Below are positions 1 to 64,000 of a stretch of DNA of 64,000 nt, in pieces. Every line of letters begins with the position of its first letter. Position 1 is the stretch's first letter. The notes beneath the pieces are model-generated. The model was not told where the DNA came from. It was given only the letters and a program-made list of their open reading frames with translations, and did not search any database. Origin of the DNA: Arthrobacter saudimassiliensis (lineage in GTDB: Bacteria > Actinomycetota > Actinomycetes > Actinomycetales > Micrococcaceae); the NCBI GenBank assembly GCA_900016675.1, contig LN483070.1, positions 496,001 to 560,000 on the forward strand, written 5' to 3'. Position numbers and translations under genes: made by a program.

Positions 1-1221
1 CGCCCAGGAGACCAGCACGCCGTCGTGTTCCAGCCGGAAGTCCCAGTGCAGGCGGCGGGCGTGGTGTTCCTGGATGACGAAGCTGTTGCCCTCCCGGGCG
101 GGGGCCGGCTCGGCGGGAACCGGTTCGGGCGTCTTCTGCGGATCGCGCATGCTGCGGTATTTGCGCAGCCGGTCGGGTCGGTCGGATCCGCCGTCGCCCG
201 CAGCGTCATCACCGGCTGCGGCGTCTGCTTCGTCGCCGGCTTCGTCGTCGCCGGCTTCGGGCCGGTCCACGGCTTCGGCGAGCGCATCTTCGCTCAGCTC
301 GCCGGCGTCGCCTCCGCCCTGTTCCAGTCCCTCCAGCGGATCGCCCAGCGTCTCCAGCCGGTCCAGGACCTGTTCATAGTCGAGATGCTCCAGGTCGGGG
401 TCCTCGAGCTCCTCCCAGGTCCGCGGCGCGGCGACCATGGGGTGGAACCGGCCGCGCAGCGAGTAGGGGCAGATGGTGGTCTTGTTGGCGTTATTCTGGC
501 TCCAGTCCACCAGCACCTTGCCGGTGCGCAGCGACTTCTTCATGTCGGAGACCACCAGGTCCGGATGGTCGGCCTCCAGGGCCCGGGCCAGTTCATGGGC
601 GACGGCGTTGACTTCGTCCGCGGTCTGCGTGCCGTCCAGCGCCACATAGAGGTGGATGCCCTTCGAGCCGCTGGTCACCGGGCGGGCGTCCAGGCCCATG
701 TCGTCGAAGATCGCCCTGGCCCAGCGGGCCACCTCGGCGCACTCGGCCAGCCCGGCTCCCTCGCCGGGGTCCAGGTCCAGCACCAGCCGGTCCGGGTTGC
801 GAATGGCCCCGCGCGGGCCGAACTGCCACTGCGGCACGTGGATCTCCAGCGCCGCGGACTGGGCCAGCCAGGTCAGGGTGGCCAGGTCGTTGACCACCGG
901 GTAGACGTTGGTCCCGCTCTTGTGCTCGATCGGGAAGCTCTTGACCCATTTGGGGGCGGAGTCCTCGATGTTCTTCTGGAAGAACACCTGCCCGGGCTTC
1001 TCCGGGGTGCCGACGCCGTGCACCCACCGCTTGCGGGTCGCCGGGCGCATCCTGGCGTGCGGAATCATGACGCCGGCCACGGCCGCGTAGTAGGCGAGGA
1101 TGTCGGCCTTGGTGGTTCCGGTTTCGGGATAGAGGACCTTGTCGAGGTTGGTCAGGCGCAGCCGGTGTCCGTCAACGCTGACCGTTTCCTGCTGCGACTT
1201 TGTCCCCGTGGTTCCCGCCAT
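1..1221 (-). CDS. ligD: ATP-dependent DNA ligase LigD, polymerase domain and start of phosphoesterase domain (partial)
   Basis: Open frame from an ATG at 1219-1221 that runs off the left edge (407 codons seen). Residues about 15-290 form an archaeo-eukaryotic-primase-type polymerase domain: LVLDLDPGEG gives the metal-binding DxD, TSGSKGIHLYV and LVDWSQN follow. After an acidic linker, FVIQEHHARRLHWDF opens the 3'-phosphoesterase domain, so the order is Pol-PE and presumably ligase outside the window, as in mycobacterial LigD. In non-homologous end joining this enzyme fills, trims and seals breaks held by Ku, and a ku gene lies at 19516 in this window. The start overlaps the 3' end of the upstream serine hydrolase by 50 nt in another frame. 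The Shine-Dalgarno-like AGGGG is only 2 nt from the ATG, so translation may be leaderless or coupled. Confidence 0.9.
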   Translation of the reverse strand, partial: MAGTTGTKSQQETVSVDGHRLRLTNLDKVLYPETGTTKADILAYYAAVAGVMIPHARMRPATRKRWVHGVGTPEKPGQVFFQKNIEDSAPKWVKSFPIEHKSGTNVYPVVNDLATLTWLAQSAALEIHVPQWQFGPRGAIRNPDRLVLDLDPGEGAGLAECAEVARWARAIFDDMGLDARPVTSGSKGIHLYVALDGTQTADEVNAVAHELARALEADHPDLVVSDMKKSLRTGKVLVDWSQNNANKTTICPYSLRGRFHPMVAAPRTWEELEDPDLEHLDYEQVLDRLETLGDPLEGLEQGGGDAGELSEDALAEAVDRPEAGDDEAGDEADAAAGDDAAGDGGSDRPDRLRKYRSMRDPQKTPEPVPAEPAPAREGNSFVIQEHHARRLHWDFRLEHDGVLVSWA

Positions 1222-2767
1222 ATCCCCTAGTCTTGCGGGATTCGGGGCAAAAGGCCAGCATTTTGTCAGCGTGCTTAGTATTCGGTGGCGGGGCCGGCTC
1301 CACGTCGATCCGCTGCACCTGCGGCGGTTCGATGGGGTTCAGCTGTATCAGGCAGCACAGATCCTCCCGGGCCCCGGGAACAATCCAGCGCAGTTCCGCG
1401 GGGGCCTCGCCGCCCGCCGGCCGGGCGTCGCCGGGCCGCAGCGAACCGGCCGCAGCGCGCAGCCGCAGCCAGTGCGCGCTGCGTTCCGGCCAGGGCCGGT
1501 CCTGTTCCACGTTGGACGCAAAACGGCTGCGCAGTGCGCGCTCGGTTTCGGCCGTCGGGGTGAGCAACCAGGCGTTGAGCGCGTCCCGGGCGGCATTCAG
1601 TTCCGGCCAGGCCCCGGTTCCGGTGTCGCTTTCGGCGGGCGGGGGCGGCTGGGCGGGCACTGCCGGTTGGCGGCCGATGGCAGCCTCCAGGGCGGGTGCG
1701 ACGGTCTCGCCCACTCGGGAGTAGGTGGCGTTTTCCAGGCCCAGGGCGATGGTTCCGGTGCCCGGGTGCCAGCGCATATGCGCACCGAAGCCCGGATAAC
1801 CGCCGGAGTGGAAGATGATCGGTCCTGCTGCCGGGTCCTCGACGACGTTCAGGCCGAAGCCGTATCCGCGGCGGGTGCCGGCCCGGTCCTGTGTCCGAGG
1901 CGGCGCCGGACGGTGAATGCGCTGCATCTCGGCCCGCTCGGCGAGGTCGAGCGGGCCGGCGGCGAGGCCAGGGTCCGCTGCCCGCCCCAGTTCCGACGCC
2001 GGGCCCGCCGCCAGCCAGGCGGCCCATCGTCTTAGGTCGCGGAGGGTGGAAAAGAGACCGCCGATGGGCGAGAAGGAGCCCGGCCCCGAGAAGGGCAGTG
2101 CCTGCCACCCGTCCGGCGCGCGCCGGTACCCGCGTGCAACGGGCACCGGCAGGTCCGTGCTGAAGCCGGTGTCGGCAAGGCCCAGCGGATGCAGCAGCCG
2201 GCCGGTCACCAGCTCGCGATAGTCCGCTTCGGCCGCAAGTTCGAGGATCCTTCCGAGCATCGCGTATCCGAGATTCGAGTACCGGAACCGGGTCCCCGGC
2301 GGGGAGGCCAGTCGGACGCCGCGGGCCAGCAGCCGGTCAAACTGCTCCCGCGGCATGGCTTCCTGCCGGTCAGCCCAGGGGTCGTCCTCGGGCAGGCCGG
2401 CGGACATGGTCAGCAGGTGCCGGACCGTCACCGGCCGGTCCGGGGCCAAGGGTCCGGTGAACCGCAGCCGCGGCAGCCAGTGCCGGATGTCGCCGTCGAG
2501 GTCCAGCCGGCCGGCGCGCCGCAGCACCAGCGCGGCCGCCGCCGTGAAGCTCTTGGTGCACGAGGCTATGCGGAATGCCGTGTCTTCGCCGGGAGCCCGG
2601 CCGGTGCCGTCGACGTCGCCGCGCAGCACGCGGACCGGCGCCCGCCCGGGACGGGTGATCTCTGCTGCGAGCGCGGGGGCCCGGCCGGCGGTGAAGCGGG
2701 CCTCAAAGAGGTCCTGCACGTGCTGTTCCGGCCGGTGATCCGCGCCGGCGGGCGGCTGCTCAGGCAT
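1172..2767 (-). CDS. Serine hydrolase, beta-lactamase / class C penicillin-binding-like family
   Basis: Beta-lactamase-fold serine hydrolase. It shows the SxxK motif (ASCTKSF, catalytic Ser and Lys), a YxN-type motif (RYSNLGYA) and a C-terminal HSGG in place of KTG, all typical of class C/esterase-type members. No signal peptide is visible, so it looks cytoplasmic. It lies 49 nt after the M20 peptidase on the same strand, beside the peptide-import operon, so a role in hydrolysing peptides or D-amino-acid esters/amides is inferred. An in-frame ATG at 2824 overlaps the peptidase stop and is an alternative start; neither start has a strong ribosome site. The last about 20 residues are basic and overlap the ligD start. 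Exact substrate unknown. Confidence 0.82.
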   Translation of the reverse strand: MPEQPPAGADHRPEQHVQDLFEARFTAGRAPALAAEITRPGRAPVRVLRGDVDGTGRAPGEDTAFRIASCTKSFTAAAALVLRRAGRLDLDGDIRHWLPRLRFTGPLAPDRPVTVRHLLTMSAGLPEDDPWADRQEAMPREQFDRLLARGVRLASPPGTRFRYSNLGYAMLGRILELAAEADYRELVTGRLLHPLGLADTGFSTDLPVPVARGYRRAPDGWQALPFSGPGSFSPIGGLFSTLRDLRRWAAWLAAGPASELGRAADPGLAAGPLDLAERAEMQRIHRPAPPRTQDRAGTRRGYGFGLNVVEDPAAGPIIFHSGGYPGFGAHMRWHPGTGTIALGLENATYSRVGETVAPALEAAIGRQPAVPAQPPPPAESDTGTGAWPELNAARDALNAWLLTPTAETERALRSRFASNVEQDRPWPERSAHWLRLRAAAGSLRPGDARPAGGEAPAELRWIVPGAREDLCCLIQLNPIEPPQVQRIDVEPAPPPNTKHADKMLAFCPESRKTRGYGGNHGDKVAAGNGQR

Positions 2768-2816
2768 ATGCCGATTGGACCATGCGTGTTGTGCGGACGG
2801 GAGGGGCTGCCCGGGG

Positions 2817-4127
2817 TCAGACATGGGTCAGGAAGTCCTGGAGCACTTTCTGGCCGCCGCGCACCGAGGCTACCGGTACGCGTTCATCGACGCCGTGCAC
2901 GCCCTCGGGCAACCGCCCGTCCGGGTCGGCCGTAAGCGGCGCGAAGCCGTAGCACTGGATCCCCAGCCGGGAGAACGCCTTCGCGTCGGTGCCGCCGCCC
3001 ATGCACATCGGCACCACCACGGCCTCCGGGTCGTGGCGTTGCAGGGCCTGCCGCATGGCCTCGAACCACGGTGAATCCACGGATGACTGCAGCGGGCTCT
3101 CCCGCGTGAGGAAGTCCAGGCCGACCTCCGGCCCCAGCAGCTGCCTCACGGTCGCGAGGGTCTCCTCTTCGGTGCCGGGCAGGCAGCGGATGTCGACGTC
3201 GGCCTCCGCCACGCCGGGAATAACGTTTGTCTTGTACCCGGCGCGCAGCACCGTCGGGGTGGCCGAGCAGCGGACCGTCACCCGGGCCACCCGCCCCGCT
3301 TCGCCCATGGCGTCTATGGCCGCCTCCACGCCGGCCTCGCTCTCGAAGTCGGCCTCGAAGCCCAGCGCCGCCGTCGTCTGTTCGATGTACGCGCGGACCA
3401 CGGGAACCAGCACCTGCGGCCACCGGTGGTTGCCCAGCCGATGCAGGGCCGCGATCAGGTTCTGTACCGCGTTGACCGGCACCGGGCGGGAACCGTGCCC
3501 CGACACCCCCTCGGCGCGCACCCGGATGTGCATGGTGCCGCGTTCGCCTGCGCCCACCGGATAGAGCCGGACGCTCCTCCCGTCCGCGCCGGTCAGCGGC
3601 GTGGCGGTGCCGCCGGACTCACCGATCGCTGCCTCCACCCCCTCGAAGAGCTGCGGATGCACGGTGGCCAGCCAATCCGCACCGTAGGCGCCCTTGTCCT
3701 CTTCATCGGCGACGAAAGCGACCACAATGTCGCGGCGCGGACCCTGGCCGGCGTCCGTCCAGTTCAGCAGGGTGGCCAGGGTCATGGCGGCCATGTCCTT
3801 CATGTCGGCAGCGCCGCGGCCGTAGATCCATCCGTCCCGGATCCGCCCTTCGAAGGGTGGAACGCTCCACTGCTCCGGTTCGGCGGGGACGACGTCGAGG
3901 TGGGCGTGCACCAGCAGCGCCGGCAGCGAACGGTCGCTGCCCGGCATCCGCACCACCACCGACTGCCGGGACTCCTCCGGGCCAAGCACCACCGGTTCCA
4001 GGCCTGCCGCGGTGAGCCGGGCGGCGATCCACAGAGCGGCTTCCCGCTCTCCATTGCTCTTGCCCTCGCCGTAATTGGAGGTATCGAATCTAATCAGTTC
4101 TGCGCACAGTTCTGCCGGGTCGTGCAT
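2817..4127 (-). CDS. M20 family metallopeptidase (ArgE/DapE/carboxypeptidase-like)
   Basis: Zinc-dependent exopeptidase or deacylase of the M20/M25/M40 family, 436 aa from the ATG at 4127. The metal ligands and catalytic base are visible: H76-x-D78 (VHAHLDVVP), D108 (GRGAADMKD), E142/E143 (ADEED), followed by a dimerisation domain with GVSGHGSRP and a late GGGTDAK segment. The start is chosen because GAAGGGG precedes this ATG at normal spacing; upstream codons to 4214 lack a site. It is divergent from the peptide ABC operon (247 bp between) and followed by a serine hydrolase, which fits a cytosolic peptidase acting on imported peptides. Substrate specificity cannot be read from sequence. Confidence 0.9.
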   Translation of the reverse strand: MHDPAELCAELIRFDTSNYGEGKSNGEREAALWIAARLTAAGLEPVVLGPEESRQSVVVRMPGSDRSLPALLVHAHLDVVPAEPEQWSVPPFEGRIRDGWIYGRGAADMKDMAAMTLATLLNWTDAGQGPRRDIVVAFVADEEDKGAYGADWLATVHPQLFEGVEAAIGESGGTATPLTGADGRSVRLYPVGAGERGTMHIRVRAEGVSGHGSRPVPVNAVQNLIAALHRLGNHRWPQVLVPVVRAYIEQTTAALGFEADFESEAGVEAAIDAMGEAGRVARVTVRCSATPTVLRAGYKTNVIPGVAEADVDIRCLPGTEEETLATVRQLLGPEVGLDFLTRESPLQSSVDSPWFEAMRQALQRHDPEAVVVPMCMGGGTDAKAFSRLGIQCYGFAPLTADPDGRLPEGVHGVDERVPVASVRGGQKVLQDFLTHV

Positions 4128-4247
4128 GCGGGTCCCCTTCACGTGTTTACAAGACAGTAACCGAAACAAGTGGAAAATCTGTTGCCCCCGGGCCGCCGGG
4201 TAATTACTGTTCAAGCAGCGATTTACACCGAACAGGAAATACAGAAA

Positions 4248-4260
4248 ACCGGATACCGGT
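4248..4260. promoter_or_regulatory. 13-bp palindrome, possible operator
   Basis: ACCGG-ATA-CCGGT is a perfect 5-bp inverted repeat about 115 bp upstream of the peptide transporter operon and 120 bp upstream of the M20 peptidase, in the divergent 247-bp gap. It could be a regulator site for both units. No regulator gene lies next to it, so this is only a candidate. Confidence 0.3.
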
Positions 4261-4374
4261 CGCAGCCACCCATGTCAGTCGCACCAGAAATCCTCTGGCT
4301 TGCCGCCGGATTCCATTTGTTTGCATATTCCCGCTGAGGCATTTCAGCGCCGCCCGTTACGGAGGAACCGACAA

Positions 4375-6210
4375 TTGCAGCCTGACATCCCGCGCCCGCC
4401 ACGGCGCCGTTTCCGTTCCTCCACAGCCGTCGCCGCCCTGGGCCTGGCGGCTGCAATGGCGCTCCCGGCCGCCGCCCCGGCGCAGGCCGCGGAGGAGGAC
4501 GCTCCGATGCTGAAACTGGCCCTCACCGGCGACATCGACACCCTGAACCCGTTCATCTCCATCCTGGCCACCACCTCCAACGTGCTGCGGCTGCAGTACG
4601 AACCGCTGGTCGCCTACGGCGCGGAGGCGAACGAGGAGATTCCGGGCATGGCCGAAAGCTGGGAGACCTCCGAGGACGGAACCGTCTGGACCTTCACTCT
4701 TCCCGAGGGCCGCCAGTGGTCCGACGGCGAGCCCATCACGGCCGAAGATGCGGAATGGACCTACAACGCCATCCTGGAAAACGATGACCTGAAGCAGGCC
4801 AACGGATCGCTGCTCAGCAGCGTCGAGTCCGTCGAGGCCGAGGACGAGACCACGCTGGTCATCAACCTCAGCGAGGCCCAGGCGGTCAACCCGGGTGCGG
4901 AGCTGCCCATCATGCCCGAGCATGTCTGGTCCGGGCTGGAGGATCCCGCTGCCTACGCCAACGACAAGGACACGGTCGGCTCCGGCCCCTTCGTGGTGGA
5001 AAGCTACGACAAGGCCGCCGGCGTAACCATGACCACCAACCCGAACTACTGGCGCGGCGCAGCGAAGATCGCCGGCGTCACCTGGATTCCCTACAAGAAC
5101 TCCGACGCCGCCGTGCAGGCGCTGCGCACCGGCGAGATCGACATCGTCAGCGGCCTCACTCCGGCGCAGTACCAGGCGCTGCAGAACGAGCCGAACATCA
5201 CCACCAACGCGGGAACCGGCCGCCGTTACCAGGCGATCGGCATCAATCCCGGCGCCCAGACGGCGGACGGAACGCCGATGGGTGACGGGCATCCCGCCCT
5301 GCAGGACGTACAGGTGCGGCGGGCCGTGGCGATGGCCATCGACAGTGACACCCTCCTGGAAAAGGTCCTGCAGGGACTCGGCGACAAGGCGACCGGTGAG
5401 ATTCCGATGACCTACCCGCTGTATCACTGGGATACCGATGAGCTGCCGCTGGCCTATGATCCGGCCGCGGCGAACAAACTGCTGGACGAGGCGGGCTACG
5501 AGATGGGCCCCGACGGCATCCGCCTGGACCAAGACGGCAATCCCCTGTCCATGCGCCTGATGGGGCGCAACTCCGATCCCACGCACCAGCAGATGGCCGA
5601 TTACGTGAAGCCGTGGCTGCGGGAGATCGGCATTGAAGTGTCGGTGGAAATGAAGGCCCCCGCGCAGGTCAATGACGACTCCACGGTGGGCAATTACGAC
5701 CTCTATTTCACCGGCTGGGGAATCGGCCCCGATCCGGATTACCAGCTCTCCATCAACCAGTGCAGCTCCCGGCCGAATGCAGACGGCACCGGAGCAACGT
5801 CGGAAAACAACTTCTGCGACCCGGAGTTCGACGAACTCTTCAAGGCGCAGCACGCCGAACTTGACCAGGAAAAGCGCAGCGACCTGGTGATGCAGGCGCA
5901 GGAAATGATCTACAACGCGGCGGTGAACAAGGTCCTGTTCTACGCGAACAGCCTGGAAGCCTACCGTTCCGACCGCTGGGAGCCGTTCGTCACGCAGCCG
6001 TCCGAGGGCGGGGTCATCACCAGCCAAAACGGACCGTGGAGCTACTATCACGCCACTCCGACCGGCGATCTGGCCGAGGCCGGCGTCGTCGAGGACGGCG
6101 GCAGCAATACGGGCATTATCATCGGTGTCGTGGCCGCCGTGCTGGCGGCGGGCCTGGTGGTGTTCCTGCTGATCCGCCGCCGCTCCGCCACCGCTGATGA
6201 TCGCGAGTAG
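4375..6210 (+). CDS. Peptide ABC transporter substrate-binding protein (family 5) with C-terminal membrane anchor
   Basis: Solute-binding protein of the dipeptide/oligopeptide class (SBP family 5), 611 aa. The TTG at 4375 is chosen because GGAGGA at 4361-4366 sits 8 nt upstream; the protein then begins with a basic region and a Sec signal peptide (VAALGLAAAMALPAAAPAQA) ending near residue 38. There is no lipobox Cys. The extracellular body has family landmarks (LNPF near the N terminus, VGSGPFV, GWGIGPDPD). The C terminus holds a 20-residue hydrophobic segment and an RRR stop-transfer, so the protein seems tethered at its C terminus instead of by a lipid. First gene of an operon with permease and ATPase genes; the stop is 2 nt from the next start. 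Confidence 0.93.
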   Translation: MQPDIPRPPRRRFRSSTAVAALGLAAAMALPAAAPAQAAEEDAPMLKLALTGDIDTLNPFISILATTSNVLRLQYEPLVAYGAEANEEIPGMAESWETSEDGTVWTFTLPEGRQWSDGEPITAEDAEWTYNAILENDDLKQANGSLLSSVESVEAEDETTLVINLSEAQAVNPGAELPIMPEHVWSGLEDPAAYANDKDTVGSGPFVVESYDKAAGVTMTTNPNYWRGAAKIAGVTWIPYKNSDAAVQALRTGEIDIVSGLTPAQYQALQNEPNITTNAGTGRRYQAIGINPGAQTADGTPMGDGHPALQDVQVRRAVAMAIDSDTLLEKVLQGLGDKATGEIPMTYPLYHWDTDELPLAYDPAAANKLLDEAGYEMGPDGIRLDQDGNPLSMRLMGRNSDPTHQQMADYVKPWLREIGIEVSVEMKAPAQVNDDSTVGNYDLYFTGWGIGPDPDYQLSINQCSSRPNADGTGATSENNFCDPEFDELFKAQHAELDQEKRSDLVMQAQEMIYNAAVNKVLFYANSLEAYRSDRWEPFVTQPSEGGVITSQNGPWSYYHATPTGDLAEAGVVEDGGSNTGIIIGVVAAVLAAGLVVFLLIRRRSATADDRE

Positions 6211-6212
6211 AC

Positions 6213-7253
6213 GTGGCGGAAGCGCTCAGCGAGCATGACGTCGCTCCCGCCCGCCGGGACACCGATGCGCCGCGCAGGAATTCCTCCTGGCTGCACTACA
6301 TCGGCGTCAAGGCGGGCGGGGCGGCCGTCTCGCTCATCATGGTGGTGGTCCTCGGTTTCTTCGCGTTCCGGATCCTTCCGGGAGACCCGGTCCGCTCATT
6401 GGCCGACGGACGTCAGGTCACGGCCGAGCAGATGGACATCCTGCGCCGGGAGTACGGCCTGGACCAGCCCCTGCTGGGCCAGTTTTGGCGTTACCTGACG
6501 GACCTGTTCCAGGGAAAGCTCGGCGAGTCGTACACGTACAACCGGCCCGTGCTGGAACTGATCGGCGAGCGCGTTGGGCCGACCCTGCTGCTCACCGGCA
6601 CCGCCGCGCTGATCTCCGTGGTGCTCGGTCTCTGGCTGGGGCAGAAGGCGGCCTGGCGGCGCGGCAGCCTGTTCGACAAGACCCAGACCGGGCTGGCGCT
6701 GATCTTCTGGTCGGTTCCCACCTTCTGGCTTGGCCTGCTCCTGCTGCTGGTCTTCGCCGGGACCCTGAACTGGTTCCCGACCGGCGGCATGGTCACGGCC
6801 GGAAGCAGCGCGTCCGGCATCGAGCGCATCCTCGACATTGCCCACCACATGGCGCTTCCGGTGCTGACGATGGTGGCCGTGGTCTACGCGCAGTACCTGA
6901 TGGTCATGCGCGCCTCCCTGCTGGAGGAGATGACTTCCGACTACCTGACCACCGCCCGCGCCAAGGGACTGCGGGACGACGACGTGCGCCGCCGGCACGC
7001 CGTGCCCAATGCCCTGCTGCCCGCAGTCACGCTGATCTTCCTGACCTTGGGCGGGCTGATCGGCGGCGCGGTGACCGTGGAGACCGTCTTCTCCTGGCCC
7101 GGCCTCGGCTACCTGACCTTCCAGGCCCTGTCAGCGCCGGACTTTCCGCTGCTGCAGGGCACGTTCGTGGTCTTCTCCTCGATCGTGATCCTGATGAACT
7201 TTGCCGCGGACCTGCTCTACCGCGTGCTCGATCCCCGATTGAGGGCCTCATGA
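6213..7253 (+). CDS. Peptide ABC transporter permease (DppB/OppB-like)
   Basis: Inner-membrane permease, 346 aa, GTG start 2 nt after the binding-protein stop. It has the N-terminal segment plus FRILPGDP signature of DppB/OppB proteins, RREYGLDQPLLGQFWRYL, and the ATPase-docking EAA-type loop (TTARAKGLRDDDVRRRHAVPN). Several membrane helices are evident. It should pair with the next gene to form the channel for peptides delivered by the anchored binding protein. Its TGA overlaps the next ATG (ATGA), indicating translational coupling. Confidence 0.95.
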   Translation: MAEALSEHDVAPARRDTDAPRRNSSWLHYIGVKAGGAAVSLIMVVVLGFFAFRILPGDPVRSLADGRQVTAEQMDILRREYGLDQPLLGQFWRYLTDLFQGKLGESYTYNRPVLELIGERVGPTLLLTGTAALISVVLGLWLGQKAAWRRGSLFDKTQTGLALIFWSVPTFWLGLLLLLVFAGTLNWFPTGGMVTAGSSASGIERILDIAHHMALPVLTMVAVVYAQYLMVMRASLLEEMTSDYLTTARAKGLRDDDVRRRHAVPNALLPAVTLIFLTLGGLIGGAVTVETVFSWPGLGYLTFQALSAPDFPLLQGTFVVFSSIVILMNFAADLLYRVLDPRLRAS

Positions 7254-8149
7254 ACGCAACACGCACCGCCGCGGGGGCGGCGTGGGCGCGCCGCGGCGCC
7301 GCCGCCGCCGAGGGCTGGCGGCAGTTCCGGAGCAACCGCGCCGGGCTGGCCGGCCTGGTTGTCCTGGTCGCCGTGGTGGTGCTGGCGCTGCTCGCACCGG
7401 TGCTCGCCCCCGAGTCCACCCTCGACGTCACGCGGCTGGACTCGCTGCAGAACGAACCGCCGTCGCTGGCCAACCCGCTGGGCACCGACCCGTCGGGCCG
7501 CAGCGTGCTGGCCATGCTGCTGTGGGGCGCCCGCGTCTCGCTGCTGGTCGGTTTCGCCGCAACCGCCGTGTCCATGGTGATCGGCACCGTGGTGGGCATG
7601 GCCGCCGGACACTTTTCCGGTGCCGTGCAGGCCGTGCTGATGCGCGTCATCGACTTCTTCCTGGTGGTGCCCTCCCTCGTGCTTGCGATCGTGCTCTCGA
7701 GCATCCTCGGTGCGGGCGTGGTCACCATCGTCGCGGCCATCGGCATCACCTCCTGGGCATCGACCGCCCGCCTGGTCCGGGCCCAGACCCTGACCATCGA
7801 GTCCCGGCCGTATATCGACCGGTCCTGGGCGCTCGGTGCCGGTGACGGGCACATCATCGGGCGGCACGTGCTGCCGGCCGTGCTGCCGCTGGTGCTGGCG
7901 AACACCACGCTGACGGTCGGCTCGGCCATCATCGCGGAGTCCACCCTCAGCTTCCTGGGCCTGGGCGATTCCAGCAGCATCTCCTGGGGCTCCATGCTCA
8001 AATCGGCCCTGGACACCGGTGCCGCCACCGCGGGGTTCTGGTGGTTCGTGCTGCCACCCGGCGTGGCCATCGTCATCGTCGTGCTCTGCTTCACCCTGGT
8101 GGGCCGCGCCCTGGAATCCGTCGTCAACCCCACCCTGCGAGGACGCTGA
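7250..8149 (+). CDS. Peptide ABC transporter permease (DppC/OppC-like)
   Basis: Second permease, 299 aa, coupled to the preceding gene by a 4-nt overlap. It shows the DppC pattern: one N-terminal helix (GLAGLVVLVAVVVLALLAPVLAP), the HPLGTDxxGRD-like motif as LGTDPSGRSVLAML, then the transport domain with the cytoplasmic loop (SWALGAGDGHIIGRHVLPAV). Forms a heterodimer with the DppB-like protein. TGATG overlap with the ATPase gene. Confidence 0.95.
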   Translation: MNATRTAAGAAWARRGAAAAEGWRQFRSNRAGLAGLVVLVAVVVLALLAPVLAPESTLDVTRLDSLQNEPPSLANPLGTDPSGRSVLAMLLWGARVSLLVGFAATAVSMVIGTVVGMAAGHFSGAVQAVLMRVIDFFLVVPSLVLAIVLSSILGAGVVTIVAAIGITSWASTARLVRAQTLTIESRPYIDRSWALGAGDGHIIGRHVLPAVLPLVLANTTLTVGSAIIAESTLSFLGLGDSSSISWGSMLKSALDTGAATAGFWWFVLPPGVAIVIVVLCFTLVGRALESVVNPTLRGR

Positions 8150-9882
8150 TGCCCCGGCTGGCCTTTGAAGATGTCCGCATCACCTACACGATCCGCAGCG
8201 AGGACGGTCCGAAGGAGCTGACCGCCGTCGACGGCGTGTCCCTGGTCCTCGAACCGGGCGGCACGCTCGGGCTGGCCGGAGAGTCCGGGTGCGGCAAGTC
8301 GACCCTTGCCATGTCCGTGCTTCGGCTGCTTCCGGCCAATGCCCGGCTCGAAGGCAGGGTCCTGCTCGGCGCGGAGGACGTGTCCGAGCTCAGCTGGGGC
8401 CGGCTGCGCGCAGTGCGCTGGACCTCCGCGGCAGTGGTGTTCCAGGGCGCCATGCACTCCCTGAACCCCGTCCAGCGCATCGGTGACCAGATCGAAGAGG
8501 CGCTGCGCATCCACGCCAGCGACCTGGATCCGGTGTATCGGGAGGAGAAAGGTCGTCGGGCGCGGGTGGACGAGCTGCTCGGCCTGGTGGACCTGCCGCG
8601 GGAGAAGGCGGTGTCCTATCCGCATGAGCTCTCCGGCGGCCAGAAACAGCGCGTGATGATCGCCATGGCGCTGGCCTGCGAGCCGGAACTGATCATCGCC
8701 GACGAACCCACCACCGCCCTCGACGTGGTCGTCCAGGACCAGGTGCTGCAGGTGCTCTCCGGACTGGTGGCCAGCCGCGGCCTGTCGCTGGTGATGATCA
8801 GCCACGACCTGTCCGTGCTGGCCGCCACCTGCGAGCGGATCGCGGTGATGCAGGACGGGCGCATCGTCGAGGAGGGTCCCGCCGATTCGGTCATGCACCA
8901 TCCGCAGCACCCGCACACCCGGGCCCTGGCCGCGGCGTTCCCCACCATCGGCGATCCGGGCTCGCGGATGCGCCTGCCCGGGTATGCCGCTCCGCCGGCG
9001 GAACCGGCTGCCGACGCCGTCCCCGTCCTGGAGGCGCGGAACGTCTCGGTCAGCTTCGCCGGCCGCGGCGCCGGCACGGTCCGGGCCGTCGACGGCGTCA
9101 GCCTGGCCTGCAGGCGTGGGGAAATCGTGGCGCTGGTCGGCCAGTCCGGCTCCGGCAAGACCACGCTGGCCCGCACGCTGCTCGGCCTGCAGCAGCCCAC
9201 CGGCGGCGAGCTGCTCTTCGACGGCGCGCCGCTGCCCAGGCGCCGGCGCGCGCTGAAGGCCTACCGCCGCGCAGTGCAGTTCGTGCTGCAGGACCCGGCG
9301 GCGGCCCTGAACCCGAAGCACACCGTCTATGAATCGGTGGCCGAGGGGCCGCGGCTGCACAAGCTGCCCGGCGACGAGACGCAGCTGGTGGCCGAGGCTC
9401 TGGCCAAGGCGGAGCTGAGCCCGCCGGACCGGTTCGGCCCGGCCCTGCCGCAGGAGCTGTCCGGCGGGCAGCGCCAACGCGTGGTGATCGCCGGGGCCCT
9501 GGCCCTGGACCCGGAATTCCTGGTCGCCGACGAACCCGTGGCCAGCCTGGACGCCTCCGTACGGGCCGAGATCCTGGCCCTGCTGCTGCGGCTGCGCTGC
9601 GAACTCGGGCTCGGGGCCCTGGTCATCACCCATGACCTGGGCCTGGCCTGGAACATCGCCGACCGCGTGGTCGTCATGTACCAGGGCAAAATCGTCGAGG
9701 AAGGACCGGTGGAGCAGGTGCTGCTGGATCCGCAGCACGAGTACACCCGCCGGCTGCTGAGCGTGGTGCCCACCGCCGGCCGCCCCGTACGGGGAGCGGA
9801 TGAGGGCCCACCCGTGCCCGGCGCCGCAGGGTCGCCGGACCAGGCAGGGTTCCCCGATGCCGCGGTCGGCGGCCCGGCATGA
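8149..9882 (+). CDS. Fused double ATP-binding protein of the peptide ABC transporter (DppD-DppF type)
   Basis: One 577-aa polypeptide carries two complete ABC ATPase domains, replacing separate DppD and DppF. Domain 1: Walker A GESGCGKST, signature LSGGQKQRV, Walker B LIIADEPTTALD. Domain 2: Walker A GQSGSGKTT, signature LSGGQRQRV, FLVADEPVASLD. A proline-rich linker near residue 280 joins them. It energises import through the two upstream permeases. Its last 4 nt overlap the carboxypeptidase gene, linking transport to peptide processing in one transcript. Residues after about 550 are low-complexity. Confidence 0.94.
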   Translation: MPRLAFEDVRITYTIRSEDGPKELTAVDGVSLVLEPGGTLGLAGESGCGKSTLAMSVLRLLPANARLEGRVLLGAEDVSELSWGRLRAVRWTSAAVVFQGAMHSLNPVQRIGDQIEEALRIHASDLDPVYREEKGRRARVDELLGLVDLPREKAVSYPHELSGGQKQRVMIAMALACEPELIIADEPTTALDVVVQDQVLQVLSGLVASRGLSLVMISHDLSVLAATCERIAVMQDGRIVEEGPADSVMHHPQHPHTRALAAAFPTIGDPGSRMRLPGYAAPPAEPAADAVPVLEARNVSVSFAGRGAGTVRAVDGVSLACRRGEIVALVGQSGSGKTTLARTLLGLQQPTGGELLFDGAPLPRRRRALKAYRRAVQFVLQDPAAALNPKHTVYESVAEGPRLHKLPGDETQLVAEALAKAELSPPDRFGPALPQELSGGQRQRVVIAGALALDPEFLVADEPVASLDASVRAEILALLLRLRCELGLGALVITHDLGLAWNIADRVVVMYQGKIVEEGPVEQVLLDPQHEYTRRLLSVVPTAGRPVRGADEGPPVPGAAGSPDQAGFPDAAVGGPA

Positions 9883-10805
9883 GCACCGTTGGGGCCCGTC
9901 CGGAACTGGGCCCGCTGCACCCCGGCGCCCGGATAGGCCTGGTCGCTCCCAGCGGGCCGCCCAAGCCGGAGCTGGTGGACCGAGCCGTCGCGGTGCTGCG
10001 GGGGTGGGGCCTGGAACCGGTGCCGGGCAAGCACCTGCTGGACCGGCATCCCCGCGCCGGCTACCTCGCGGGACCCGATGCCGCCCGCGCCGCCGACCTG
10101 CAGGACGCCTGGTGCGACGACTCGCTCGACGCCGTGCTGTGCGTGCGCGGCGGCTACGGTGCGGTGCGGCTGCTGGACCTGCTGGAAGTGCCCCGGTTGG
10201 CGGCGGCCCGGCCCAAGCCCCTGCTGGGTTCCTCGGATATCACCGCGCTGCACATCTTCTGGGCCGAGGAGCTGGGCCTGGCCAGCTGGTTCACGCCCAT
10301 GGTGGCCACCGGCGCGTTCCTGGACGATCCCTCCGCGGCAGAGGGCGTCCGTCGGGCGCTGCTGGAGCCGTACGGCGGGCGCCGCTATGCCTCCCCGGCC
10401 GCCGAGGCACTGGTCCCGGGTACCGCCCACGGCGTCCTGACCGGCGGGAACCTGACCCTGCTGGCCATGCTCAACGGCGCCCGCAACCGGAAGCCGGTGG
10501 ACAACACCGGGTGCATAGGACTGCTGGAAGATGTGACCGAGGAGCCGTACCGGCTGGACGGACTGCTGCAGACCCTGCTGCGTGCCGGCTGGTTTGACGG
10601 GCTCGCCGGCCTGGCCCTGGGCTCCTGGACCGACTGCGGCGACCCGGCCGAGGTGCGGGCGCTGTGCGAGGAGCTGCTGGCGCCGCTGGGCATTCCGCTG
10701 GTCTGGGAGCTCGGCTTCGGGCACGGACCCGCCGCGCACAGCATTCCGCTGGGTGTCCCGGCTACCCTGCATGCCGGCGACGGGCCCGCCCTGGTGCTGG
10801 ATTAG
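9879..10805 (+). CDS. LD-carboxypeptidase (S66 family, LdcA/MccF-like)
   Basis: Serine peptidase of family S66, 308 aa. The nucleophile is in G117-S-S119-D (LdcA has GxSD), a Glu in LLEDVTEEPYRLD and a His in GFGHGP complete the Ser-Glu-His triad. LdcA removes terminal D-Ala from murein tetrapeptides in the cytosol; MccF relatives cleave peptidyl-nucleotide antibiotics. No signal peptide. Its coupling to a peptide importer and nearness to a dipeptide epimerase favour murein-peptide processing, much like ykfA in the Bacillus ykf operon. MccF-type self-immunity is the alternative. Confidence 0.88.
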   Translation: MSTVGARPELGPLHPGARIGLVAPSGPPKPELVDRAVAVLRGWGLEPVPGKHLLDRHPRAGYLAGPDAARAADLQDAWCDDSLDAVLCVRGGYGAVRLLDLLEVPRLAAARPKPLLGSSDITALHIFWAEELGLASWFTPMVATGAFLDDPSAAEGVRRALLEPYGGRRYASPAAEALVPGTAHGVLTGGNLTLLAMLNGARNRKPVDNTGCIGLLEDVTEEPYRLDGLLQTLLRAGWFDGLAGLALGSWTDCGDPAEVRALCEELLAPLGIPLVWELGFGHGPAAHSIPLGVPATLHAGDGPALVLD

Positions 10806-10808
10806 CGA

Positions 10809-11924
10809 ATGGACGTGACCGCCCGGCTCCAGGACCTGCTCGACGCCGCCGTGGCGGACGGTTACACCGCCTCGGCGGTCTGCGCGGCTGCCGTCGACGG
10901 CGAAGCCCTGCCCGTCGTTGCCTCCGGGCTGGCACTGCGCTTCGGCGCAGACGGCCGGGTCCTGCCGCCTGCCGGCCAGGTTCCCGCCACGCCGCAGACC
11001 CGTTACGACCTTGCCTCCGTGACCAAACCGTTCTCCGCACTGGCGCTGCTGGCCCTGGTGCGCGACGGCCTCCTCGACCTGGACGAACCGGTAGCCGCAC
11101 GGCTGCCCGCCTTCGCCGCCCCGGGCGGTACGGCAGATCCGCGGCGGCGGGCCGTGACGCTGCAGCACCTGCTCACGCACACCTCGGGGCTGCCGGGTAC
11201 CTGGACCGGCTGGCGGCAGCGCTGGCCGGGTCGGCCCGAAGCCCTGGACTCGCTGCTCTCGGTGCCCCTGGCGGCGGCCCCGGGCACCGTTTTCACCTAT
11301 TCCTGCGTCGGCTACAACACCGCCATGGCCCTGGCCGAAGCCGCGACGGGCTCCTCCTGGCCCGACCTCGTGCACCGGCTGGTCTTGGAACCGCTGGCAC
11401 TCACCGGCCAGATCACCTTTCGGCCCCGCCCGTCGGACTGCGCAGCCACCGAATGCGGCACTGCGGATGGGCGGCCCCTGGTGCGCGGCGAGGTGCACGA
11501 CGAATCCGCCTGGGCCATGGGCGGAGCGGCCGCGAATGCGGGCCTGTTCGGCACCGCCGCCGGTGTTCTGCGGTTCGCTGAGGCGCTGCGCGGCGGGGTG
11601 CCCCGGCTGCTGCCGGCTCCGTTGGCCGGACTGTTCTGGGACGACGGCCTCGATGCCGTGCTCGGCCCGGCGTCGGCAGCAGCCCGGTCTGCCGCCGGCT
11701 ATGGCCAGACCCTGGGACTGCGGATCGGCCAGCTGGGCTGGATGGGCCGGAAAGCAACCGCGGCCCGTGGCCACAACGGCTTCACCGGCACCGCTTTCCT
11801 CACCGACCGGCGGCACCGCATCAGCGTGGTGCTGCTGGCCAACCGGGTCCACCCCAGCCGGACCGGCCCGGATTTCGCTCCGATCCGCGCGATGGTCAAT
11901 GAAGCGGTCTACGCCTCCTCCTAG
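10809..11924 (+). CDS. Serine hydrolase, beta-lactamase family
   Basis: 371 aa, starting 3 nt after the LD-carboxypeptidase stop. SxxK is in DLASVTKPFS; a Tyr-containing second motif is in FTYSCVGYN; the third motif position has RGHNGFTGT, that is HNG in place of KTG. TSGLPG after LLTHT is typical of the class C/esterase group. No signal peptide, so the enzyme appears cytoplasmic and would act on imported peptides or amides rather than on periplasmic cell wall. Reaction not predictable beyond serine amidase/esterase/peptidase. Confidence 0.86.
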   Translation: MDVTARLQDLLDAAVADGYTASAVCAAAVDGEALPVVASGLALRFGADGRVLPPAGQVPATPQTRYDLASVTKPFSALALLALVRDGLLDLDEPVAARLPAFAAPGGTADPRRRAVTLQHLLTHTSGLPGTWTGWRQRWPGRPEALDSLLSVPLAAAPGTVFTYSCVGYNTAMALAEAATGSSWPDLVHRLVLEPLALTGQITFRPRPSDCAATECGTADGRPLVRGEVHDESAWAMGGAAANAGLFGTAAGVLRFAEALRGGVPRLLPAPLAGLFWDDGLDAVLGPASAAARSAAGYGQTLGLRIGQLGWMGRKATAARGHNGFTGTAFLTDRRHRISVVLLANRVHPSRTGPDFAPIRAMVNEAVYASS

Positions 11925-11961
11925 CCTTGCCCCCCGCCAACCCGATTCCCAGGAGAAACAG

Positions 11962-12804
11962 ATGCCCGTTCTGTCCGACTACAGCGACGGCACGCCCGAC
12001 GTCGCGTTCTGCCTGCTGCGTCCCGACGGTTCGGCCGCGGCCGCCCGCGGCGCGGACGCCGCGTTCTACTCCGCAAGCACCATCAAGCTGGCCGTCCTGC
12101 TCGCGGTGCTGCAGGCGGTGGACCGCGGAGAGCTGGCACTGGAAACGGTGCTGCCCGCCCGCAGCACCTTCACCAGCGTCCTGCCCGACGGCGGCGGGTT
12201 CGGCTTTCCGGGAGATGAAGCCGATCCGGGCATGCCGGCCGCGGGGACGCCCATGTCGCTGGCCGCGGTACTGGATCGGATGATCACGGTCTCTTCGAAC
12301 GAGGCCACCAACATGGCGGTGGAGCTGGTCGGCTTTGACGCGGTCAACCGCACGCTCGCCGGGCTGGGTGCCGCCTCCTCGCACATGCAGCGCTACATCG
12401 GTGACCTGGCCGCGCTGAAGGCCGGGCTCACACACCAGGTCACCGCGGCCGATCTCGCCCGCACCATGCATGCCCTGGTTTCCGGGAAGGCGCTGGGAGT
12501 GGAATCCACGGACTTCGCGCTGGGCCTGCTGGCCCGGCAGGAGTTCGCCTGGATCGCGGGCGGCCTTGCCCCGGACACCGTCCACGGCAGCAAATCGGGC
12601 TGGGTCACCGGCATCAGCCACGACGTTGCCTTCTTCGCCCCGGCCGGCACTGCGTTGGCCGCTCCGCTGGAGGAGGCCTGGGTGCTGGCGGTCTGCACCC
12701 GAGGCTATGAGCCGGATGCCGGCCGTGAGGTGATTGCCGCCGTCGCCGCGTTGGCCGCCGCGGTCGCCGGCCCGGCGCTCAGCGCCGCAGCGCCGCGGGC
12801 CTAG
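11962..12804 (+). CDS. Class A beta-lactamase-like serine hydrolase
   Basis: 280 aa from ATG 11962, preceded by AGGAGA at 11951-11956. Motifs: S39-T-I-K42 (SxxK), VSSNEATN (SxN) and HGSKSG (KSG third motif), the layout of the beta-lactamase-2 (class A) fold. It lacks a signal peptide, unlike secreted resistance enzymes, and the omega-loop Glu region is replaced by MQRYIGDLAA, so a peptidase or amidase role inside the cell is more likely than drug resistance. Last gene of the peptide operon; its stop overlaps the convergent epimerase stop by 4 nt. Confidence 0.85.
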   Translation: MPVLSDYSDGTPDVAFCLLRPDGSAAAARGADAAFYSASTIKLAVLLAVLQAVDRGELALETVLPARSTFTSVLPDGGGFGFPGDEADPGMPAAGTPMSLAAVLDRMITVSSNEATNMAVELVGFDAVNRTLAGLGAASSHMQRYIGDLAALKAGLTHQVTAADLARTMHALVSGKALGVESTDFALGLLARQEFAWIAGGLAPDTVHGSKSGWVTGISHDVAFFAPAGTALAAPLEEAWVLAVCTRGYEPDAGREVIAAVAALAAAVAGPALSAAAPRA

Positions 12805-13955
12805 GCCGGTTCGGCCCGGATCCCGAAGGCCGCCAGGCCGGGGTGCAGGCCCGTGATGCCCAGTCCCCCGCCGACGGGCAGGCGCAGCACCGGGCCGTCG
12901 TAGCGGATGCCGCCGGCAACGGCGGGCACCGCCGGCCAGAGTCCGCCGTCAAGATCCTGCCCGCTGCCGCCGGGAAACCCGGCGTCCAGGCCTGCCGCCG
13001 CCGCGAGGGCGGCACCGGCGCCGACCCCCACCGCGCTTTCGAGCATGCAGCCGACCAGCACGCCCAACCCGTTGGACCGGGCCGCGGCCAGCAGGCGCAC
13101 CGCCGGCTGGATGCCGCCGGCCTTGGCCAGCTTGAGGTTGACCAGCCCGGCCGCACGGTGCCGCAGCAGCGGGAGAAGGTCGCGCTCGTCCTGAACGGAT
13201 TCATCGGCCATCACGGGAACGTCCACCGCGGTGCGGACCGCCGCCAGTCCGGCCCAGTCCCCGGCCGCGACGGGCTGTTCGGCCAGTTCAAGCCCGACGC
13301 CGGCCTCGGCCATGCCCTGCAGCACGCGTACCGCTTCCGCCGGTGCGTAGGCCTGGTTCGCGTCCACCCGCAGCGCCGTCCCGGGGCCGACCGCGGCACG
13401 CACGGCACGCAGCCCCGCCACCGCGTCGAGGTCGGCGCGCAGCTTCACCTTCAGGGTGCCGAACCCTTTCCGCGCCCAGCCCACGGCGGCATCGGCCAGG
13501 GCCTGCGGCTCCGCCGCCGAGAGCGTCATGTCCGTCAGCACGGCCTCCGGCAGCGGCCGGCCCGAGGCGATCTGCGGATACGTGTCCGCCAGGAACCGGT
13601 GCAGGGGTTCCCCGGCGGCCGCAGCCGCCAGGTCGTGCAGCGCGCAGTCGAGGCCCATCCGCACGGCGGCCGGCACCGACGCGGCGGCGATCCGGCAGGC
13701 CAGCTCCGGCAGGTCCGCGGCCGGCCGGCCGATGACCAGCGGCACCAGGTCCTGCCGGGCCCGGGCCAGGACCTCGGCGGTGCTCACGCCGGTCACCCGG
13801 CTGACCGGTGCCTCTCCCCAGCCCGCGTGCCCGTCCTCGTCACGGAGGCGGAAGAGAACCGTCTCCAGGACGGAGGAGGTCCGGACCGCCGTGCTGAAGG
13901 CGCCGGTCAGCGGCAGGCGCAGCGGATACAGGTCAAGCCCGGTGATTACCCCCAT
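12801..13955 (-). CDS. Dipeptide epimerase (L-Ala-D/L-Glu epimerase type, enolase superfamily)
   Basis: 384 aa from ATG 13955 (an upstream in-frame start at 13994 adds 13 non-conserved residues). Enolase-superfamily catalytic set: K169-x-K171 (TLKVKL), metal ligands D198 (VDAN), E226 (AEQP), D251 (ADES), and K275 (NLKLAK). GCMLES and the late DLD in GQDLDGG give the DxD motif that binds the substrate ammonium group in L-Ala-D/L-Glu epimerases. It converts the murein dipeptide L-Ala-D-Glu to L-Ala-L-Glu so that ordinary peptidases can use it. Convergent with, and functionally matched to, the peptide import operon. Confidence 0.9.
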   Translation of the reverse strand: MGVITGLDLYPLRLPLTGAFSTAVRTSSVLETVLFRLRDEDGHAGWGEAPVSRVTGVSTAEVLARARQDLVPLVIGRPAADLPELACRIAAASVPAAVRMGLDCALHDLAAAAAGEPLHRFLADTYPQIASGRPLPEAVLTDMTLSAAEPQALADAAVGWARKGFGTLKVKLRADLDAVAGLRAVRAAVGPGTALRVDANQAYAPAEAVRVLQGMAEAGVGLELAEQPVAAGDWAGLAAVRTAVDVPVMADESVQDERDLLPLLRHRAAGLVNLKLAKAGGIQPAVRLLAAARSNGLGVLVGCMLESAVGVGAGAALAAAAGLDAGFPGGSGQDLDGGLWPAVPAVAGGIRYDGPVLRLPVGGGLGITGLHPGLAAFGIRAEPA

Positions 13956-14043
13956 GGCCCCAGTCTCACCGCCGGGCCCGGGAAAGACCAGCATTCGGTC
14001 CGCGGTGTTCGCGGGGGAAGGGTTGGACGGCTATCTTGGCCCC

Positions 14044-15519
14044 ATGGCCCAAGAACGCATCCTGGTCACCGGCGCGACCGGCTACATCGGCGGGCGGCTG
14101 GTGCCGCTGCTGCTCGAGGACGGGCACCGCGTCACGGTCCTGGCCCGCAGTCCGGACAAGCTGCGCGACGTGCCCTGGGCCGCCGACGTCGACATCCGGC
14201 AGGGCGACCTGTCCGACGCCGACTCCGTGCGTGAGGCCTTCCGGGACATCGACACCGTCTACTTCCTGGTGCACTCCATGGCCTCCGGCGCCGGGTTCGC
14301 CGGGCAGGAGGAGGCCATCGCCCGCAACACCGCCCGCGCCGCCGAAGACGCCGGGGTCCGCAGGATCATCTACCTCGGCGGACTGCACCCGGACGAGGGC
14401 GAACTGTCCCCGCACATGCGCTCCCGCACCGCCGTCGGGCAGATCTTCCTGGACTCCGCGGTGCCGGCGGTGGTGCTGCAGGCCGGGGTGGTCATCGGCT
14501 CCGGCTCCGCGTCCTTCGAAATGATCCGGCACCTGACCGAAACCCTGCCGGTGATGCCCGCGCCGTCCTGGGTCCGCCGCCGGATCGAACCGATCGCGGT
14601 GCGCGACGTGCTGCATTACCTGGCCCGGGCGGTGGACCTGCCGGCGGACGCCAACCGCACCTTCGACCTGGGGTCGCGGGAAGTGCTGACCTATGCGGAG
14701 ATTATGAACGGCTACGCCGCCGAGGCCGGCCTGCCGCAGCGGCGGATCTTCGCCCTGCCGCTGCCCGCTCCACGCCTGGCCGGGCTCTGGGTGGCGCTGG
14801 TGACTCCGATTCCGCTGGCCATGTCCCGCCCCCTGGTCGAGTCGCTGCAGCACGACGCCGTCGCGAAGGAGCACGACATCGACCGGTACGTGCCGGCCCC
14901 GGCCGGCGGGCACACCAGCTACCGGGAGGCGGTGCGGCGGGCGCTGGGCAAGGAACAGCGCGGCGAAGTGGAGACCACCTGGGCCGGCGCCACCCCCACC
15001 GCCGACGCGGCGTCCCAGCCGCTGCCCAGCGACCCGGAGTGGGCCGGGCAGAAGGTGTACGTCGACGCCCGCCAACGCCGGGGCGACGTCGCCCCCGCCC
15101 GGGTGTGGGACGTGATCGAGGGCATCGGCGGGCGCAACGGCTGGTATTCGCTGCCGATGGCGTGGGCGCTGCGCGGGATCCTGGACAAGACGGTCGGCGG
15201 CGCCGGACTCAGCCGCGGCCGGCGCCATCCCAAGCGCCTGTACACCGGCGACGTCGTCGACTGGTGGCGGGTGGAACTGCTCGAGCGCGGCAGCCTGCTG
15301 CGGCTGCGCGCGGAAATGCGCGTTCCGGGCCGGGCCTGGCTGGAACTGGCCGTGGATCCGGACGGCAACGGCGGCAGCGTGTACCGGCAGCGGGCCATCT
15401 ACTTTCCCCGCGGGCTGACCGGCCGGCTGTACTGGTGGGTGATCTCACCGTTCCACGGGCTGATCTTCCCCGCCATGGCCCGCAACATCCTCCGCCAGGC
15501 CGCCAGGCTGCCGGCCTGA
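14044..15519 (+). CDS. NAD(P)-binding SDR-like protein fused to DUF2867
   Basis: 491 aa. Residues 1-about 300 are an atypical extended SDR/NmrA-like domain (TGATGYIGGRLV nucleotide motif; YLGGLHP). The C-terminal about 150 residues (RVWDVIEGIGGRNGWYSLP... RLYTGDVVDWWRVE) match DUF2867, an SRPBCC-like fold. The reaction is unknown. There is no ribosome site at normal distance, while TATCTT lies 7 nt before the ATG, so a leaderless transcript is likely. Divergent from the epimerase, 88 bp apart. Not obviously linked to the peptide locus. Confidence 0.85.
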   Translation: MAQERILVTGATGYIGGRLVPLLLEDGHRVTVLARSPDKLRDVPWAADVDIRQGDLSDADSVREAFRDIDTVYFLVHSMASGAGFAGQEEAIARNTARAAEDAGVRRIIYLGGLHPDEGELSPHMRSRTAVGQIFLDSAVPAVVLQAGVVIGSGSASFEMIRHLTETLPVMPAPSWVRRRIEPIAVRDVLHYLARAVDLPADANRTFDLGSREVLTYAEIMNGYAAEAGLPQRRIFALPLPAPRLAGLWVALVTPIPLAMSRPLVESLQHDAVAKEHDIDRYVPAPAGGHTSYREAVRRALGKEQRGEVETTWAGATPTADAASQPLPSDPEWAGQKVYVDARQRRGDVAPARVWDVIEGIGGRNGWYSLPMAWALRGILDKTVGGAGLSRGRRHPKRLYTGDVVDWWRVELLERGSLLRLRAEMRVPGRAWLELAVDPDGNGGSVYRQRAIYFPRGLTGRLYWWVISPFHGLIFPAMARNILRQAARLPA

Positions 15520-15738
15520 GGTCCCGGGCATGCCGGGCGCGCCCTGCCGGTGCACGGCGCCGTCACGGACGCCCGCGCCCCAGCGGACGCCCATAACTTT
15601 CGCGTATCATCAGGGCGCACAACAGTGTTCGCCTCCGGCCATCGGCGGCAGAATGGACTGGAATGCCCGGGCTGGTCAGCGCCGGACGACGCCGGCTGGC
15701 CGGCGCAGCAAACACACTTCCCAGGGGGATCTCTCACA

Positions 15739-16971
15739 GTGCAGGAATCAAGCAGCACCGGTCGCAGGAAAGCGGCAGTCTGGACCACCGTGATCGTGGT
15801 GGTCGTTGCCGTGGCCCTGGGTGCGGCCTGGGCGCTGGGAGCCTTTGACCGCAGCAGCCGTCCGGCTGCCGGGCAGCAGCCGTCCGCCTCGCCGAGCGCC
15901 GCCCCGACCGCCGCCGGGCCGGTGAGCTTCACCACCGTGCCCGCCGACGGAGCCCTGGAGGTCAACCCGATCACGGTCGCCGAAGTGGCCGCGGTCAACG
16001 CCGAGATCGACAGCGTGACGCTCCGTCCCGCCGGGGGCGGCGAGGCGGTGCAGGGCACCCTGGGCGAGGACGGCGCGCTGTGGCGGGCCGACGGTCCGCT
16101 GGCCTTCAACACGCAGTACGAGATGAAGGTGGTGCTCGCGGGCGACGACGGCTCGCGGGTCACCGAGACCAGCAGCTTCGCCACCGTCACCCCGCCCAAC
16201 GAGGCCAATGCGTTCATGTACCCGCTCGACGGCGCGGTCGTCGGCGTCGGGCAGCCGATCGAGATCAACTTCAGCGAACCGGTCCTCAACAAGGACGCCG
16301 TCGAAGCGGCCATCTCCGTGGACGTCAGCTCCGGCCAGGAGGGCGCCTGGCACTGGGTCACCGACACCAAGGTGCGCTACCGGGCCGCCGAGTTCTGGGC
16401 CCCGTACACCACGGTGAAGGTGGACATGCAGCTGTTCGGCGTGGACTTCGGCAACGGCATGATCGGCAACTTCAACGAAGAGCGCACCTTCAGCACGCAC
16501 AACACCCGGCTGGCCGTGGTGGACAACAACACCAAGACCATGCAGGTCTTTGTCGACGGCCAGCTCACCCGCACCTTCCCGGTCACCCTGGGCGACGCCG
16601 AGTGGCCCTCCCCGGAGGGCTACCTGGTGGTCATGGAACAGCACCGGTCCGTGCCGTTCCGGGCCGAGAGCATCGGCCTGAAGCCGGGCGACCCGGCCTA
16701 CTACGAGCCGTTCGACGCGACCAACGCCAGCCGGCTGACCCACGGCGGTGTGTTCGTACACCAGGCCCTGCCGGGAGCGATGGGGGCGCTGGGCGTCATC
16801 AACGTCTCGCACGGCTGCGTCGGCATGTCGCCGGAGGGCGCGCAGTACTTCATGGACACCTTCGACCCGGGCGACGTGGTCCAGGTGCTCAACACCGGTT
16901 TCCCGCCCGTGCCGATCGGCGACGGCTACGGGGACTGGAACACGCCCTGGGAGCAGTACGCGGCCGGCTGA
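15739..16971 (+). CDS. L,D-transpeptidase with N-terminal anchor and Ig-like domains
   Basis: 410 aa from GTG 15739, preceded by AGGGGGAT at 15723-15730. One N-terminal membrane segment (VIVVVVAVALGAAWALGAF), a Pro/Ala/Ser linker, two Ig-like domains (about residues 55-280), and a C-terminal YkuD catalytic domain with HGGVFVH and the Cys motif SHGCVGMS. This is the LdtMt2-like architecture. It makes 3-3 peptide crosslinks in peptidoglycan at the outer membrane face. The usual Asn or Arg after HGCV is Gly here. A bidirectional terminator follows. Confidence 0.93.
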   Translation: MQESSSTGRRKAAVWTTVIVVVVAVALGAAWALGAFDRSSRPAAGQQPSASPSAAPTAAGPVSFTTVPADGALEVNPITVAEVAAVNAEIDSVTLRPAGGGEAVQGTLGEDGALWRADGPLAFNTQYEMKVVLAGDDGSRVTETSSFATVTPPNEANAFMYPLDGAVVGVGQPIEINFSEPVLNKDAVEAAISVDVSSGQEGAWHWVTDTKVRYRAAEFWAPYTTVKVDMQLFGVDFGNGMIGNFNEERTFSTHNTRLAVVDNNTKTMQVFVDGQLTRTFPVTLGDAEWPSPEGYLVVMEQHRSVPFRAESIGLKPGDPAYYEPFDATNASRLTHGGVFVHQALPGAMGALGVINVSHGCVGMSPEGAQYFMDTFDPGDVVQVLNTGFPPVPIGDGYGDWNTPWEQYAAG

Positions 16972-16976
16972 CTCTT

Positions 16977-17009
16977 AGCGTAAGCCGGGGCTTAGCCCCG
17001 GCTGACGCT
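16977..17009. terminator. Bidirectional hairpin terminator
   Basis: Stem AGCGT + AGCCGGGG (one A/G mismatch), loop CTTAG, then CCCCGGCT + ACGCT. It lies between the end of the L,D-transpeptidase gene and the end of the convergent small membrane protein gene and can serve both. Confidence 0.75.
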
Positions 17010-17043
17010 TACCCCCACTTGCCGGGACGGCCGTCGGTGCGGC

Positions 17044-17259
17044 TCAGCGGCGGCGGCCGAACAGGAACCAGGCCGCCGGGCCGAGGAAGTTGATGCCGCA
17101 GGCCATGGACCAGGCGATCCGGTTCCCGCGCACCCGGGCTGCGGGACGGCGCCAGATATCGACCAGCGCTGCGACGGCCAGGCCGACCTGGACGACGCCG
17201 GCGACGCCCAGCGACTTCTTCTGGCCGGGGGTGAGGTCGGAGAGTCTGCGCTTGGGCAT
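17044..17259 (-). CDS. Small membrane protein, PLDc_N-like
   Basis: 71 aa from ATG 17259 with AGGAAGGAA upstream. A basic N terminus (PKRRLSDLTPGQKK) precedes two hydrophobic segments ending WFLFGRRR. The second half resembles the phospholipase D-nuclease N-terminal (PLDc_N) helical hairpin common in actinobacteria. Function unknown; membrane location expected. Confidence 0.72.
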   Translation of the reverse strand: MPKRRLSDLTPGQKKSLGVAGVVQVGLAVAALVDIWRRPAARVRGNRIAWSMACGINFLGPAAWFLFGRRR

Positions 17260-17341
17260 GAGGGTTCCTTCCTGGATCCTGCACGGGGCCGCAGTGCGGC
17301 GGGATCGCCGCATCGGGGTCCCCAATCTACCCTGCGGCGGC

Positions 17342-17860
17342 TCAGGGCAGCAGCGAACCTGCGGAAAGCCGGTGGAAGGACCGGTTGTGGTAGACCAGCG
17401 GCGCGGCGTTGTCGTTCGTCTCGAGGACCTCTTCGAGCTGCGCGGCGACCAGCACCGACGCCCCGACCGGCGTGCGGGACAGGATCCGGCAGCGCAGCGC
17501 GAAGGCGGTGCCGTACAGCAGCGGTTCACCGCCGGGCAGCCACGACCACTGGCGGGAATCCGTGAACCGCTCTCCGCCCGGCCGGGCAAAGCTGCGGGCA
17601 AGCTCCACGTTCGCATCGGAGAGCAGGTGGACGACGATCGTCTCCGCGGCGCTGACCGCGCCGGCCGATCCGGCCTGGGAGGCCAGGGAAAAGGCCAGGA
17701 TGGGCGGCTCGGCGGACACCGAGGCCACGGAGGAAGCGGTCAGCCCGACAGGCGCCTCGCCGCTGCGGGCGGTGATCACGGCCACGCCCGCCGGGTGGTT
17801 GCGGAACGCGTCCTTGAAGCGGTCCACCAGGACGGGGCTGGAGATGCGGGTGGAGGTCAT
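17342..17860 (-). CDS. Flavin reductase family protein
   Basis: 172 aa from ATG 17860, with AGGGAG upstream. N-terminal FRNHPAGVAVIT, GLTASSVASVSAEPPILAFSL and YHNRSFH are hallmarks of the FMN-binding split-barrel flavin reductase family. It uses NAD(P)H to reduce flavin, or supplies reduced flavin to a monooxygenase. It is directly downstream of soxR on the same strand and its promoter contains a SoxR box (17918-17939), so induction by redox-active compounds is expected. No partner monooxygenase lies nearby. Confidence 0.88.
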   Translation of the reverse strand: MTSTRISSPVLVDRFKDAFRNHPAGVAVITARSGEAPVGLTASSVASVSAEPPILAFSLASQAGSAGAVSAAETIVVHLLSDANVELARSFARPGGERFTDSRQWSWLPGGEPLLYGTAFALRCRILSRTPVGASVLVAAQLEEVLETNDNAAPLVYHNRSFHRLSAGSLLP

Positions 17861-17910
17861 GCGGTGGTGCTCCCTTGGCCGGTTGCGGCGCCTGCGCTGA
17901 ACATCCCTCC

Positions 17911-17941
17911 ACGCTAGGACCTCAACATTGGTTGAGGTCAA
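17911..17941 (-). promoter_or_regulatory. Flavin reductase promoter with SoxR operator in a 19-bp spacer
   Basis: On the minus strand, -35 TTGACC (17941-17936) and -10 TAGCGT (17916-17911) are 19 bp apart, the over-long spacer of MerR-family-controlled promoters. The spacer holds the inverted repeat GACCTCAA-CATTGG-TTGAGGTC (17918-17939). Its CCTCAA-N6-TTGAGG core matches the classic SoxR box. SoxR is encoded immediately upstream. Confidence 0.8.
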
Positions 17942-17988
17942 ATCGGTTCCGGCTGCCGGACTCCGCCGGGCGCGGACGCCGGGCCCGG

Positions 17989-18417
17989 CTACTCCAGGAC
18001 GCGTGAACCGGTGCCCCGCGCGGCGTCGTCAGGGTTGACGAAGCGGCATTCCGCCAGGGACAGGCAGCCGCAGCCGATGCACCCGCCCAGCCGATCCCGC
18101 AGCGCCTCCAGCCGATGGATCCGGTCGTCCAGCTCGCGCCGCCAGGCTGCGGAAAGCCGCTGCCAGTCCGCCTGGTCCGGAACCCCGTCGGCCGGCAGCT
18201 GGGAGAACGCCTCCGCGATCACCGCCAGCGGAATCCCGGCGCGCTGCGCGGCGCGGATCACCGCCACCCGGCGCAGCATGGAGCGGTCGAACCGGCGCTG
18301 GTTGCCCGGCGTGCGGCGGCTGGAAATCAGGCCCTGCCGTTCGTAGAAGTGCAGCGCGGAGACGGCCACGCCGCTGCGCTCGGCCAGCTGGCCGACCGTC
18401 AGTTCCGTGGAGGCCAT
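17989..18417 (-). CDS. soxR: Redox-sensitive MerR-family activator SoxR
   Basis: 142 aa. N-terminal MerR winged helix (LTVGQLAERSGVAVSALHFYERQGL), a dimerisation helix, and the SoxR [2Fe-2S] ligands C113, C116, C118, C124 in CX2CXCX5C. Oxidation of the cluster converts bound SoxR into an activator. ATG 18417 is chosen over upstream codons that would run through a Pro/Arg-rich non-conserved stretch. No soxS gene is present; as in most actinobacteria SoxR probably acts directly on target promoters, here the flavin reductase gene 128 bp downstream. Confidence 0.93.
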   Translation of the reverse strand: MASTELTVGQLAERSGVAVSALHFYERQGLISSRRTPGNQRRFDRSMLRRVAVIRAAQRAGIPLAVIAEAFSQLPADGVPDQADWQRLSAAWRRELDDRIHRLEALRDRLGGCIGCGCLSLAECRFVNPDDAARGTGSRVLE

Positions 18418-18587
18418 GGCCCGCCCGCCTTCCTTGTACCCGCGTGTCCGCTGCTTGCCGTCCGGTCCGTCCGCCGGTGCCCCGACTGCCTGCGAAGGCT
18501 CCCGGCCGGGCGCGGTGTTCCGGTAGCATCGCGCCATCTCCCAGTATCCCAGCACCGGGACCGCGCATCTTCCGAAGGGAGCCGGAC

Positions 18588-19457
18588 ATCGAAGCCGACG
18601 CTGGCCAGGGCACCCTGGTCTTCCTGCAGGGCACCGGACTGACCGACGACTCGGTGGCCGACCAGCTGCGCGCCGGCCTGGCCGGGGAACCGCGCCTGGG
18701 CCGTTTTCGGCTGCAGGTCCTGGACTGGACCCGGATCGCCCCGCCTGATCTTCCCGCCGCACCGGCGCTCCCCGAGGAGGAAACCGCGGCACCGGGTCAG
18801 GCTGCAGGACCTGCAACGGCCGGGGCCACGGAGGCCGGGCCGGCGGCGGATGCGGCGGCGGATCTCGCGGCGGAACTGGGCGCGGCCGCCGGGCAGCTGG
18901 CCGGCGACGCCCTGCTTGGCCTGCTGACCGGCGTCGCGGTCCGGCACCGGGCGGCGCTGACCGACGCCGCCGGCGACTTTGCCCGCAACATCGGCTTCTA
19001 CCTTGCCCAGGGCGCCCGGGTACGTGAACTCATCCGCGCCGACCTGGCGGCCACGGCTCCCGGCCGCCCCGTCATCCTCTACGGGCACAGCCTGGGCGGG
19101 GTCGCCGCCGTGGACCTGCTGCGGGAGTCCGACGCCGCCGCCCTCGGAGTGGATCTGCTGGTGACCGCCGGATCGCAGGCGCCCTGGCTGGCCCTGCTCG
19201 GGCTCGCCGTGCCCGGGGCCGACCCGGCGGCGGCCCCCGCGCCCGCGCCGTCGGCACCGTGGCTGAACCTTTGGGACCGCCGCGACCTGCTGGCCTTCTG
19301 CGCTGAACGGGTGTGGCCGGCAGGCGTGCGCTCCCATCCGGTGCGCGACGTCGAGCTGAGCTCCGGGCAGGCGTTTCCGCAGTCGCACGGGTCCTATTTC
19401 CGCAGCGCCGAGGGTTTCCGGGCGGTCGCCGACGCCCTGTTCCCGGACCCGGGCTGA
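18588..19457 (+). CDS. Alpha/beta-hydrolase-fold protein, function unknown
   Basis: The GHSLGG nucleophile elbow is in VILYGHSLGGVAAVDLL; the N terminus GTLVFLQGTGLTDDS could form the oxyanion side. Later LNLWDRRDLLAF and a C-terminal SHGSYF supply plausible Asp and His. Residues 60-110 are Ala-rich. The start is uncertain: the frame has an ATG at 18444, but that leaves only 26 bp to soxR and gives an implausible Pro/Arg-rich leader. A good ribosome site GAAGGGAG (18574-18581) sits 6 nt before ATC 18588, and no ATG/GTG/TTG is in frame there. A TAGCAT -10-like element at 18524 also argues for a late start. Confidence 0.65.
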   Translation: MEADAGQGTLVFLQGTGLTDDSVADQLRAGLAGEPRLGRFRLQVLDWTRIAPPDLPAAPALPEEETAAPGQAAGPATAGATEAGPAADAAADLAAELGAAAGQLAGDALLGLLTGVAVRHRAALTDAAGDFARNIGFYLAQGARVRELIRADLAATAPGRPVILYGHSLGGVAAVDLLRESDAAALGVDLLVTAGSQAPWLALLGLAVPGADPAAAPAPAPSAPWLNLWDRRDLLAFCAERVWPAGVRSHPVRDVELSSGQAFPQSHGSYFRSAEGFRAVADALFPDPG

Positions 19458-19487
19458 CCTGTCACCGGAGGACGGACTGTGGCGGTG

Positions 19488-19501
19488 CCAAGCATGCTTG
19501 G
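19488..19501. promoter_or_regulatory. 14-bp perfect palindrome upstream of ku
   Basis: CCAAGCATGCTTGG ends 14 nt before the ku ATG. Related AAGC-NN-GCTT palindromes occur upstream of dps (25655), between DUF4383 and the SDR gene (22512) and, degenerate, upstream of ligD (1266). Likely an operator or an alternative promoter element; its binding protein is unknown. Confidence 0.55.
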
Positions 19502-19515
19502 TGTTCACTGGTTCC

Positions 19516-20601
19516 ATGAGAGCCATCTGGAAGGGCGCGATCGCCTTCGGCCTGGTCAATGTCCCGGTCAAGGTCTATTCCGCCACCGAAGACCACGACG
19601 TGAGCCTACACCAGGTCCACGACCACGACGGCGGCCGGATCCGCTATCAGCGGCGCTGCGAGATCTGCGGCAAGGTCGTGGACTACAAGGACATCGCCAA
19701 GGCCTACGACGACGGCGAGCAGACCGTGGTCCTGACCGATGAGGACCTCGCGTCCCTGCCGGTGGAGAAGAGCCGGGAGATCGACGTCGTCGAATTCGTG
19801 CCCAGCGACCAGGTGGACCCGATCATGTTCGACCGGACGTATTACCTGGAGCCGGATTCGAAGTCGACGAAGTCCTACGTGCTGCTGCGCCGCACCCTGG
19901 AGGAGACCGACCGCACGGCCATCGTGCAGTTCTCGCTGCGCCAGAAGACCCGGCTGGGCGCGCTGCGGGTGCGCGGGGACGTCCTGGTGCTGCAGACCCT
20001 GCTCTGGGAGGACGAGGTCCGCGAGGCCGCCTTCCCGTCGCTGGACGAGAAGGTGCGCATCTCGGCCAAGGAGCTGGAGATGTCCTCCGCCCTGGTCGAT
20101 TCCTTCAGCTCCGACTTCGAGCCCGCCGCGTTCACCGACGAGTACCAGGAGCAGCTGAAGACGCTGATCGAGGCCAAGCTGGAGAAGGGGGAAACGGTCA
20201 GCACCGAGGACACCTTCGGCGAGGACGAAGAGGAGGAGGGAGGCAAGGTCCTGGACCTGATGGAGGCCCTCCGCCGCAGCGTGGAAAAGGGCCGCGGCCG
20301 ACGCTCCTCCGGCGGTTCCGCCAAGGACGACGATGCCGGGGACGCGAAGGAGGACGACGACGCGAAGGCTCCGGCCCGGTCCAGGTCCTCGTCCGGCGGC
20401 TCGAAGTCGTCGTCGGGTTCCTCGTCCTCGTCTTCCTCGAAGAGCGCCTCGTCGAAGGGCTCATCCTCCCGAAGCACGTCCGCCCGCAGCTCCTCTTCCC
20501 GGAGCAGCGGCACGAAGTCCGGCACCGCCAAGTCGTCCTCCAAGACGGCTTCGACCAAGTCCGGTACCGGCAAGAGCACGAGGACCAGGAAAGGGGCCTG
20601 A
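19516..20601 (+). CDS. ku: Ku-family DNA end-binding protein with long Ser/Lys tail
   Basis: 361 aa. Start at MRAIWKGAIAFG, the conserved beginning of bacterial Ku. The beta-barrel core spans residues 1-about 255 (FGLVNVPVKVYSAT, CEICGKVV, VEKSREIDVVEFVP, AKLEKGE). Ku encircles DNA ends and recruits LigD, whose gene is at 1-1221. After the core comes an acidic stretch and then about 90 residues rich in Ser, Lys and Arg, longer and more repetitive than a minimal Ku; lysine-rich Ku tails bind DNA in mycobacteria. There is no ribosome site near the ATG, so a leaderless transcript or an upstream TTG/GTG start (19498/19501) is possible. Confidence 0.94.
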   Translation: MRAIWKGAIAFGLVNVPVKVYSATEDHDVSLHQVHDHDGGRIRYQRRCEICGKVVDYKDIAKAYDDGEQTVVLTDEDLASLPVEKSREIDVVEFVPSDQVDPIMFDRTYYLEPDSKSTKSYVLLRRTLEETDRTAIVQFSLRQKTRLGALRVRGDVLVLQTLLWEDEVREAAFPSLDEKVRISAKELEMSSALVDSFSSDFEPAAFTDEYQEQLKTLIEAKLEKGETVSTEDTFGEDEEEEGGKVLDLMEALRRSVEKGRGRRSSGGSAKDDDAGDAKEDDDAKAPARSRSSSGGSKSSSGSSSSSSSKSASSKGSSSRSTSARSSSSRSSGTKSGTAKSSSKTASTKSGTGKSTRTRKGA

Positions 20602-20603
20602 GC

Positions 20604-20876
20604 ATGTTGCTGAGCAGTTTCTTCAAGGACCGGATGGGGCGGCAGACCATCATCGAGAAGCCGAACGCCCCGCTGCTCGCCGCCGCGGGCTTCGGAGCCG
20701 CCTCGCTGATGGCGCTGACCCCCCGCTACCAGACGCTCATGGCACGCCTGGCCCGCTGGTCCCTGGGGCTGTGGGCGGCGCTGGAGGCCTTCGGCGGGGA
20801 AAGCTGGTTCCGCCGCACGGTCGGGGCCTGGACCCTGTCCCGGGTCCTGCTGCCCGGCGGCCGTTCCGGCCGCTGA
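20604..20876 (+). CDS. Small hypothetical protein with a hydrophobic segment
   Basis: 90 aa, ATG 2 nt after the ku stop, so probably co-transcribed with ku. It contains a hydrophobic stretch (APLLAAAGFGAASLMAL) and an amphipathic Trp-rich second half (WSLGLWAALEAFGG). No family recognised; no evidence of a role in DNA repair beyond position. Confidence 0.6.
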   Translation: MLLSSFFKDRMGRQTIIEKPNAPLLAAAGFGAASLMALTPRYQTLMARLARWSLGLWAALEAFGGESWFRRTVGAWTLSRVLLPGGRSGR

Positions 20877-20915
20877 CCGGCCGGAGCGGAGGCCCCGGGC
20901 GGGAGCGGCTAGCGG

Positions 20916-21152
20916 CTACTGCCGGTAGCCTTCCACTTCGTCGACCGGGCGGACCTGGGCGTCGTCGGGATTCTCTCCGGCGTCGATCTTCGCCCGCCGC
21001 TGCCGGAGCAGGTCCCAGAGCTGGTCCAGCTGCTCCTCGGTGCGGCGGAGCGTGGCGGCATGCTCGGGGCCCGCGTCCGGCCCGGCATCGCGCAGTTCCT
21101 GCTCCCGTTCGACAAGGTCCTGGATGCGCTGCTGAATATCGTCGGTGTCCAT
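20916..21152 (-). CDS. DUF2630 family protein
   Basis: 78 aa from ATG 21152 (an in-frame GTG at 21158 adds two residues). Short, highly charged, probably a helical hairpin: DIQQRIQDLVEREQELR, then LDQLWDLLRQRRAKID and a C-terminal VRPVDEVEGYRQ, the layout of actinobacterial DUF2630 proteins. Function unknown. It faces the ku downstream gene convergently. Confidence 0.8.
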   Translation of the reverse strand: MDTDDIQQRIQDLVEREQELRDAGPDAGPEHAATLRRTEEQLDQLWDLLRQRRAKIDAGENPDDAQVRPVDEVEGYRQ

Positions 21153-21220
21153 GACCACACCCTAGCCACATCCGGTCGCCGGGAACCACCCCGCCGGGCG
21201 GCCCTCAGCGGGGCCGCGCC

Positions 21221-21781
21221 TCAGTCCGAGCCCGTCAGGAACTTCCTGAGCTCGGCGTTGTCCATGATCTGCTGGCGGTATTCGTCGGTCAGCATCTTGA
21301 GCATCGACTTTTCGTATTCCTCGTCGGTGGAGGCCACGGCCTCCCCGGCGAAGACCACCCGGAAGTTGTGCGCGAACGCCTCGGCAGCGGTCTGACCCAC
21401 ACAGTTGTGGGTGGCGACGCCGGCCAGCACCAGGTGCTCCACATTCCAGTTCCGCAGCCGGAGCAGCAGGTCCGTCCCGACGAACGCGCTGTCGCGGGTC
21501 TTGACCAGCCGCGGCAGCTGCTCATATTCCAGTCCGGGAATGAACTCCGCCTGCTCGCTGCCGCTGAAGATGAAGCCCTGCCCGTCGTCGAGCATGCTCA
21601 GGGTCCAGGTGGACCGGTCCTGCTCATGCTCGGTGCAGACCATCAGGACGGGCACCTCCGCGGAGCGGGCAATGCGGATCAGCTCATTGGTCTTTTCGAC
21701 CATCCGCGCCTGATGCTTCTGCAGCTCAGGGCTCTCAAAGTAGGCGTTCTGCATGTCGATGACCAGAAGTGCAGTGGACAA
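21221..21781 (-). CDS. Isochorismatase-family cysteine hydrolase
   Basis: 186 aa from TTG 21781, chosen because GGAAGGAA lies just upstream and LLVIDMQNAY (catalytic Asp) is the normal family beginning. The Cys nucleophile is in VATHNCVGQTA and a Lys occurs in LVKTRDSAF. Members hydrolyse isochorismate, nicotinamide, N-carbamoyl compounds or ureides; which applies here is not clear. No pathway partner is adjacent. Confidence 0.85.
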   Translation of the reverse strand: MSTALLVIDMQNAYFESPELQKHQARMVEKTNELIRIARSAEVPVLMVCTEHEQDRSTWTLSMLDDGQGFIFSGSEQAEFIPGLEYEQLPRLVKTRDSAFVGTDLLLRLRNWNVEHLVLAGVATHNCVGQTAAEAFAHNFRVVFAGEAVASTDEEYEKSMLKMLTDEYRQQIMDNAELRKFLTGSD

Positions 21782-21842
21782 GGGATTCCTTCCCGTCGGG
21801 CCGGTGCTGCCTCCCAGTCTGCCACTGCAGCGGCACCGCACG

Positions 21843-21874
21843 CAGCCGCCCCCGGCAGCTGCCGGGGGCGGCTG
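21843..21874 (-). terminator. Hairpin terminator after the DUF4383 gene
   Basis: Perfect 32-nt inverted repeat beginning CAGCCGCCCCCGGCAG, located 43 nt beyond the stop of the minus-strand DUF4383 gene and before the isochorismatase-like gene. Confidence 0.7.
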
Positions 21875-21916
21875 GTGCAGGACGGATCGGCTGGTGTGCC
21901 GGCCGGATGGACCGGC

Positions 21917-22414
21917 CTAGTTCGGCACGTAGCCCTCACCGGAGGGGCGTCCGCCGGTCCCGGTGCGCCGCGTGGCGTTGCCCAGGGCCAGCCCCAGGAT
22001 GATCATGGCCGCCGCCAGGAACAGGTGCAGCCAGTTGTCCGCCTGGTTGAACGGGACAAAGTTGGCCGTGGAGCCCAGGGGCACCAGCAGTCCGTACAGG
22101 AAAAGGACCGCGTACAGGATGCCTGCGCCGACCAGGTAGGTCTTCGCGGAGGAGTTGGTGCGCGCCATCCACAGCCCCGCGAAGCCCAGCAGCAGGTGGA
22201 CCACGTTGTGCAGGACCGAAACCTGGAAGACGCCCAGCAGGACGGCGGTGGAATCCGGCCCCGCGAACAGCAGGGATCCGTATTCGGTGGTGAGTCCGGG
22301 AATGAACCCGGCCACCCCCAGGACCAGGAAGGCGATGCCGAAGACGATCGCTGCGATCTGTGCTGAGGTGCGGCGGGTGGAAAGGCCGCCGCTGCCGCTC
22401 TGTGCGTATGACAT
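21917..22414 (-). CDS. DUF4383 four-helix membrane protein
   Basis: 165 aa with four hydrophobic segments (IAAIVFGIAFLVLGVAGF, TAVLLGVFQVSVLHNVVHLL, TYLVGAGILYAVLFLYGLL, WLHLFLAAAMIILGLAL). The HNVVHLLLG and DNWLHLFL His-containing motifs are diagnostic of DUF4383. Function unknown; often found with stress genes in Arthrobacter relatives. It is divergent from an SDR gene across 135 bp that holds an AAGCATGCTT palindrome. Confidence 0.85.
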   Translation of the reverse strand: MSYAQSGSGGLSTRRTSAQIAAIVFGIAFLVLGVAGFIPGLTTEYGSLLFAGPDSTAVLLGVFQVSVLHNVVHLLLGFAGLWMARTNSSAKTYLVGAGILYAVLFLYGLLVPLGSTANFVPFNQADNWLHLFLAAAMIILGLALGNATRRTGTGGRPSGEGYVPN

Positions 22415-22511
22415 ATCGACTCCCGTGCGTCGGAAATGCGGGCCGGGTGCCCACCGAGCTGGCGCACCCGCGGTGGTGGTTTCAACTCTTGCACAGTGCC
22501 CGATTCATGGG

Positions 22512-22521
22512 AAGCATGCTT
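22512..22521. promoter_or_regulatory. AAGCATGCTT palindrome in the DUF4383/SDR divergent promoter region
   Basis: Ten-bp perfect palindrome followed by TACTAT on the plus strand and preceded, in minus orientation, by ATAGT. The minus-strand reading ATAGTAAGCATGCT is close to the ATACTAAGCACGCT found upstream of ligD (1281-1268). Shared-regulon candidate. Confidence 0.5.
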
Positions 22522-22549
22522 ACTATTGTTCGAAACGAAGGAGGAATAA

Positions 22550-23347
22550 ATGCCGGAGGCACCCAGCAGGGCGATCATCACCGCAGCGGATTCCGGAATC
22601 GGCCGGGCGACGGCCGTGGCCCTCGCCAGGGCCGGAATGGACGTGGGCATCACCTGGCACACGGACGAGGAGGGGGCACTGGGCACCGCGGAGGAGGTCC
22701 GCGCCCTCGGCCGGGAAGCGTACACGGCGCAGATCGACACCTCCGACCCGCTCAGCTGCGCGCCGGTCATTGAACAGCTCGCCGAACAGCTCGGCGGGCT
22801 GGACGTGTTCGTCAACAATGCCGGAACGGGCGACGGCGAGAAGTTCCTCGAGGTGTCCTTCGACACCTGGATGCAGACCGTCAACACCAACCTCAACGGC
22901 GCCTTCATCTGCCTGCAGACCGCCGCCCGGCTGATGGCCGACGCCGGCCGCGGCGGCCGGATCATCGGCATCACCAGCGTCCACGAGCACCAGCCGCGGG
23001 TCGGCTCCGCCGCCTACACCGCTTCCAAGCATGGACTCGGGGGCCTCCTGAAGGTCATGGCACTCGAGCTGGGACAGCACGGGATCACGGTCAACGCCGT
23101 CGCCCCCGGCGAGATCGCCACTCCGATGACCGGGCAGCATGATGAGGATCCCCGGGCCAAGGACCGTCCCGGCATCCCGCTCGGCCGGCCCGGCGACGCC
23201 TGGGAAATCGCCGAGGTCGTCGCCTTCCTGGCCTCCCCCGCCGCATCCTACGTGACCGGGGCGTCCTGGCCGGTGGACGGCGGAATGCTCCAGATGGGGC
23301 CCCAGGGCGGCTCCCACATCACCACCGCGGACTGGCGCGAGGGCTGA
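22550..23347 (+). CDS. SDR family oxidoreductase
   Basis: 265 aa, ATG preceded by GGAGGAATAA. Classical short-chain dehydrogenase: nucleotide motif TAADSGIGRAT, VNNAGTG, catalytic Ser in ITSVHEH, YTASK (Tyr and Lys), and the terminal VTGASWPVDGG. Substrate unknown. Followed 53 bp later by an FAD/Rieske oxidoreductase, so the two may be co-transcribed. Confidence 0.92.
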   Translation: MPEAPSRAIITAADSGIGRATAVALARAGMDVGITWHTDEEGALGTAEEVRALGREAYTAQIDTSDPLSCAPVIEQLAEQLGGLDVFVNNAGTGDGEKFLEVSFDTWMQTVNTNLNGAFICLQTAARLMADAGRGGRIIGITSVHEHQPRVGSAAYTASKHGLGGLLKVMALELGQHGITVNAVAPGEIATPMTGQHDEDPRAKDRPGIPLGRPGDAWEIAEVVAFLASPAASYVTGASWPVDGGMLQMGPQGGSHITTADWREG

Positions 23348-23400
23348 CCGTCTCCCTGACTGCTGCCCGCTGAGAACCCGTTGGACTCGGAGAGGACCCG

Positions 23401-24882
23401 ATGAAATCCCTTTGGCTCGACACCGCCCCGTCCATTGACACCGACCCCTTTACCCCGGGAGCCAGCTACGACGCCGTCGTGGTGGGCGCCGGGCTGACCG
23501 GGCTGACCGCCGCGGTCCTGCTGGCCCGCGCCGGCCTCAGCACCGCCGTGCTCGAGGCCCGCCAGGTGGGCGCCGTGACCACCGGCAACACCACGGCCAA
23601 GGTCTCCCTGCTCCAGGGCACCAGCCTGTCCTCGATCCGCCAGCACCACGACGACGACGCGGTGCGCGCCTACGTCGAAGGCAACCGTGAGGGGCAGAGC
23701 TGGCTGCTGCGCTTCCTGGAGGAGAACGGCGTCGGCTACGAGGTCCGCGACGCCTGGACCTACGCCGAGACGGCCAAGGGGCGCAGGAGCCTGGAAGCCG
23801 AGCGGGATGCCGCCGCGGCGGCCGGACTCGATGTGGAGCTGATCACCGAAACCGAGCTGCCGTGGGCGGTCAGCGGCGCCCTGCGCCTGCCCGGGCAGGC
23901 GCAGATCCATCCGCTGCAGGCCCTGGCGGCGCTGGCGGCGGAGCTGCGCTCCCGCGGCGGGCACCTCGTCGAGGGCGTCCGCGTGACGTCCCTGCGGCAC
24001 GAGGGCGGACAGGCGCGGCTGACCACCGGCTCCGGAGAGGTCTCCGCCGGCAACGTCATCCTGGCCACCGGCATACCGTTCCTGGACCGCGGCGGTTACT
24101 TCGCCGCGCTCAAGCCGCAGCGCTCGTACGCCGTCGCCCTGCCCACCACCGGCCCGGTGCCGCAGGGCATGTATCTTTCGGTCGATTCCCCGAGCCGCTC
24201 CCTGCGGACCGCCGCCGTCAACGGCACCGAGTATCTGCTGGCCGGCGGAAACGGCCATACGGTGGGGCGGCACCGGCACACCCGGGACCTGGTGGACGAC
24301 CTCACCGGCTGGACCGTGGACCGTTTCCCGGTGCTGGCCGAGCGCAGCTATGCCTGGTCCGCCCAGGACTATTCGCCGGCCTCCAAGATGCCGTACGTCG
24401 GCAGGGTTCCGCTGGGCGGGGGCGACGTCTATGCCGCCACCGGCTACAACAAGTGGGGCATGACCAACGCCGTCGCTGCCGCCCTGGCGCTTTCGGCGCA
24501 GATCCTCGGCGGCCGCAACGACTGGGCGGCCCGGCTCTACAAGCCGCAGCTGGCGCCGCGCGATGCCGCCGCCGGCGCGGGCTACAACGCCGAGGTGGGA
24601 CTGTCCATGGTCACCGGATGGGCCGGCGGGCTGCTGCGCACCACCGATGAGCCGCCCGTCGAAGGCGAAGGCGTCGTCGCCCGGGAGAACGGGCAGCCCG
24701 TGGGCATCTGCACGGTCAACGGAGTGACCAGCCGGGTCTCGGCAGTCTGCCCGCACCTAAAGGGCGTGCTGAACTGGAACGACGCCGAGCTGTCGTGGGA
24801 CTGCCCGCTGCACGGCTCCCGCTTCTCCGCCGACGGCACCCTGCTGGAAGGTCCGGCCACCAAGGGCCTGGAACCGGCCTGA
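23401..24882 (+). CDS. FAD-dependent oxidoreductase with C-terminal Rieske [2Fe-2S] domain
   Basis: 493 aa. N-terminal FAD-binding fold of the DAO type (VVVGAGLTGLTAAVLLARAG; VILATG), then a C-terminal Rieske domain with C-x-H (CPHLKG) and C-x2-H (CPLHGS) cluster ligands. This is the layout of FAD-dependent oxidoreductases seen in actinobacteria, where electrons pass between flavin and Rieske cluster. GAGAGG precedes the start. Terminated by a strong hairpin at 24909. Confidence 0.93.
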   Translation: MKSLWLDTAPSIDTDPFTPGASYDAVVVGAGLTGLTAAVLLARAGLSTAVLEARQVGAVTTGNTTAKVSLLQGTSLSSIRQHHDDDAVRAYVEGNREGQSWLLRFLEENGVGYEVRDAWTYAETAKGRRSLEAERDAAAAAGLDVELITETELPWAVSGALRLPGQAQIHPLQALAALAAELRSRGGHLVEGVRVTSLRHEGGQARLTTGSGEVSAGNVILATGIPFLDRGGYFAALKPQRSYAVALPTTGPVPQGMYLSVDSPSRSLRTAAVNGTEYLLAGGNGHTVGRHRHTRDLVDDLTGWTVDRFPVLAERSYAWSAQDYSPASKMPYVGRVPLGGGDVYAATGYNKWGMTNAVAAALALSAQILGGRNDWAARLYKPQLAPRDAAAGAGYNAEVGLSMVTGWAGGLLRTTDEPPVEGEGVVARENGQPVGICTVNGVTSRVSAVCPHLKGVLNWNDAELSWDCPLHGSRFSADGTLLEGPATKGLEPA

Positions 24883-24908
24883 CGGCAGGGCCTCGCCCCG
24901 GCACACAC

Positions 24909-24939
24909 GACGAAGCCCGGCCGGAGGCCGGGCTTCGTC
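24909..24939. terminator. Bidirectional hairpin terminator
   Basis: 14-bp perfect stem GACGAAGCCCGGCC / GGCCGGGCTTCGTC with loop GGA, between the plus-strand FAD/Rieske gene and the minus-strand SRPBCC gene. A short TT run follows on the plus side. Confidence 0.85.
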
Positions 24940-24947
24940 TTGGGTGC

Positions 24948-25559
24948 CTACAGGCCGGCGCGCGGCCCGCCGGACTCCGGGTCGTCCATCGCCGGATCGG
25001 CCGGGGGCGCCGCGTGCAGCCCGCTGCCCGTGGCGGCCGCCGTGCCGGTGCCCGCCGCAGCCGCACCCGAGGCGGGAGCCGGGCCCGATCCGGTCGCGGC
25101 GTTGCCGGGGGCATCCACGTTGCCGCGCCAAGCACCGGTCTCGGAGCCCCTGGACTCAATGAACTCCTTGAACCGGGCCAGGTCGGACTTCACCTGGCGG
25201 TCGTCGGCGCCGACGAGGTGCCCGATCTTCTCCGCGAAGGTTTCGGGATCCCAGTCGAGCTGGACCGTCACCCTGGTCTCGGTGTCGCTGAGTCGATGGA
25301 AGGTGACGACCCCGGCATGCGACTTTCCGTCGACGCTCTTCCAGGCCACCCGCTCATCCGGGTGCTGCTCGGTGATTTCGGCATCGAACTCGCGTTCCAC
25401 CCCGCCGACCTTGGTCTTCCAGTGGGTCATCGTGTCGGCCGTCTGGGTCACTGACTCCACGCCGCCCATGAAATGGGGGAATGACTCGAACTGCGTCCAC
25501 TGGTTGTAGGCAGTGGTCACGGGGACTGCGACGTCGATTGATTCTTCTACGGTGGTCAT
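24948..25559 (-). CDS. SRPBCC family (polyketide cyclase/dehydrase-like) protein
   Basis: 203 aa from ATG 25559 with GGAGGGAAG upstream. Residues 1-about 150 are a START/SRPBCC helix-grip domain (VTTAYNQWTQFESFPHFMGGVESV, VAWKSVDGKSHAGVVTF). The remaining 50 residues are an Ala/Gly/Pro-rich tail. It resembles the cyclase/dehydrase proteins common next to stress genes in this family; no ligand known. Divergent from dps. Confidence 0.85.
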   Translation of the reverse strand: MTTVEESIDVAVPVTTAYNQWTQFESFPHFMGGVESVTQTADTMTHWKTKVGGVEREFDAEITEQHPDERVAWKSVDGKSHAGVVTFHRLSDTETRVTVQLDWDPETFAEKIGHLVGADDRQVKSDLARFKEFIESRGSETGAWRGNVDAPGNAATGSGPAPASGAAAAGTGTAAATGSGLHAAPPADPAMDDPESGGPRAGL

Positions 25560-25639
25560 GCACTTCCCTCCGATAGTGGAAATCCCAGTGCAGAGGCCTT
25601 TCCGGCCCCTCGTCACACACGCTATCCAAAGTAAGTAGC

Positions 25640-25666
25640 CTTATCAACATTTGATAAGCTTGCTTA
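25640..25666. promoter_or_regulatory. Nested inverted repeats in the dps / SRPBCC divergent promoter region
   Basis: Two overlapping repeats: CTTATCA-N5-TGATAAG (25640-25658) and TAAGC-TT-GCTTA (25655-25666). The second matches the AAGC-NN-GCTT motif near ku and the SDR gene. They lie in the 152-bp gap between dps (plus) and the SRPBCC gene (minus), so they probably regulate one or both. Confidence 0.55.
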
Positions 25667-25711
25667 GGCAGGTTCCCTTACAGGCAGAACCGTTCGTGAG
25701 TGGAGGAAAAA

Positions 25712-26209
25712 ATGAAGGCATCCGAAACACTGACCACCAATCTGCAGGCCGTCCTCGTTGACCTGATCGAACTGCATCTGCAGGGCAAGCAGGCGCACTG
25801 GAACGTCGTGGGACGCAACTTCCGGGATCTGCACCTGCAGCTGGACGAAATCATCGAAGATGCCCGTACGTTCGCGGACGAGCTGGCCGAGCGCATGCGC
25901 GCCCTGCAGGCCGTGCCGGACGGCCGCAGCCGGGCCGTCGCCGAGGGCACCTCGCTGCCGCCGTTCCCGGCCGGGCTGGTCGGCACACGGGACACCGTCG
26001 CCCTGGTCGTGGCCATGCTGGACGCCGTGGTGACCCGGATGCGGGACGTGCACGACCAGGTGGATGAGGAGGATCCGACCACCGCGGACATCCTGCACGG
26101 CTTCATTGCCAAGCTTGAGCAGTACGCCTGGATGGTCGATGCCGAGAACATCGAGCCGACGGCGGATGTGGTGACGCCGGAGGGCATGGCCACCCAGCCC
26201 ACCGAGTAG
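25712..26209 (+). CDS. dps: Dps family ferritin-like DNA-protection protein
   Basis: 165 aa from ATG 25712 with GGAGG upstream. Contains the Dps ferroxidase signature LQGKQAHWNVVGRNFRDLHLQLDEI (seen in part as QAHWNV with later Asp and Glu) followed by the helical bundle. Dps dodecamers oxidise and store iron and protect DNA from peroxide. Promoter region carries the palindromes described at 25640-25666. Confidence 0.93.
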   Translation: MKASETLTTNLQAVLVDLIELHLQGKQAHWNVVGRNFRDLHLQLDEIIEDARTFADELAERMRALQAVPDGRSRAVAEGTSLPPFPAGLVGTRDTVALVVAMLDAVVTRMRDVHDQVDEEDPTTADILHGFIAKLEQYAWMVDAENIEPTADVVTPEGMATQPTE

Positions 26210-26274
26210 TCCCCCGGCCGCAGGAGCGGCGGGGCGCCCCGCAGGCGGGCCCGCCGCCCCTCCCCGGCCGGACG

Positions 26275-26985
26275 TCAGTCGCCGATGGCGGAACGGACCT
26301 CGTCCAGCAGCCGCGCCGTGTGGTCCTGGGCCTCCGCCGGCCGGCCTTCAGACACGGCTCGCGCAATGAGTTCGTGCCGGTGCACCGCCTGGGCGGGCGC
26401 CGCCGGCATCAGGCCGAGGCGGGTACGGCCCTCCAGCACTTCGCGCACCACGTAGTCGAGCGAAGCGAAGAGCTCGTTGCCGCTGCTGCGCAGCAGCAGC
26501 GTGTGAAAGGCGATGTCGGCGGCCAGGAAGTCCTCCCCGTGCCCGGCCGGGCCGGTACGGCGCATCCGCTCGGCCAGTTCGACCAGGAGGGCCCGTTCCT
26601 CCAGTCCGGCACTGCGGGCCGCGCAGGCGGCCGCGACCGGTTCAACCGCGGACCGCAGCTCGGTCAGGCTGCGGAACTGGCTTGCCCTGCCCTGGCCGGC
26701 CAGGCGCCAGCGCATGATCCGGGCGTCGAGGACGTTCCAGCGCTGCGCCGGCTGGACCACCACACCGACGCGGCGCTTCGAGTACACCAGGTTGAGGGTC
26801 TCGAGGGTCCGGATGCTCTCGCGCACGACGGTGCGGGAAACGAGGTATTCCTCCTGCAGCGATTCGAGGGTCAGGCGGTCCCCCGGGCGCAGCGCCCCCT
26901 CAATAATGCGCCGGCCGAGGGCCTCGATGACCCCTTCGCTGAGGACGGCTGCCGGCGCAGCTGTCGCGGACCCGCGCAGTTCCAC
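26275..26985 (-). CDS. GntR/FadR-family (FCD) transcriptional regulator
   Basis: 236 aa from GTG 26985, chosen because GAAGAGGGG lies 6 nt upstream. N-terminal winged helix (IIEGALRPGDRLTLESLQEEYLVSRTVVRESIRTLE) and a C-terminal all-helical FCD effector domain with metal-ligand type residues (DIAFHTLLL, HELIARAV). Divergent from a gluconokinase gene, so gluconate or a related sugar acid is the probable effector. A TGGT-GAT-ACCT site in the shared promoter region fits FadR-type operators. Confidence 0.9.
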   Translation of the reverse strand: MELRGSATAAPAAVLSEGVIEALGRRIIEGALRPGDRLTLESLQEEYLVSRTVVRESIRTLETLNLVYSKRRVGVVVQPAQRWNVLDARIMRWRLAGQGRASQFRSLTELRSAVEPVAAACAARSAGLEERALLVELAERMRRTGPAGHGEDFLAADIAFHTLLLRSSGNELFASLDYVVREVLEGRTRLGLMPAAPAQAVHRHELIARAVSEGRPAEAQDHTARLLDEVRSAIGD

Positions 26986-27067
26986 CCGATACCCCTCTTC
27001 CGTCGTCGGTCCTTGCCGCGGACCCCGCTGTTCACAGTAGTCCGCGGCAATGCGGCAGGCCACTCTA

Positions 27068-27078
27068 TGGTGATACCT
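27068..27078. promoter_or_regulatory. Candidate GntR/FCD operator
   Basis: TGGTGATACCT, close to the TGGTnnnACCA palindrome bound by FadR-subfamily regulators, in the 157-bp gap between the regulator (minus) and gluconokinase (plus). Confidence 0.5.
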
Positions 27079-27142
27079 TTGTCACGGATCGCGGTGCCTG
27101 CCGACACGCGTCGTCCGCAGCAGGCTGAGCAAGGAGATGACC

Positions 27143-27664
27143 ATGGAGGTTACCCCGCAGCACGTGGTCGTCATGGGCGTATCCGGCTCCGGAAAAACGA
27201 CCATCGCCTCCTGCCTCTCCGAACACCTCGGCTGGATTGCAGCGGAGGCCGACGAGTTCCATTCCGCCGCGAACATTGCCAAGATGACCGCGGGAATCCC
27301 CCTCACCGACGACGACCGCGGCCCATGGCTGGCCGCGATCCGCGACTGGATGAGCATCCAGGCCCGGCACGGTCGGTCCACCATCGTCACCTGCTCGGCC
27401 TTGAAGCGTTCCTACCGCAACGAGCTGCGCACCGCCGAGGGAGATGTGCATTTCGTGCATCTCTCCGGCGCCCCGGACGTCCTGCGGGAGCGGATGAAGA
27501 CCCGCAGCGGGCACTTCATGCCCCCTGCGCTGCTCGCCTCGCAGCTGGCCACGCTGGAGCCGCTGGAACCCGCGGAGCCCGGCATCACCGTCGACATCAT
27601 GCTGACGCCTCCGGAGATTGCCCAGGACATCCTGCAGCGGCTGAAGCTTCCGCAGAACCGCTGA
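27143..27664 (+). CDS. gntK: Gluconokinase
   Basis: 173 aa from ATG 27143; AAGGAG at 27131-27136 is 6 nt upstream, whereas the in-frame ATG at 27137 touches it. P-loop GVSGSGKTT, then EADEFHSAANIAKM, PLTDDDRGPWL and CSALKRSYRNELR, the fingerprint of the GntK family. It phosphorylates D-gluconate to 6-phosphogluconate. A gluconate permease is not adjacent. Confidence 0.93.
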   Translation: MEVTPQHVVVMGVSGSGKTTIASCLSEHLGWIAAEADEFHSAANIAKMTAGIPLTDDDRGPWLAAIRDWMSIQARHGRSTIVTCSALKRSYRNELRTAEGDVHFVHLSGAPDVLRERMKTRSGHFMPPALLASQLATLEPLEPAEPGITVDIMLTPPEIAQDILQRLKLPQNR

Positions 27665-27765
27665 CCGTTCCGCCCGGCCGGCAGGTTTGTCAGTGCCGCG
27701 TGTGAAGATCATGTGGTGCCGAACCCGGCACAGGCATCAACGAACGTCAGAAGGATCACCGCACC

Positions 27766-28539
27766 ATGATGGGTGGCCACCACGCCGCGAGCGGGGCAGC
27801 GGCATGGGTCGCCGTCGCCTCCACCGCCCCCTTTGCCCTTGGCTGGTACCCGGTCGATCCGCTGGGCATCGTCAGCGGAGCCCTGCTCACGGCCGGAGCC
27901 GCCCTGCTGCCGGACATCGACCACCGCAGCGGAACGATTGCCCATGCCCTGCCCCCGGTCACCACCGTCCTGGCCCGGCTGGTCGAGCACTTCAGCGGCG
28001 GGCACCGGCGGGGAACCCACTCAGTGCTTGGCGTGCTCGCGTTCACCGCGCTGGCGGCGGCGCTGGGCCGCATCACGGCCGATGTGCCGGTCCTGGGCAG
28101 CGTCGCGGTGGGAGCCGGGATCCTGTCCGTGCTCCTGATGGGTTTTGCGCTCAAGGCGCTGAAGATCGCCGGCGGGCCGGTGCGCAGCTGGGTCCTGGCC
28201 CTGTCGCTGTCGCTGTTCGTTGCCGTCTACGCCCCGGAGAACAATGTGTGGCTTCCCCTGGCGGTCGGACTCGGCGTGGCTGCCCACATCGTAGGAGACC
28301 TGCTGACGCATCAGGGCGTCATGCTGCTCTGGCCGTTCCGGATCAAACGGCCCCGGGCCCTGCAGCGCGTCCCCGGAATCAACAGGATCTGGCGCAGCAG
28401 CGGCTGCGTGTCCCTGCCGCTCATCGGGCGGGCGGGCTCCTGGCGCGAATGGATGCTCATGGTTCCCGTCACCCTGTACGCCGTCTACGGCACGGTCCAT
28501 GCCCTCCTCGGCGGAGTGCGGATCTGGCTGGCTGCCTAG
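27766..28539 (+). CDS. Membrane-bound metal-dependent hydrolase, YdjM/LexA-binding-associated family
   Basis: 257 aa. DIDHRSG, HRRGTHS and HIVGDLLTHQGV provide the conserved His/Asp set of the YdjM (DUF457) family, set among several hydrophobic helices. Predicted inner-membrane metal-dependent hydrolase; substrate unknown. Its stop abuts that of the convergent VOC gene with no spacer. Confidence 0.88.
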   Translation: MMGGHHAASGAAAWVAVASTAPFALGWYPVDPLGIVSGALLTAGAALLPDIDHRSGTIAHALPPVTTVLARLVEHFSGGHRRGTHSVLGVLAFTALAAALGRITADVPVLGSVAVGAGILSVLLMGFALKALKIAGGPVRSWVLALSLSLFVAVYAPENNVWLPLAVGLGVAAHIVGDLLTHQGVMLLWPFRIKRPRALQRVPGINRIWRSSGCVSLPLIGRAGSWREWMLMVPVTLYAVYGTVHALLGGVRIWLAA

Positions 28540-28917
28540 TCAGTCCTGGTGCAGCTGGATGTAGTTGCCGCAGCCGTCGTCGAAAACCGCCTGGGTGCCC
28601 ATGGCATCGGAGGTCGGTTCGCCGGTGAACCTCACGCCCAGGGCCGTCAGCCGGTCCACCTCGGCCGCCAGATCGTCCACCCCCAACACGACCGCCGGCA
28701 GTCCGAGGCCGTAAAGGCCGCTCCGGTACGCCTCGGCGACCGGGTTGTCGCTGGGCTCCAGCAGCAGGCCCGGGCCGGTGGGTTCCTCAGGGGATCGGAC
28801 CACGAAGAGGTTGTACTCCGGCATGACCATCAACGGTTCGAAGCCCAGCGTTCCGGTATAGAACTCGAAGGCCGCCGCCGGGTCCGTGACGTGGATGCTG
28901 CTCATCTTGATTCGCAT
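28540..28917 (-). CDS. VOC (glyoxalase/bleomycin-resistance) superfamily protein
   Basis: 125 aa from ATG 28917 (a GTG at 28923 is an alternative). Single VOC domain: MSSIHVTDPAAAFEFYTGTLGFEP, a central GLGLPAVVLGVDDLAAEVDRL, and the terminal FDDGCGNYIQL with a Glu-poor end. Lyase, dioxygenase or binding roles are all possible; function not assigned. Confidence 0.85.
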   Translation of the reverse strand: MRIKMSSIHVTDPAAAFEFYTGTLGFEPLMVMPEYNLFVVRSPEEPTGPGLLLEPSDNPVAEAYRSGLYGLGLPAVVLGVDDLAAEVDRLTALGVRFTGEPTSDAMGTQAVFDDGCGNYIQLHQD

Positions 28918-28952
28918 GGGCACACGTTACCCAACACCGCCCCCATTTCCCC

Positions 28953-28977
28953 GGCCGCCGACGGCGTTCCGGCGGCC
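28953..28977 (-). terminator. Hairpin after the LysR-effector-like gene
   Basis: 8-bp stem GGCCGCCG / CGGCGGCC with a 9-nt loop, 22 nt past the stop of the minus-strand gene ending at 28999. Confidence 0.45.
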
Positions 28978-28998
28978 CCTGGGTCCGAAGGGCCGGGA

Positions 28999-29742
28999 TT
29001 ACCGCCCCCGACGCCGGGGCGCCGCCCCTCCCGCGGTCCGCCCGCCGCGCCCGGCGGCGCGGGCCGACCGGGTGCCTGCGGCCGTCCCCGTGCCTTTCCC
29101 CGTGCTCTTTGCGCTCTTCGTGCCGGCACCCTTCCCGGCCTTCCCACTCCGTGGAGCCTCCGCCGAGGGCTGGCGGGAGCTGTTGGCGGTCCGCCCCCGG
29201 ACCACTCCCACGAACTCCTGGATAGTGTCGCTGTCAGCGTCCTCAGGCCAGGCCAGGACGATGCGGGTGGCCGCGGCGTCGCGCACCGGACGTGCCACCA
29301 CGTCCCGCCGGGAGTGCAGGCGGGCTACCGACATCGGCAGCAGCATCAGGCCGGCACCCGAGGCCACCACTTCCACCCCGATGCCCGCGCCGCCCATCTC
29401 GGCCGGGTCCAGCAGCGTTTCGCCCGCCAGCGCGGCAAGGTCCAGCTCGTCGAACAGGGAGAGTTCGTGGTCACGGGGGGCGAGCACCACCGGCTGCTCC
29501 ACATATAGGGGTACGGCGCTGAGGCCCTGGGGCCGGGCATATCCCTCGGCCGGGAAACGCAGGAAGGCAAGGTGCGCTTCGCCGCTGCGCAGCATCGCCT
29601 CCGCCGCCGTTTCCTCAACCGGAAACGCGTCCAGCGGGCGGGCCGAGCGCTCCCGCCAGCGGCCCAGCCATTTTCCCGGCGTCACTCCCGGGACGTAGGC
29701 CACGCGGAGCGCGGAGGAATCGGATTCAGTCTTGGCGGCCAC
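28999..29742 (-). CDS. LysR-type effector (substrate-binding) domain protein lacking the HTH, with basic tail
   Basis: 247 aa. Residues about 10-180 resemble the periplasmic-binding-like effector domain of LysR regulators (LRVAYVPGVTPGKWLGRWRE, VVLAPRDHELS, VVASGAGLMLLPMSVARL), but the protein starts directly with it: no winged helix-turn-helix is present. The last about 55 residues are very rich in Lys, Arg, Gly and Ala (GKAGKGAGTKSAKSTGKG and onwards), a likely nucleic-acid-binding tail. Divergent from a DUF5997 gene 105 bp away. Function unknown. Confidence 0.8.
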   Translation of the reverse strand: MAAKTESDSSALRVAYVPGVTPGKWLGRWRERSARPLDAFPVEETAAEAMLRSGEAHLAFLRFPAEGYARPQGLSAVPLYVEQPVVLAPRDHELSLFDELDLAALAGETLLDPAEMGGAGIGVEVVASGAGLMLLPMSVARLHSRRDVVARPVRDAAATRIVLAWPEDADSDTIQEFVGVVRGRTANSSRQPSAEAPRSGKAGKGAGTKSAKSTGKGTGTAAGTRSARAAGRGGRTAGGAAPRRRGR

Positions 29743-29847
29743 CCGTCAACTTTCCCACACCATCGCCCCGCTCCGGCCGACTCCTGCCGCATCCGTGACC
29801 TGCAGCACCCGAAGCACAGCCGTCTCCGCGCCCGATACCCTTGCCGT

Positions 29848-30258
29848 ATGAGTTCCTCCAAGAGCCAGCCGGCCATGAAACCGGCCACGGCCGCCAAGAA
29901 ACTGGGCATTTACCTGCCCGCAGCACCCGCAGAGTTCCAGGACAGCCCGCTCACCCGTGAGCAGTTCCTGGCCCTGCAGTCCGACCCGCCCGAGTGGCTC
30001 ACCGAGCTGCGCCGCAACGGCCCGCATCCCCGCCCCGAGGTCGCCCGCAAGCTGAACGTGTCGATCAGCGGGCTGACCCGCGGCGGCATTACCGAGGCGC
30101 TGACCACCGAGCAGATCAAGGCGCTGCTGGCCGATCCGCCGGCATGGCTGGTCGAAGAGCGTGCCAGGTTCGCTGCCGTACGCGAGGAAGAGCGCCGCCT
30201 GCGGGAAAAGGCCGGCCAGGACACCACGGACCGGAAGAAGCAGGCCCCGGGCCGCTGA
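29848..30258 (+). CDS. DUF5997 family protein
   Basis: 136 aa from ATG 29848. Conserved core: AAKKLGIYLPAAPAEFQDSPL, PPEWLTELRRNGPHPRPEVA, KLNVSISGLTRGGIT, typical of DUF5997 in actinobacteria. The KLNVSISGL segment could be a small helical DNA- or protein-binding unit. It is divergently paired with the LysR-effector-like gene, an arrangement I recall from related genomes, hinting at joint function. No catalytic motif. Confidence 0.82.
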   Translation: MSSSKSQPAMKPATAAKKLGIYLPAAPAEFQDSPLTREQFLALQSDPPEWLTELRRNGPHPRPEVARKLNVSISGLTRGGITEALTTEQIKALLADPPAWLVEERARFAAVREEERRLREKAGQDTTDRKKQAPGR

Positions 30259-30341
30259 CCCGGCGGTCCGGGACGGCGCCCTGCCCCGTCCCGGACCGGC
30301 AGCCGCTGCGTCCGGGCAGGAACCGCCCTCAGCACATAAAA

Positions 30342-30369
30342 AATCACCCCGGCCGGAGCCGGGGTGATT
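30342..30369 (-). terminator. Rho-independent terminator of tRNA-Leu
   Basis: 12-bp stem AATCACCCCGGC / GCCGGGGTGATT with loop CGGA; read on the minus strand it is followed by TTTTTAT. It starts 7 nt after the tRNA 3' end and may also stop the DUF5997 transcript. Confidence 0.85.
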
Positions 30370-30375
30370 CCCTGT

Positions 30376-30461
30376 TGGTGCGCGAGGGGGGATTTGAACC
30401 CCCACGCCCTTTCGGACACTGGCACCTGAAGCCAGCGCGTCTGCCGTTCCGCCACTCGCGC
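30376..30461 (-). tRNA. tRNA-Leu (CAG)
   Basis: 86 nt including an encoded CCA. Acceptor stem GCGCGAG / CTCGCGC, anticodon loop CTTCAGG giving CAG, a long variable arm (GTCCGAAAGGGC region) as expected for Leu, and T loop GGTTCAAATCC. Reads codon CUG, the main Leu codon here. Confidence 0.95.
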
Positions 30462-30861
30462 AAGTGAACTCCCGCGGCCACGATGTGCAATCGGTCTCCC
30501 TGCCGGACATCATCCAGCTGGTCGGACTGTTTGCGTTTCCGTTTCCTCGGGAACAGCAGAATCAAGCATACAGAACTTTTCCCGAAACGCCTAAACGAGC
30601 CAAAAACCCCGTGCCACAAGGGGTTCCACCGGCCTGCGCGACGCCGGAGAGACGCTTCCCGGAGCCCTCCGCAGTGGATAGGACGGCGGGCGCGGCGTCA
30701 AGGGCAGTGCCGGTTTCGGCGGTACGTTGTTGAGACACGTGAGCGCGGACCCCAGTAGTATCGGAGTAGGTGTACCAGTGCCGTACCTGTGCCGCCTCCG
30801 CTTTCGGCGGAGCGGCGGGACCGGCATCCATCAGCTGTGAGGATTGTGGAAGGAGGCGAAC
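30462..30861. other. Intergenic region between tRNA-Leu and the fhaA operon
   Basis: 400 bp with no convincing gene; the short open frames here lack ribosome sites and composition of genes. It holds an AACCCC-N9-GGGGTT repeat near 30605 followed by T residues on the minus strand. TTGAGA (30730) and TAGTAT (30756) hint at a promoter for the downstream operon, but their 20-bp spacing is poor. GGAAGGAGG just before 30862 is the fhaA ribosome site. Confidence 0.5.
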
Positions 30862-31599
30862 ATGGGCTTGCTCGACAACGTTGAGCGCGGCATCGAACGG
30901 GTCGTCCGCAGCGCCTTCTCCACCGGATCGTCCGGCCGGGTGGAACCGCTGGAACTGGCCACCGCTTTGCGCCGGGAGCTGGATGAGCGCTCCTACACCA
31001 TCAGCCAGGGCCGCGCCCTCGCCCCGAACGTCTTCACCATCCGCCTCGCCGATTCCGATTTCGCCCGCGCCCAGGACTGGGGAGCGCCGCTGGCCGAGGA
31101 GCTGTGCGACGTCATCATCAAGCACGCCCGCAGCCAGTCCTATACGCTGCAGGGCCCGGTGCGGGTGTCCTTCACCCGTGATTCCTCGCTGCGGGGCGGC
31201 AGCATGGAGATCGATTCGTCCTCCGAAAAGTCCACCCGTGCCGCGGCAGCGCCCCAGCACCGCCCCTCCCCGCCGGCTCCGCGGCAGAGTCCGACCAGGA
31301 TGCAGCCGGTGCTGGACATCAACGGGCAGCGCTATTCGATCAATGCATCCTCGGTGGTCCTGGGCCGTTCCTCCGAGGCCGACATCATGGTCGACGACAC
31401 GGGAGTGTCCCGGCGGCATCTGGAGATCCGTGCCGGCGGCGGGACGATCCGCGCCGTCGACCTCGGATCCACCAACGGCAGTTACGTGAACGGCCAGCGC
31501 ATCCGCAGCGAGGTACGGCTGGAGGACGGAGCGGTCATCACCATGGGCCGCACCCGCATCACGTTTCGGCTGCTTCCTGTACCGACCGGGGGAAACTAG
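30862..31599 (+). CDS. fhaA: FhaA: DUF3662 and FHA domain protein
   Basis: 245 aa from ATG 30862, preceded by AAGGAGG. Residues 1-about 115 are the DUF3662 domain (GLLDNVERGIERVVRSAFS); after a Pro/Ala linker the C-terminal FHA domain shows LGRSSEADIMV, SRRHLEI and DLGSTNGSYVNG, which bind phosphothreonine. In mycobacteria FhaA binds the pseudokinase MviN and links PknB signalling to cell-wall precursor export. First gene of the fhaA-fhaB-pstP-rodA-pbpA-pknA-pknB operon; 1-nt overlap with the next start. Confidence 0.95.
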   Translation: MGLLDNVERGIERVVRSAFSTGSSGRVEPLELATALRRELDERSYTISQGRALAPNVFTIRLADSDFARAQDWGAPLAEELCDVIIKHARSQSYTLQGPVRVSFTRDSSLRGGSMEIDSSSEKSTRAAAAPQHRPSPPAPRQSPTRMQPVLDINGQRYSINASSVVLGRSSEADIMVDDTGVSRRHLEIRAGGGTIRAVDLGSTNGSYVNGQRIRSEVRLEDGAVITMGRTRITFRLLPVPTGGN

Positions 31600-32081
31600 T
31601 GCTTGATGAACTGACGGTCACGCTGCTCCGCTATGGCTTCCTGCTGCTGCTCTGGATCCTGGTGCTGTCCGTGGTGGCTGCGATCCGGCGCGACCTTGTC
31701 GTCGGCGCCCGCAACCGCACCGCCACGCCCAGCGCCCGGCAGATGCGCCGCAACCCCGAGCTGCAGCCGCAGGCACCGGCGCCCAGGACGGCGCCGACCC
31801 GCCTGGTCGTGACCGAAGGCCCGCTCCGCGGCACATCGCTTGACCTTGCCGCGAGCCCCATCCTGCTGGGCCGCGCCCAGGAAGCCACCCTGGTCCTGGA
31901 GGACGACTACGCCTCGGGCCGGCATGCCCGGCTCTTCCCGCAGGGCAGCCGATGGTTCATCGAGGACCTGGGCTCCACCAACGGCACCTTCCTCGGGGAG
32001 AACCAGCTGACAAGGGCGCAGCCCGTGGAACCCGGCGTCCCGATCCGGATCGGTAAGACGGTCATCGAATTGAGGCCATGA
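31599..32081 (+). CDS. fhaB: FhaB/FipA: membrane-anchored FHA domain protein
   Basis: 160 aa, GTG start overlapping the fhaA TAG. One N-terminal membrane helix (YGFLLLLWILVLSVVAAI), a Pro-rich linker, then an FHA domain (LLGRAQEATLVLEDDYASGRHARL, DLGSTNGTFLG). The mycobacterial counterpart is phosphorylated by PknA/PknB and bridges to FtsZ and FtsQ. ATGA overlap with pstP. Confidence 0.93.
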   Translation: MLDELTVTLLRYGFLLLLWILVLSVVAAIRRDLVVGARNRTATPSARQMRRNPELQPQAPAPRTAPTRLVVTEGPLRGTSLDLAASPILLGRAQEATLVLEDDYASGRHARLFPQGSRWFIEDLGSTNGTFLGENQLTRAQPVEPGVPIRIGKTVIELRP

Positions 32082-33703
32082 CCATGAGCATGGTCCTCAG
32101 GTACGCCGCGCGCTCCGACGTGGGCATGGTCCGTACCAAGAACGACGATTCCGCCTACGCCGGCCGCTACCTGGCCGTCGTGGCCGACGGCATGGGCGGA
32201 CACGCCGGCGGCAACGTCGCCTCCGCCTCCACCGTCCTCGACCTCGTGCATCTGGACCGCCCGGAACAGGACGGCCAGCCCCTCACCGTCCTGGCCGACG
32301 AGATCCAGGCCGCCAACTCCCTGCTGTCCGAGCTCGTCACCACCAGCCCCCACCTCTCCGGCATGGGCACGACCGTCACCGCCCTGCTGCTTCACGGCAA
32401 CAGCTTCGCCTTCGCGCACATCGGCGATTCCCGGGCCTACCGGCTGCGCGACGGTGTCTTCGAACAGATCAGCATCGACCACACGTTCGTCCAGCGCCTC
32501 ATTGATGAAGGCCGGCTGCGCCCGGAGGAAGCGGAAATCCACCCGCACAAGAACGTCCTCATGCGGGTCCTGGGCGACGTCGACGCAAGCCCCGAACTCG
32601 ATCTGGCGACCTTCGACGTCGTCCCCGGCGAAAAATGGCTGCTCTGCTCCGACGGGCTGACCGCCGTCCTGCGCGAGGAGGAGATCGAGGCGGTGGTCCG
32701 GTCCACTCCGGACCTGCAGGAATGCTGCGACACCCTGGTTGAGCTGACCCTTGCCGGCGGCTCCCCCGACAACGTGACGGTCGCCGTCATCGAGCCGGTG
32801 CCGGAATCCGAAGCCGAAGCCGCGGCGGTCGCGGCCGCCTATCCGTCCCCTGCTGCCGACGCGTCCGCTCCGGACGGAGCACACGCCGCCGGCCCTGCTG
32901 CGGCACCTGAGGCAGCACCCGGAGACCTTGACCGGCAGCCCGCCGGCGGGGCCCGCACGGCCGCCGAGGCTGACAGCGACGAACCCCGGAGCGAAGCACC
33001 CGGCCCCGACGGCGACAGCCCCGAGGACGACGCCGCCGCCGAGGCCGCACGGGTCGCCCTGATCCGCCAGGACCTGCAGTCCCGCCCCCACGTGCTGGTG
33101 GGAGCGGCCGCCCTGGCCACCGAAACCGGACAGATTCCCATCGTCGCCCGGCAGTCCGCGGACCGCCGCGCCGCCCGCATGCTGATGCACAAGCCGGAGT
33201 CGGAAACCGAGCAGGAGCCGGAGGCACCGCGGCGCCGCCGGCCGCGCTGGCTGATCCCGGCGATCCTCACCGTGCTGGCCGTCCTGCTCGCCGGAGTGCT
33301 CTGGGTGGGATACGCCTGGACCCAGACCCGCTACTACGTGGGGTCGCAGGACAACCGGGTGGCGATCTTCAACGGCGTGTCCCAGACCATCGGGCCGATC
33401 AAGCTCAGCCACGTCTCCGAGGTCTCCGACATCACGGTGGACAGCCTGCCCGAGTACTCCCGGGACCGGGTGGAGCGGACCCTGCCGGCCAGGGACCTCG
33501 AACACGCCGAGCAGATCGTCGAAGAGCTCCGCGGCACCGCCCGGGCGGCCCTCGCCTGCCCGCCGGCCGAGGGCGGGGCGGAAGAGAACCGCGCCGAGGC
33601 CTCGGCCCCGGCGTCCGGCTCCCCCACCGAGGGATCGGAGGGCGGCGAAGCGCAGCCCTCCCCGCAAGCCGGCGCCGCCGACCAGTGTGAGGGGCAGCAG
33701 TAA
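32078..33703 (+). CDS. pstP: PstP: membrane PP2C-type Ser/Thr phosphatase
   Basis: 541 aa. Catalytic PP2C domain in residues 1-about 240 with metal-binding Asp motifs: RTKNDDSAY, VADGMGGHAGG, HIGDSRAYRL, LLCSDGLT, GSPDNVTVAVI. A long Ala/Glu-rich juxtamembrane linker leads to one membrane helix near residue 390 (WLIPAILTVLAVLLAGVLW), then an extracellular region and Glu/Ser-rich tail. It reverses phosphorylation by the PknA/PknB kinases encoded downstream. TAATG overlap with rodA. Confidence 0.95.
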   Translation: MTMSMVLRYAARSDVGMVRTKNDDSAYAGRYLAVVADGMGGHAGGNVASASTVLDLVHLDRPEQDGQPLTVLADEIQAANSLLSELVTTSPHLSGMGTTVTALLLHGNSFAFAHIGDSRAYRLRDGVFEQISIDHTFVQRLIDEGRLRPEEAEIHPHKNVLMRVLGDVDASPELDLATFDVVPGEKWLLCSDGLTAVLREEEIEAVVRSTPDLQECCDTLVELTLAGGSPDNVTVAVIEPVPESEAEAAAVAAAYPSPAADASAPDGAHAAGPAAAPEAAPGDLDRQPAGGARTAAEADSDEPRSEAPGPDGDSPEDDAAAEAARVALIRQDLQSRPHVLVGAAALATETGQIPIVARQSADRRAARMLMHKPESETEQEPEAPRRRRPRWLIPAILTVLAVLLAGVLWVGYAWTQTRYYVGSQDNRVAIFNGVSQTIGPIKLSHVSEVSDITVDSLPEYSRDRVERTLPARDLEHAEQIVEELRGTARAALACPPAEGGAEENRAEASAPASGSPTEGSEGGEAQPSPQAGAADQCEGQQ

Positions 33704-35121
33704 TGTCCGATCTCCTGACCACCCCGAAGCCCAGGCGCAACATCGAGGCCCTCCTGCTGCTCGTCGCCCTCGCCGTGGGCGTGGGCGCCAACTTCCTTGT
33801 GACGGTTGACCAGGAAGGCACCTTCAGCCGCGACTTCTGGCTCCAGGCCGGCACGCTCGGCGGGCTCGTGGTGCTGTTCCACATCGTGCTGCGCTTCCGG
33901 GCCAAATATGCCGATCCGGTAATACTTCCGCTGGTGACAGCCCTCAACGGCATCGGACTGGCCATGATCCACCGGCTGGACCTTGTCTCCGGGGACACCG
34001 CGGCGGACCGCCAGCTGCTCTGGACCACCCTGGCGGTGGCAGCGTCCATCGTGGTGCTGTTTGTCCTGCGGGACCACCGCATCCTGCGCAGGTTCACCTA
34101 CATCTCCCTGATCGTCAGCGCCGTCCTGCTGCTGCTGCCGCTGACTCCGCTCGGCGTGGAGATCAACGGCGCCCGGATCTGGATCAGCCTCGGCTTCGGC
34201 ACCTTCCAGCCCGGCGAAATCGCCAAGATCACCCTGGCCATCTTCTTCGCCGGATATCTCTCCACCAACCGGGACCTGATCCTGCTGGCCGGACGCAAGG
34301 TCGGGCCGCTGCAGCTGCCGCGGTTCAAGGACATGGGCCCCATGGTGGTGGCGTGGCTGGTCAGCATCGGCGTCCTCGTGTTCCAGCGCGACCTCGGGTC
34401 CTCCATCCTGTTCTTCGGCCTGTTCATGGCCATGATCTACGTGGCGACCAGCCGCGTCAGCTGGGTGCTCATCGGGCTCAGCCTGGTGGCGGTCGGCGGC
34501 CTGGTCGCCATGCAGCTGTTCAGCCATGTCGCGCTGCGCATTGACGGGTGGATCAATGCCTTCGACCCCGAGGTCATCGAGCGTCCGGGCGGCAGCTGGC
34601 AGGTCGTCCAGGGCCTCTTCGGCTTGGCCAGCGGCGGCCTGACCGGCACCGGCCTGGGTGAGGGCCGCCCGGACCTGGTCACCTACGCCAATTCGGACAT
34701 GATCATCGCCGCGCTGGGCGAGGAGCTTGGCATGATCGGTCTGTTCGCCATCGTGCTGATGTACGTGCTGCTGGTCTCCCGCGGCTTCCGTGCCGCCCTG
34801 GGAACCCGCGACGGATTCGGCAAGCTGCTGGCCTGCGGCCTGTCCTTCACGATCGCCCTGCAGTGCTTCGTCGTGATCGGCGGCGTGACCCGGCTGATCC
34901 CGCTGACCGGTCTCACCACGCCCTTCATGTCCGCCGGCGGATCATCCCTGCTGGCGAACTGGATCATCGTGGCCCTGCTGCTGCTGATCTCGGAGGCCTC
35001 GCGGCGGCCGGCGGTGTCCGGGCCGCTCGATTCCGAAATGGTCCCGGCGCTGCCCGGCGCCGGCACGCCGGCGCTGACACGGCCGCGCAGTCAGGAAGCA
35101 AGGGAGGCAGGCCGGGCATGA
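33703..35121 (+). CDS. rodA: RodA: SEDS-family peptidoglycan glycosyltransferase
   Basis: 472 aa with about ten to twelve membrane helices. SEDS features include [22 protein letters not shown] (seen in part), [12 protein letters not shown], the [12 protein letters not shown] loop, and the late [13 protein letters not shown]. It polymerises lipid II into glycan strands with a class B PBP partner, here the adjacent pbpA. In actinobacteria this pair acts in cell elongation or shape. ATGA overlap with pbpA. Confidence 0.94.
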
Positions 35122-36563
35122 ACCAGGCAATCCGCAACAGCTGGGTCGTCGCCCTGGCGATGTTCGTCCTCGTCCTCGGGTCGCTGACCTACGTGCAGTT
35201 CTTCGCCGCCGAGGAGCTGGGGGACATGACCCCCTACAACAGCCGCGGCGTGTACCAGGACTTCGGCCGGGACCGGGGATCCATCCTCGTCGAAGGCGTT
35301 CCCGTGGCCGAGTCGGTGCCCTCCGACGACGAGTTCAAGTTTCAGCGGGTGTACAACTCCCCCGAGCTGTATTCGCACCTGACCGGCTACTTCTCCCTGG
35401 CGCACGGCAACACGCAGCTGGAGAGCGCCATGAACGACTACCTCGCCGGCACCAGCAACGAGCAGTTCTACGAGCGGCTGGTCCAGCTGTTCACCGGCGG
35501 CCAGGCGCAGGGCGCCTCCGTGGAACTGACCATCGATCCCCAGCTGCAGCAGATGGCCTACGACCTGATTCCGGACGGCCAGCGCGGATCCATCGTCATG
35601 CTCGATCCGAAGACCGGCGACATCCTGGCCATGGTCTCCAAGCCCTCCTACGACACCAACCGGCTGGCCGGACACGACACCGGCGTCGTCACGCAGAACA
35701 TGGACGAGCTGCTGGCGGTTCCGGGCCTCTCGCCCTACCTGAACCCCGCCACGCAGTCCCTGCTGGCCCCCGGGTCCGTGTTCAAGCTGGTGGTTGCGGC
35801 CGCCGGGCTGGAGTCCGGGAACTACGACGCGGATTCGGTGATTCCCAACCCGCAGGAACTTCCGCTGCCCGGCACCAACATCGCCCTGCCGAACTTCGTC
35901 AACGGGGCCTGCGCCAGCCGCACCGAGGCCGACCTGCAGTTCGCCCTGGAGCAGTCCTGCAACACGGTCTTCGCGCAGATGGCCTGGGAGCTGGGCGAGG
36001 GCACGCTCGCCGAGCAGGCCAAGCTGTTCGGCTTCGACACCTCCATCAACATTCCGACCCGCGTCGAGGCCAGCCACTTCCCCACCGAGCAGGACCAGGC
36101 GCAGCTGGCGCTGTCCTCGATCGGCCAGGGCAGCGTGACCGCCACGCCGCTGGAGGTCGCGATGATCTCCTCCGCCATCGCCAACAACGGCGTACAGATG
36201 AAGCCGAACCTCATCCGCACCGTACGGGCCTCGGACCTCTCCGTCATCGAGGAGCCGGACCCCGAGGTCCTCAACACCTCGGTCAGCCCGGAGACTGCCC
36301 GGCAGCTCACCGAGTGGATGGTCGACGTCGTCGAACGCGGCACCGCGACCTCCGCCCAGGTTCCCGGCTACACCGTCGCCGGCAAGACCGGCACCGCCGA
36401 GGTCGAAGGCCGCGGCGACAACGCCTGGTTCACCGGCTTCGCCCCGGCGGACGACCCGCAGGTGGCCATCGCCGTCGTCATGGAGGACGTCGACCTGGCC
36501 ACCGGTGCACAACTGACTACCCCAAGCGCTCAAAAACTCCTAGAGGCGGTGTTGAACAAGTGA
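35118..36563 (+). CDS. pbpA: PbpA: class B penicillin-binding protein (transpeptidase)
   Basis: 481 aa, one N-terminal membrane helix ([20 protein letters not shown]). The transpeptidase domain has SVFK (SxxK nucleophile), SCN (SxN) and KTGTAE (KTG). It catalyses DD-crosslinking with RodA. Its GTGA overlap with the next kinase gene shows translational coupling of synthesis and regulation. Confidence 0.95.
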
Positions 36564-38329
36564 GGCCTACATCGGGTATCACCTTAGGCGGCAGGTTCCA
36601 GCTGACCGAGCGGATCGCGATCGGCGGCATGGGCGAGGTCTGGAAGGCCCGTGACCAGGTCCTCGGCCGCATCGTCGCCATCAAGATCCTCAAGGAGGAG
36701 TACACGGGCGACCCCGGGTTCCTGAACCGGTTCCGGGCCGAGGCGCGGCACACCGCCCTGCTCAACCACGAAGGCATCGCCAACGTCTACGACTACGGCG
36801 AGGAGGAGGGCTCCGCCTATCTGGTGATGGAGCTCGTGCCCGGGCTTCCGCTGTCCACGATCATCGAGCGCGAGCGGGTCCTGTCGCCGGACCGCACGCT
36901 CTCCATCATCGAGCAGACGGCCGCCGCCCTGCAGACCGCCCATGAGCGCGGGCTGGTCCACCGGGACGTGAAGCCGGGCAACCTGCTGATCCTGCCCGAC
37001 GGCCGGGTGAAGATCACCGACTTCGGCATCGCCCGCCTGGCCGACCAGGTGCCGCTGACCGCCACCGGGCAGGTCATGGGCACCGCCCAGTACCTGGCCC
37101 CCGAGCAGGCCACCGGGCAGCAGGCCACCGGCTCCAGCGACATCTATGCCCTGGGCGTGATCGGCTACGAGCTGCTGGCGGGCACGCGCCCGTTCAGCGG
37201 CGAATCCCAGATCGCCATTGCCCTGGCCCAGGTCAACGACACCCCGCCGCCGCTTCCCGACAGCATCCCCGCGCCCGTGCGCGCCCTGATCATGTCGATG
37301 CTGGCCAAGGACCCGGCCGACCGCCCGGCCGACGCCGCCGCCCTCGCCAGGGCCGTCGCGGCCATCCGGCGCGGCGACATCGCCGCCGCGCAGGACGCCG
37401 TCCCCGGCATGCTCGCCTTCGGCGCCGCCGACAGCGGCGCGGTGACCGCTCCCGTGCCCACCGCCGGCACCTCGGCCACCCAGGTGGTCGGCAGCGCCGC
37501 GCCGTCGACCTCTGCCCTGCCCACCGTCGCCGGTGCCTCCGTGGCCGCCGATACGGGCAGCCTGGAAGCCTCCCGCGAGTGGTCCGACGAGGAGATCGAC
37601 GACGACGGCGCCCTGCCGCCCGAGCAGGATGACCGCCAGGACGGGCGCGGCCGGCGCTGGCTGATTCCGCTGATCGTGGTGCTCGTGCTGCTGCTCGGCG
37701 GGCTCGTCACCTGGCTCGCCCTGGCCTCGAACACCGGGGACACGGACAACGATCCCGCTCCCAGCAGCCCGGCGGCCACCAGCCCCAGCGAGGCGCCGTC
37801 GAGCCCCTCGCCCGAGGAGACCACGCCCAGCGAGGACGCCAACGAAGTGACCGTCAGCGCCGCCGGCTACACCGGCCGCAACATCAACGAGGTGGCCGCC
37901 GAGCTGACCAACCTGGGCCTGCAGGTCGATGCCCAGCGCGTACCCTCGTCCACGGTGGCTGAGGGCATCGTCATGGATGTGCGCCCCGAAGGCGTCCTGA
38001 ACCGCGGCGACGTCGTCACCGTCATCGTCTCCTCCGGCCCCGAGCTGGCCACCGTGCCCAGCGTCGTCGGGCTCAGCGAGGTCGAGGCCCAGGCCGCCAT
38101 CGGCGAGGCCGGACTGGTGCCGATCAACGGCGGCACCGAGACGTCCGACCAGCCGGCCGGCACCGTCATCCGCACCTCCCCGGCAGCGAACCAGAGCGTC
38201 GAAGCGGGCAGCAACGTGACCTACTTCGTCTCGTCCGGCCCGCGGGAAACCAGCGCGCCCCAGCCGTCGCCGACGCAGCCGACCCAGCCGACCCAGCAGT
38301 CCGAGCCAAATGACGGCAGTACGCCATGA
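36560..38329 (+). CDS. pknA: PknA-position Ser/Thr protein kinase with two PASTA domains
   Basis: 589 aa from GTG 36560. Kinase domain in residues 1-about 270: GGMGEVW glycine loop, AIKIL Lys, HRDVKPGN catalytic loop, DFGIA, activation segment [19 protein letters not shown] with likely phospho-Thr residues. Ala/Pro-rich juxtamembrane region, membrane helix near residue 370, then two extracellular PASTA domains and a Thr/Gln/Pro tail. Mycobacterial PknA lacks PASTA domains, so this version may sense wall fragments itself. ATGA overlap with pknB. Confidence 0.93.
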
Positions 38330-40203
38330 CCGAAGACTACGGATACCGTCAGCCCACCATGAAGGCCGACCGGGTGCTGAACGGGCGCTACGAGGTCAGT
38401 GAGCTGATCGGGCGCGGCGGCATGGCCGATGTCTACCTGGGCCGGGACGTCCGGCTCGGCCGGACGGTGGCCATTAAGGTGCTGCGCCCGGACCTGGCGC
38501 GGGACCCGCTGTTCCAGTCCCGGTTCCGCCGCGAGGCGCAGGCGGTGGCCGGCCTGAACCACCAGGCCATCGTCTCCGTGTACGACACGGGTGACGAGGT
38601 GGCCGACAACGCCGGTCCGGACGACATCCGGCTGCCGTTCATCGTCATGGAGTACGTGGCCGGCCAGACCCTGCGCGACCTGATCAAGGCCGGGGACATC
38701 ACCCCCCGGGACGCGGTCGGCTACATGCTCGGCGTGCTGTCCGCGCTGGAGTACAGCCACCGGGCGGGGATCGTCCACCGCGACATCAAGCCCGCGAACG
38801 TCATGGTCAGCCCGCACGGCCAGGTCAAGGTCATGGACTTCGGCATCGCCCGTGCCATCGCGGACTCCGCCGCCACCATGACGCAGACCCAGGCCGTCAT
38901 CGGCACCGCCCAGTACCTCTCCCCCGAGCAGGCCCGCGGCGAGACCGTGGACGCGCGCAGCGACCTCTACTCGGCGGGCTGCCTGCTGTACGAGATGCTC
39001 ACCGGGCGTCCGCCGTTCATCGGTGACAGCCCGGTCTCGGTGGCCTACCAGCACGTCCGCGAACAGCCTCCGGTGCCCAGCTCGCTGAAGCCGGGCATCC
39101 CCGCCCAGCTGGACCGGATCCTGCTCCGTGCCCTGGCCAAGGACCGCAATGACCGGTTCCAGGACGCCCGCGAATTCAGCCTGGCCCTCGAGGCCGCGGC
39201 CCGCGGCGAGGAGCCGCTGACCGCAGCCACCGAGGCGATCGCCGTCGCCCCGGCCCAGCCCGTCCCGGAGGCTGCGGAGGAACCGCAGACCCGGGCGATG
39301 GCCAGGGTCATGGCCGGCGGACCGCTGACCAGCCAGTCCCCTGTCTCCGAGGTCGACGACGACGGCTCCCGGGAAACCGGGGCGCAGGCCGCACCGGCCA
39401 CCCGGGACCGTGATCCGCAGCGCCGCGACCGGCGGCGTGCCTGGGTCACCACCCTGTTGGTGCTGCTGGCCCTGCTGCTGACCGCGGCGGGCGTCCTGAT
39501 CTACAGCCTGCTGACCTCCGCCGAGCCGGAGCCTACGACCGCCCCTGTGCCCGACGTCGCCGGCATGACCCAGACGGATGCACAGAACGCCATTACCGGC
39601 GCCGGCTTCAACGCGCCCATGATCGAGCAGGACTACCACGACACGGTGGAAAGCGGCTACGCGATCGGCACCAAGCCCGGCGGCGGCACGGACGCGCCCC
39701 TGGACGGGAGGATCACGCTGCTGATTTCCCAGGGCCCCGCTGAGGTCACCATTCCGGAGGACCTGATCGGGATGACCGAGCCCCAGGCGCGGGATGTCCT
39801 GCGCAGCCTGGGCCTGCAGGGCGGAACGACCACCACGGCCAACAGCGCCTCGGTTCCCGAGGGCCGGGTCCTTTCCAGCGGCCCGGAGCCCGGCACCTCC
39901 GTCGCGACCGGCTCCACCGTCGACCTGGTGCTCTCCACGGGCCAGGTCACCCTTCCGGACCTGGTCGGCATGAGCCGCGCGCAGGCCGAGGAGGTGCTGG
40001 CGAACACCGCATACCAGCTCACCGTCACCATCAGCGAGGTGGAGAACGCCGAGGTGCCGGCCGGCACGGTCGTCGACCAGTCCGTGGCGGCGGGAACCGA
40101 CGTGCCGCAGGGCAGCAGCATCTCGCTGACGGTTGCCAAGGCCCCGGTGGCTCCGTCCCCCAGCCCCAGCGCCAGCCCGACGCCGCGCGGCGACGACGAC
40201 TGA
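38326..40203 (+). CDS. pknB: PknB: Ser/Thr protein kinase with three PASTA domains
   Basis: 625 aa. Kinase domain 20-290 ([30 protein letters not shown], activation segment [18 protein letters not shown]), basic juxtamembrane segment [10 protein letters not shown], one membrane helix, then three PASTA repeats (each with a VPDVAGM / IPEDLIGM / LPDLVGM start) and an Ser/Pro-rich C terminus. PASTA domains bind muropeptides and lipid II, coupling wall state to phosphorylation of division and wall-synthesis proteins. Last gene of the operon, followed by a hairpin. Confidence 0.96.
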
Positions 40204-40216
40204 CCCGCCCCGCCGC

Positions 40217-40254
40217 GCTGAGCGCCTCTCCGGTCACCCGGCGGGGCGCTCAGC
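40217..40254. terminator. Hairpin between pknB and the convergent amidotransferase gene
   Basis: 10-bp perfect stem GCTGAGCGCC / GGCGCTCAGC with an 18-nt loop, 13 nt after the pknB stop. It overlaps the last codons of the minus-strand amidotransferase gene and can stop both transcripts. Confidence 0.65.
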
Positions 40255-40915
40255 CGTTTCGGAGGCCGGCCCGCTCCGCCTCGGTGGACATCAGGGGGCT
40301 CAGGCCTGCAGCCCGCTCCGCCGCTCCGGCCAGCCCCAGGGACTGCAGCCAGTTGCCCAGCATCTGGTAGCCGCCCTCCGTCAGCACCGACTCCGGATGG
40401 AACTGGACGCCCGACAGGGGCGCGCTGCGGTGCCGCAGGCCCATGATGATCCCGCTGGGGGTCCGGGCGGTCACTTCAAGGTCCGCCGGCACGCTGTCGG
40501 CCACAGCGGCCAGCGAGTGGTAGCGGGTGGCGGTCAGCGGCGAGGGCAGGCCCTGGAAGACGTCGGCGCCGGCGTGCTCGACCTGCGAGGTCTTGCCGTG
40601 CATCAGTTCCTCGGCGTGGGTCACCGTGCCGCCGTAGGCCTCGGCCAGCGCCTGGTGGCCCAGGCAGATTCCCAGCATCGGCTTGCCTTCCTGACCGCAC
40701 CAGCGGATCAGCTCAATGCAGACCCCTGCCTCGCCGGGAGCGCCGGGGCCGGGAGACACCAGGACGCCGTCGTGCCGGCCGGCCAGCTCCAGGACGTCGG
40801 CTGCTCCCAGCTCGTCGTTGCGGATAACGGTGGTTTCGGCGCCCAGCTCCTGCAGGTACCCCACGAGGGTGTAGACGAAGCTGTCATAGTTGTCGACGAC
40901 GAGGATGCGGGTCAT
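40250..40915 (-). CDS. pabA: Aminodeoxychorismate/anthranilate synthase glutamine amidotransferase subunit
   Basis: 221 aa class I glutamine amidotransferase: ILVVDNYDSFVYTL start, SPGPGAPGEAG, nucleophile Cys in GICLGHQALAE, and His-Glu in GVQFHPES. It releases ammonia for a chorismate-binding partner in folate (PabB) or tryptophan (TrpE) synthesis. No partner subunit is in the window. Location next to pknB is typical of actinobacteria, where the gene is annotated either pabA or trpG; I favour pabA weakly. The last about 25 residues are a non-conserved Ala-rich extension. Confidence 0.9.
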   Translation of the reverse strand: MTRILVVDNYDSFVYTLVGYLQELGAETTVIRNDELGAADVLELAGRHDGVLVSPGPGAPGEAGVCIELIRWCGQEGKPMLGICLGHQALAEAYGGTVTHAEELMHGKTSQVEHAGADVFQGLPSPLTATRYHSLAAVADSVPADLEVTARTPSGIIMGLRHRSAPLSGVQFHPESVLTEGGYQMLGNWLQSLGLAGAAERAAGLSPLMSTEAERAGLRNG

Positions 40916-40917
40916 GG

Positions 40918-41088
40918 TCAGGAACCTTCAATGGTGGAATCGGTAAAGGGACTGAGGAAGCTGAACTCGGCCAGCCAGGGAAAGACATAGGTCATCAGGG
41001 CCAGCACGGCCGCTGCCGCCAGCAGGACGGCCGTCAGGATCCGTACCCACAGCGGACCCGGCAGGCGCCGGAAAATCCATCCGTACAT
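40918..41088 (-). CDS. 56-residue single-pass membrane protein beside sortase
   Basis: ATG 41088 preceded by GGAGAG; 56 aa: a basic start (MYGWIFRRLPGPLW), one helix (ILTAVLLAAAAVLALMTYVF) and a short acidic/Ser tail. It sits between the sortase gene (16 bp) and the amidotransferase gene (2 bp), so it is part of that minus-strand operon. Similar tiny proteins occupy this position in other actinobacteria. Function unknown. Confidence 0.75.
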   Translation of the reverse strand: MYGWIFRRLPGPLWVRILTAVLLAAAAVLALMTYVFPWLAEFSFLSPFTDSTIEGS

Positions 41089-41104
41089 TTTAGCTCTCCG
41101 TTCC

Positions 41105-41878
41105 TCAGCCGGCCCGGCCGGCGACCCGCGCCACCTGGTCGGCGATTTCCTCCGGCGGACCGTCCTGCAGCGGCTGCCAGGAGTCGAGTGCGGCATAGGC
41201 AATGATGCGTTCCTGGGAGCCGAACCTGGGGTTGCAGGAGGTAAGGGTCAGGAGCCGTTCCACCGGCTCGGCCTGCGGGCGGGTGGGGACGGGAGCGATC
41301 ACGTCCACCCGGTCCGGCATCACGATCTCGCTGTTGCGGTAAACATAGCGGTAATAGCCCTCGGCGGTCTGGATGTAGATGCTGTCCCCGGGCACCAGGG
41401 TGTGGATGGCGTCCAGTACCTGGCCGTGGGTCTGCCGGTGGCCGGCGAGGGCGACGTTGCCCACCGCTCCGGGCATGGCGGTGTCCGGATAGTGGCCCAG
41501 GCCCAGGTTGTCGAGCACGTCGCCGCCCACGCCGGAGGTCAACGGCCGTGCATAGTCCTCGCCGAACCGCGGAATGTAGACAATGCCGAAGGTCGTGCCC
41601 GCTGCGACGGGACCGGTGACCTGCGGCTCCCGGTCCCCGGCAGGCACCGGGGCCGTTTCGAGCGGTACCTCGAACTGCTCGACAAGCCCGTTCACGGCGT
41701 CGGCCTGCTGGCGGTTGGAGTCGATGTTGGTCCACCACAGCTGCCAGACGACGAACAGCACCAGGAGGATTCCAGCGGTGATCAGCAGCTCCCCCACGAC
41801 CTGGACGGCCATTCCGGCAGGGCTGCGCCTGGGCTGCGGCCGGGCGCCCCTGCGGCGGTCCGTGCTGGTGGCGCTCAC
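41105..41878 (-). CDS. srtE: Class E sortase
   Basis: 257 aa from GTG 41878 (8 nt after AGGAGG; a GTG at 41884 is too close). N-terminal basic region and one membrane helix, then the sortase beta-barrel: IPRFGEDYARPL, ALAGHRQTHG with the catalytic His, LLTLTSCNPRFG with the catalytic Cys and downstream Arg. Class E enzymes act as housekeeping sortases in high-GC Gram-positives and prefer LAxTG-like signals. No clear substrate with such a signal is encoded in this window. Confidence 0.92.
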   Translation of the reverse strand: MSATSTDRRRGARPQPRRSPAGMAVQVVGELLITAGILLVLFVVWQLWWTNIDSNRQQADAVNGLVEQFEVPLETAPVPAGDREPQVTGPVAAGTTFGIVYIPRFGEDYARPLTSGVGGDVLDNLGLGHYPDTAMPGAVGNVALAGHRQTHGQVLDAIHTLVPGDSIYIQTAEGYYRYVYRNSEIVMPDRVDVIAPVPTRPQAEPVERLLTLTSCNPRFGSQERIIAYAALDSWQPLQDGPPEEIADQVARVAGRAG

Positions 41879-42077
41879 GCGCACCCCCTCCTCCCCGGCG
41901 CACCGGGCTGCTCTCGGGATGGTGACCCTGGGCGGGCTCGGATTCGCTAGGATAAACGAAGCGTTACGGCTTCAGCGTCGCCCCCCTGCAAGGATAGCTT
42001 CCGGCGCGGCACTTCCGGCAAAGCCGTTTCGCCCGCAACGAGAAGCCGGCACGGTGCCGGTTCCGCTAGGAGGATGC

Positions 42078-42329
42078 GTGCCCGAGTCGAAGCCCCGCAA
42101 GAAGCCGGTCCCGGCGAAGGCAGACCGCAAGCCGGCTGCCGAGCCCGGGCCCAACCCCGTCTGGTTCAAGCCGGTCATGTTCGGGCTCATGCTGATCGGG
42201 CTGGTGTGGATTTTGGTGTTCTACATTTCCGAGGGCCGCTACCCGGTGCCGGCCTTGGGATCCGGCAACATCCTGGCCGGATTCGGCATTGCGATCGCCG
42301 GCTTCCTCATGACCACGCGCTGGCGCTGA
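42078..42329 (+). CDS. crgA: CrgA: cell-division membrane protein
   Basis: 83 aa from GTG 42078, with AGGAGGA upstream. A basic N terminus (PESKPRKKPVPAKADRK) precedes two membrane helices (PVMFGLMLIGLVWILVFYI and NILAGFGIAIAGFLMTTRW) separated by a short loop, exactly the CrgA pattern. CrgA recruits wall-synthesis and division proteins (FtsZ, FtsQ, PBPs) at the septum in actinobacteria. Divergent from the sortase gene, ended by a hairpin. Confidence 0.93.
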   Translation: MPESKPRKKPVPAKADRKPAAEPGPNPVWFKPVMFGLMLIGLVWILVFYISEGRYPVPALGSGNILAGFGIAIAGFLMTTRWR

Positions 42330-42343
42330 TCCGCCCGCCCGCC

Positions 42344-42373
42344 GATGCCCGTCTCCCTGCGGAGACGGGCATC
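42344..42373 (+). terminator. Rho-independent terminator of crgA
   Basis: 13-bp perfect stem GATGCCCGTCTCC / GGAGACGGGCATC, loop CTGC, followed by GCCGTTT; 14 nt after the crgA stop. Confidence 0.85.
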
Positions 42374-42421
42374 GCCGTTTAACCGTGGGCCCGGACTTCT
42401 GTGCACACCATGTGCACGGAG

Positions 42422-42761
42422 TTATCCACAGATGTGTACAGAACTGTGGGATAGAGGAGCAAAATCCCCGCCGTTACAGGGAAGCAGGTTATCCACAGCT
42501 GTGGAATTACATGTGTGTAAGTCTGGACAGCCTCTGGATAACTCCGTTATCCACAGAAATGTGGATAAGTCCTGTGGATACCTGTGCATAGCTGTGGACA
42601 GCCGATCTGCCGCCATCCGGGCCGTTCCACCTCGTCCGGACGGCCCTTCGCCCGGCTGACGCCGTTTACTAGGCGGTCGAACGACACGCCTGTAGTTATT
42701 AACACTGTTGGTAACCCTGTGGATAAGACTTTTTAACGGGTGTGGGTAAGCCTGTGGATGA
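42422..42761. other. DnaA-box array in the crgA-rhomboid gap, candidate origin or DnaA-titration locus
   Basis: Convergent intergenic region holding five perfect TTATCCACA boxes: plus at 42422, 42489, 42547 and minus at 42560-42568, 42718-42726. One-mismatch boxes lie at 42533 (TTATCCAGA), 42573 (GTATCCACA), 42741 (TTACCCACA) and 42753 (TCATCCACA), with weaker ones at 42445, 42500, 42583 and 42593. An AT-rich stretch 42691-42738 contains GTTATTAACAC (42695-42705), 12 bp from the box at 42718. No gene is credible here. Since both flanking genes end at this gap, the boxes are not promoter elements of either. Confidence 0.8.
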
Positions 42762-42767
42762 AGCGGA

Positions 42768-43634
42768 TCAGCCCAGGCCGGCCACGGCGCCGTACAGGGC
42801 GTCCACCCGGATCAGTCCTCCGACGAGGATGACGGCCGTGATGCCGGCGAGCCCCAGGCACTGGACCAGGGTGCGGTGCCTGCCGCGGGGCGCATATCCG
42901 AGGACGAGGGCGCAGGCCAGGCCCGTGACCAGTCCGCCGACGTGCGCCTGCCAGGAAATGTTGGGGTAGAAGAAGCCCAGCGCAAGGTTGATCGCGAGCA
43001 GGACCACGATGCCGCGGATGTCACCGCCCTGCCGCCGCTGCAGGATGAGCAGCGCCCCGAACAGCCCGAAGATGGCCCCCGACGCACCCAGCACCGGAGC
43101 CAGCGGGTTGCCCAGCAGCAGCACTCCGAGGGAGCCGCCCAGGGCCGAGATCAGGTAGAGCGCAATGAACCGGCTGCGTCCGAGCATCGGCTCCATGGCC
43201 CGGCCCAGGAACCACAGCGCGTACAGGTTGAACGCGATGTGCAGCACCGAGCCGGTGGAGTGCAGGAAGGCGGAGGTGAGCACCGTCCACGGTTCGAATC
43301 CGGTGAGCAGCGGCCGGTACCAGAACCGCTCGGTGAAGCCGGGAACCACCCACTGCAGGAGGTAGGCGGAGGCACAGAGCGCCATGAGCGTGTACGTGAC
43401 CACCGGTCGCCCTTCCCGCACCGTTCCGCCTACGGCCGTGCGGTACCTGGGTGCCTGGGCGCCGGCCTGGCGGAAGCAGTCCACGCACTGGATGCCCACA
43501 GGAGCCGGATGCTGGCATTCCGGGCAGGCAGCCCGGCCGCAGCGCTGGCAGCGGATGTAGCTGATCCGGTCAGGGTGCCGCGGGCACACGGGTGCCTGGG
43601 ACGCCGGAGACTCGGCGGGAACTCCATAGGACAT
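42768..43634 (-). CDS. Rhomboid-family intramembrane serine protease with N-terminal zinc ribbon
   Basis: 288 aa. Residues 15-60 carry Cys/His pairs (CPRHPDR, CQRCGRAACPECQ, CVDCFRQ), a B-box/zinc-ribbon-like module. Six membrane helices follow; catalytic Ser is in VLGASGAIFGLFG and His in SWQAHVGGL; HIAFNLYALWFLG gives the oxyanion-loop His/Asn. It cleaves membrane proteins within the bilayer. The zinc-ribbon plus rhomboid fusion is common in actinobacteria. Substrate unknown. Its 3' end borders the DnaA-box array. Confidence 0.94.
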   Translation of the reverse strand: MSYGVPAESPASQAPVCPRHPDRISYIRCQRCGRAACPECQHPAPVGIQCVDCFRQAGAQAPRYRTAVGGTVREGRPVVTYTLMALCASAYLLQWVVPGFTERFWYRPLLTGFEPWTVLTSAFLHSTGSVLHIAFNLYALWFLGRAMEPMLGRSRFIALYLISALGGSLGVLLLGNPLAPVLGASGAIFGLFGALLILQRRQGGDIRGIVVLLAINLALGFFYPNISWQAHVGGLVTGLACALVLGYAPRGRHRTLVQCLGLAGITAVILVGGLIRVDALYGAVAGLG

Positions 43635-43660
43635 GTTCGTACTCTCCCGAATGGGCGAAA

Positions 43661-43689
43661 AGCCCCGGCCGGAGGAACCGGCCGGGGCT
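43661..43689 (-). terminator. Rho-independent terminator of the cyclophilin gene
   Basis: 12-bp perfect stem AGCCCCGGCCGG / CCGGCCGGGGCT with loop AGGAA; followed by TTTTC on the minus strand. It starts 13 nt beyond the cyclophilin stop. Confidence 0.85.
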
Positions 43690-43701
43690 GTGGCGACAGT
43701 G

Positions 43702-44244
43702 TTAGAGCTGTTCCACGGTGATGTTGTTGATGACTACGTCTTCGGCCGGCTTGTCGCGCATATCGGTGGCGACGGCGTTCAGGGCGTCGACGACGGCCTT
43801 CGACTCATCGTCCGCGACCTCACCGAAAATGGTGTGCTTGCCCTGCAGCCAGGTCGTGGGCACCGAGGTGATGAAGAACTGGGAACCGTTGGTGCCGCGG
43901 CCCATCTGGATGCCCGCATTGGCCATGGCCAGCTTGTACGGGGCGGTGAAATCGAGATCGGGGCTGATCTCGTCGTCGAACTGGTAGCCGGGACCGCCGG
44001 TGCCGCGGCCCAGGGGGTCGCCGCCCTGGATCATGAAGTCCTTGATGATCCGGTGGAAGATGGTGCCGTCGTAGAGCGGACGGCTGGTCTTCTCGCCGGT
44101 GGCGGGATCGGTCCACTCGATTTCGCCCGTCGCAAGGCCGACGAAGTTCCGCACGGTCTTCGGCGCGTGGTTGCCGAAGAGGTTGACGCGGATATCGCCC
44201 ATCGACGTGTGGATGGTCGCTTTTGCGGTAGGAATAGCAGTCAT
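43702..44244 (-). CDS. ppiA: Peptidyl-prolyl cis-trans isomerase (cyclophilin)
   Basis: 180 aa from ATG 44244. Cyclophilin core: IHTSMGDIRVNLF, FHRIIKDFMIQGGDP (active-site Arg, Phe, Gln), NGSQFFIT, KHTIFGEV. No signal peptide, so a cytosolic folding catalyst. It sits near gyrA and the tRNAs as in other actinobacterial origins. Confidence 0.95.
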   Translation of the reverse strand: MTAIPTAKATIHTSMGDIRVNLFGNHAPKTVRNFVGLATGEIEWTDPATGEKTSRPLYDGTIFHRIIKDFMIQGGDPLGRGTGGPGYQFDDEISPDLDFTAPYKLAMANAGIQMGRGTNGSQFFITSVPTTWLQGKHTIFGEVADDESKAVVDALNAVATDMRDKPAEDVVINNITVEQL

Positions 44245-44394
44245 AGGGCCATTCTTCCACGCGGTGTCCGGCGAACGGCTGAAAACCGGCCGTTCCGCGC
44301 AGAGTGAAAAGCTCCCCGGGCGGGGCCCCCGATAGCACTGCCCGGGCAATGCACGTAGGCTAGCGGTGAATCGTCACTATCCGGGAGGTTAGTT

Positions 44395-45333
44395 TTGAAG
44401 AAGAAGGACACCATCGCCCGCGATCTGCAGGCCAATGTCACCGCGGGCGTCGGCTCCGCCCGCGAGTGGGCGGCCCCCAAGGTGGAAAGCGCCGTGGGCT
44501 GGGCGGTTCCCCGCATTGAAAAGGGCATCGAGACCGCGTCCCCCAAGATCCAGGACGGCCTGAAGCGCGCCGCGGATGAGATCGCCATGGGCGTCGCCAC
44601 GGTCACGCCGAAGCTGCAGGACGGCCTCCAGAAGGTCGGGCCGCGGATCAGCTCGGCCGTGGACGAGGCGGCTCCGAAGATCCAGCACACCCTGGACCGC
44701 GCCACTCCCGCCCTCAGCCATGCCAAGGACCGGGTCGTTGACGACTACCTGCCGGCCCTGTCCAAGGGCCTCGGCGACGCCGCCGACACGGTGACCCGCA
44801 CCCTGGGCACCGCAGCGGTGCCGGTGCAGACGGCCACCGCCAAGCTGACCGGCAACAAGAAGGCCATGAAGCAGGCGGCCAAGGCCGCGAAAAAGGCCGC
44901 AAAGTCCGACAAGGGCAAGGGCAAGGGCTGGCTGATCTTCGGGATCGCCGCCGCAGCGGTGACTGCCGCCGTTGCCGCCTGGCGTGCCTCCCGCCCGGTC
45001 GAGGACCCGTGGAAGACTCCCGCGCCGGCTGCCCAGCGGCCCACCGTGGCCTCGTCGCCGGCAGCCCCGGCGCCGGCCGCTCCGGCCCCCGCCGCCCCGG
45101 CCGTGAAGGAAGAGGCAGCGGCGAAGGCGGACACGCCGGCTCCCAAGCCGGCCGCGAAGCCCGCGGCTGCCGCCAAGCCGGCTGCTGCATCCAAGGCCAC
45201 CGAGGGACTGGCCGGCAACGGCACCGCGGACAAGGCCCCGGCGGGCAAGGCCGAGGCCGGCAAGCACTCCGCTGCGGCCGCGGACAAGCCGGCCAAGCCC
45301 TCCGGAGCGCACGCCGACAAGCCCTCCAAGTAG
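44395..45333 (+). CDS. Protein with 11-residue helical repeats, a membrane segment and Ala/Lys/Pro-rich tail
   Basis: 312 aa from TTG 44395, with GGGAGG upstream. Residues 28-105 contain an exact 11-residue repeat: prolines at 28, 39, 50, 72, 83, 94 and 105, most followed by K/R, I/V/L and Q/E (SPKIQDGLKRA, TPKLQDGLQKV, APKIQHTLDRA). Such undecads form amphipathic helices in apolipoprotein-like and LEA-like proteins. A Lys cluster and one hydrophobic helix (WLIFGIAAAAVTAAVAAW) follow, then about 110 residues of Ala/Pro/Lys low-complexity. No known function; membrane-surface binding is inferred. Confidence 0.85.
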   Translation: MKKKDTIARDLQANVTAGVGSAREWAAPKVESAVGWAVPRIEKGIETASPKIQDGLKRAADEIAMGVATVTPKLQDGLQKVGPRISSAVDEAAPKIQHTLDRATPALSHAKDRVVDDYLPALSKGLGDAADTVTRTLGTAAVPVQTATAKLTGNKKAMKQAAKAAKKAAKSDKGKGKGWLIFGIAAAAVTAAVAAWRASRPVEDPWKTPAPAAQRPTVASSPAAPAPAAPAPAAPAVKEEAAAKADTPAPKPAAKPAAAAKPAAASKATEGLAGNGTADKAPAGKAEAGKHSAAAADKPAKPSGAHADKPSK

Positions 45334-45369
45334 GGGCGCCGTCGTCCTCCGGGACGCGGGACTGAGCTG

Positions 45370-45411
45370 AAGGCGGGGACCTCCCGACACATGTCGGAAG
45401 GTCCCCGCCTT
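45370..45411 (+). terminator. Rho-independent terminator
   Basis: 13-bp stem AAGGCGGGGACCT / AGGTCCCCGCCTT with an inner CCGACA / TGTCGG extension, followed by TCTCTG on the plus strand; 37 nt past the repeat-protein gene. Confidence 0.85.
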
Positions 45412-45437
45412 TCTCTGTTCCCGTCCCCGGGATCCGG

Positions 45438-46361
45438 TCAGGGTTCGATGTCCCCCAGCGCCGGCGGCGACGGCGGCAGCGGGGCCCGACGCCGGCCCCG
45501 CCTCGGCGTCCACCGCCCGGAGGACTGGATGACCACCGCCAGGCCGGCCAGGATCAGGGCCAGCCCGGCGTAGGTTCCGGCCGGCAGCTGCTCGCCCAGG
45601 AAGACGGCGGCCAGCAGGGCCGCTCCTGGAATCTCGAGCAGGATGATCATGGACACCACCAGCGGTGAGATGACCGCCAGCAGATGGTTGAACACCGTAT
45701 GGCCCAGCAGCTGCGCCGCGATGGTGACGCCGATGATTCCGGCCCACGCCGCCGGGGGAAACGAGACGATCGGCTGGCGGAAGATCAGGCACATGCCCAG
45801 CAGGACCAGGGCACACGCCCCGTAGCAGAGCGTGGTGTAGGTGGCGGTGTTCATGCTCGCCCTGGCTTTGCCCCCGGCGATGGTGTAGACGGCCGCCAGC
45901 AGCCCGCCGGCCAGCGCCAGCAGGTCTCCCAGCAGCGCCTCCCGGGAGAGCGCGAAGTCGAACCCGGAGATCACCAGGACGCCGGCGAACGCGGCCCCGA
46001 GGCCGGCCAGCAGGCGGGCGCCGACCGGGGTGCCGCTCAGCAGGTTGAACAGGGCGATCCACCCGGCCTGCAGGCACACCAGGGCCGTGGCAGCCGCGAC
46101 GGAGGTCATCTGCAGGGCAGTGATGAAGCAGGCGAAGTGCAGCGCCAGGGAAAGCGCTGCCACGGCGGTCCATCGGTACTCACCGGCGGCGAGGCCGCGG
46201 ATCCGGATCCTGCCGCGGGCGGCGGAGGGAAGCCCGATCGCTGCCGCGCCCAGGGCGTTGCGCCAGAACGCGATGGCCAGGGCGGGAGCGGCGGTGGCCG
46301 CCATGATGGGGCCGGAGGCGGAGACGCCGAGCACCCCGATGACGGCGAGGAGGAAGGTCAC
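45438..46361 (-). CDS. EamA/DMT-family membrane transporter
   Basis: 307 aa, GTG start at 46361. About ten hydrophobic helices in two EamA repeats (LAVIGVLGVSASGPIMAATAA start of repeat 1; GDLLALAGGLLAAVYTIAGGKAR start of repeat 2), with ILLEIPGAALLAAVFLGEQL in the second. Drug/metabolite transporter superfamily exporter or importer; substrate unknown. Arg/Pro-rich cytoplasmic tail. Confidence 0.9.
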   Translation of the reverse strand: MTFLLAVIGVLGVSASGPIMAATAAPALAIAFWRNALGAAAIGLPSAARGRIRIRGLAAGEYRWTAVAALSLALHFACFITALQMTSVAAATALVCLQAGWIALFNLLSGTPVGARLLAGLGAAFAGVLVISGFDFALSREALLGDLLALAGGLLAAVYTIAGGKARASMNTATYTTLCYGACALVLLGMCLIFRQPIVSFPPAAWAGIIGVTIAAQLLGHTVFNHLLAVISPLVVSMIILLEIPGAALLAAVFLGEQLPAGTYAGLALILAGLAVVIQSSGRWTPRRGRRRAPLPPSPPALGDIEP

Positions 46362-46470
46362 TTCGAAAGCCTACTGTCCCGGGCCGGGAACACGGCAGCC
46401 GGGCCCGCCGGGAAACCCCGCGGCTGCGCCCGGGCCCTGAACGCGGCGGTTGAACGCGGCTGTTAACCAC

Positions 46471-46503
46471 GGAAGGGTTCCGGCGGTCTGCCGGAACCCT
46501 TCC
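46471..46503 (-). terminator. Hairpin terminator downstream of tRNA-Ala
   Basis: 14-bp perfect stem GGAAGGGTTCCGGC / GCCGGAACCCTTCC with loop GGTCT, 7 nt past the tRNA-Ala 3' end on the minus strand. Confidence 0.8.
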
Positions 46504-46509
46504 ATTCGG

Positions 46510-46582
46510 TGGAGGCACGGGGACTCGAACCCCGAACCCCCTGCTTGCAAAGCAGGTGCGCTACCAATTGCGCCATGCCCCC
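46510..46582 (-). tRNA. tRNA-Ala (TGC)
   Basis: 73 nt, no encoded CCA. Begins GGGGGCATGGCGCAATTGG, anticodon loop TTTGCAA giving TGC, T arm GGTTCGAGTCC, acceptor 3' half GTGCCTCC with discriminator A. Confidence 0.95.
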
Positions 46583-46592
46583 GTGGGCGAAG

Positions 46593-46712
46593 CTACTCGA
46601 CCTTGTCGGTGGCTTCCTTCCAGACTGCCTTCTCGGCGGCGCTTTCCTGCCACCGGCGATAGGCGAAGACTCCCGCGACCGCCGCCGCAGCGAGTGCGAC
46701 CAACTTCTTCAC
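46593..46712 (-). CDS. DLW-39 family 39-residue protein
   Basis: 39 codons plus TAG, GTG start at 46712 preceded by a perfect AAGGAGG. The product begins MKKLVALAAAAVAGVFAYRR and ends WKEATDKVE: a short hydrophobic helix followed by an amphipathic charged helix, with length and pattern of the DLW-39 family of high-GC actinobacteria. It lies between tRNA-Ile and tRNA-Ala, its usual neighbourhood. Function unknown; a membrane peptide is likely. Confidence 0.88.
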   Translation of the reverse strand: MKKLVALAAAAVAGVFAYRRWQESAAEKAVWKEATDKVE

Positions 46713-46756
46713 GGAGCCTCCTTGTCTGGTGGTCGACCGGCTGTGCCGGCCTTCCG

Positions 46757-46830
46757 TGGGCGTACCAGGACTTGAACCTGGGACCTCTTCGTTATCAGCG
46801 AAGCGCTCTAACCGCCTGAGCTATACGCCC
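46757..46830 (-). tRNA. tRNA-Ile (GAT)
   Basis: 74 nt, no encoded CCA. GGGCGTATAGCTCAGGCGG start, anticodon loop CTGATAA giving GAT, T arm GGTTCAAGTCC, acceptor TACGCCC plus A. First of the tRNA-Ile, DLW-39, tRNA-Ala series on the minus strand. Confidence 0.95.
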
Positions 46831-46896
46831 CGATTACCTCTCGGGCCGAGATAAGACTCTACCGTACTTCTCACCGGTTGCCAAAACCGGCTGGTC

Positions 46897-46929
46897 TTCC
46901 GGGGCCGGCACGGCGTGCCGGCCCCGGAA
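46897..46929 (-). terminator. Terminator of the gyrB-gyrA-DUF3566 unit
   Basis: 14-bp perfect stem TTCCGGGGCCGGCA / TGCCGGCCCCGGAA with loop CGGCG, 4 nt past the DUF3566 stop. Confidence 0.85.
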
Positions 46930-46933
46930 TCCG

Positions 46934-47436
46934 CTAGTCGTCGGTGAGGGTGACGCCGATGCCGCCGACCAGGGTCGAGGCGATGTTGTAGAGCACCGCG
47001 GCGAGCATCGACAGCGCCGTCAGCAGCAGGACGTTCACGACGGCGATGATCGTCGCGAAGGACACCACCTGGCCCAGCGAAGCGAAGTCGCGCAGGTCGA
47101 AGCCTCCGGATTCGCTGCCGGCGATTTCTCCGAGCAGGTCGTTGACCCGGTCGAAGATGCCGGTGAGGTCCAGCACGGTCCAGAGCACGATGGCGGCGAT
47201 CACGGTCACCACGCCCAGTGCGACGGAGAGGAGGAACGCCATCTTCAGCACGGACCAGGGGTCCACCTTGCTGACGAGCAGGCGGGCGCGGCGGGCCTTG
47301 GCCTTCGGAGCGGGCCGGACGAGCGGCTGGCGGTTGCCGCCGCCCTGACCGCCGCCAGGGCGCTGTGCAGGACGTGCCGGCGCCTTGACGCGCGGGCCCG
47401 CACCCGAGGTCGCCCTAGGGTTGGAGTTGGTCGAGC

Positions 47437-47440
<4 letters not shown>
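46934..47440 (-). CDS. DUF3566 transmembrane protein
   Basis: 168 aa. Disordered, Pro/Arg/Gly-rich N terminus of about 50 residues, then [20 protein letters not shown] and two to three membrane helices including [22 protein letters not shown]. This is the DUF3566 domain found immediately downstream of gyrA across actinobacteria. It overlaps the gyrA stop by 4 nt, so it is translationally coupled. Function unknown. Confidence 0.92.
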
Positions 47441-50070
<2,630 letters not shown>

Positions 50071-50132
50071 TTGTCAGTTCCGTTCTGGTTCTTTCGAAGA
50101 AAGTCTGTCGCGCCCTCCGCCGGAGGCCGCGC

Positions 50133-50163
50133 GGCGGCGCCGGATCCGGGGCCCGGCGCCGCC
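50133..50163 (-). terminator. Hairpin in the gyrB-gyrA gap
   Basis: 11-bp stem GGCGGCGCCGG / CCGGCGCCGCC with a 9-nt loop, 17 nt beyond the gyrB stop and 60 nt before gyrA. No T-run, so it may attenuate or stabilise rather than fully terminate. Confidence 0.5.
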
Positions 50164-50179
50164 CATGTCGGGGCCGGCC

Positions 50180-52426
<2,247 letters not shown>

Positions 52427-52443
52427 TCACCGAAGGGGTTTTC

Positions 52444-52460
52444 CCGCCGCTAATCGGCGG
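52444..52460 (-). terminator. Weak hairpin after dciA
   Basis: 6-bp stem CCGCCG / CGGCGG with loop CTAAT, 37 nt past the dciA stop; read on the minus strand it is followed by GGAAAACC. Only a possible terminator before gyrB. Confidence 0.35.
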
Positions 52461-52497
52461 CTGCGGGATCCGGGAAACGGTCTGGCGACGGCCCGGA

Positions 52498-53076
52498 CTA
52501 CCCGTAGGTGTCCCGCGGCCCGCGGCCCTTCACGCTGCGGGCACCCTTGCGCCAGTTGGGTGCCGCCGGGCCCAGCACCTGGATGTGGGTGACGACGCCG
52601 GCGCCCAGTGCCTCATCGAAGCGGGCGATCAGGGCCGAGCGCAGCAGGCGCAGCTGAGTGGCCCAGGCGGTGGAGTCGCAGCGCACCTGCAGCGTGGTGT
52701 CGGAGAACGTTTCAGGGCGGCAGTGGGCTGCCACCTCACGGCCCACCAGCTCGTCCCAGCGGGAGATGACCGACCCCACCGCCACGGGGGAGTTCCAGCC
52801 GCGTTCGCTGACGAACCGGCTGAAGACCGATCCCAGTCCCTGCGGGTCCCGGCCGACGTACTCTCCGGGGACAAAGGGCTGACGACGCCGCGGCGCGCCT
52901 TTGCGGCGCGGACCGGCGGTGCGGTGCTCGCCGCGGGCCCGCGCGGCGTCGCGCATGCGGTTCAGCTGGGCCTGCGCGGCATCCGGGCCCAGCGGTTCCG
53001 CGTCCCGTTCGCCGGGTTTGCCGGGTTTGCCGGGCAGTCCGGTCCCGGGTTCCGGCGGTTCAGCGGACGGACTCAC
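52498..53076 (-). CDS. dciA: DciA-family (DUF721) replicative helicase-loading protein
   Basis: 192 aa, GTG start overlapping the recF stop by 17 nt. A disordered Pro/Gly-rich N terminus leads to the KH-like DUF721 core: [43 protein letters not shown], then a basic C terminus. DciA is the ancestral loader of DnaB helicase where DnaC/DnaI are missing. Position between recF and gyrB is standard for actinobacteria. Confidence 0.9.
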
Positions 53077-54244
53077 GCACGCCTCCCGGCACCACGGTGA
53101 TCTGTTCCCCGGCCAGGGCCCCGGGGATGTCGTCGCCGACGGCGGCCGTCACCAGGACCTGTTCGGCGCCGGTGACGATCCCGGCCAGGCGCTCGCGCCG
53201 GGCGGCATCCAGTTCCGCGAAGACGTCGTCCAGGATCAGGATCGGCCCGGAACCGGGGCGTTCGTCGTCGTCGGCCAGCAGGTAGTAGGAGCCCAGGCGC
53301 AGGGCCAGGGCATAGGACCAGGTCTCCCCATGCGACGCGTAGCCCTTGGCAGGGGCCCGACCCAGCATCAGCTCCACTTCGTCGCGGTGCGGTCCCACCA
53401 GGGAGGTGCCGCGGTCCACCTCCCGACGCCGGGCGGCGGCAAAGGCCGCAAGATACCGGTCGGTCAGCTGGCCGGTATCCAGGCCGAGCAGGTCCCGCGG
53501 ATCGGGGCCCGGCGCAGCTGACCCGTCTTCCTCCACGGGGCCGAGCAGGGTGGAGCGGTAGAACGCGGAGACCGCCTTCGATCCGTCGGTCAAGTCACGG
53601 TAGGCCGCCTGCAGGTGGGGCTGGATGCGGTCCAGCGCCGCCAGCCGCGCCGCGGTCAGCTCGGCTCCAGCGGCGGCCATGTGCTGGTCCCAGACGTCAA
53701 GGGTCGCTTCATGTGCGGAGGTGAACCGGCCTGCGGCCCGTGCGGATTTCAGCAGGGCGTTGCGCTGCTTCAGGACCCGGTCGTATTCAGTACGCGTTGC
53801 CGCGTGGCGGGGGACCAGCGCCACGATCAGCTCGTCCAGGAAGCGCCGCCGGCTGCCCGGATCCCCCTTCACCAGGGCCAGGTCCTCCGGAGCGAAAAGC
53901 ACGGTTCGGCACAGGCCCAGGATGTCCCGGGCACGTACGGGGTTCGCCCGGTTGATCCGGGCCCGATTGGCGCGGCCCGGGTTCAGCTCCAGCTCCAGCG
54001 TGGTTGCCTGCGAAGCGCGGACCAGCCGGGCCCGGATCATGGCCTGGGCGGCATCGAAGGAGACCAGGGGAGCGTCTGAGCTCACCCGGTGGGAGGACAG
54101 CGACGCCAGGTAGCCGATGGCCTCGACGATATTGGTCTTGCCCGTGCCGTTGGGGCCCACGAAAACGGTGACGCCCGGGCGGAGCGGGAGGTCCAGCTGG
54201 TCATAGCTGCGGAAGGAGGTGAGCGAAAGCTGGTCGATATACAT
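53060..54244 (-). CDS. recF: DNA replication and repair protein RecF
   Basis: 394 aa. Walker [10 protein letters not shown] near residue 30, RFLDELIV, and C-terminal Walker B region [20 protein letters not shown], the SMC-like ATPase pattern of RecF. It helps load RecA on gapped DNA. 193 bp downstream of dnaN, without the gnd gene that intervenes in some actinobacteria. Confidence 0.96.
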
Positions 54245-54376
54245 CAGGCTTCAACTTCCCAGGTCAGCCGCCGCCGGAGCGCACAGGTATTCCGCATGAA
54301 GCATATACCCCCTACATTCCGCGTTCTGAATATATCTCGGCTGCCTGTTTCGGGGACGCAGACCCGGACACAGCTC

Positions 54377-54417
54377 CCGGTCCGGACGGCCGGAGGGGAT
54401 CCGGCTGTCCGGACCGG
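54377..54417 (-). terminator. Strong hairpin after dnaN
   Basis: Arms CCGGTCCGGAC-G-GCCGG and CCGGC-T-GTCCGGACCGG, 16 of 17 positions Watson-Crick with one G-U, 7-nt loop; 20 nt past the dnaN stop. It separates dnaN from recF. Confidence 0.8.
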
Positions 54418-54437
54418 CAGGCTGTGTGCCGGTGCGG

Positions 54438-55562
54438 CTACTGGTTGGGCAGGCGTACCGGCATCAGCAGGTAGCGGTAGTCTTCCTTGTCCTCGCCGTT
54501 GAGGTCCTCCTGGGCGGAAATGACGGCAGGCTTCGGCGGGGTGGTGAAGGAGAACCGCACGTACTTGCTGGGGAAGGCCCCCAGGCCCTCGCTCAGGTAG
54601 TGCGGGTTAAAGGCCACCGTGATGTCGTCGCCGACCAGTGCGGCCTCGAGGACCTCCGAGGCCTGGGCGTCCTCGCCGGTGCCGGCATCCAGGGCCACCT
54701 GCCCGTCGGTGAAGGCCAGCCGGACCGGGGTGTTCCGCTCGGCCACCAGCGAGACACGGCGGACCGCCTCCACCAGGGCACTGGTTTCCACGGTGGCGTG
54801 GATCGCGGTGTTCTCGGGGAACAGGCTGCGGATCTTGGGGTAGTCGCCGTCAACCAGCAGCGACGTCGTGCGCCGCCCCCCGCTCTCGAAGCCGATCAGC
54901 TCGCTGTTCTCCGACAGCGCGATGCTGAGGTCGCCTCCGCCGCCGAGGGTCTTGGCGACTTCGCTGAGCGTCTTGGCCTTCACCAGTGCGCTGGTGGACA
55001 GGCCCGGCACTGACGGCTTCCACGGCAGCTCTCGGAGGGCCAGTCGGTACCGGTCGGTGGCCAGGAAGGTGATGAGGTCGTCCTCGATCTCCATCCGGAC
55101 GCCGGTCAGGATGGGCAGGGTGTCGTCGCGGCTGGCGGCGATGATTACCTGCGACACGGCCTGGGCAAACGCGTCGCCGTCGACGACTCCGCTGACGTCG
55201 GGCAGTGCGGGAAGTTCCGGGTATTCCCCGACCGGCATGGTGGCCAGGTTGAAGTGTGAGTTGCGGCAGGTGAGGGAGACCTTGGATCCGTCGGTCTCCA
55301 CTTCCACCGGCGCGGACGGCAGGCTGCGGCAGATTTCGGCCAGGAGCCGACCGGAAACCAGGATGGTTCCTTCTTCGCTGATGTCGGCGGGAATGTGCAG
55401 CCGCGCCGAAATCTCATAGTCGAAGCTGGCCAGGCTCAGCACGCCGGCTTCGGCGCGGATGAGCAGGCCGGACAGCACAGGCACCGGCGGGCGGGGGGAG
55501 AGGGAACGCGCTGTCCAGGTGACGGCCTCGGCCAGGACATCCCGCTCAACTCTGAACTTCAC
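54438..55562 (-). CDS. dnaN: DNA polymerase III beta sliding clamp
   Basis: 374 aa, GTG start at 55562. Three clamp domains: KFRVERDVLAEAVTWTARSL, the central region FLATDRYRLALRELPW, and the C-terminal YLLMPVRLPNQ that ends the family. Tethers Pol III to DNA. It lies after the dnaA-dnaN intergenic origin region on the minus strand. Confidence 0.97.
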   Translation of the reverse strand: MKFRVERDVLAEAVTWTARSLSPRPPVPVLSGLLIRAEAGVLSLASFDYEISARLHIPADISEEGTILVSGRLLAEICRSLPSAPVEVETDGSKVSLTCRNSHFNLATMPVGEYPELPALPDVSGVVDGDAFAQAVSQVIIAASRDDTLPILTGVRMEIEDDLITFLATDRYRLALRELPWKPSVPGLSTSALVKAKTLSEVAKTLGGGGDLSIALSENSELIGFESGGRRTTSLLVDGDYPKIRSLFPENTAIHATVETSALVEAVRRVSLVAERNTPVRLAFTDGQVALDAGTGEDAQASEVLEAALVGDDITVAFNPHYLSEGLGAFPSKYVRFSFTTPPKPAVISAQEDLNGEDKEDYRYLLMPVRLPNQ

Positions 55563-56079
55563 TGCAGGGTGCCGCCTTTCGCAACATACGACTCAGTACG
55601 GTTTCGGTACTTCTCAGGATGGGCGGGGGACCGCCGCAGCGGCACGGGGCAGTCCCCGGACCGAATGACAACAATACCCCGCTCACAGCTTAGCTCCAGC
55701 GGACGGTACCTGCACCGGCGGAAGCCGCCGGCTTCGGGGTCCTGGATCGGCTTGGATTCGAGTCCGCGAGCTGGCTGGCAGAGGGAACTTGTTATTTGGT
55801 GGAGCCGGATTTCTTAAGATCCGTAGTGTTAATAACTTCTGTGGAAACTGTGGATAACCCCGGCCGGCGGCGCTGCCGCACCGATCCGGCCTGTGGAGAA
55901 CGTGTGGACCTGCTGCTGCCGCGGCGGGCCGGGCCTGTGGGGAAGATTTCGCGTAGTTCGCCGGTCCACAGCGGAACCGCTTTAACCACGGGTTATGCAC
56001 CGGGTTATCCACAGCCTTGTCCACAAATGTTAATTTCGAGCCCCTGCGGGGCTCCACCCCGGCCTTCCGGCCGGGCCCG
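55563..56079. other. oriC: dnaN-dnaA intergenic region, canonical oriC position
   Basis: 517 bp without a gene. Perfect boxes: TGTGGATAA at 55849-55857 (minus), TTATCCACA at 56005-56013 and actinobacterial TTGTCCACA at 56017-56025 (plus). Near-boxes: 55840, 55892 (TTCTCCACA), 55936, 55962 and TTATGCACC at 55993. The AT-rich tract 55790-55840 includes GTGTTAATAAC (55826-55836), 12 bp from the 55849 box. Gene context makes this the default replication origin, although its box density is lower than the 42.4-kb array. Confidence 0.8.
56038..56075 (-). terminator. Tandem hairpins after dnaA
   Basis: GAGCCCC-TGC-GGGGCTC (56038-56054) and CCCGGCC-TTCC-GGCCGGG (56058-56075), directly after the dnaA stop. 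They would limit read-through from dnaA into the origin and dnaN. Confidence 0.7.
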
Positions 56080-57501
56080 TCAGGCTTCGCGCTGCTGCTG
56101 CTTGATCCGGTTGGTCAGTTCGGTGACCTGGTTGTAGATGGCGCGCCGTTCAGCCATGAGCTCGCGGATCTTGCGGTCGGCGTGGATCACGGTCGTGTGG
56201 TCGCGGCCGCCCAGTTCCTGGCCGATCTTCGGCAGGGACATGTCGGTCAGTTCCCGGCAGAGGTACATGGCAATCTGCCGCGCGGTGACGAGGGTGCGCG
56301 TCCGCGACTTGCTGCAGAGCTCCTCCAGGCTGATCTGGAAGTACGCAGCCGTCTGCCCGAGGATGGACGCCGCGGTGATTTCCTGCGCGCCGTCGTCCGT
56401 GATCAGGTCCTTCAGCACGATCTCGGCGAGGCCGACGTCCACCTGCTGGCGGTTGAGGCTGGCGAAGGCCGTGACGCGGATGAGGGCGCCTTCGAGCTCA
56501 CGGATATTGGTGGAGATTTTCGAGGCGATGTACTCGAGTACATCGTCGGGAGCGCTCAGGCTGTCACCGATGGCCTTCTTCCGAAGGATCGCGATACGGG
56601 TCTCCAGCTCCGGCGGCTGCACATCGGTCAGCAGGCCCCACTCGAAGCGGGAGCGCATCCGTTCCTCGAAGCCCGAGAGCTGCTTGGGCGGCAGGTCGGA
56701 GGTGATGACCACCTGCTTGTTGTGGTTGTGCAGGGCATTGAAGGTGTGGAAGAACTCTTCCTGCGTGGCGTCCTTGTTCGCCAGGAACTGGATGTCGTCG
56801 ATCAGCAGGATGTCGACGTTCCGGTAGAGCTGCTTGAAGCTGGCACCTTCGTCGTAACGGATCGAGTTGATGAAGTCGTTGGTGAACTCCTCGGAGTTCA
56901 CATAGCGGACACGGATTCCGTTGTAGAGGTGCCGGGCGTAATGGCCGATGGCGTGCAGCAGGTGGGTCTTGCCCAGGCCCGAATCGCCGTAGATGAACAG
57001 CGGGTTGTAGGCCTTGGCCGGGGCTTCGGCCACGGCCACCGCCGCGGCGTGGGCGAACCGGTTCGAGGAGCCGATGACGAAGGTCTCGAAGACGTACTTG
57101 GGGTTCAGCCGGCCGAACTCCTGGGAGTTGCTCGGCGGTGACGGCGCAGGGGCGCCGCTCTCGCCGCCGGGGACGGGGCTGGGTGCTTCATGGGCCTGCT
57201 CCTGCTCGGGCTCGGGTTCCAGCACCGGGGTCATATCGGGGTCGATGACGAAGGCGCACTGGATGTCAGCCTGGAAGACATCGCGGAGGACGTCGTCGAG
57301 GATGTTCTTCAGCTGGGTCTGGAGCACTTCCCGGGTCAGTTCGTTGGGAACCGCCACCAGCAGCGTGGTGCCGATCAGGCCCTGGGCTTGGGCGAGGACG
57401 ACGAATCCCCTCTGGCGGGGTGAAACGCGGTCATCACCTTCCAGCGTCCGGATGACCTTCCGCCAGGAGCTTCCGACGTCGTTGCTTTCGTCCGTACCCA
57501 C
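56080..57501 (-). CDS. dnaA: Chromosomal replication initiator protein DnaA
   Basis: 473 aa, GTG start at 57501 with GAGAGG upstream. Domain I 1-about 85, Pro/Glu-rich linker, AAA+ domain with Walker [10 protein letters not shown] and Walker [14 protein letters not shown], and domain IV with the DnaA-box helix-turn-helix signature [14 protein letters not shown]. It binds TTATCCACA-type boxes to open oriC. Boxes upstream of the gene suggest autoregulation. Confidence 0.97.
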
Positions 57502-57973
57502 GCAAACCTCTCATGACGCACCCGTTCGGATGCCGTCGATGCTACTTGGCAGCCGCACCGGCTGCCGGCCTTCATCCACAGGGTTATGCACAGAAGTGGA
57601 TAAAAATGGCCCGTGCCCAGACTAGAGGATGATCCGCCCCGGGGGTAGCTGGAAATCCGGGGATCGGGGGCGATGGGACCGTCCTCACACGGGTGCGCCG
57701 CCGCCGTCGGGAGGGTGGCTTTCTCCACAGGTGTTGATAAGGTTGTTCATCCCTGTGGACATCCCTCGGTTTGACTGGTCAGGGCTGCTCCTCTAACGTG
57801 GGATAGTCCTTTGTGTCTGCTGCTTGCGCTCATGCATGCCCAGCCGGGGTTCTGGAAACTAGGGATCCAGGGTCCGGGTGAGCCGCGGCGGATACATGAA
57901 ATACGCGCCGCTTGTTCTTCCCCCTTGTTGCAGCAAGCAGGGCGCATCTTCCGATCGTCTTGGAGTAACTACC
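57502..57973. promoter_or_regulatory. dnaA / rpmH divergent regulatory region with DnaA-like boxes
   Basis: 472 bp. One-mismatch DnaA boxes at 57572 (TCATCCACA), 57584 (TTATGCACA), 57595-57603 (TTATCCACT on minus), 57721 (TTCTCCACA) and 57732-57740 (TTATCAACA on minus); a weaker one at 57754. They flank the dnaA 5' region and fit DnaA autoregulation. No perfect box is present. No credible small gene seen. Confidence 0.6.
57771..57799 (+). promoter_or_regulatory. Predicted rpmH promoter
   Basis: -35 TTGACT (57771-57776) and -10 TAACGT (57794-57799) with an ideal 17-bp spacer, giving a leader of about 165 nt before rpmH. The position fits the strong promoter expected for the ribosomal protein/rnpA operon. 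Confidence 0.55.
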
Positions 57974-58111
57974 GTGAGCAAGCGGACTTTTCAGCCGAAT
58001 AACCGCCGTCGTGCCAAGAAGCACGGCTTCCGCCTTCGCATGCGTACCCGCGCCGGGCGTGCCATTCTTTCCGCACGCCGCGCCAAGGGCCGCACCGAAC
58101 TGTCGGCCTAA
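57974..58111 (+). CDS. rpmH: 50S ribosomal protein L34
   Basis: 45 aa from GTG 57974. Nearly all basic: [19 protein letters not shown], then [19 protein letters not shown], the universal L34 sequence. First gene of the rpmH-rnpA-yidD-yidC-jag-rsmG series. Confidence 0.98.
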
Positions 58112-58171
58112 CCAGTTCTTCCGTTGTCGATGCTGCATCTGCGCAGCTTGACCGGCTTCCGGGCGGCGTGA

Positions 58172-58549
58172 ATGCTGCCTCAGCGGAACCGGGTGCGGAC
58201 GTCGACCGACTTCACGAACACCGTACGTTCCGGTGCCCGCAGCGGGCGCCGGAACGTAGTTCTATACGCGGTCGCCAACGGCGGCGGCCCCACGCGGGTG
58301 GGCTTCATTGTTGCCCGCAATGTGGGGAACGCCGTGACCCGAAACCTCGTTAAGAGGAGACTGAGGGAAGCGGCCGCCCGTGAGATCTCCGTACGCCCGT
58401 CCGGGCTGGACGTCGTGGTTCGGGCGCTGCCGGCATCGGCATCGGCCTCATGGCAGCAGCTGTCCGCCGATTTCGGTTCCGCCCTGGAAACGTGCAGGAA
58501 GAAACTGGCGCAGGATGACCGCAGGCAGGGGATGGTGAAGCAGCAATGA
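58172..58549 (+). CDS. rnpA: Ribonuclease P protein component
   Basis: 125 aa. Begins [14 protein letters not shown]; the central RNPB-binding basic motif is [19 protein letters not shown]. Partners the RNase P RNA to mature tRNA 5' ends. ATGA overlap with yidD. Confidence 0.96.
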
Positions 58550-58920
58550 GCAGCCCCTCGGGCGGTTTTCTCGCGCGGTGGGCCGTCACGGCCGGCCGTG
58601 TGGTGTGGAACCTTCCGCGCTACGTGCTCATCGCCGTGCTGGTGACCTACCGGACGCTGATCTCTCCCCTCTACGGACAGGTCTGCCGGTTCTTCCCGTC
58701 CTGTTCGGCATATGCTCTTGAAGCCGTGACGGTCCACGGAGCCGTCCGCGGCTCGTGGCTCGCCGCCCGCCGGCTTATCCGCTGCCATCCGTGGAACGAC
58801 GGCGGCGTCGACCATGTTCCGCAGGGAAGCAGGACGTGGCGACACGGCCGGGTCCCCCGCATCATTGTGCTGAATCATCCCCCGATTCCAGCCGACGAAG
58901 ACAGCCGCACCGCGGCCTGA
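58546..58920 (+). CDS. yidD: Membrane protein insertion efficiency factor YidD
   Basis: 124 aa, 4-nt overlap with rnpA. Diagnostic core: [57 protein letters not shown]. An N-terminal extension of about 28 residues is present. It aids YidC-dependent insertion; the gene sits just before yidC. Confidence 0.94.
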
Positions 58921-58930
58921 GGAGAGAAAA

Positions 58931-59896
58931 TTGGGTTTCTTCGAGACGATTCTGTTCCCCTTTAAGTGGGTGGTCTCCTGGATCATGTGGATCTTCCACG
59001 AAGGGTTCGTCTTCGTGGGTATGGATCCCGCCTCGGGCTGGACCTGGACTCTTTCCATCATCGGCCTGGTCATCGTTATCCGGGCCGCCCTGATCCCCGT
59101 CTTCGTCAAGCAGATCAAGGCCCAGCGCGGCATGCAGTCCCTGCAGCCGGACCTGCGCAAGCTGCAGCAGAAGTACAAGGGCAAGACCGACCAGCTCTCC
59201 CGCCAGGCGATGGTGCAGGAGCAGACGGCGCTCTACAAGAAGCACGGGACCAACCCCTTCGCGGCCTGCCTGCCGATGCTGATCCAGATGCCGTTCTTCT
59301 TCGCACTGTTCCAGGTGCTGAACGGCGTTTCCTCCGCCAGCGACGGCGGCAAGGGCGTCGGTGCCCTGACCCCGGATGCGATCCGTCAGTTCGACGAGGC
59401 CACCATCTTCGGGGCCCCGCTCTCGTCCTCGCTGCTGCACGGCTTCGGCACCGAGGGCCACTTCAGCGTGGTCGTGCTGTCGATCATCATGATCCTGGCG
59501 ATGACCGCCTCGCAGTTCATCACGCAGAAGCAGATCATGAGCAAGAACATGTCCGAGGAGGCCCTGGCCTCCCCGTTCATGCGCCAGCAGAAGATGCTGC
59601 TCTACGTCCTGCCCGTGGTCTTCGGCGTCGGCGGCATCAACTTCCCGATCGGCGTGCTCATCTACTGGACCACCACCAACCTGTGGACCATGGCTCAGCA
59701 GTTCTTCGTCATCCGCCGCATGCCGACTCCCGGTTCCCCGGCCGCCAAGGCCCTGGCCGAGCGCCGCGCCAAGCGCGGCCTGCCGATGGTTCCCCTGCTG
59801 GGTGAGAAGAAGGCCGCCGAGCCGGCCCCGGTTCCTGCGTCCGCCAAGAAGACCCAGCGCCAGCAGCCCCAGCGCAAGAACAGGAAGAAAAAATGA
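58931..59896 (+). CDS. yidC: Membrane protein insertase YidC/Oxa1
   Basis: 321 aa from TTG 58931 with GGAGAG upstream. Five hydrophobic segments in the Oxa1 core, including IIGLVIVIRAALIPVFVKQI and NPFAACLPMLIQMPFFFALF, and a Lys/Arg/Gln-rich C-terminal tail (KKTQRQQPQRKNRKKK) that can bind the ribosome. ATGA overlap with jag. Confidence 0.95.
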   Translation: MGFFETILFPFKWVVSWIMWIFHEGFVFVGMDPASGWTWTLSIIGLVIVIRAALIPVFVKQIKAQRGMQSLQPDLRKLQQKYKGKTDQLSRQAMVQEQTALYKKHGTNPFAACLPMLIQMPFFFALFQVLNGVSSASDGGKGVGALTPDAIRQFDEATIFGAPLSSSLLHGFGTEGHFSVVVLSIIMILAMTASQFITQKQIMSKNMSEEALASPFMRQQKMLLYVLPVVFGVGGINFPIGVLIYWTTTNLWTMAQQFFVIRRMPTPGSPAAKALAERRAKRGLPMVPLLGEKKAAEPAPVPASAKKTQRQQPQRKNRKKK

Positions 59897-60426
59897 GCAC
59901 CGAGCACATTGACGAGTCCGTGGATCTTCCTGAGGACGGCCAGGCCGCCGGCGGCCGCCTCGAGGAGGAGGGCGACGTCGCCGCGGACTACCTGGAGGAA
60001 CTGCTCGACATCGCCGACATCGACGGCGACATCGACATCGAGGTGCGCTCCGGACGCACCTACATCTCCGTGGTCTCCGAAGAAGAGGACAACGCTGCCC
60101 TCCAGGCCCTGGTGGGCCCCGACGGAGAGGTGCTCGAGGCCCTCCAGGAACTCGCGCGGCTGTCCGTGCTGACGGCGACCGAGAACCGATCGCGGCTGGT
60201 CCTGGACATCACCGGATACCGGGCCGAGCGCTCCGCTGTGCTGCGCCGGCTGGCGGAGGACGCCGTCGCCCGGGCACGCGAGACGGCAGAGCCTGTGGCG
60301 CTGGATCCGATGAGTGCCTACGAGCGGAAGATCGTGCACGACGCCGTTGCCGAGCTGGGCCTGGTCAGCGAATCTGAGGGCGAGGGCAGCGGACGGCACG
60401 TCGTCGTCATGCTCGCCGAATCCTGA
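59893..60426 (+). CDS. jag: KH/R3H RNA-binding protein Jag (KhpB)
   Basis: 177 aa. A Glu/Asp-rich N terminus, then the KH domain (VVSEEEDNAALQALVGPDGEVLEALQEL) and a C-terminal R3H domain (AYERKIVHDAVAEL...GSGRHVVVML). KhpB-type proteins bind many RNAs and affect division and wall synthesis. Conserved after yidC. The N-terminal Jag_N domain seems absent. Confidence 0.93.
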   Translation: MSTEHIDESVDLPEDGQAAGGRLEEEGDVAADYLEELLDIADIDGDIDIEVRSGRTYISVVSEEEDNAALQALVGPDGEVLEALQELARLSVLTATENRSRLVLDITGYRAERSAVLRRLAEDAVARARETAEPVALDPMSAYERKIVHDAVAELGLVSESEGEGSGRHVVVMLAES

Positions 60427-60502
60427 AGCCCCGCACCTGTGGCGGGCACTGACCGCCGTGCGGCCCCTGCGAACTGCGGCAGATCGAAGAGGAACAGCAC
60501 CC

Positions 60503-61138
60503 TTGGTTGAAATGAGCCCTGAAGAGACCACCGCAGCCCGGAAGGTCTTCGGAGAACGGCTGGATCTTGCCCGCCGCTACGTGGAGCATCTGGCCGACTC
60601 CGGCATCGAGCGCGGCCTGATCGGCCCGCGGGAGGTGCCTCGGCTGTGGAGCCGGCACGTCCTGAACTGCGCCGTCGTGGCCGATCTGCTTCCCGAGGGC
60701 GTCACAGTGGCCGACGTCGGCAGCGGTGCCGGCCTGCCCGGGCTCTGCCTGGCCATCGCCCGGCCGGACTTGTCGCTGACCCTGATCGAGCCGCTCGAAC
60801 GCCGGGTCATCTGGCTCAACGAGGTGGTGGCTGACCTCGGCCTGGACAATGTGAGGGTCCTGCGCGGACGGGCCGAACAGGTGGAGGCCGACGTCGATGT
60901 CGACTTCGCCACGGCCCGCGCGGTCAGCGCCCTTACGGGGCTGGCGCAGCTGACCATCCCGCTGCTCAAGGGCAGGGGAGAGGTCCTGGCGATCAAGGGA
61001 CGCAGCGCCGAGGAGGAGGTCCGGAAGGCCTCCAAGATCATACGCAGGCTCGGTGGCCGCGAGACCTCGGTGGTGACCGTAGGCGGCGATGTGCTCGAGG
61101 AACCCACCACGGTGGTGCGGATCGTCGTCGGTTCCTGA
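60503..61138 (+). CDS. rsmG: 16S rRNA (guanine-527-N7)-methyltransferase RsmG
   Basis: 211 aa. The TTG at 60503 is 10 nt after GAAGAGG; an ATG at 60512 is the alternative. LWSRHVLNCAVVADLLP, the SAM motif VADVGSGAGLPGLCLAIARPD and RAVSALTGLAQLTIPLLK identify RsmG. It methylates G527 of 16S rRNA; loss gives low-level streptomycin resistance. Confidence 0.94.
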   Translation: MVEMSPEETTAARKVFGERLDLARRYVEHLADSGIERGLIGPREVPRLWSRHVLNCAVVADLLPEGVTVADVGSGAGLPGLCLAIARPDLSLTLIEPLERRVIWLNEVVADLGLDNVRVLRGRAEQVEADVDVDFATARAVSALTGLAQLTIPLLKGRGEVLAIKGRSAEEEVRKASKIIRRLGGRETSVVTVGGDVLEEPTTVVRIVVGS

Positions 61139-61454
61139 CCGGGCCCTGACGCTGCGCTCCAGTCGGAGCAGCTCCGGAGGGTATCTGTCCGCCTGCGGTC
61201 CGCCGCCTTTCCGTGCTGTTCGGCCTTGCCGGGGTGGAAGGTCTGCGCCGTCGGCCTCCGCGTGCCGTCGTCACCGCCGCGTGCCGTTCACCTGCGAGAG
61301 CGTACCGGGGACGTCGCAAGTGCTGATTCGTCGATTACTTGGCCGGCGCCGGGGTGGTATTTTTCCCCTGCTGCGCTGCGATCCCGGCGATCGTGCCGCC
61401 ACCCGATAGGCTAGATGCAGTTATTGCCTTGAGTTTGAAAGAGAGCACGTCCCT
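61139..61454. other. Intergenic region between rsmG and parA
   Basis: 316 bp without a credible gene; the open frames here have neither ribosome site nor conserved content. TAGGCT near 61409 looks like a -10 element for parA, about 40 bp before the start, with no clear -35. No further feature seen. Confidence 0.5.
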
Positions 61455-62633
61455 GTGACTATGCGCGGTTCGGCAGCGAAACGGATTCCCCCATTTGCGG
61501 CATTGGGATCTGCCCTGTCTGCGTCGTTCGGGCGGCAGAATCACCCGAATACGGATGCTTTCATAGATCCTGCTGCTATCCCGTATGAGTCCGTACCGAC
61601 GTTCGTCGAGAGTTCCACCGTTTCACGTGAAACATCGTCCGTCCCGGATGTAGCTGGGCAGAGCGTAGCGGCGCAGCCGGATCCCGAAGCTGAAGAAGGG
61701 GGTGCGACCGCCGGTACCGACCTTGTATCGCCGTCGGTCGACGTTATGGACCTCATGGATGAGAGCACGCCGCTGGCCCGTGAGCTGGCCAGCGAGGCAC
61801 GCAGGCGCGAAAAGCTTGCCGGCCGTAGTTTCCCTCGGCCTGCCGAAACGCGCATCCTGACGGTGAGCAACCAGAAGGGTGGCGTCGGCAAGACGACCAC
61901 GACCGTCAACCTCGCAGCGGCGCTGGCGACCGCGGGGCTCAACGTCCTGGTGATCGACATCGACCCGCAGGGCAACGCGTCCACGGCCTTGGGCATTGAT
62001 CACCACGCCGAGGTGGAGAGCATCTACGACGTGCTGATCGACGATCTGCCCCTCGGCAAGGTCGTCGCACCGTGCCCGGACATCAACAACCTGCTCTGCG
62101 CCCCCGCAACGATTCACCTTGCCGGTGCCGAGATCGAGCTTGTTTCGCTGGTTGCCCGCGAGCAGCGCCTCAGCCGCGCGATTGCCGAGTATGCGAAGGA
62201 GCGCGAGGCAGCAGGGCTGCCCCGCCTGGACTTCATTTTCATCGACTGCCCGCCCAGCCTCGGCCTGCTGACCGTCAACGCGTTCGTGGCCGCCCGCGAG
62301 GTACTTATCCCGATCCAGTGTGAGTACTACGCTCTCGAGGGCCTCAGCCAGCTGTTGAAGAACATCGAGATGATTCAGAAGCATCTCAATGCCGACCTTG
62401 AGGTCTCTACGATCCTGCTGACTATGTATGACGGCCGGACGAACCTGGCGGCGCAGGTGGCAGCCGAAGTGCGCGAGCACTTCCCGGAACAGGTTCTGAA
62501 GGCCGTGGTGCCGCGTTCGGTGCGGATTTCCGAAGCCCCCAGCTACCAGCAGACGATCATGACGTACGACCCGTCTTCCAGCGGCGCGCTGTCCTACCTT
62601 GAGGCGGCAGCGGAGATTGCCCAGCGGCAGTAG
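61455..62633 (+). CDS. parA: Chromosome-partitioning ATPase ParA (Soj)
   Basis: 392 aa, GTG start. ParA P-loop QKGGVGKTTTTVNLAAAL near residue 140, switch DIDPQGNAST, and FIFIDCPPSLGLLT. An N-terminal extension of about 130 residues, low in conserved features, precedes the ATPase domain; a parS site (61620-61633) is embedded in it. ParA forms the nucleoid gradient that moves ParB-bound origins. 110 bp before parB. Confidence 0.95.
   Translation: MTMRGSAAKRIPPFAALGSALSASFGRQNHPNTDAFIDPAAIPYESVPTFVESSTVSRETSSVPDVAGQSVAAQPDPEAEEGGATAGTDLVSPSVDVMDLMDESTPLARELASEARRREKLAGRSFPRPAETRILTVSNQKGGVGKTTTTVNLAAALATAGLNVLVIDIDPQGNASTALGIDHHAEVESIYDVLIDDLPLGKVVAPCPDINNLLCAPATIHLAGAEIELVSLVAREQRLSRAIAEYAKEREAAGLPRLDFIFIDCPPSLGLLTVNAFVAAREVLIPIQCEYYALEGLSQLLKNIEMIQKHLNADLEVSTILLTMYDGRTNLAAQVAAEVREHFPEQVLKAVVPRSVRISEAPSYQQTIMTYDPSSSGALSYLEAAAEIAQRQ
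61620..61633. other. parS: parS site inside parA
   Basis: GTTTCACGTGAAAC, the perfect 14-bp parS core, matching 15 of 16 positions of TGTTTCACGTGAAACA. It encodes V-S-R-E-T in the ParA reading frame. Binding and loading site for ParB-CTP clamps. Confidence 0.93.
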
Positions 62634-62743
62634 CGGCGGACACCACCGCAGCAGTTACCGGGATGTTCGCATCCTGAACCCTACAATGAGTTCACAAGCG
62701 ATGTGCCGCCGGTGTTTCCCGCGGTAAATGGAAGGACTTACCC

Positions 62744-64000
62744 GTGACCGAAAAGCGTCGTGGACTGGGCCGCGGGCTGGGTGCCCTGATCCCCAGCACT
62801 TCTGAAGACAGCGAGACCGCAGCAGCGGCGCGCCCCGGGCGGCCGGTCGATCTGTTCTTCCCCGCCGGGGGCAGCGGAACCGGCGGAGCTGGACGTGGTG
62901 CGATCAACAAAGACGCGCTTCTCGGTCCCGCTCCGACGCGTCGCGCCGGTGGGCGCAAGGCATCCGATAAGTCCCCGGTGCGTGATGAGTCCGGTAAGAC
63001 CTCGAAAGCTGAGCCGACGGCAGTAGCTGACACAGGAGTTGTCGACAACCCTGAAGCTCCCACCTCTGGCGGCCAGCCGCCGCGTCGCAAGTCCGGTCCG
63101 TCTGCGGGAACCACCGGTGGTCGGGCCAAGAGCTCTGGTATCAAGGGTGCGGCCGGCTCTGCCGGCGAGACGACTGCAAAGAAGTCGGCAGCCACGCGAA
63201 GCGGGGGAGGGGCAAATAAGGCTAAGGCCAAGGCCGAGAACGCAGGCCCGAATGCCGGTGCGCCGGAAGCTCCTTCCGTCAACAAGAGCGGAGATTCTGC
63301 TCAGCCCGTCGTTGAGCAGGATGCGACGAGCACGGATGCCGCCCAGTCTGCTGCTGTTTCACGTGAAACACTCGTACCCGTACCTGGTGCCACCTTCGCG
63401 GAGCTGCCGCTGGACTCCATTCACCCGAATCGCAAGCAGCCCCGTACCGTCTTCGATGAAGACGCCATGGCGGAACTGGTCCACTCGATCCGGGAAATCG
63501 GCGTGCTCCAGCCGATTGTGGTGCGTCCGTCCACTGATGACGAAAATGATGCGCCTTACGAGCTTGTCATGGGTGAGCGACGTTGGCGCGCGTCGCGTGA
63601 GGCGGGCATGGAGTCCGTCCCTGCCATCATCCGCTCCACCCAAGACGTTGACCTCCTGCGTGACGCTCTTCTGGAGAACCTCCACCGCAGCCAGCTGAAC
63701 CCGCTTGAAGAAGCCGCGGCCTACCAGCAGCTGCTTGATGACTTCGAGTGCTCGCATGAGGAACTCGCCGAACGTATTGGGCGCAGCCGGCCGCAGATTA
63801 CCAACACCCTGCGATTGATGAAGCTTCCTCCGCTCGTTCAGCGGCGGCTCGCTGCGGGCGTCCTCACTGCGGGCCATGCTCGCGCCCTGCTCGGCCTTGG
63901 TGATGCCGCCGACATGGAGAAGCTTGCGCAGCGGATCGTTGCGGAGGGGCTCTCGGTTCGCGCAACCGAAGAACTTGTCTCGCTCAGCGACGGCGTCAAG
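62744..64000 (+). CDS. parB: Chromosome-partitioning protein ParB (partial, runs off right edge)
   Basis: GTG 62744 with GAAGGA upstream; 419 codons seen. Starts with the ParA-stimulating [10 protein letters not shown] peptide, then about 200 residues of Ala/Gly/Lys-rich low complexity, then the ParB N domain ([24 protein letters not shown]: the GxRRxR CTP-binding motif; [16 protein letters not shown]) and the central helix-turn-helix ([19 protein letters not shown]). The dimerisation domain is outside the window. A perfect parS lies in the insert. Confidence 0.95.
63355..63370. other. parS: parS site inside parB
   Basis: TGTTTCACGTGAAACA, the perfect 16-bp parS consensus. It encodes V-S-R-E-T within the ParB low-complexity segment, in the same codon phase as the site inside parA. 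Confidence 0.95.

What the first reader, a model, noticed from the sequence alone, without database searches (positions are those of the whole stretch)
42411..42768. Dense DnaA-box array about 13 kb from dnaA, between two convergent gene ends
Seen: five perfect TTATCCACA boxes, four one-mismatch boxes and several weaker ones within 340 bp, plus an AT-rich tract, in a gap where crgA and the rhomboid gene both end. The dnaN-dnaA gap has only two perfect boxes plus one TTGTCCACA. Known: bacterial origins are usually next to dnaA, and box clusters elsewhere can titrate DnaA (datA) or reactivate it (DARS). Inference: this may be the real or a second half of a split oriC, or a titration locus. As no promoter is needed here, transcriptional control is unlikely.
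Basis: partly seen in the sequence, partly recalled or inferred. Interest (0 to 1): 0.8.

Follow-up and report, generated by a model that had tools for sequence, protein, structure and literature searches.

The report
Conserved DnaA control site beside crgA
A short stretch of DNA next to the cell-division gene crgA is packed with docking sites for DnaA, the protein that starts chromosome copying; the same arrangement sits beside crgA in most actinomycetes sampled, and it looks like a switch that tunes DnaA rather than a second start point.

Summary
In detail: five perfect and four one-mismatch TTATCCACA boxes lie in 42422-42761; the 3.55-Mb genome has 13 perfect ones. A relocated or split origin is not supported: the dnaN-dnaA gap carries the unwinding block, and GC skew cannot separate the places. 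The cluster is a conserved element. Within 300 bp 3' of crgA, strong boxes occur in 72 of 95 genomes drawn evenly from the class, against 1 of 95 upstream and 0 of 95 further on, windows that are mostly coding. A module, facing boxes I and II plus tandem box III, occurs in 85 of 95 genomes and 31 of 33 families (shuffles 0.1); a dyad in 33 of 95. The mycobacterial counterpart (Rv0010c-Rv0011c; Rv0011c recalled as crgA) is one of five DnaA-bound regions; variants there mimic dnaA mutants (PMC7738170, passages). Box topology matches the E. coli DARS cores; spacing does not. Best reading: an actinomycete-wide site that adjusts DnaA activity (DARS-like or titration/datA-like), not an origin. Mechanism untested.

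The parts
42078..42329 (+). crgA (CrgA, 83 aa); its 3' end is the anchor of the element
   Evidence: Pfam PF06781 E 5e-29
42344..42373 (.). inverted repeat behind crgA, possible terminator, placed before the box cluster
   Evidence: read by eye in the sequence; not listed by the consensus scan
42422..42430 (+). perfect DnaA box
42489..42497 (+). perfect DnaA box
42505..42520 (.). dyad AATTACATGTGTGTAA, a conserved companion of the boxes
   Evidence: TTACAN4TGTAA at three places in the genome, backwards control 0
42533..42541 (-). one-mismatch DnaA box
42547..42581 (+). triad 1: box I > (42547), box II < (42560), box III < (42573), gaps 4 and 4 bp
   Evidence: best R1 hit in the genome, E 1.3e-5
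42677..42727 (+). module 2: degenerate dyad (about 42680-42694), box I TTATTAACA (42696), degenerate box II TGTTGGTAA (42706), box III TGTGGATAA (42718)
   Evidence: R1 hit E 1.2e-4; the GTTATTAAC in it is one of two in the genome
42741..42761 (-). two one-mismatch DnaA boxes (42741, 42753)
42768..43634 (-). rhomboid protease gene, 3' end next to the cluster
   Evidence: Pfam PF01694 E 2.7e-32
55780..56079 (.). probable oriC in the dnaN-dnaA gap: TAGTGTTAATAAC (55824-55836) next to tandem boxes (55840-55857), further boxes at 55892, 56005, 56017
57551..57760 (.). region upstream of dnaA with DnaA boxes, probable counterpart of the mycobacterial rpmH-dnaA site
   Evidence: the gene beyond is rnpA (58172-58549, Pfam); rpmH itself was not tested

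Best explanation
The cluster is a non-origin DnaA control site, conserved through the class Actinomycetes and placed 3' of crgA (in this family at the rhomboid end of the crgA-rhomboid interval), near oriC. Shown by sequence: its unit is one DnaA box facing a tandem pair (box I > , box II < , box III <; commonest gaps 1 and 4 bp), in a part of the genomes with a dyad (type ATTACACGCGTGTAAT) on the box-I side. In this genome the unit is present twice in diverged form. Known from print for the mycobacterial counterpart: DnaA binds it in vitro and in vivo, and variants in it act like dnaA variants. Inferred: DnaA protomers assemble on the facing boxes, and the complex changes the amount or nucleotide state of free DnaA, so that initiation and division stay in step. 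Between sub-mechanisms I put about 40% on DARS-like reactivation (topology; mutants resemble weakened DnaA), 35% on titration or datA-like inactivation (position next to oriC, so it is duplicated soon after initiation), and the rest on other roles. The dyad would be read by a second, unidentified factor.
For: Box density. Family: among 43 of 61 genomes with the rhomboid gene in the stretch read, 40 have at least 3 boxes within 700 bp of its 3' end (268 boxes), against 0 of 43 (7 boxes) on its 5' side. The site mostly stays with the rhomboid end when genes are inserted between crgA and rhomboid. Class: strong boxes within 300 bp 3' of crgA in 72 of 95 genomes (126 boxes), against 1 of 95 upstream and 0 of 95 at 400-700 bp (the control windows are largely coding). 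Triad in 85 of 95 and 31 of 33 families, shuffles 0.1 (maximum 1); gaps (1,4) in 49 of 85. Dyad in 33 of 95 against 0.3 in shuffles. Mycobacterial DnaA binding and mutant phenotype: PMC7738170 (passages). Own genome also has box groups between rplI and dnaB and upstream of dnaA, two more of the five mycobacterial DnaA sites.
Against: No binding or mutant data were found for this species. The DARS resemblance is topological only: with three boxes the same topology arises by chance in one of four arrangements, and the E. coli gaps are 5 and 3 bp, against mostly 1 and 4 here. The same kind of triad turns up in part of the dnaN-dnaA gaps (14 of 21 genomes) and dnaA upstream gaps (8 of 11), so it is not exclusive to this site. 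In M. tuberculosis the replication initiation rate was reported unchanged in the site variants (PMC7738170, discussion passage). 10 of 95 class genomes show no triad, and 23 of 95 no strong box. In the f37 genomes (Streptomyces-like by my guess) two to four strong boxes stay 3' of crgA, but the order differs, the printed triad has gaps 3 and 3, and the R1 model's best hit is elsewhere in 6 of 6 compared. In one f44 genome (G213) module and crgA are apart; the module stays beside rhomboid.
Confidence: 0.72

Rival explanations
1. The cluster is a second or relocated replication origin, or one half of a bipartite oriC that loops to the dnaN-dnaA gap.
For: More perfect boxes than the dnaN-dnaA gap. 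GTTATTAAC occurs in the genome only here and in the oriC unwinding block. Raw GC skew in the window turns from negative to positive near 41 kb. The dnaA side of the oriC gap carries a module similar to the one here (read by eye; weak R1 hits at oriC, E 0.14 in the own genome and 0.0026 in G031).
Against: The skew turn is a coding effect: over 384 kb skew changes sign many times, and fourfold sites show no consistent arm difference. The unwinding block next to dnaA is clear in 17 and drifted in 4 of 21 gaps read. In the other families printed, a box-like sequence mostly stands in place of the AT-rich segment. A putative K. rhizophila oriC is annotated in the dnaA-dnaN gap.
Confidence: 0.08
2. 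Pure titration site: it only soaks up DnaA close to oriC, with no effect on nucleotide state, as proposed for DnaA-box clusters in Streptomyces (D78, recalled) and Bacillus (recalled).
For: Number of boxes and closeness to oriC. The Streptomyces D78 precedent (recalled, not read).
Against: Titration needs no fixed geometry, yet gaps and orientation are conserved, and in the inverted examples printed dyad and triad turn together. Many genomes keep only 1-3 strong boxes. Mycobacterial variants behave like weakened DnaA, not like excess DnaA (PMC7738170, passages).
Confidence: 0.25
3. Transcription control of crgA or the neighbouring gene by DnaA.
For: crgA is a division gene. In mycobacteria the site lies upstream of Rv0010c. 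The dyad resembles a regulator site and recurs upstream of whiB-family genes.
Against: Here both genes end at the site and no promoter-like site is seen. Other genes are inserted between crgA and rhomboid in many relatives. Neither Rv0010c nor Rv0011c expression changes in dnaA mutants (PMC7738170, passage).
Confidence: 0.06

Closest known systems
DnaA interaction site Rv0010c-Rv0011c of Mycobacterium tuberculosis and its M. smegmatis homolog (Hicks et al. 2020, PMC7738170; passages and one section read)
   Same: Directly 3' of crgA (Rv0011c, recalled), cluster of DnaA boxes with a palindromic pair, near oriC; the module is found 19-86 bp from the crgA 3' end in three mycobacterial records by title (L190, L219, L238).
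   Different: The paper reports no obvious correspondence in other bacteria, and the passages read describe no triad module; here it is class-wide, with triad and, in part, a dyad. In this genome it is expanded to nine boxes and lies at a convergent gene pair.
E. coli DARS1 / DARS2 core
   Same: Three boxes, box I opposite to boxes II and III (PMC5742627, passages; computed on NC_000913).
   Different: Gaps 5 and 3 bp in E. coli against mostly 1 and 4 bp (here 4 and 4, and 1 and 3). Different chromosomal position; activity and accessory proteins untested.
E. coli datA
   Same: Non-coding DnaA-box cluster close to oriC.
   Different: Box orientation mostly in one direction, and an IHF site (PMC5742627, passages); the ATP-hydrolysis role is untested here.
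Streptomyces coelicolor D78 cluster (recalled, not read)
   Same: High-affinity DnaA-box cluster outside oriC that restrains initiation.
   Different: Its position is unknown to me. Six f37 genomes (Streptomyces-like by my guess) have a pair of type TGTGGATAA-N4-TGTGGATAA about 104-126 kb from crgA besides boxes 3' of crgA.

Membership tests
Mycobacterial Rv0010c-Rv0011c DnaA site | lies in the intergenic region directly 3' of crgA | tested here: met
   class sample
Mycobacterial Rv0010c-Rv0011c DnaA site | contains a palindrome made of two DnaA-box-like sequences | tested here: met
   triad boxes I and II; f22 loci
Mycobacterial Rv0010c-Rv0011c DnaA site | bound by DnaA in vivo | not testable with these tools
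   reported for mycobacteria (PMC7738170)
DARS | three DnaA boxes, box I opposite to boxes II and III | tested here: met
   chance of this topology for three boxes is 1 in 4
DARS | same box spacing as DARS1 and DARS2 (5 and 3 bp) | tested here: not met
   E. coli 5,3; class mode 1,4 (49 of 85), none of the 85 best triads at 5,3; own window 4,4. Two dnaN-dnaA gap triads in the family do have 5,3
DARS | stimulates ADP release from ADP-DnaA | not testable with these tools
   needs a biochemical assay
datA | same-direction boxes flanking an IHF site | tested here: inconclusive
   orientations differ; no IHF-site search was made
oriC | DnaA-trio / unwinding element next to tandem boxes | tested here: not met
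   read by eye: TAGT(AGT)GTTAATAAC block only in the dnaN-dnaA gap; the cluster shares GTTATTAAC but shows no trio repeat
oriC | GC-skew inflection at the site | tested here: inconclusive

The most novel reading that the evidence does not exclude
Actinomycetes own a near-universal DnaA-activity switch beside crgA: a compact DnaA platform (facing pair plus tandem third box) that works like an independently built DARS, coupled through the dyad to an unknown regulator that also sits on the promoter of a whiB-type division regulator gene, so that replication licensing and septation are tied together. The mycobacterial site linked to drug tolerance would then be one case of a class-wide system.
Probability: 0.25. 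Interest if true: 0.88.

Novelty: new variant of a known kind. Interest (0 to 1): 0.74.

Why it matters
How actinomycetes keep DnaA in check is poorly known. A site bound by DnaA in mycobacteria had been left without a counterpart elsewhere. Showing that it is a defined module kept beside crgA across the class gives it an ancestry and a minimal unit to assay, and allows tests in harmless strains. In the held open-licence library I found no paper that describes it outside mycobacteria (listings of searches, plus passages of the papers named here; most subscription papers are missing).

Tried and rejected
Raw GC skew first looked like support for an origin at 41 kb. Over 384 kb it changes sign repeatedly, and per-gene fourfold sites show that gyrA, gyrB and the kinase operon have negative coding-strand skew whatever their direction, so the skew argument was dropped.

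A first CrgA translation was in the wrong frame; it was replaced.

The DUE-like reading of GTTATTAAC was weakened when other families mostly showed a box-like sequence in its place.

WhiA was considered as reader of the dyad. Its published motif is an asymmetric GACAC bound by monomers (PMC3781837, passages), which fits only part of the dyads, so I leave it open. HigA2 binds the mycobacterial site in vitro (PMC11205783, passages); whether HigA2 is conserved in the class was not tested. Against a dedicated dyad: in a 30-genome search of WTTACANNNNTGTAAW 13 genomes match; in 8 of these a match is at the crgA/rhomboid module (four f38, G200, three f44), but two family genomes (G009, G048) have their only match beside a gene with a LacI-type start, G032 has it at whiB, and two f22 genomes (G234, G249) at a membrane protein gene. 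The backwards control matches in 4 of 30.

Of the 118 pattern-scan stretches, 22 have neither crgA nor rhomboid in the locus: two are oriC, two are near gyrA/gyrB. Of the 20 that are not oriC, one holds dnaB and one rplI; the rest are unexplained. In the class draw 2 of 98 genomes have no CrgA, and one of the remaining 96 was dropped for under 150 bp of downstream DNA; some of the 95 windows and control windows are cut by contig ends. The 40 genomes were hand-picked, 34 of them with R1 hits; the unbiased counts are those. In the phylum draw, R1 matches were few (17 of 149 at E <= 0.001: eight in the class, nine outside it, best of these 6e-5); the nine were not examined further.

Full report
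Observation. Searches confirm the description. Five perfect TTATCCACA and four one-mismatch boxes lie at 42422-42761, between the end of crgA (42078-42329 +) and the end of a rhomboid gene (42768-43634 -); both genes are confirmed by Pfam. The window has 21 matches at up to one mismatch, against 2.25 in shuffles. The genome (3,552,112 bases, 3 contigs, 99% complete) has 13 perfect boxes (8 for the pattern read backwards); five are here, two in the dnaN-dnaA gap, two at C1:597833-598088.

Origin or not. The window's raw GC skew turns near 41 kb. Over 384 kb of the same genome it turns many times. At fourfold degenerate sites the coding-strand skew is negative in every group of genes, on both strands and both sides, so skew cannot place the origin here. 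The dnaN-dnaA gap holds TAGTGTTAATAAC followed by TGTGGAAAC-TGTGGATAA. Of 21 family genomes whose gap was read by eye, 17 show a block of this kind clearly and four (genera g12, g15) in drifted form. A Kocuria rhizophila paper places a putative oriC in the same gap, with an unwinding element, DnaA-trios and two box arrays (PMC12500396, passages). I therefore take dnaN-dnaA as oriC. The 9-mer GTTATTAAC occurs in the genome only in that block and in the cluster (backwards control 1). About one or two copies are expected by that control, so it is the shared location, not the rarity, that links the two places.

Family conservation. CrgA was found in 61 of 61 genomes, and stretches downstream of it were fetched for all 60 other genomes (several are short because of contig ends). 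The rhomboid gene lies in 43 of the 61 stretches. In 40 of 43 there are at least 3 boxes (up to one mismatch) within 700 bp of the rhomboid 3' end, 268 in all, against 0 of 43 (7 boxes) on its 5' side; 23 of 24 genera with the rhomboid in the stretch are represented. Where genes were inserted between crgA and rhomboid, the cluster mostly stays at the rhomboid end. Reading the gaps (the output of 29 was cut in the middle) showed a repeated module, aligned from 41 copies that I chose: GAATTACAnGGGTGTAA - GTTATTAACAC - TGTGGATAA - N4 - TGTGGATAA. The segment GTTATTAACA is itself box-like; in other genera it reads TTCTCCACA, TTACCCACA or similar. The module is thus a dyad, then box I pointing right, then boxes II and III pointing left.

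Class conservation. A sequence-only model of the module (R1) matched 56 of 119 genomes of the order and 168 of 246 of the class at E <= 0.01, with stricter filters than single-genome searches. Of the 30 loci returned for the order (best matches, own family included), 27 hold a rhomboid and/or crgA gene and one is at oriC. For an unbiased count I drew 98 genomes from the class (at least 90% complete); 96 have CrgA, and 95 have at least 150 bp downstream. Boxes TTNTCCACA occur within 300 bp downstream of crgA in 72 of 95 (126 boxes), in the 300 bp upstream in 1 of 95 (1 box), and 400-700 bp downstream in 0 of 95. The control windows are largely coding, so they are not a matched intergenic control; the shuffles below are the other control. 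The triad, in either direction, occurs in 85 of 95 genomes and 31 of 33 families, against a mean of 0.1 genomes (maximum 1) in 20 rounds of shuffles. Gaps I-II/II-III are 1/4 in 49, 2/3 in 12, 3/3 in 9 of the 85. The dyad TNACAN4TGTNA occurs in 33 of 95 (15 families), against 0.3 by shuffles. In the examples read it lies on the box-I side also where the module is inverted relative to crgA. The 80 titles shown are actinomycetes (Arthrobacter, Kocuria, Amycolatopsis, Gordonia, Mycobacterium, Corynebacterium and others), except one record named Vibrio cholerae 35D, which carries crgA and rhomboid on both sides of the module and so looks mislabelled. Of all 118, 96 have crgA and/or rhomboid in the locus, and in 50 the module is within 150 bp of the crgA 3' end. 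The pattern was built from the module, so this scan shows where it lies, not how common it is.

Exceptions. f37 genomes (large, Streptomyces-like by my guess) keep two to four strong boxes 3' of crgA, with other order and gaps and no R1 match there in six compared. In the f44 genome G213 the module stays beside rhomboid while crgA lies elsewhere. Two f53 genomes show no box in the 200 bp printed 3' of crgA.

In this genome the module exists twice in diverged form: triad 42547/42560/42573 with gaps 4 and 4 (R1 E 1.3e-5), and 42677-42727 with the GTTATTAACA form of box I (E 1.2e-4). A clean dyad stands at 42505-42520.

Known biology of the counterpart. In M. [quoted passage not shown] ChIP-seq in M. 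smegmatis found homologs of the same five (PMC7738170; passages, section 10). I recall Rv0011c as crgA. The authors state that the Rv0010c-Rv0011c site has no obvious correspondence in other species, that variants there lengthen cells like dnaA variants, that initiation rate is unchanged, and that titration or nucleotide exchange are open. In the present genome the other box group (C1:597833-598088) lies between genes for ribosomal protein L9 and DnaB, and a third lies upstream of dnaA. So four of the five mycobacterial DnaA regions have a counterpart here; the fifth was not looked for.

Mechanism. In E. coli DARS1 and DARS2, box I is opposite to boxes II and III with equal spacing (PMC5742627, passages). 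On NC_000913 I measure gaps of 5 and 3 bp for both. The present module has the same topology but other gaps, so it is not filed as DARS. It may work like one: facing boxes would bring DnaA protomers head to head, and mycobacterial variants resemble weakened DnaA. Its place near oriC is more like datA or a titration site. Triads also occur in 14 of 21 dnaN-dnaA gaps and 8 of 11 dnaA upstream gaps, so the arrangement may be a general DnaA platform of this class. I give 0.72 that this is a non-origin DnaA control site and about 0.4, within that, for the DARS-like branch.

The dyad. TTACAN4TGTAA occurs at three places in the genome (backwards control 0): the cluster, about 100 bp upstream of a WhiB-family gene (Pfam Whib E 3.3e-26), and near the start of an unrelated ORF. 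A dyad stands upstream of a WhiB-family gene also in same-genus G032 (Pfam) and, by sequence signature only, in two far relatives of family f44. In four f38 genomes the only copy of WTTACANNNNTGTAAW lies at the R1 match beside crgA. Against a dedicated site, two family genomes have their only copy beside LacI-type genes. A reader protein shared by a division regulator promoter and the DnaA site is a lead, not a result.

Noticed in passing
G000:C1:833981-833994 (L408:1982) and L410, L415, L416: The dyad of the DnaA module also stands about 100 bp upstream of a WhiB-family gene in this genome, and upstream of WhiB-family genes in same-genus G032 and (by signature) two distant f44 genomes: a possible shared regulator of division and replication.
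   Followed up: partly
G000:C1:597833-598088 (L010:17833-18088): A second box group lies between the genes for ribosomal protein L9 and DnaB, matching the mycobacterial DnaA site upstream of dnaB.
   Followed up: partly
window 57551-57760: DnaA boxes upstream of dnaA include a mirrored triad (TCATCCACA, TTATGCACA, AGTGGATAA), possibly for dnaA autoregulation.
   Followed up: partly
L241 (WNZI01000003.1): A GTDB contig titled Vibrio cholerae strain 35D carries actinomycete-type crgA and rhomboid genes around the module; the record looks mislabelled or contaminated.
   Followed up: no
L317-L322 (f37 genomes, Streptomyces-like by my guess): A pair of type TGTGGATAA-N4-TGTGGATAA (either strand; one copy with a changed first box) lies about 104-126 kb from crgA in six f37 genomes; possibly the D78 titration cluster (recalled).
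   Followed up: partly
L413, L414: In two f22 genomes the dyad lies upstream of a membrane protein gene next to acetyltransferase-like genes (recalled: sepX neighbourhood); Pfam gave no family for the L413 protein.
   Followed up: no
L411, L412: In two family genomes the only WTTACANNNNTGTAAW copy lies beside a gene with a LacI-type start, so this dyad form also serves other regulators.
   Followed up: no
L179, L206, L216, L225, L227, L237, L242 and others: 18 of the 118 pattern-scan stretches have the module with none of crgA, rhomboid, dnaA, dnaN, dnaB or rplI in the locus (two of them near gyrA/gyrB); their setting is unexplained.
   Followed up: partly
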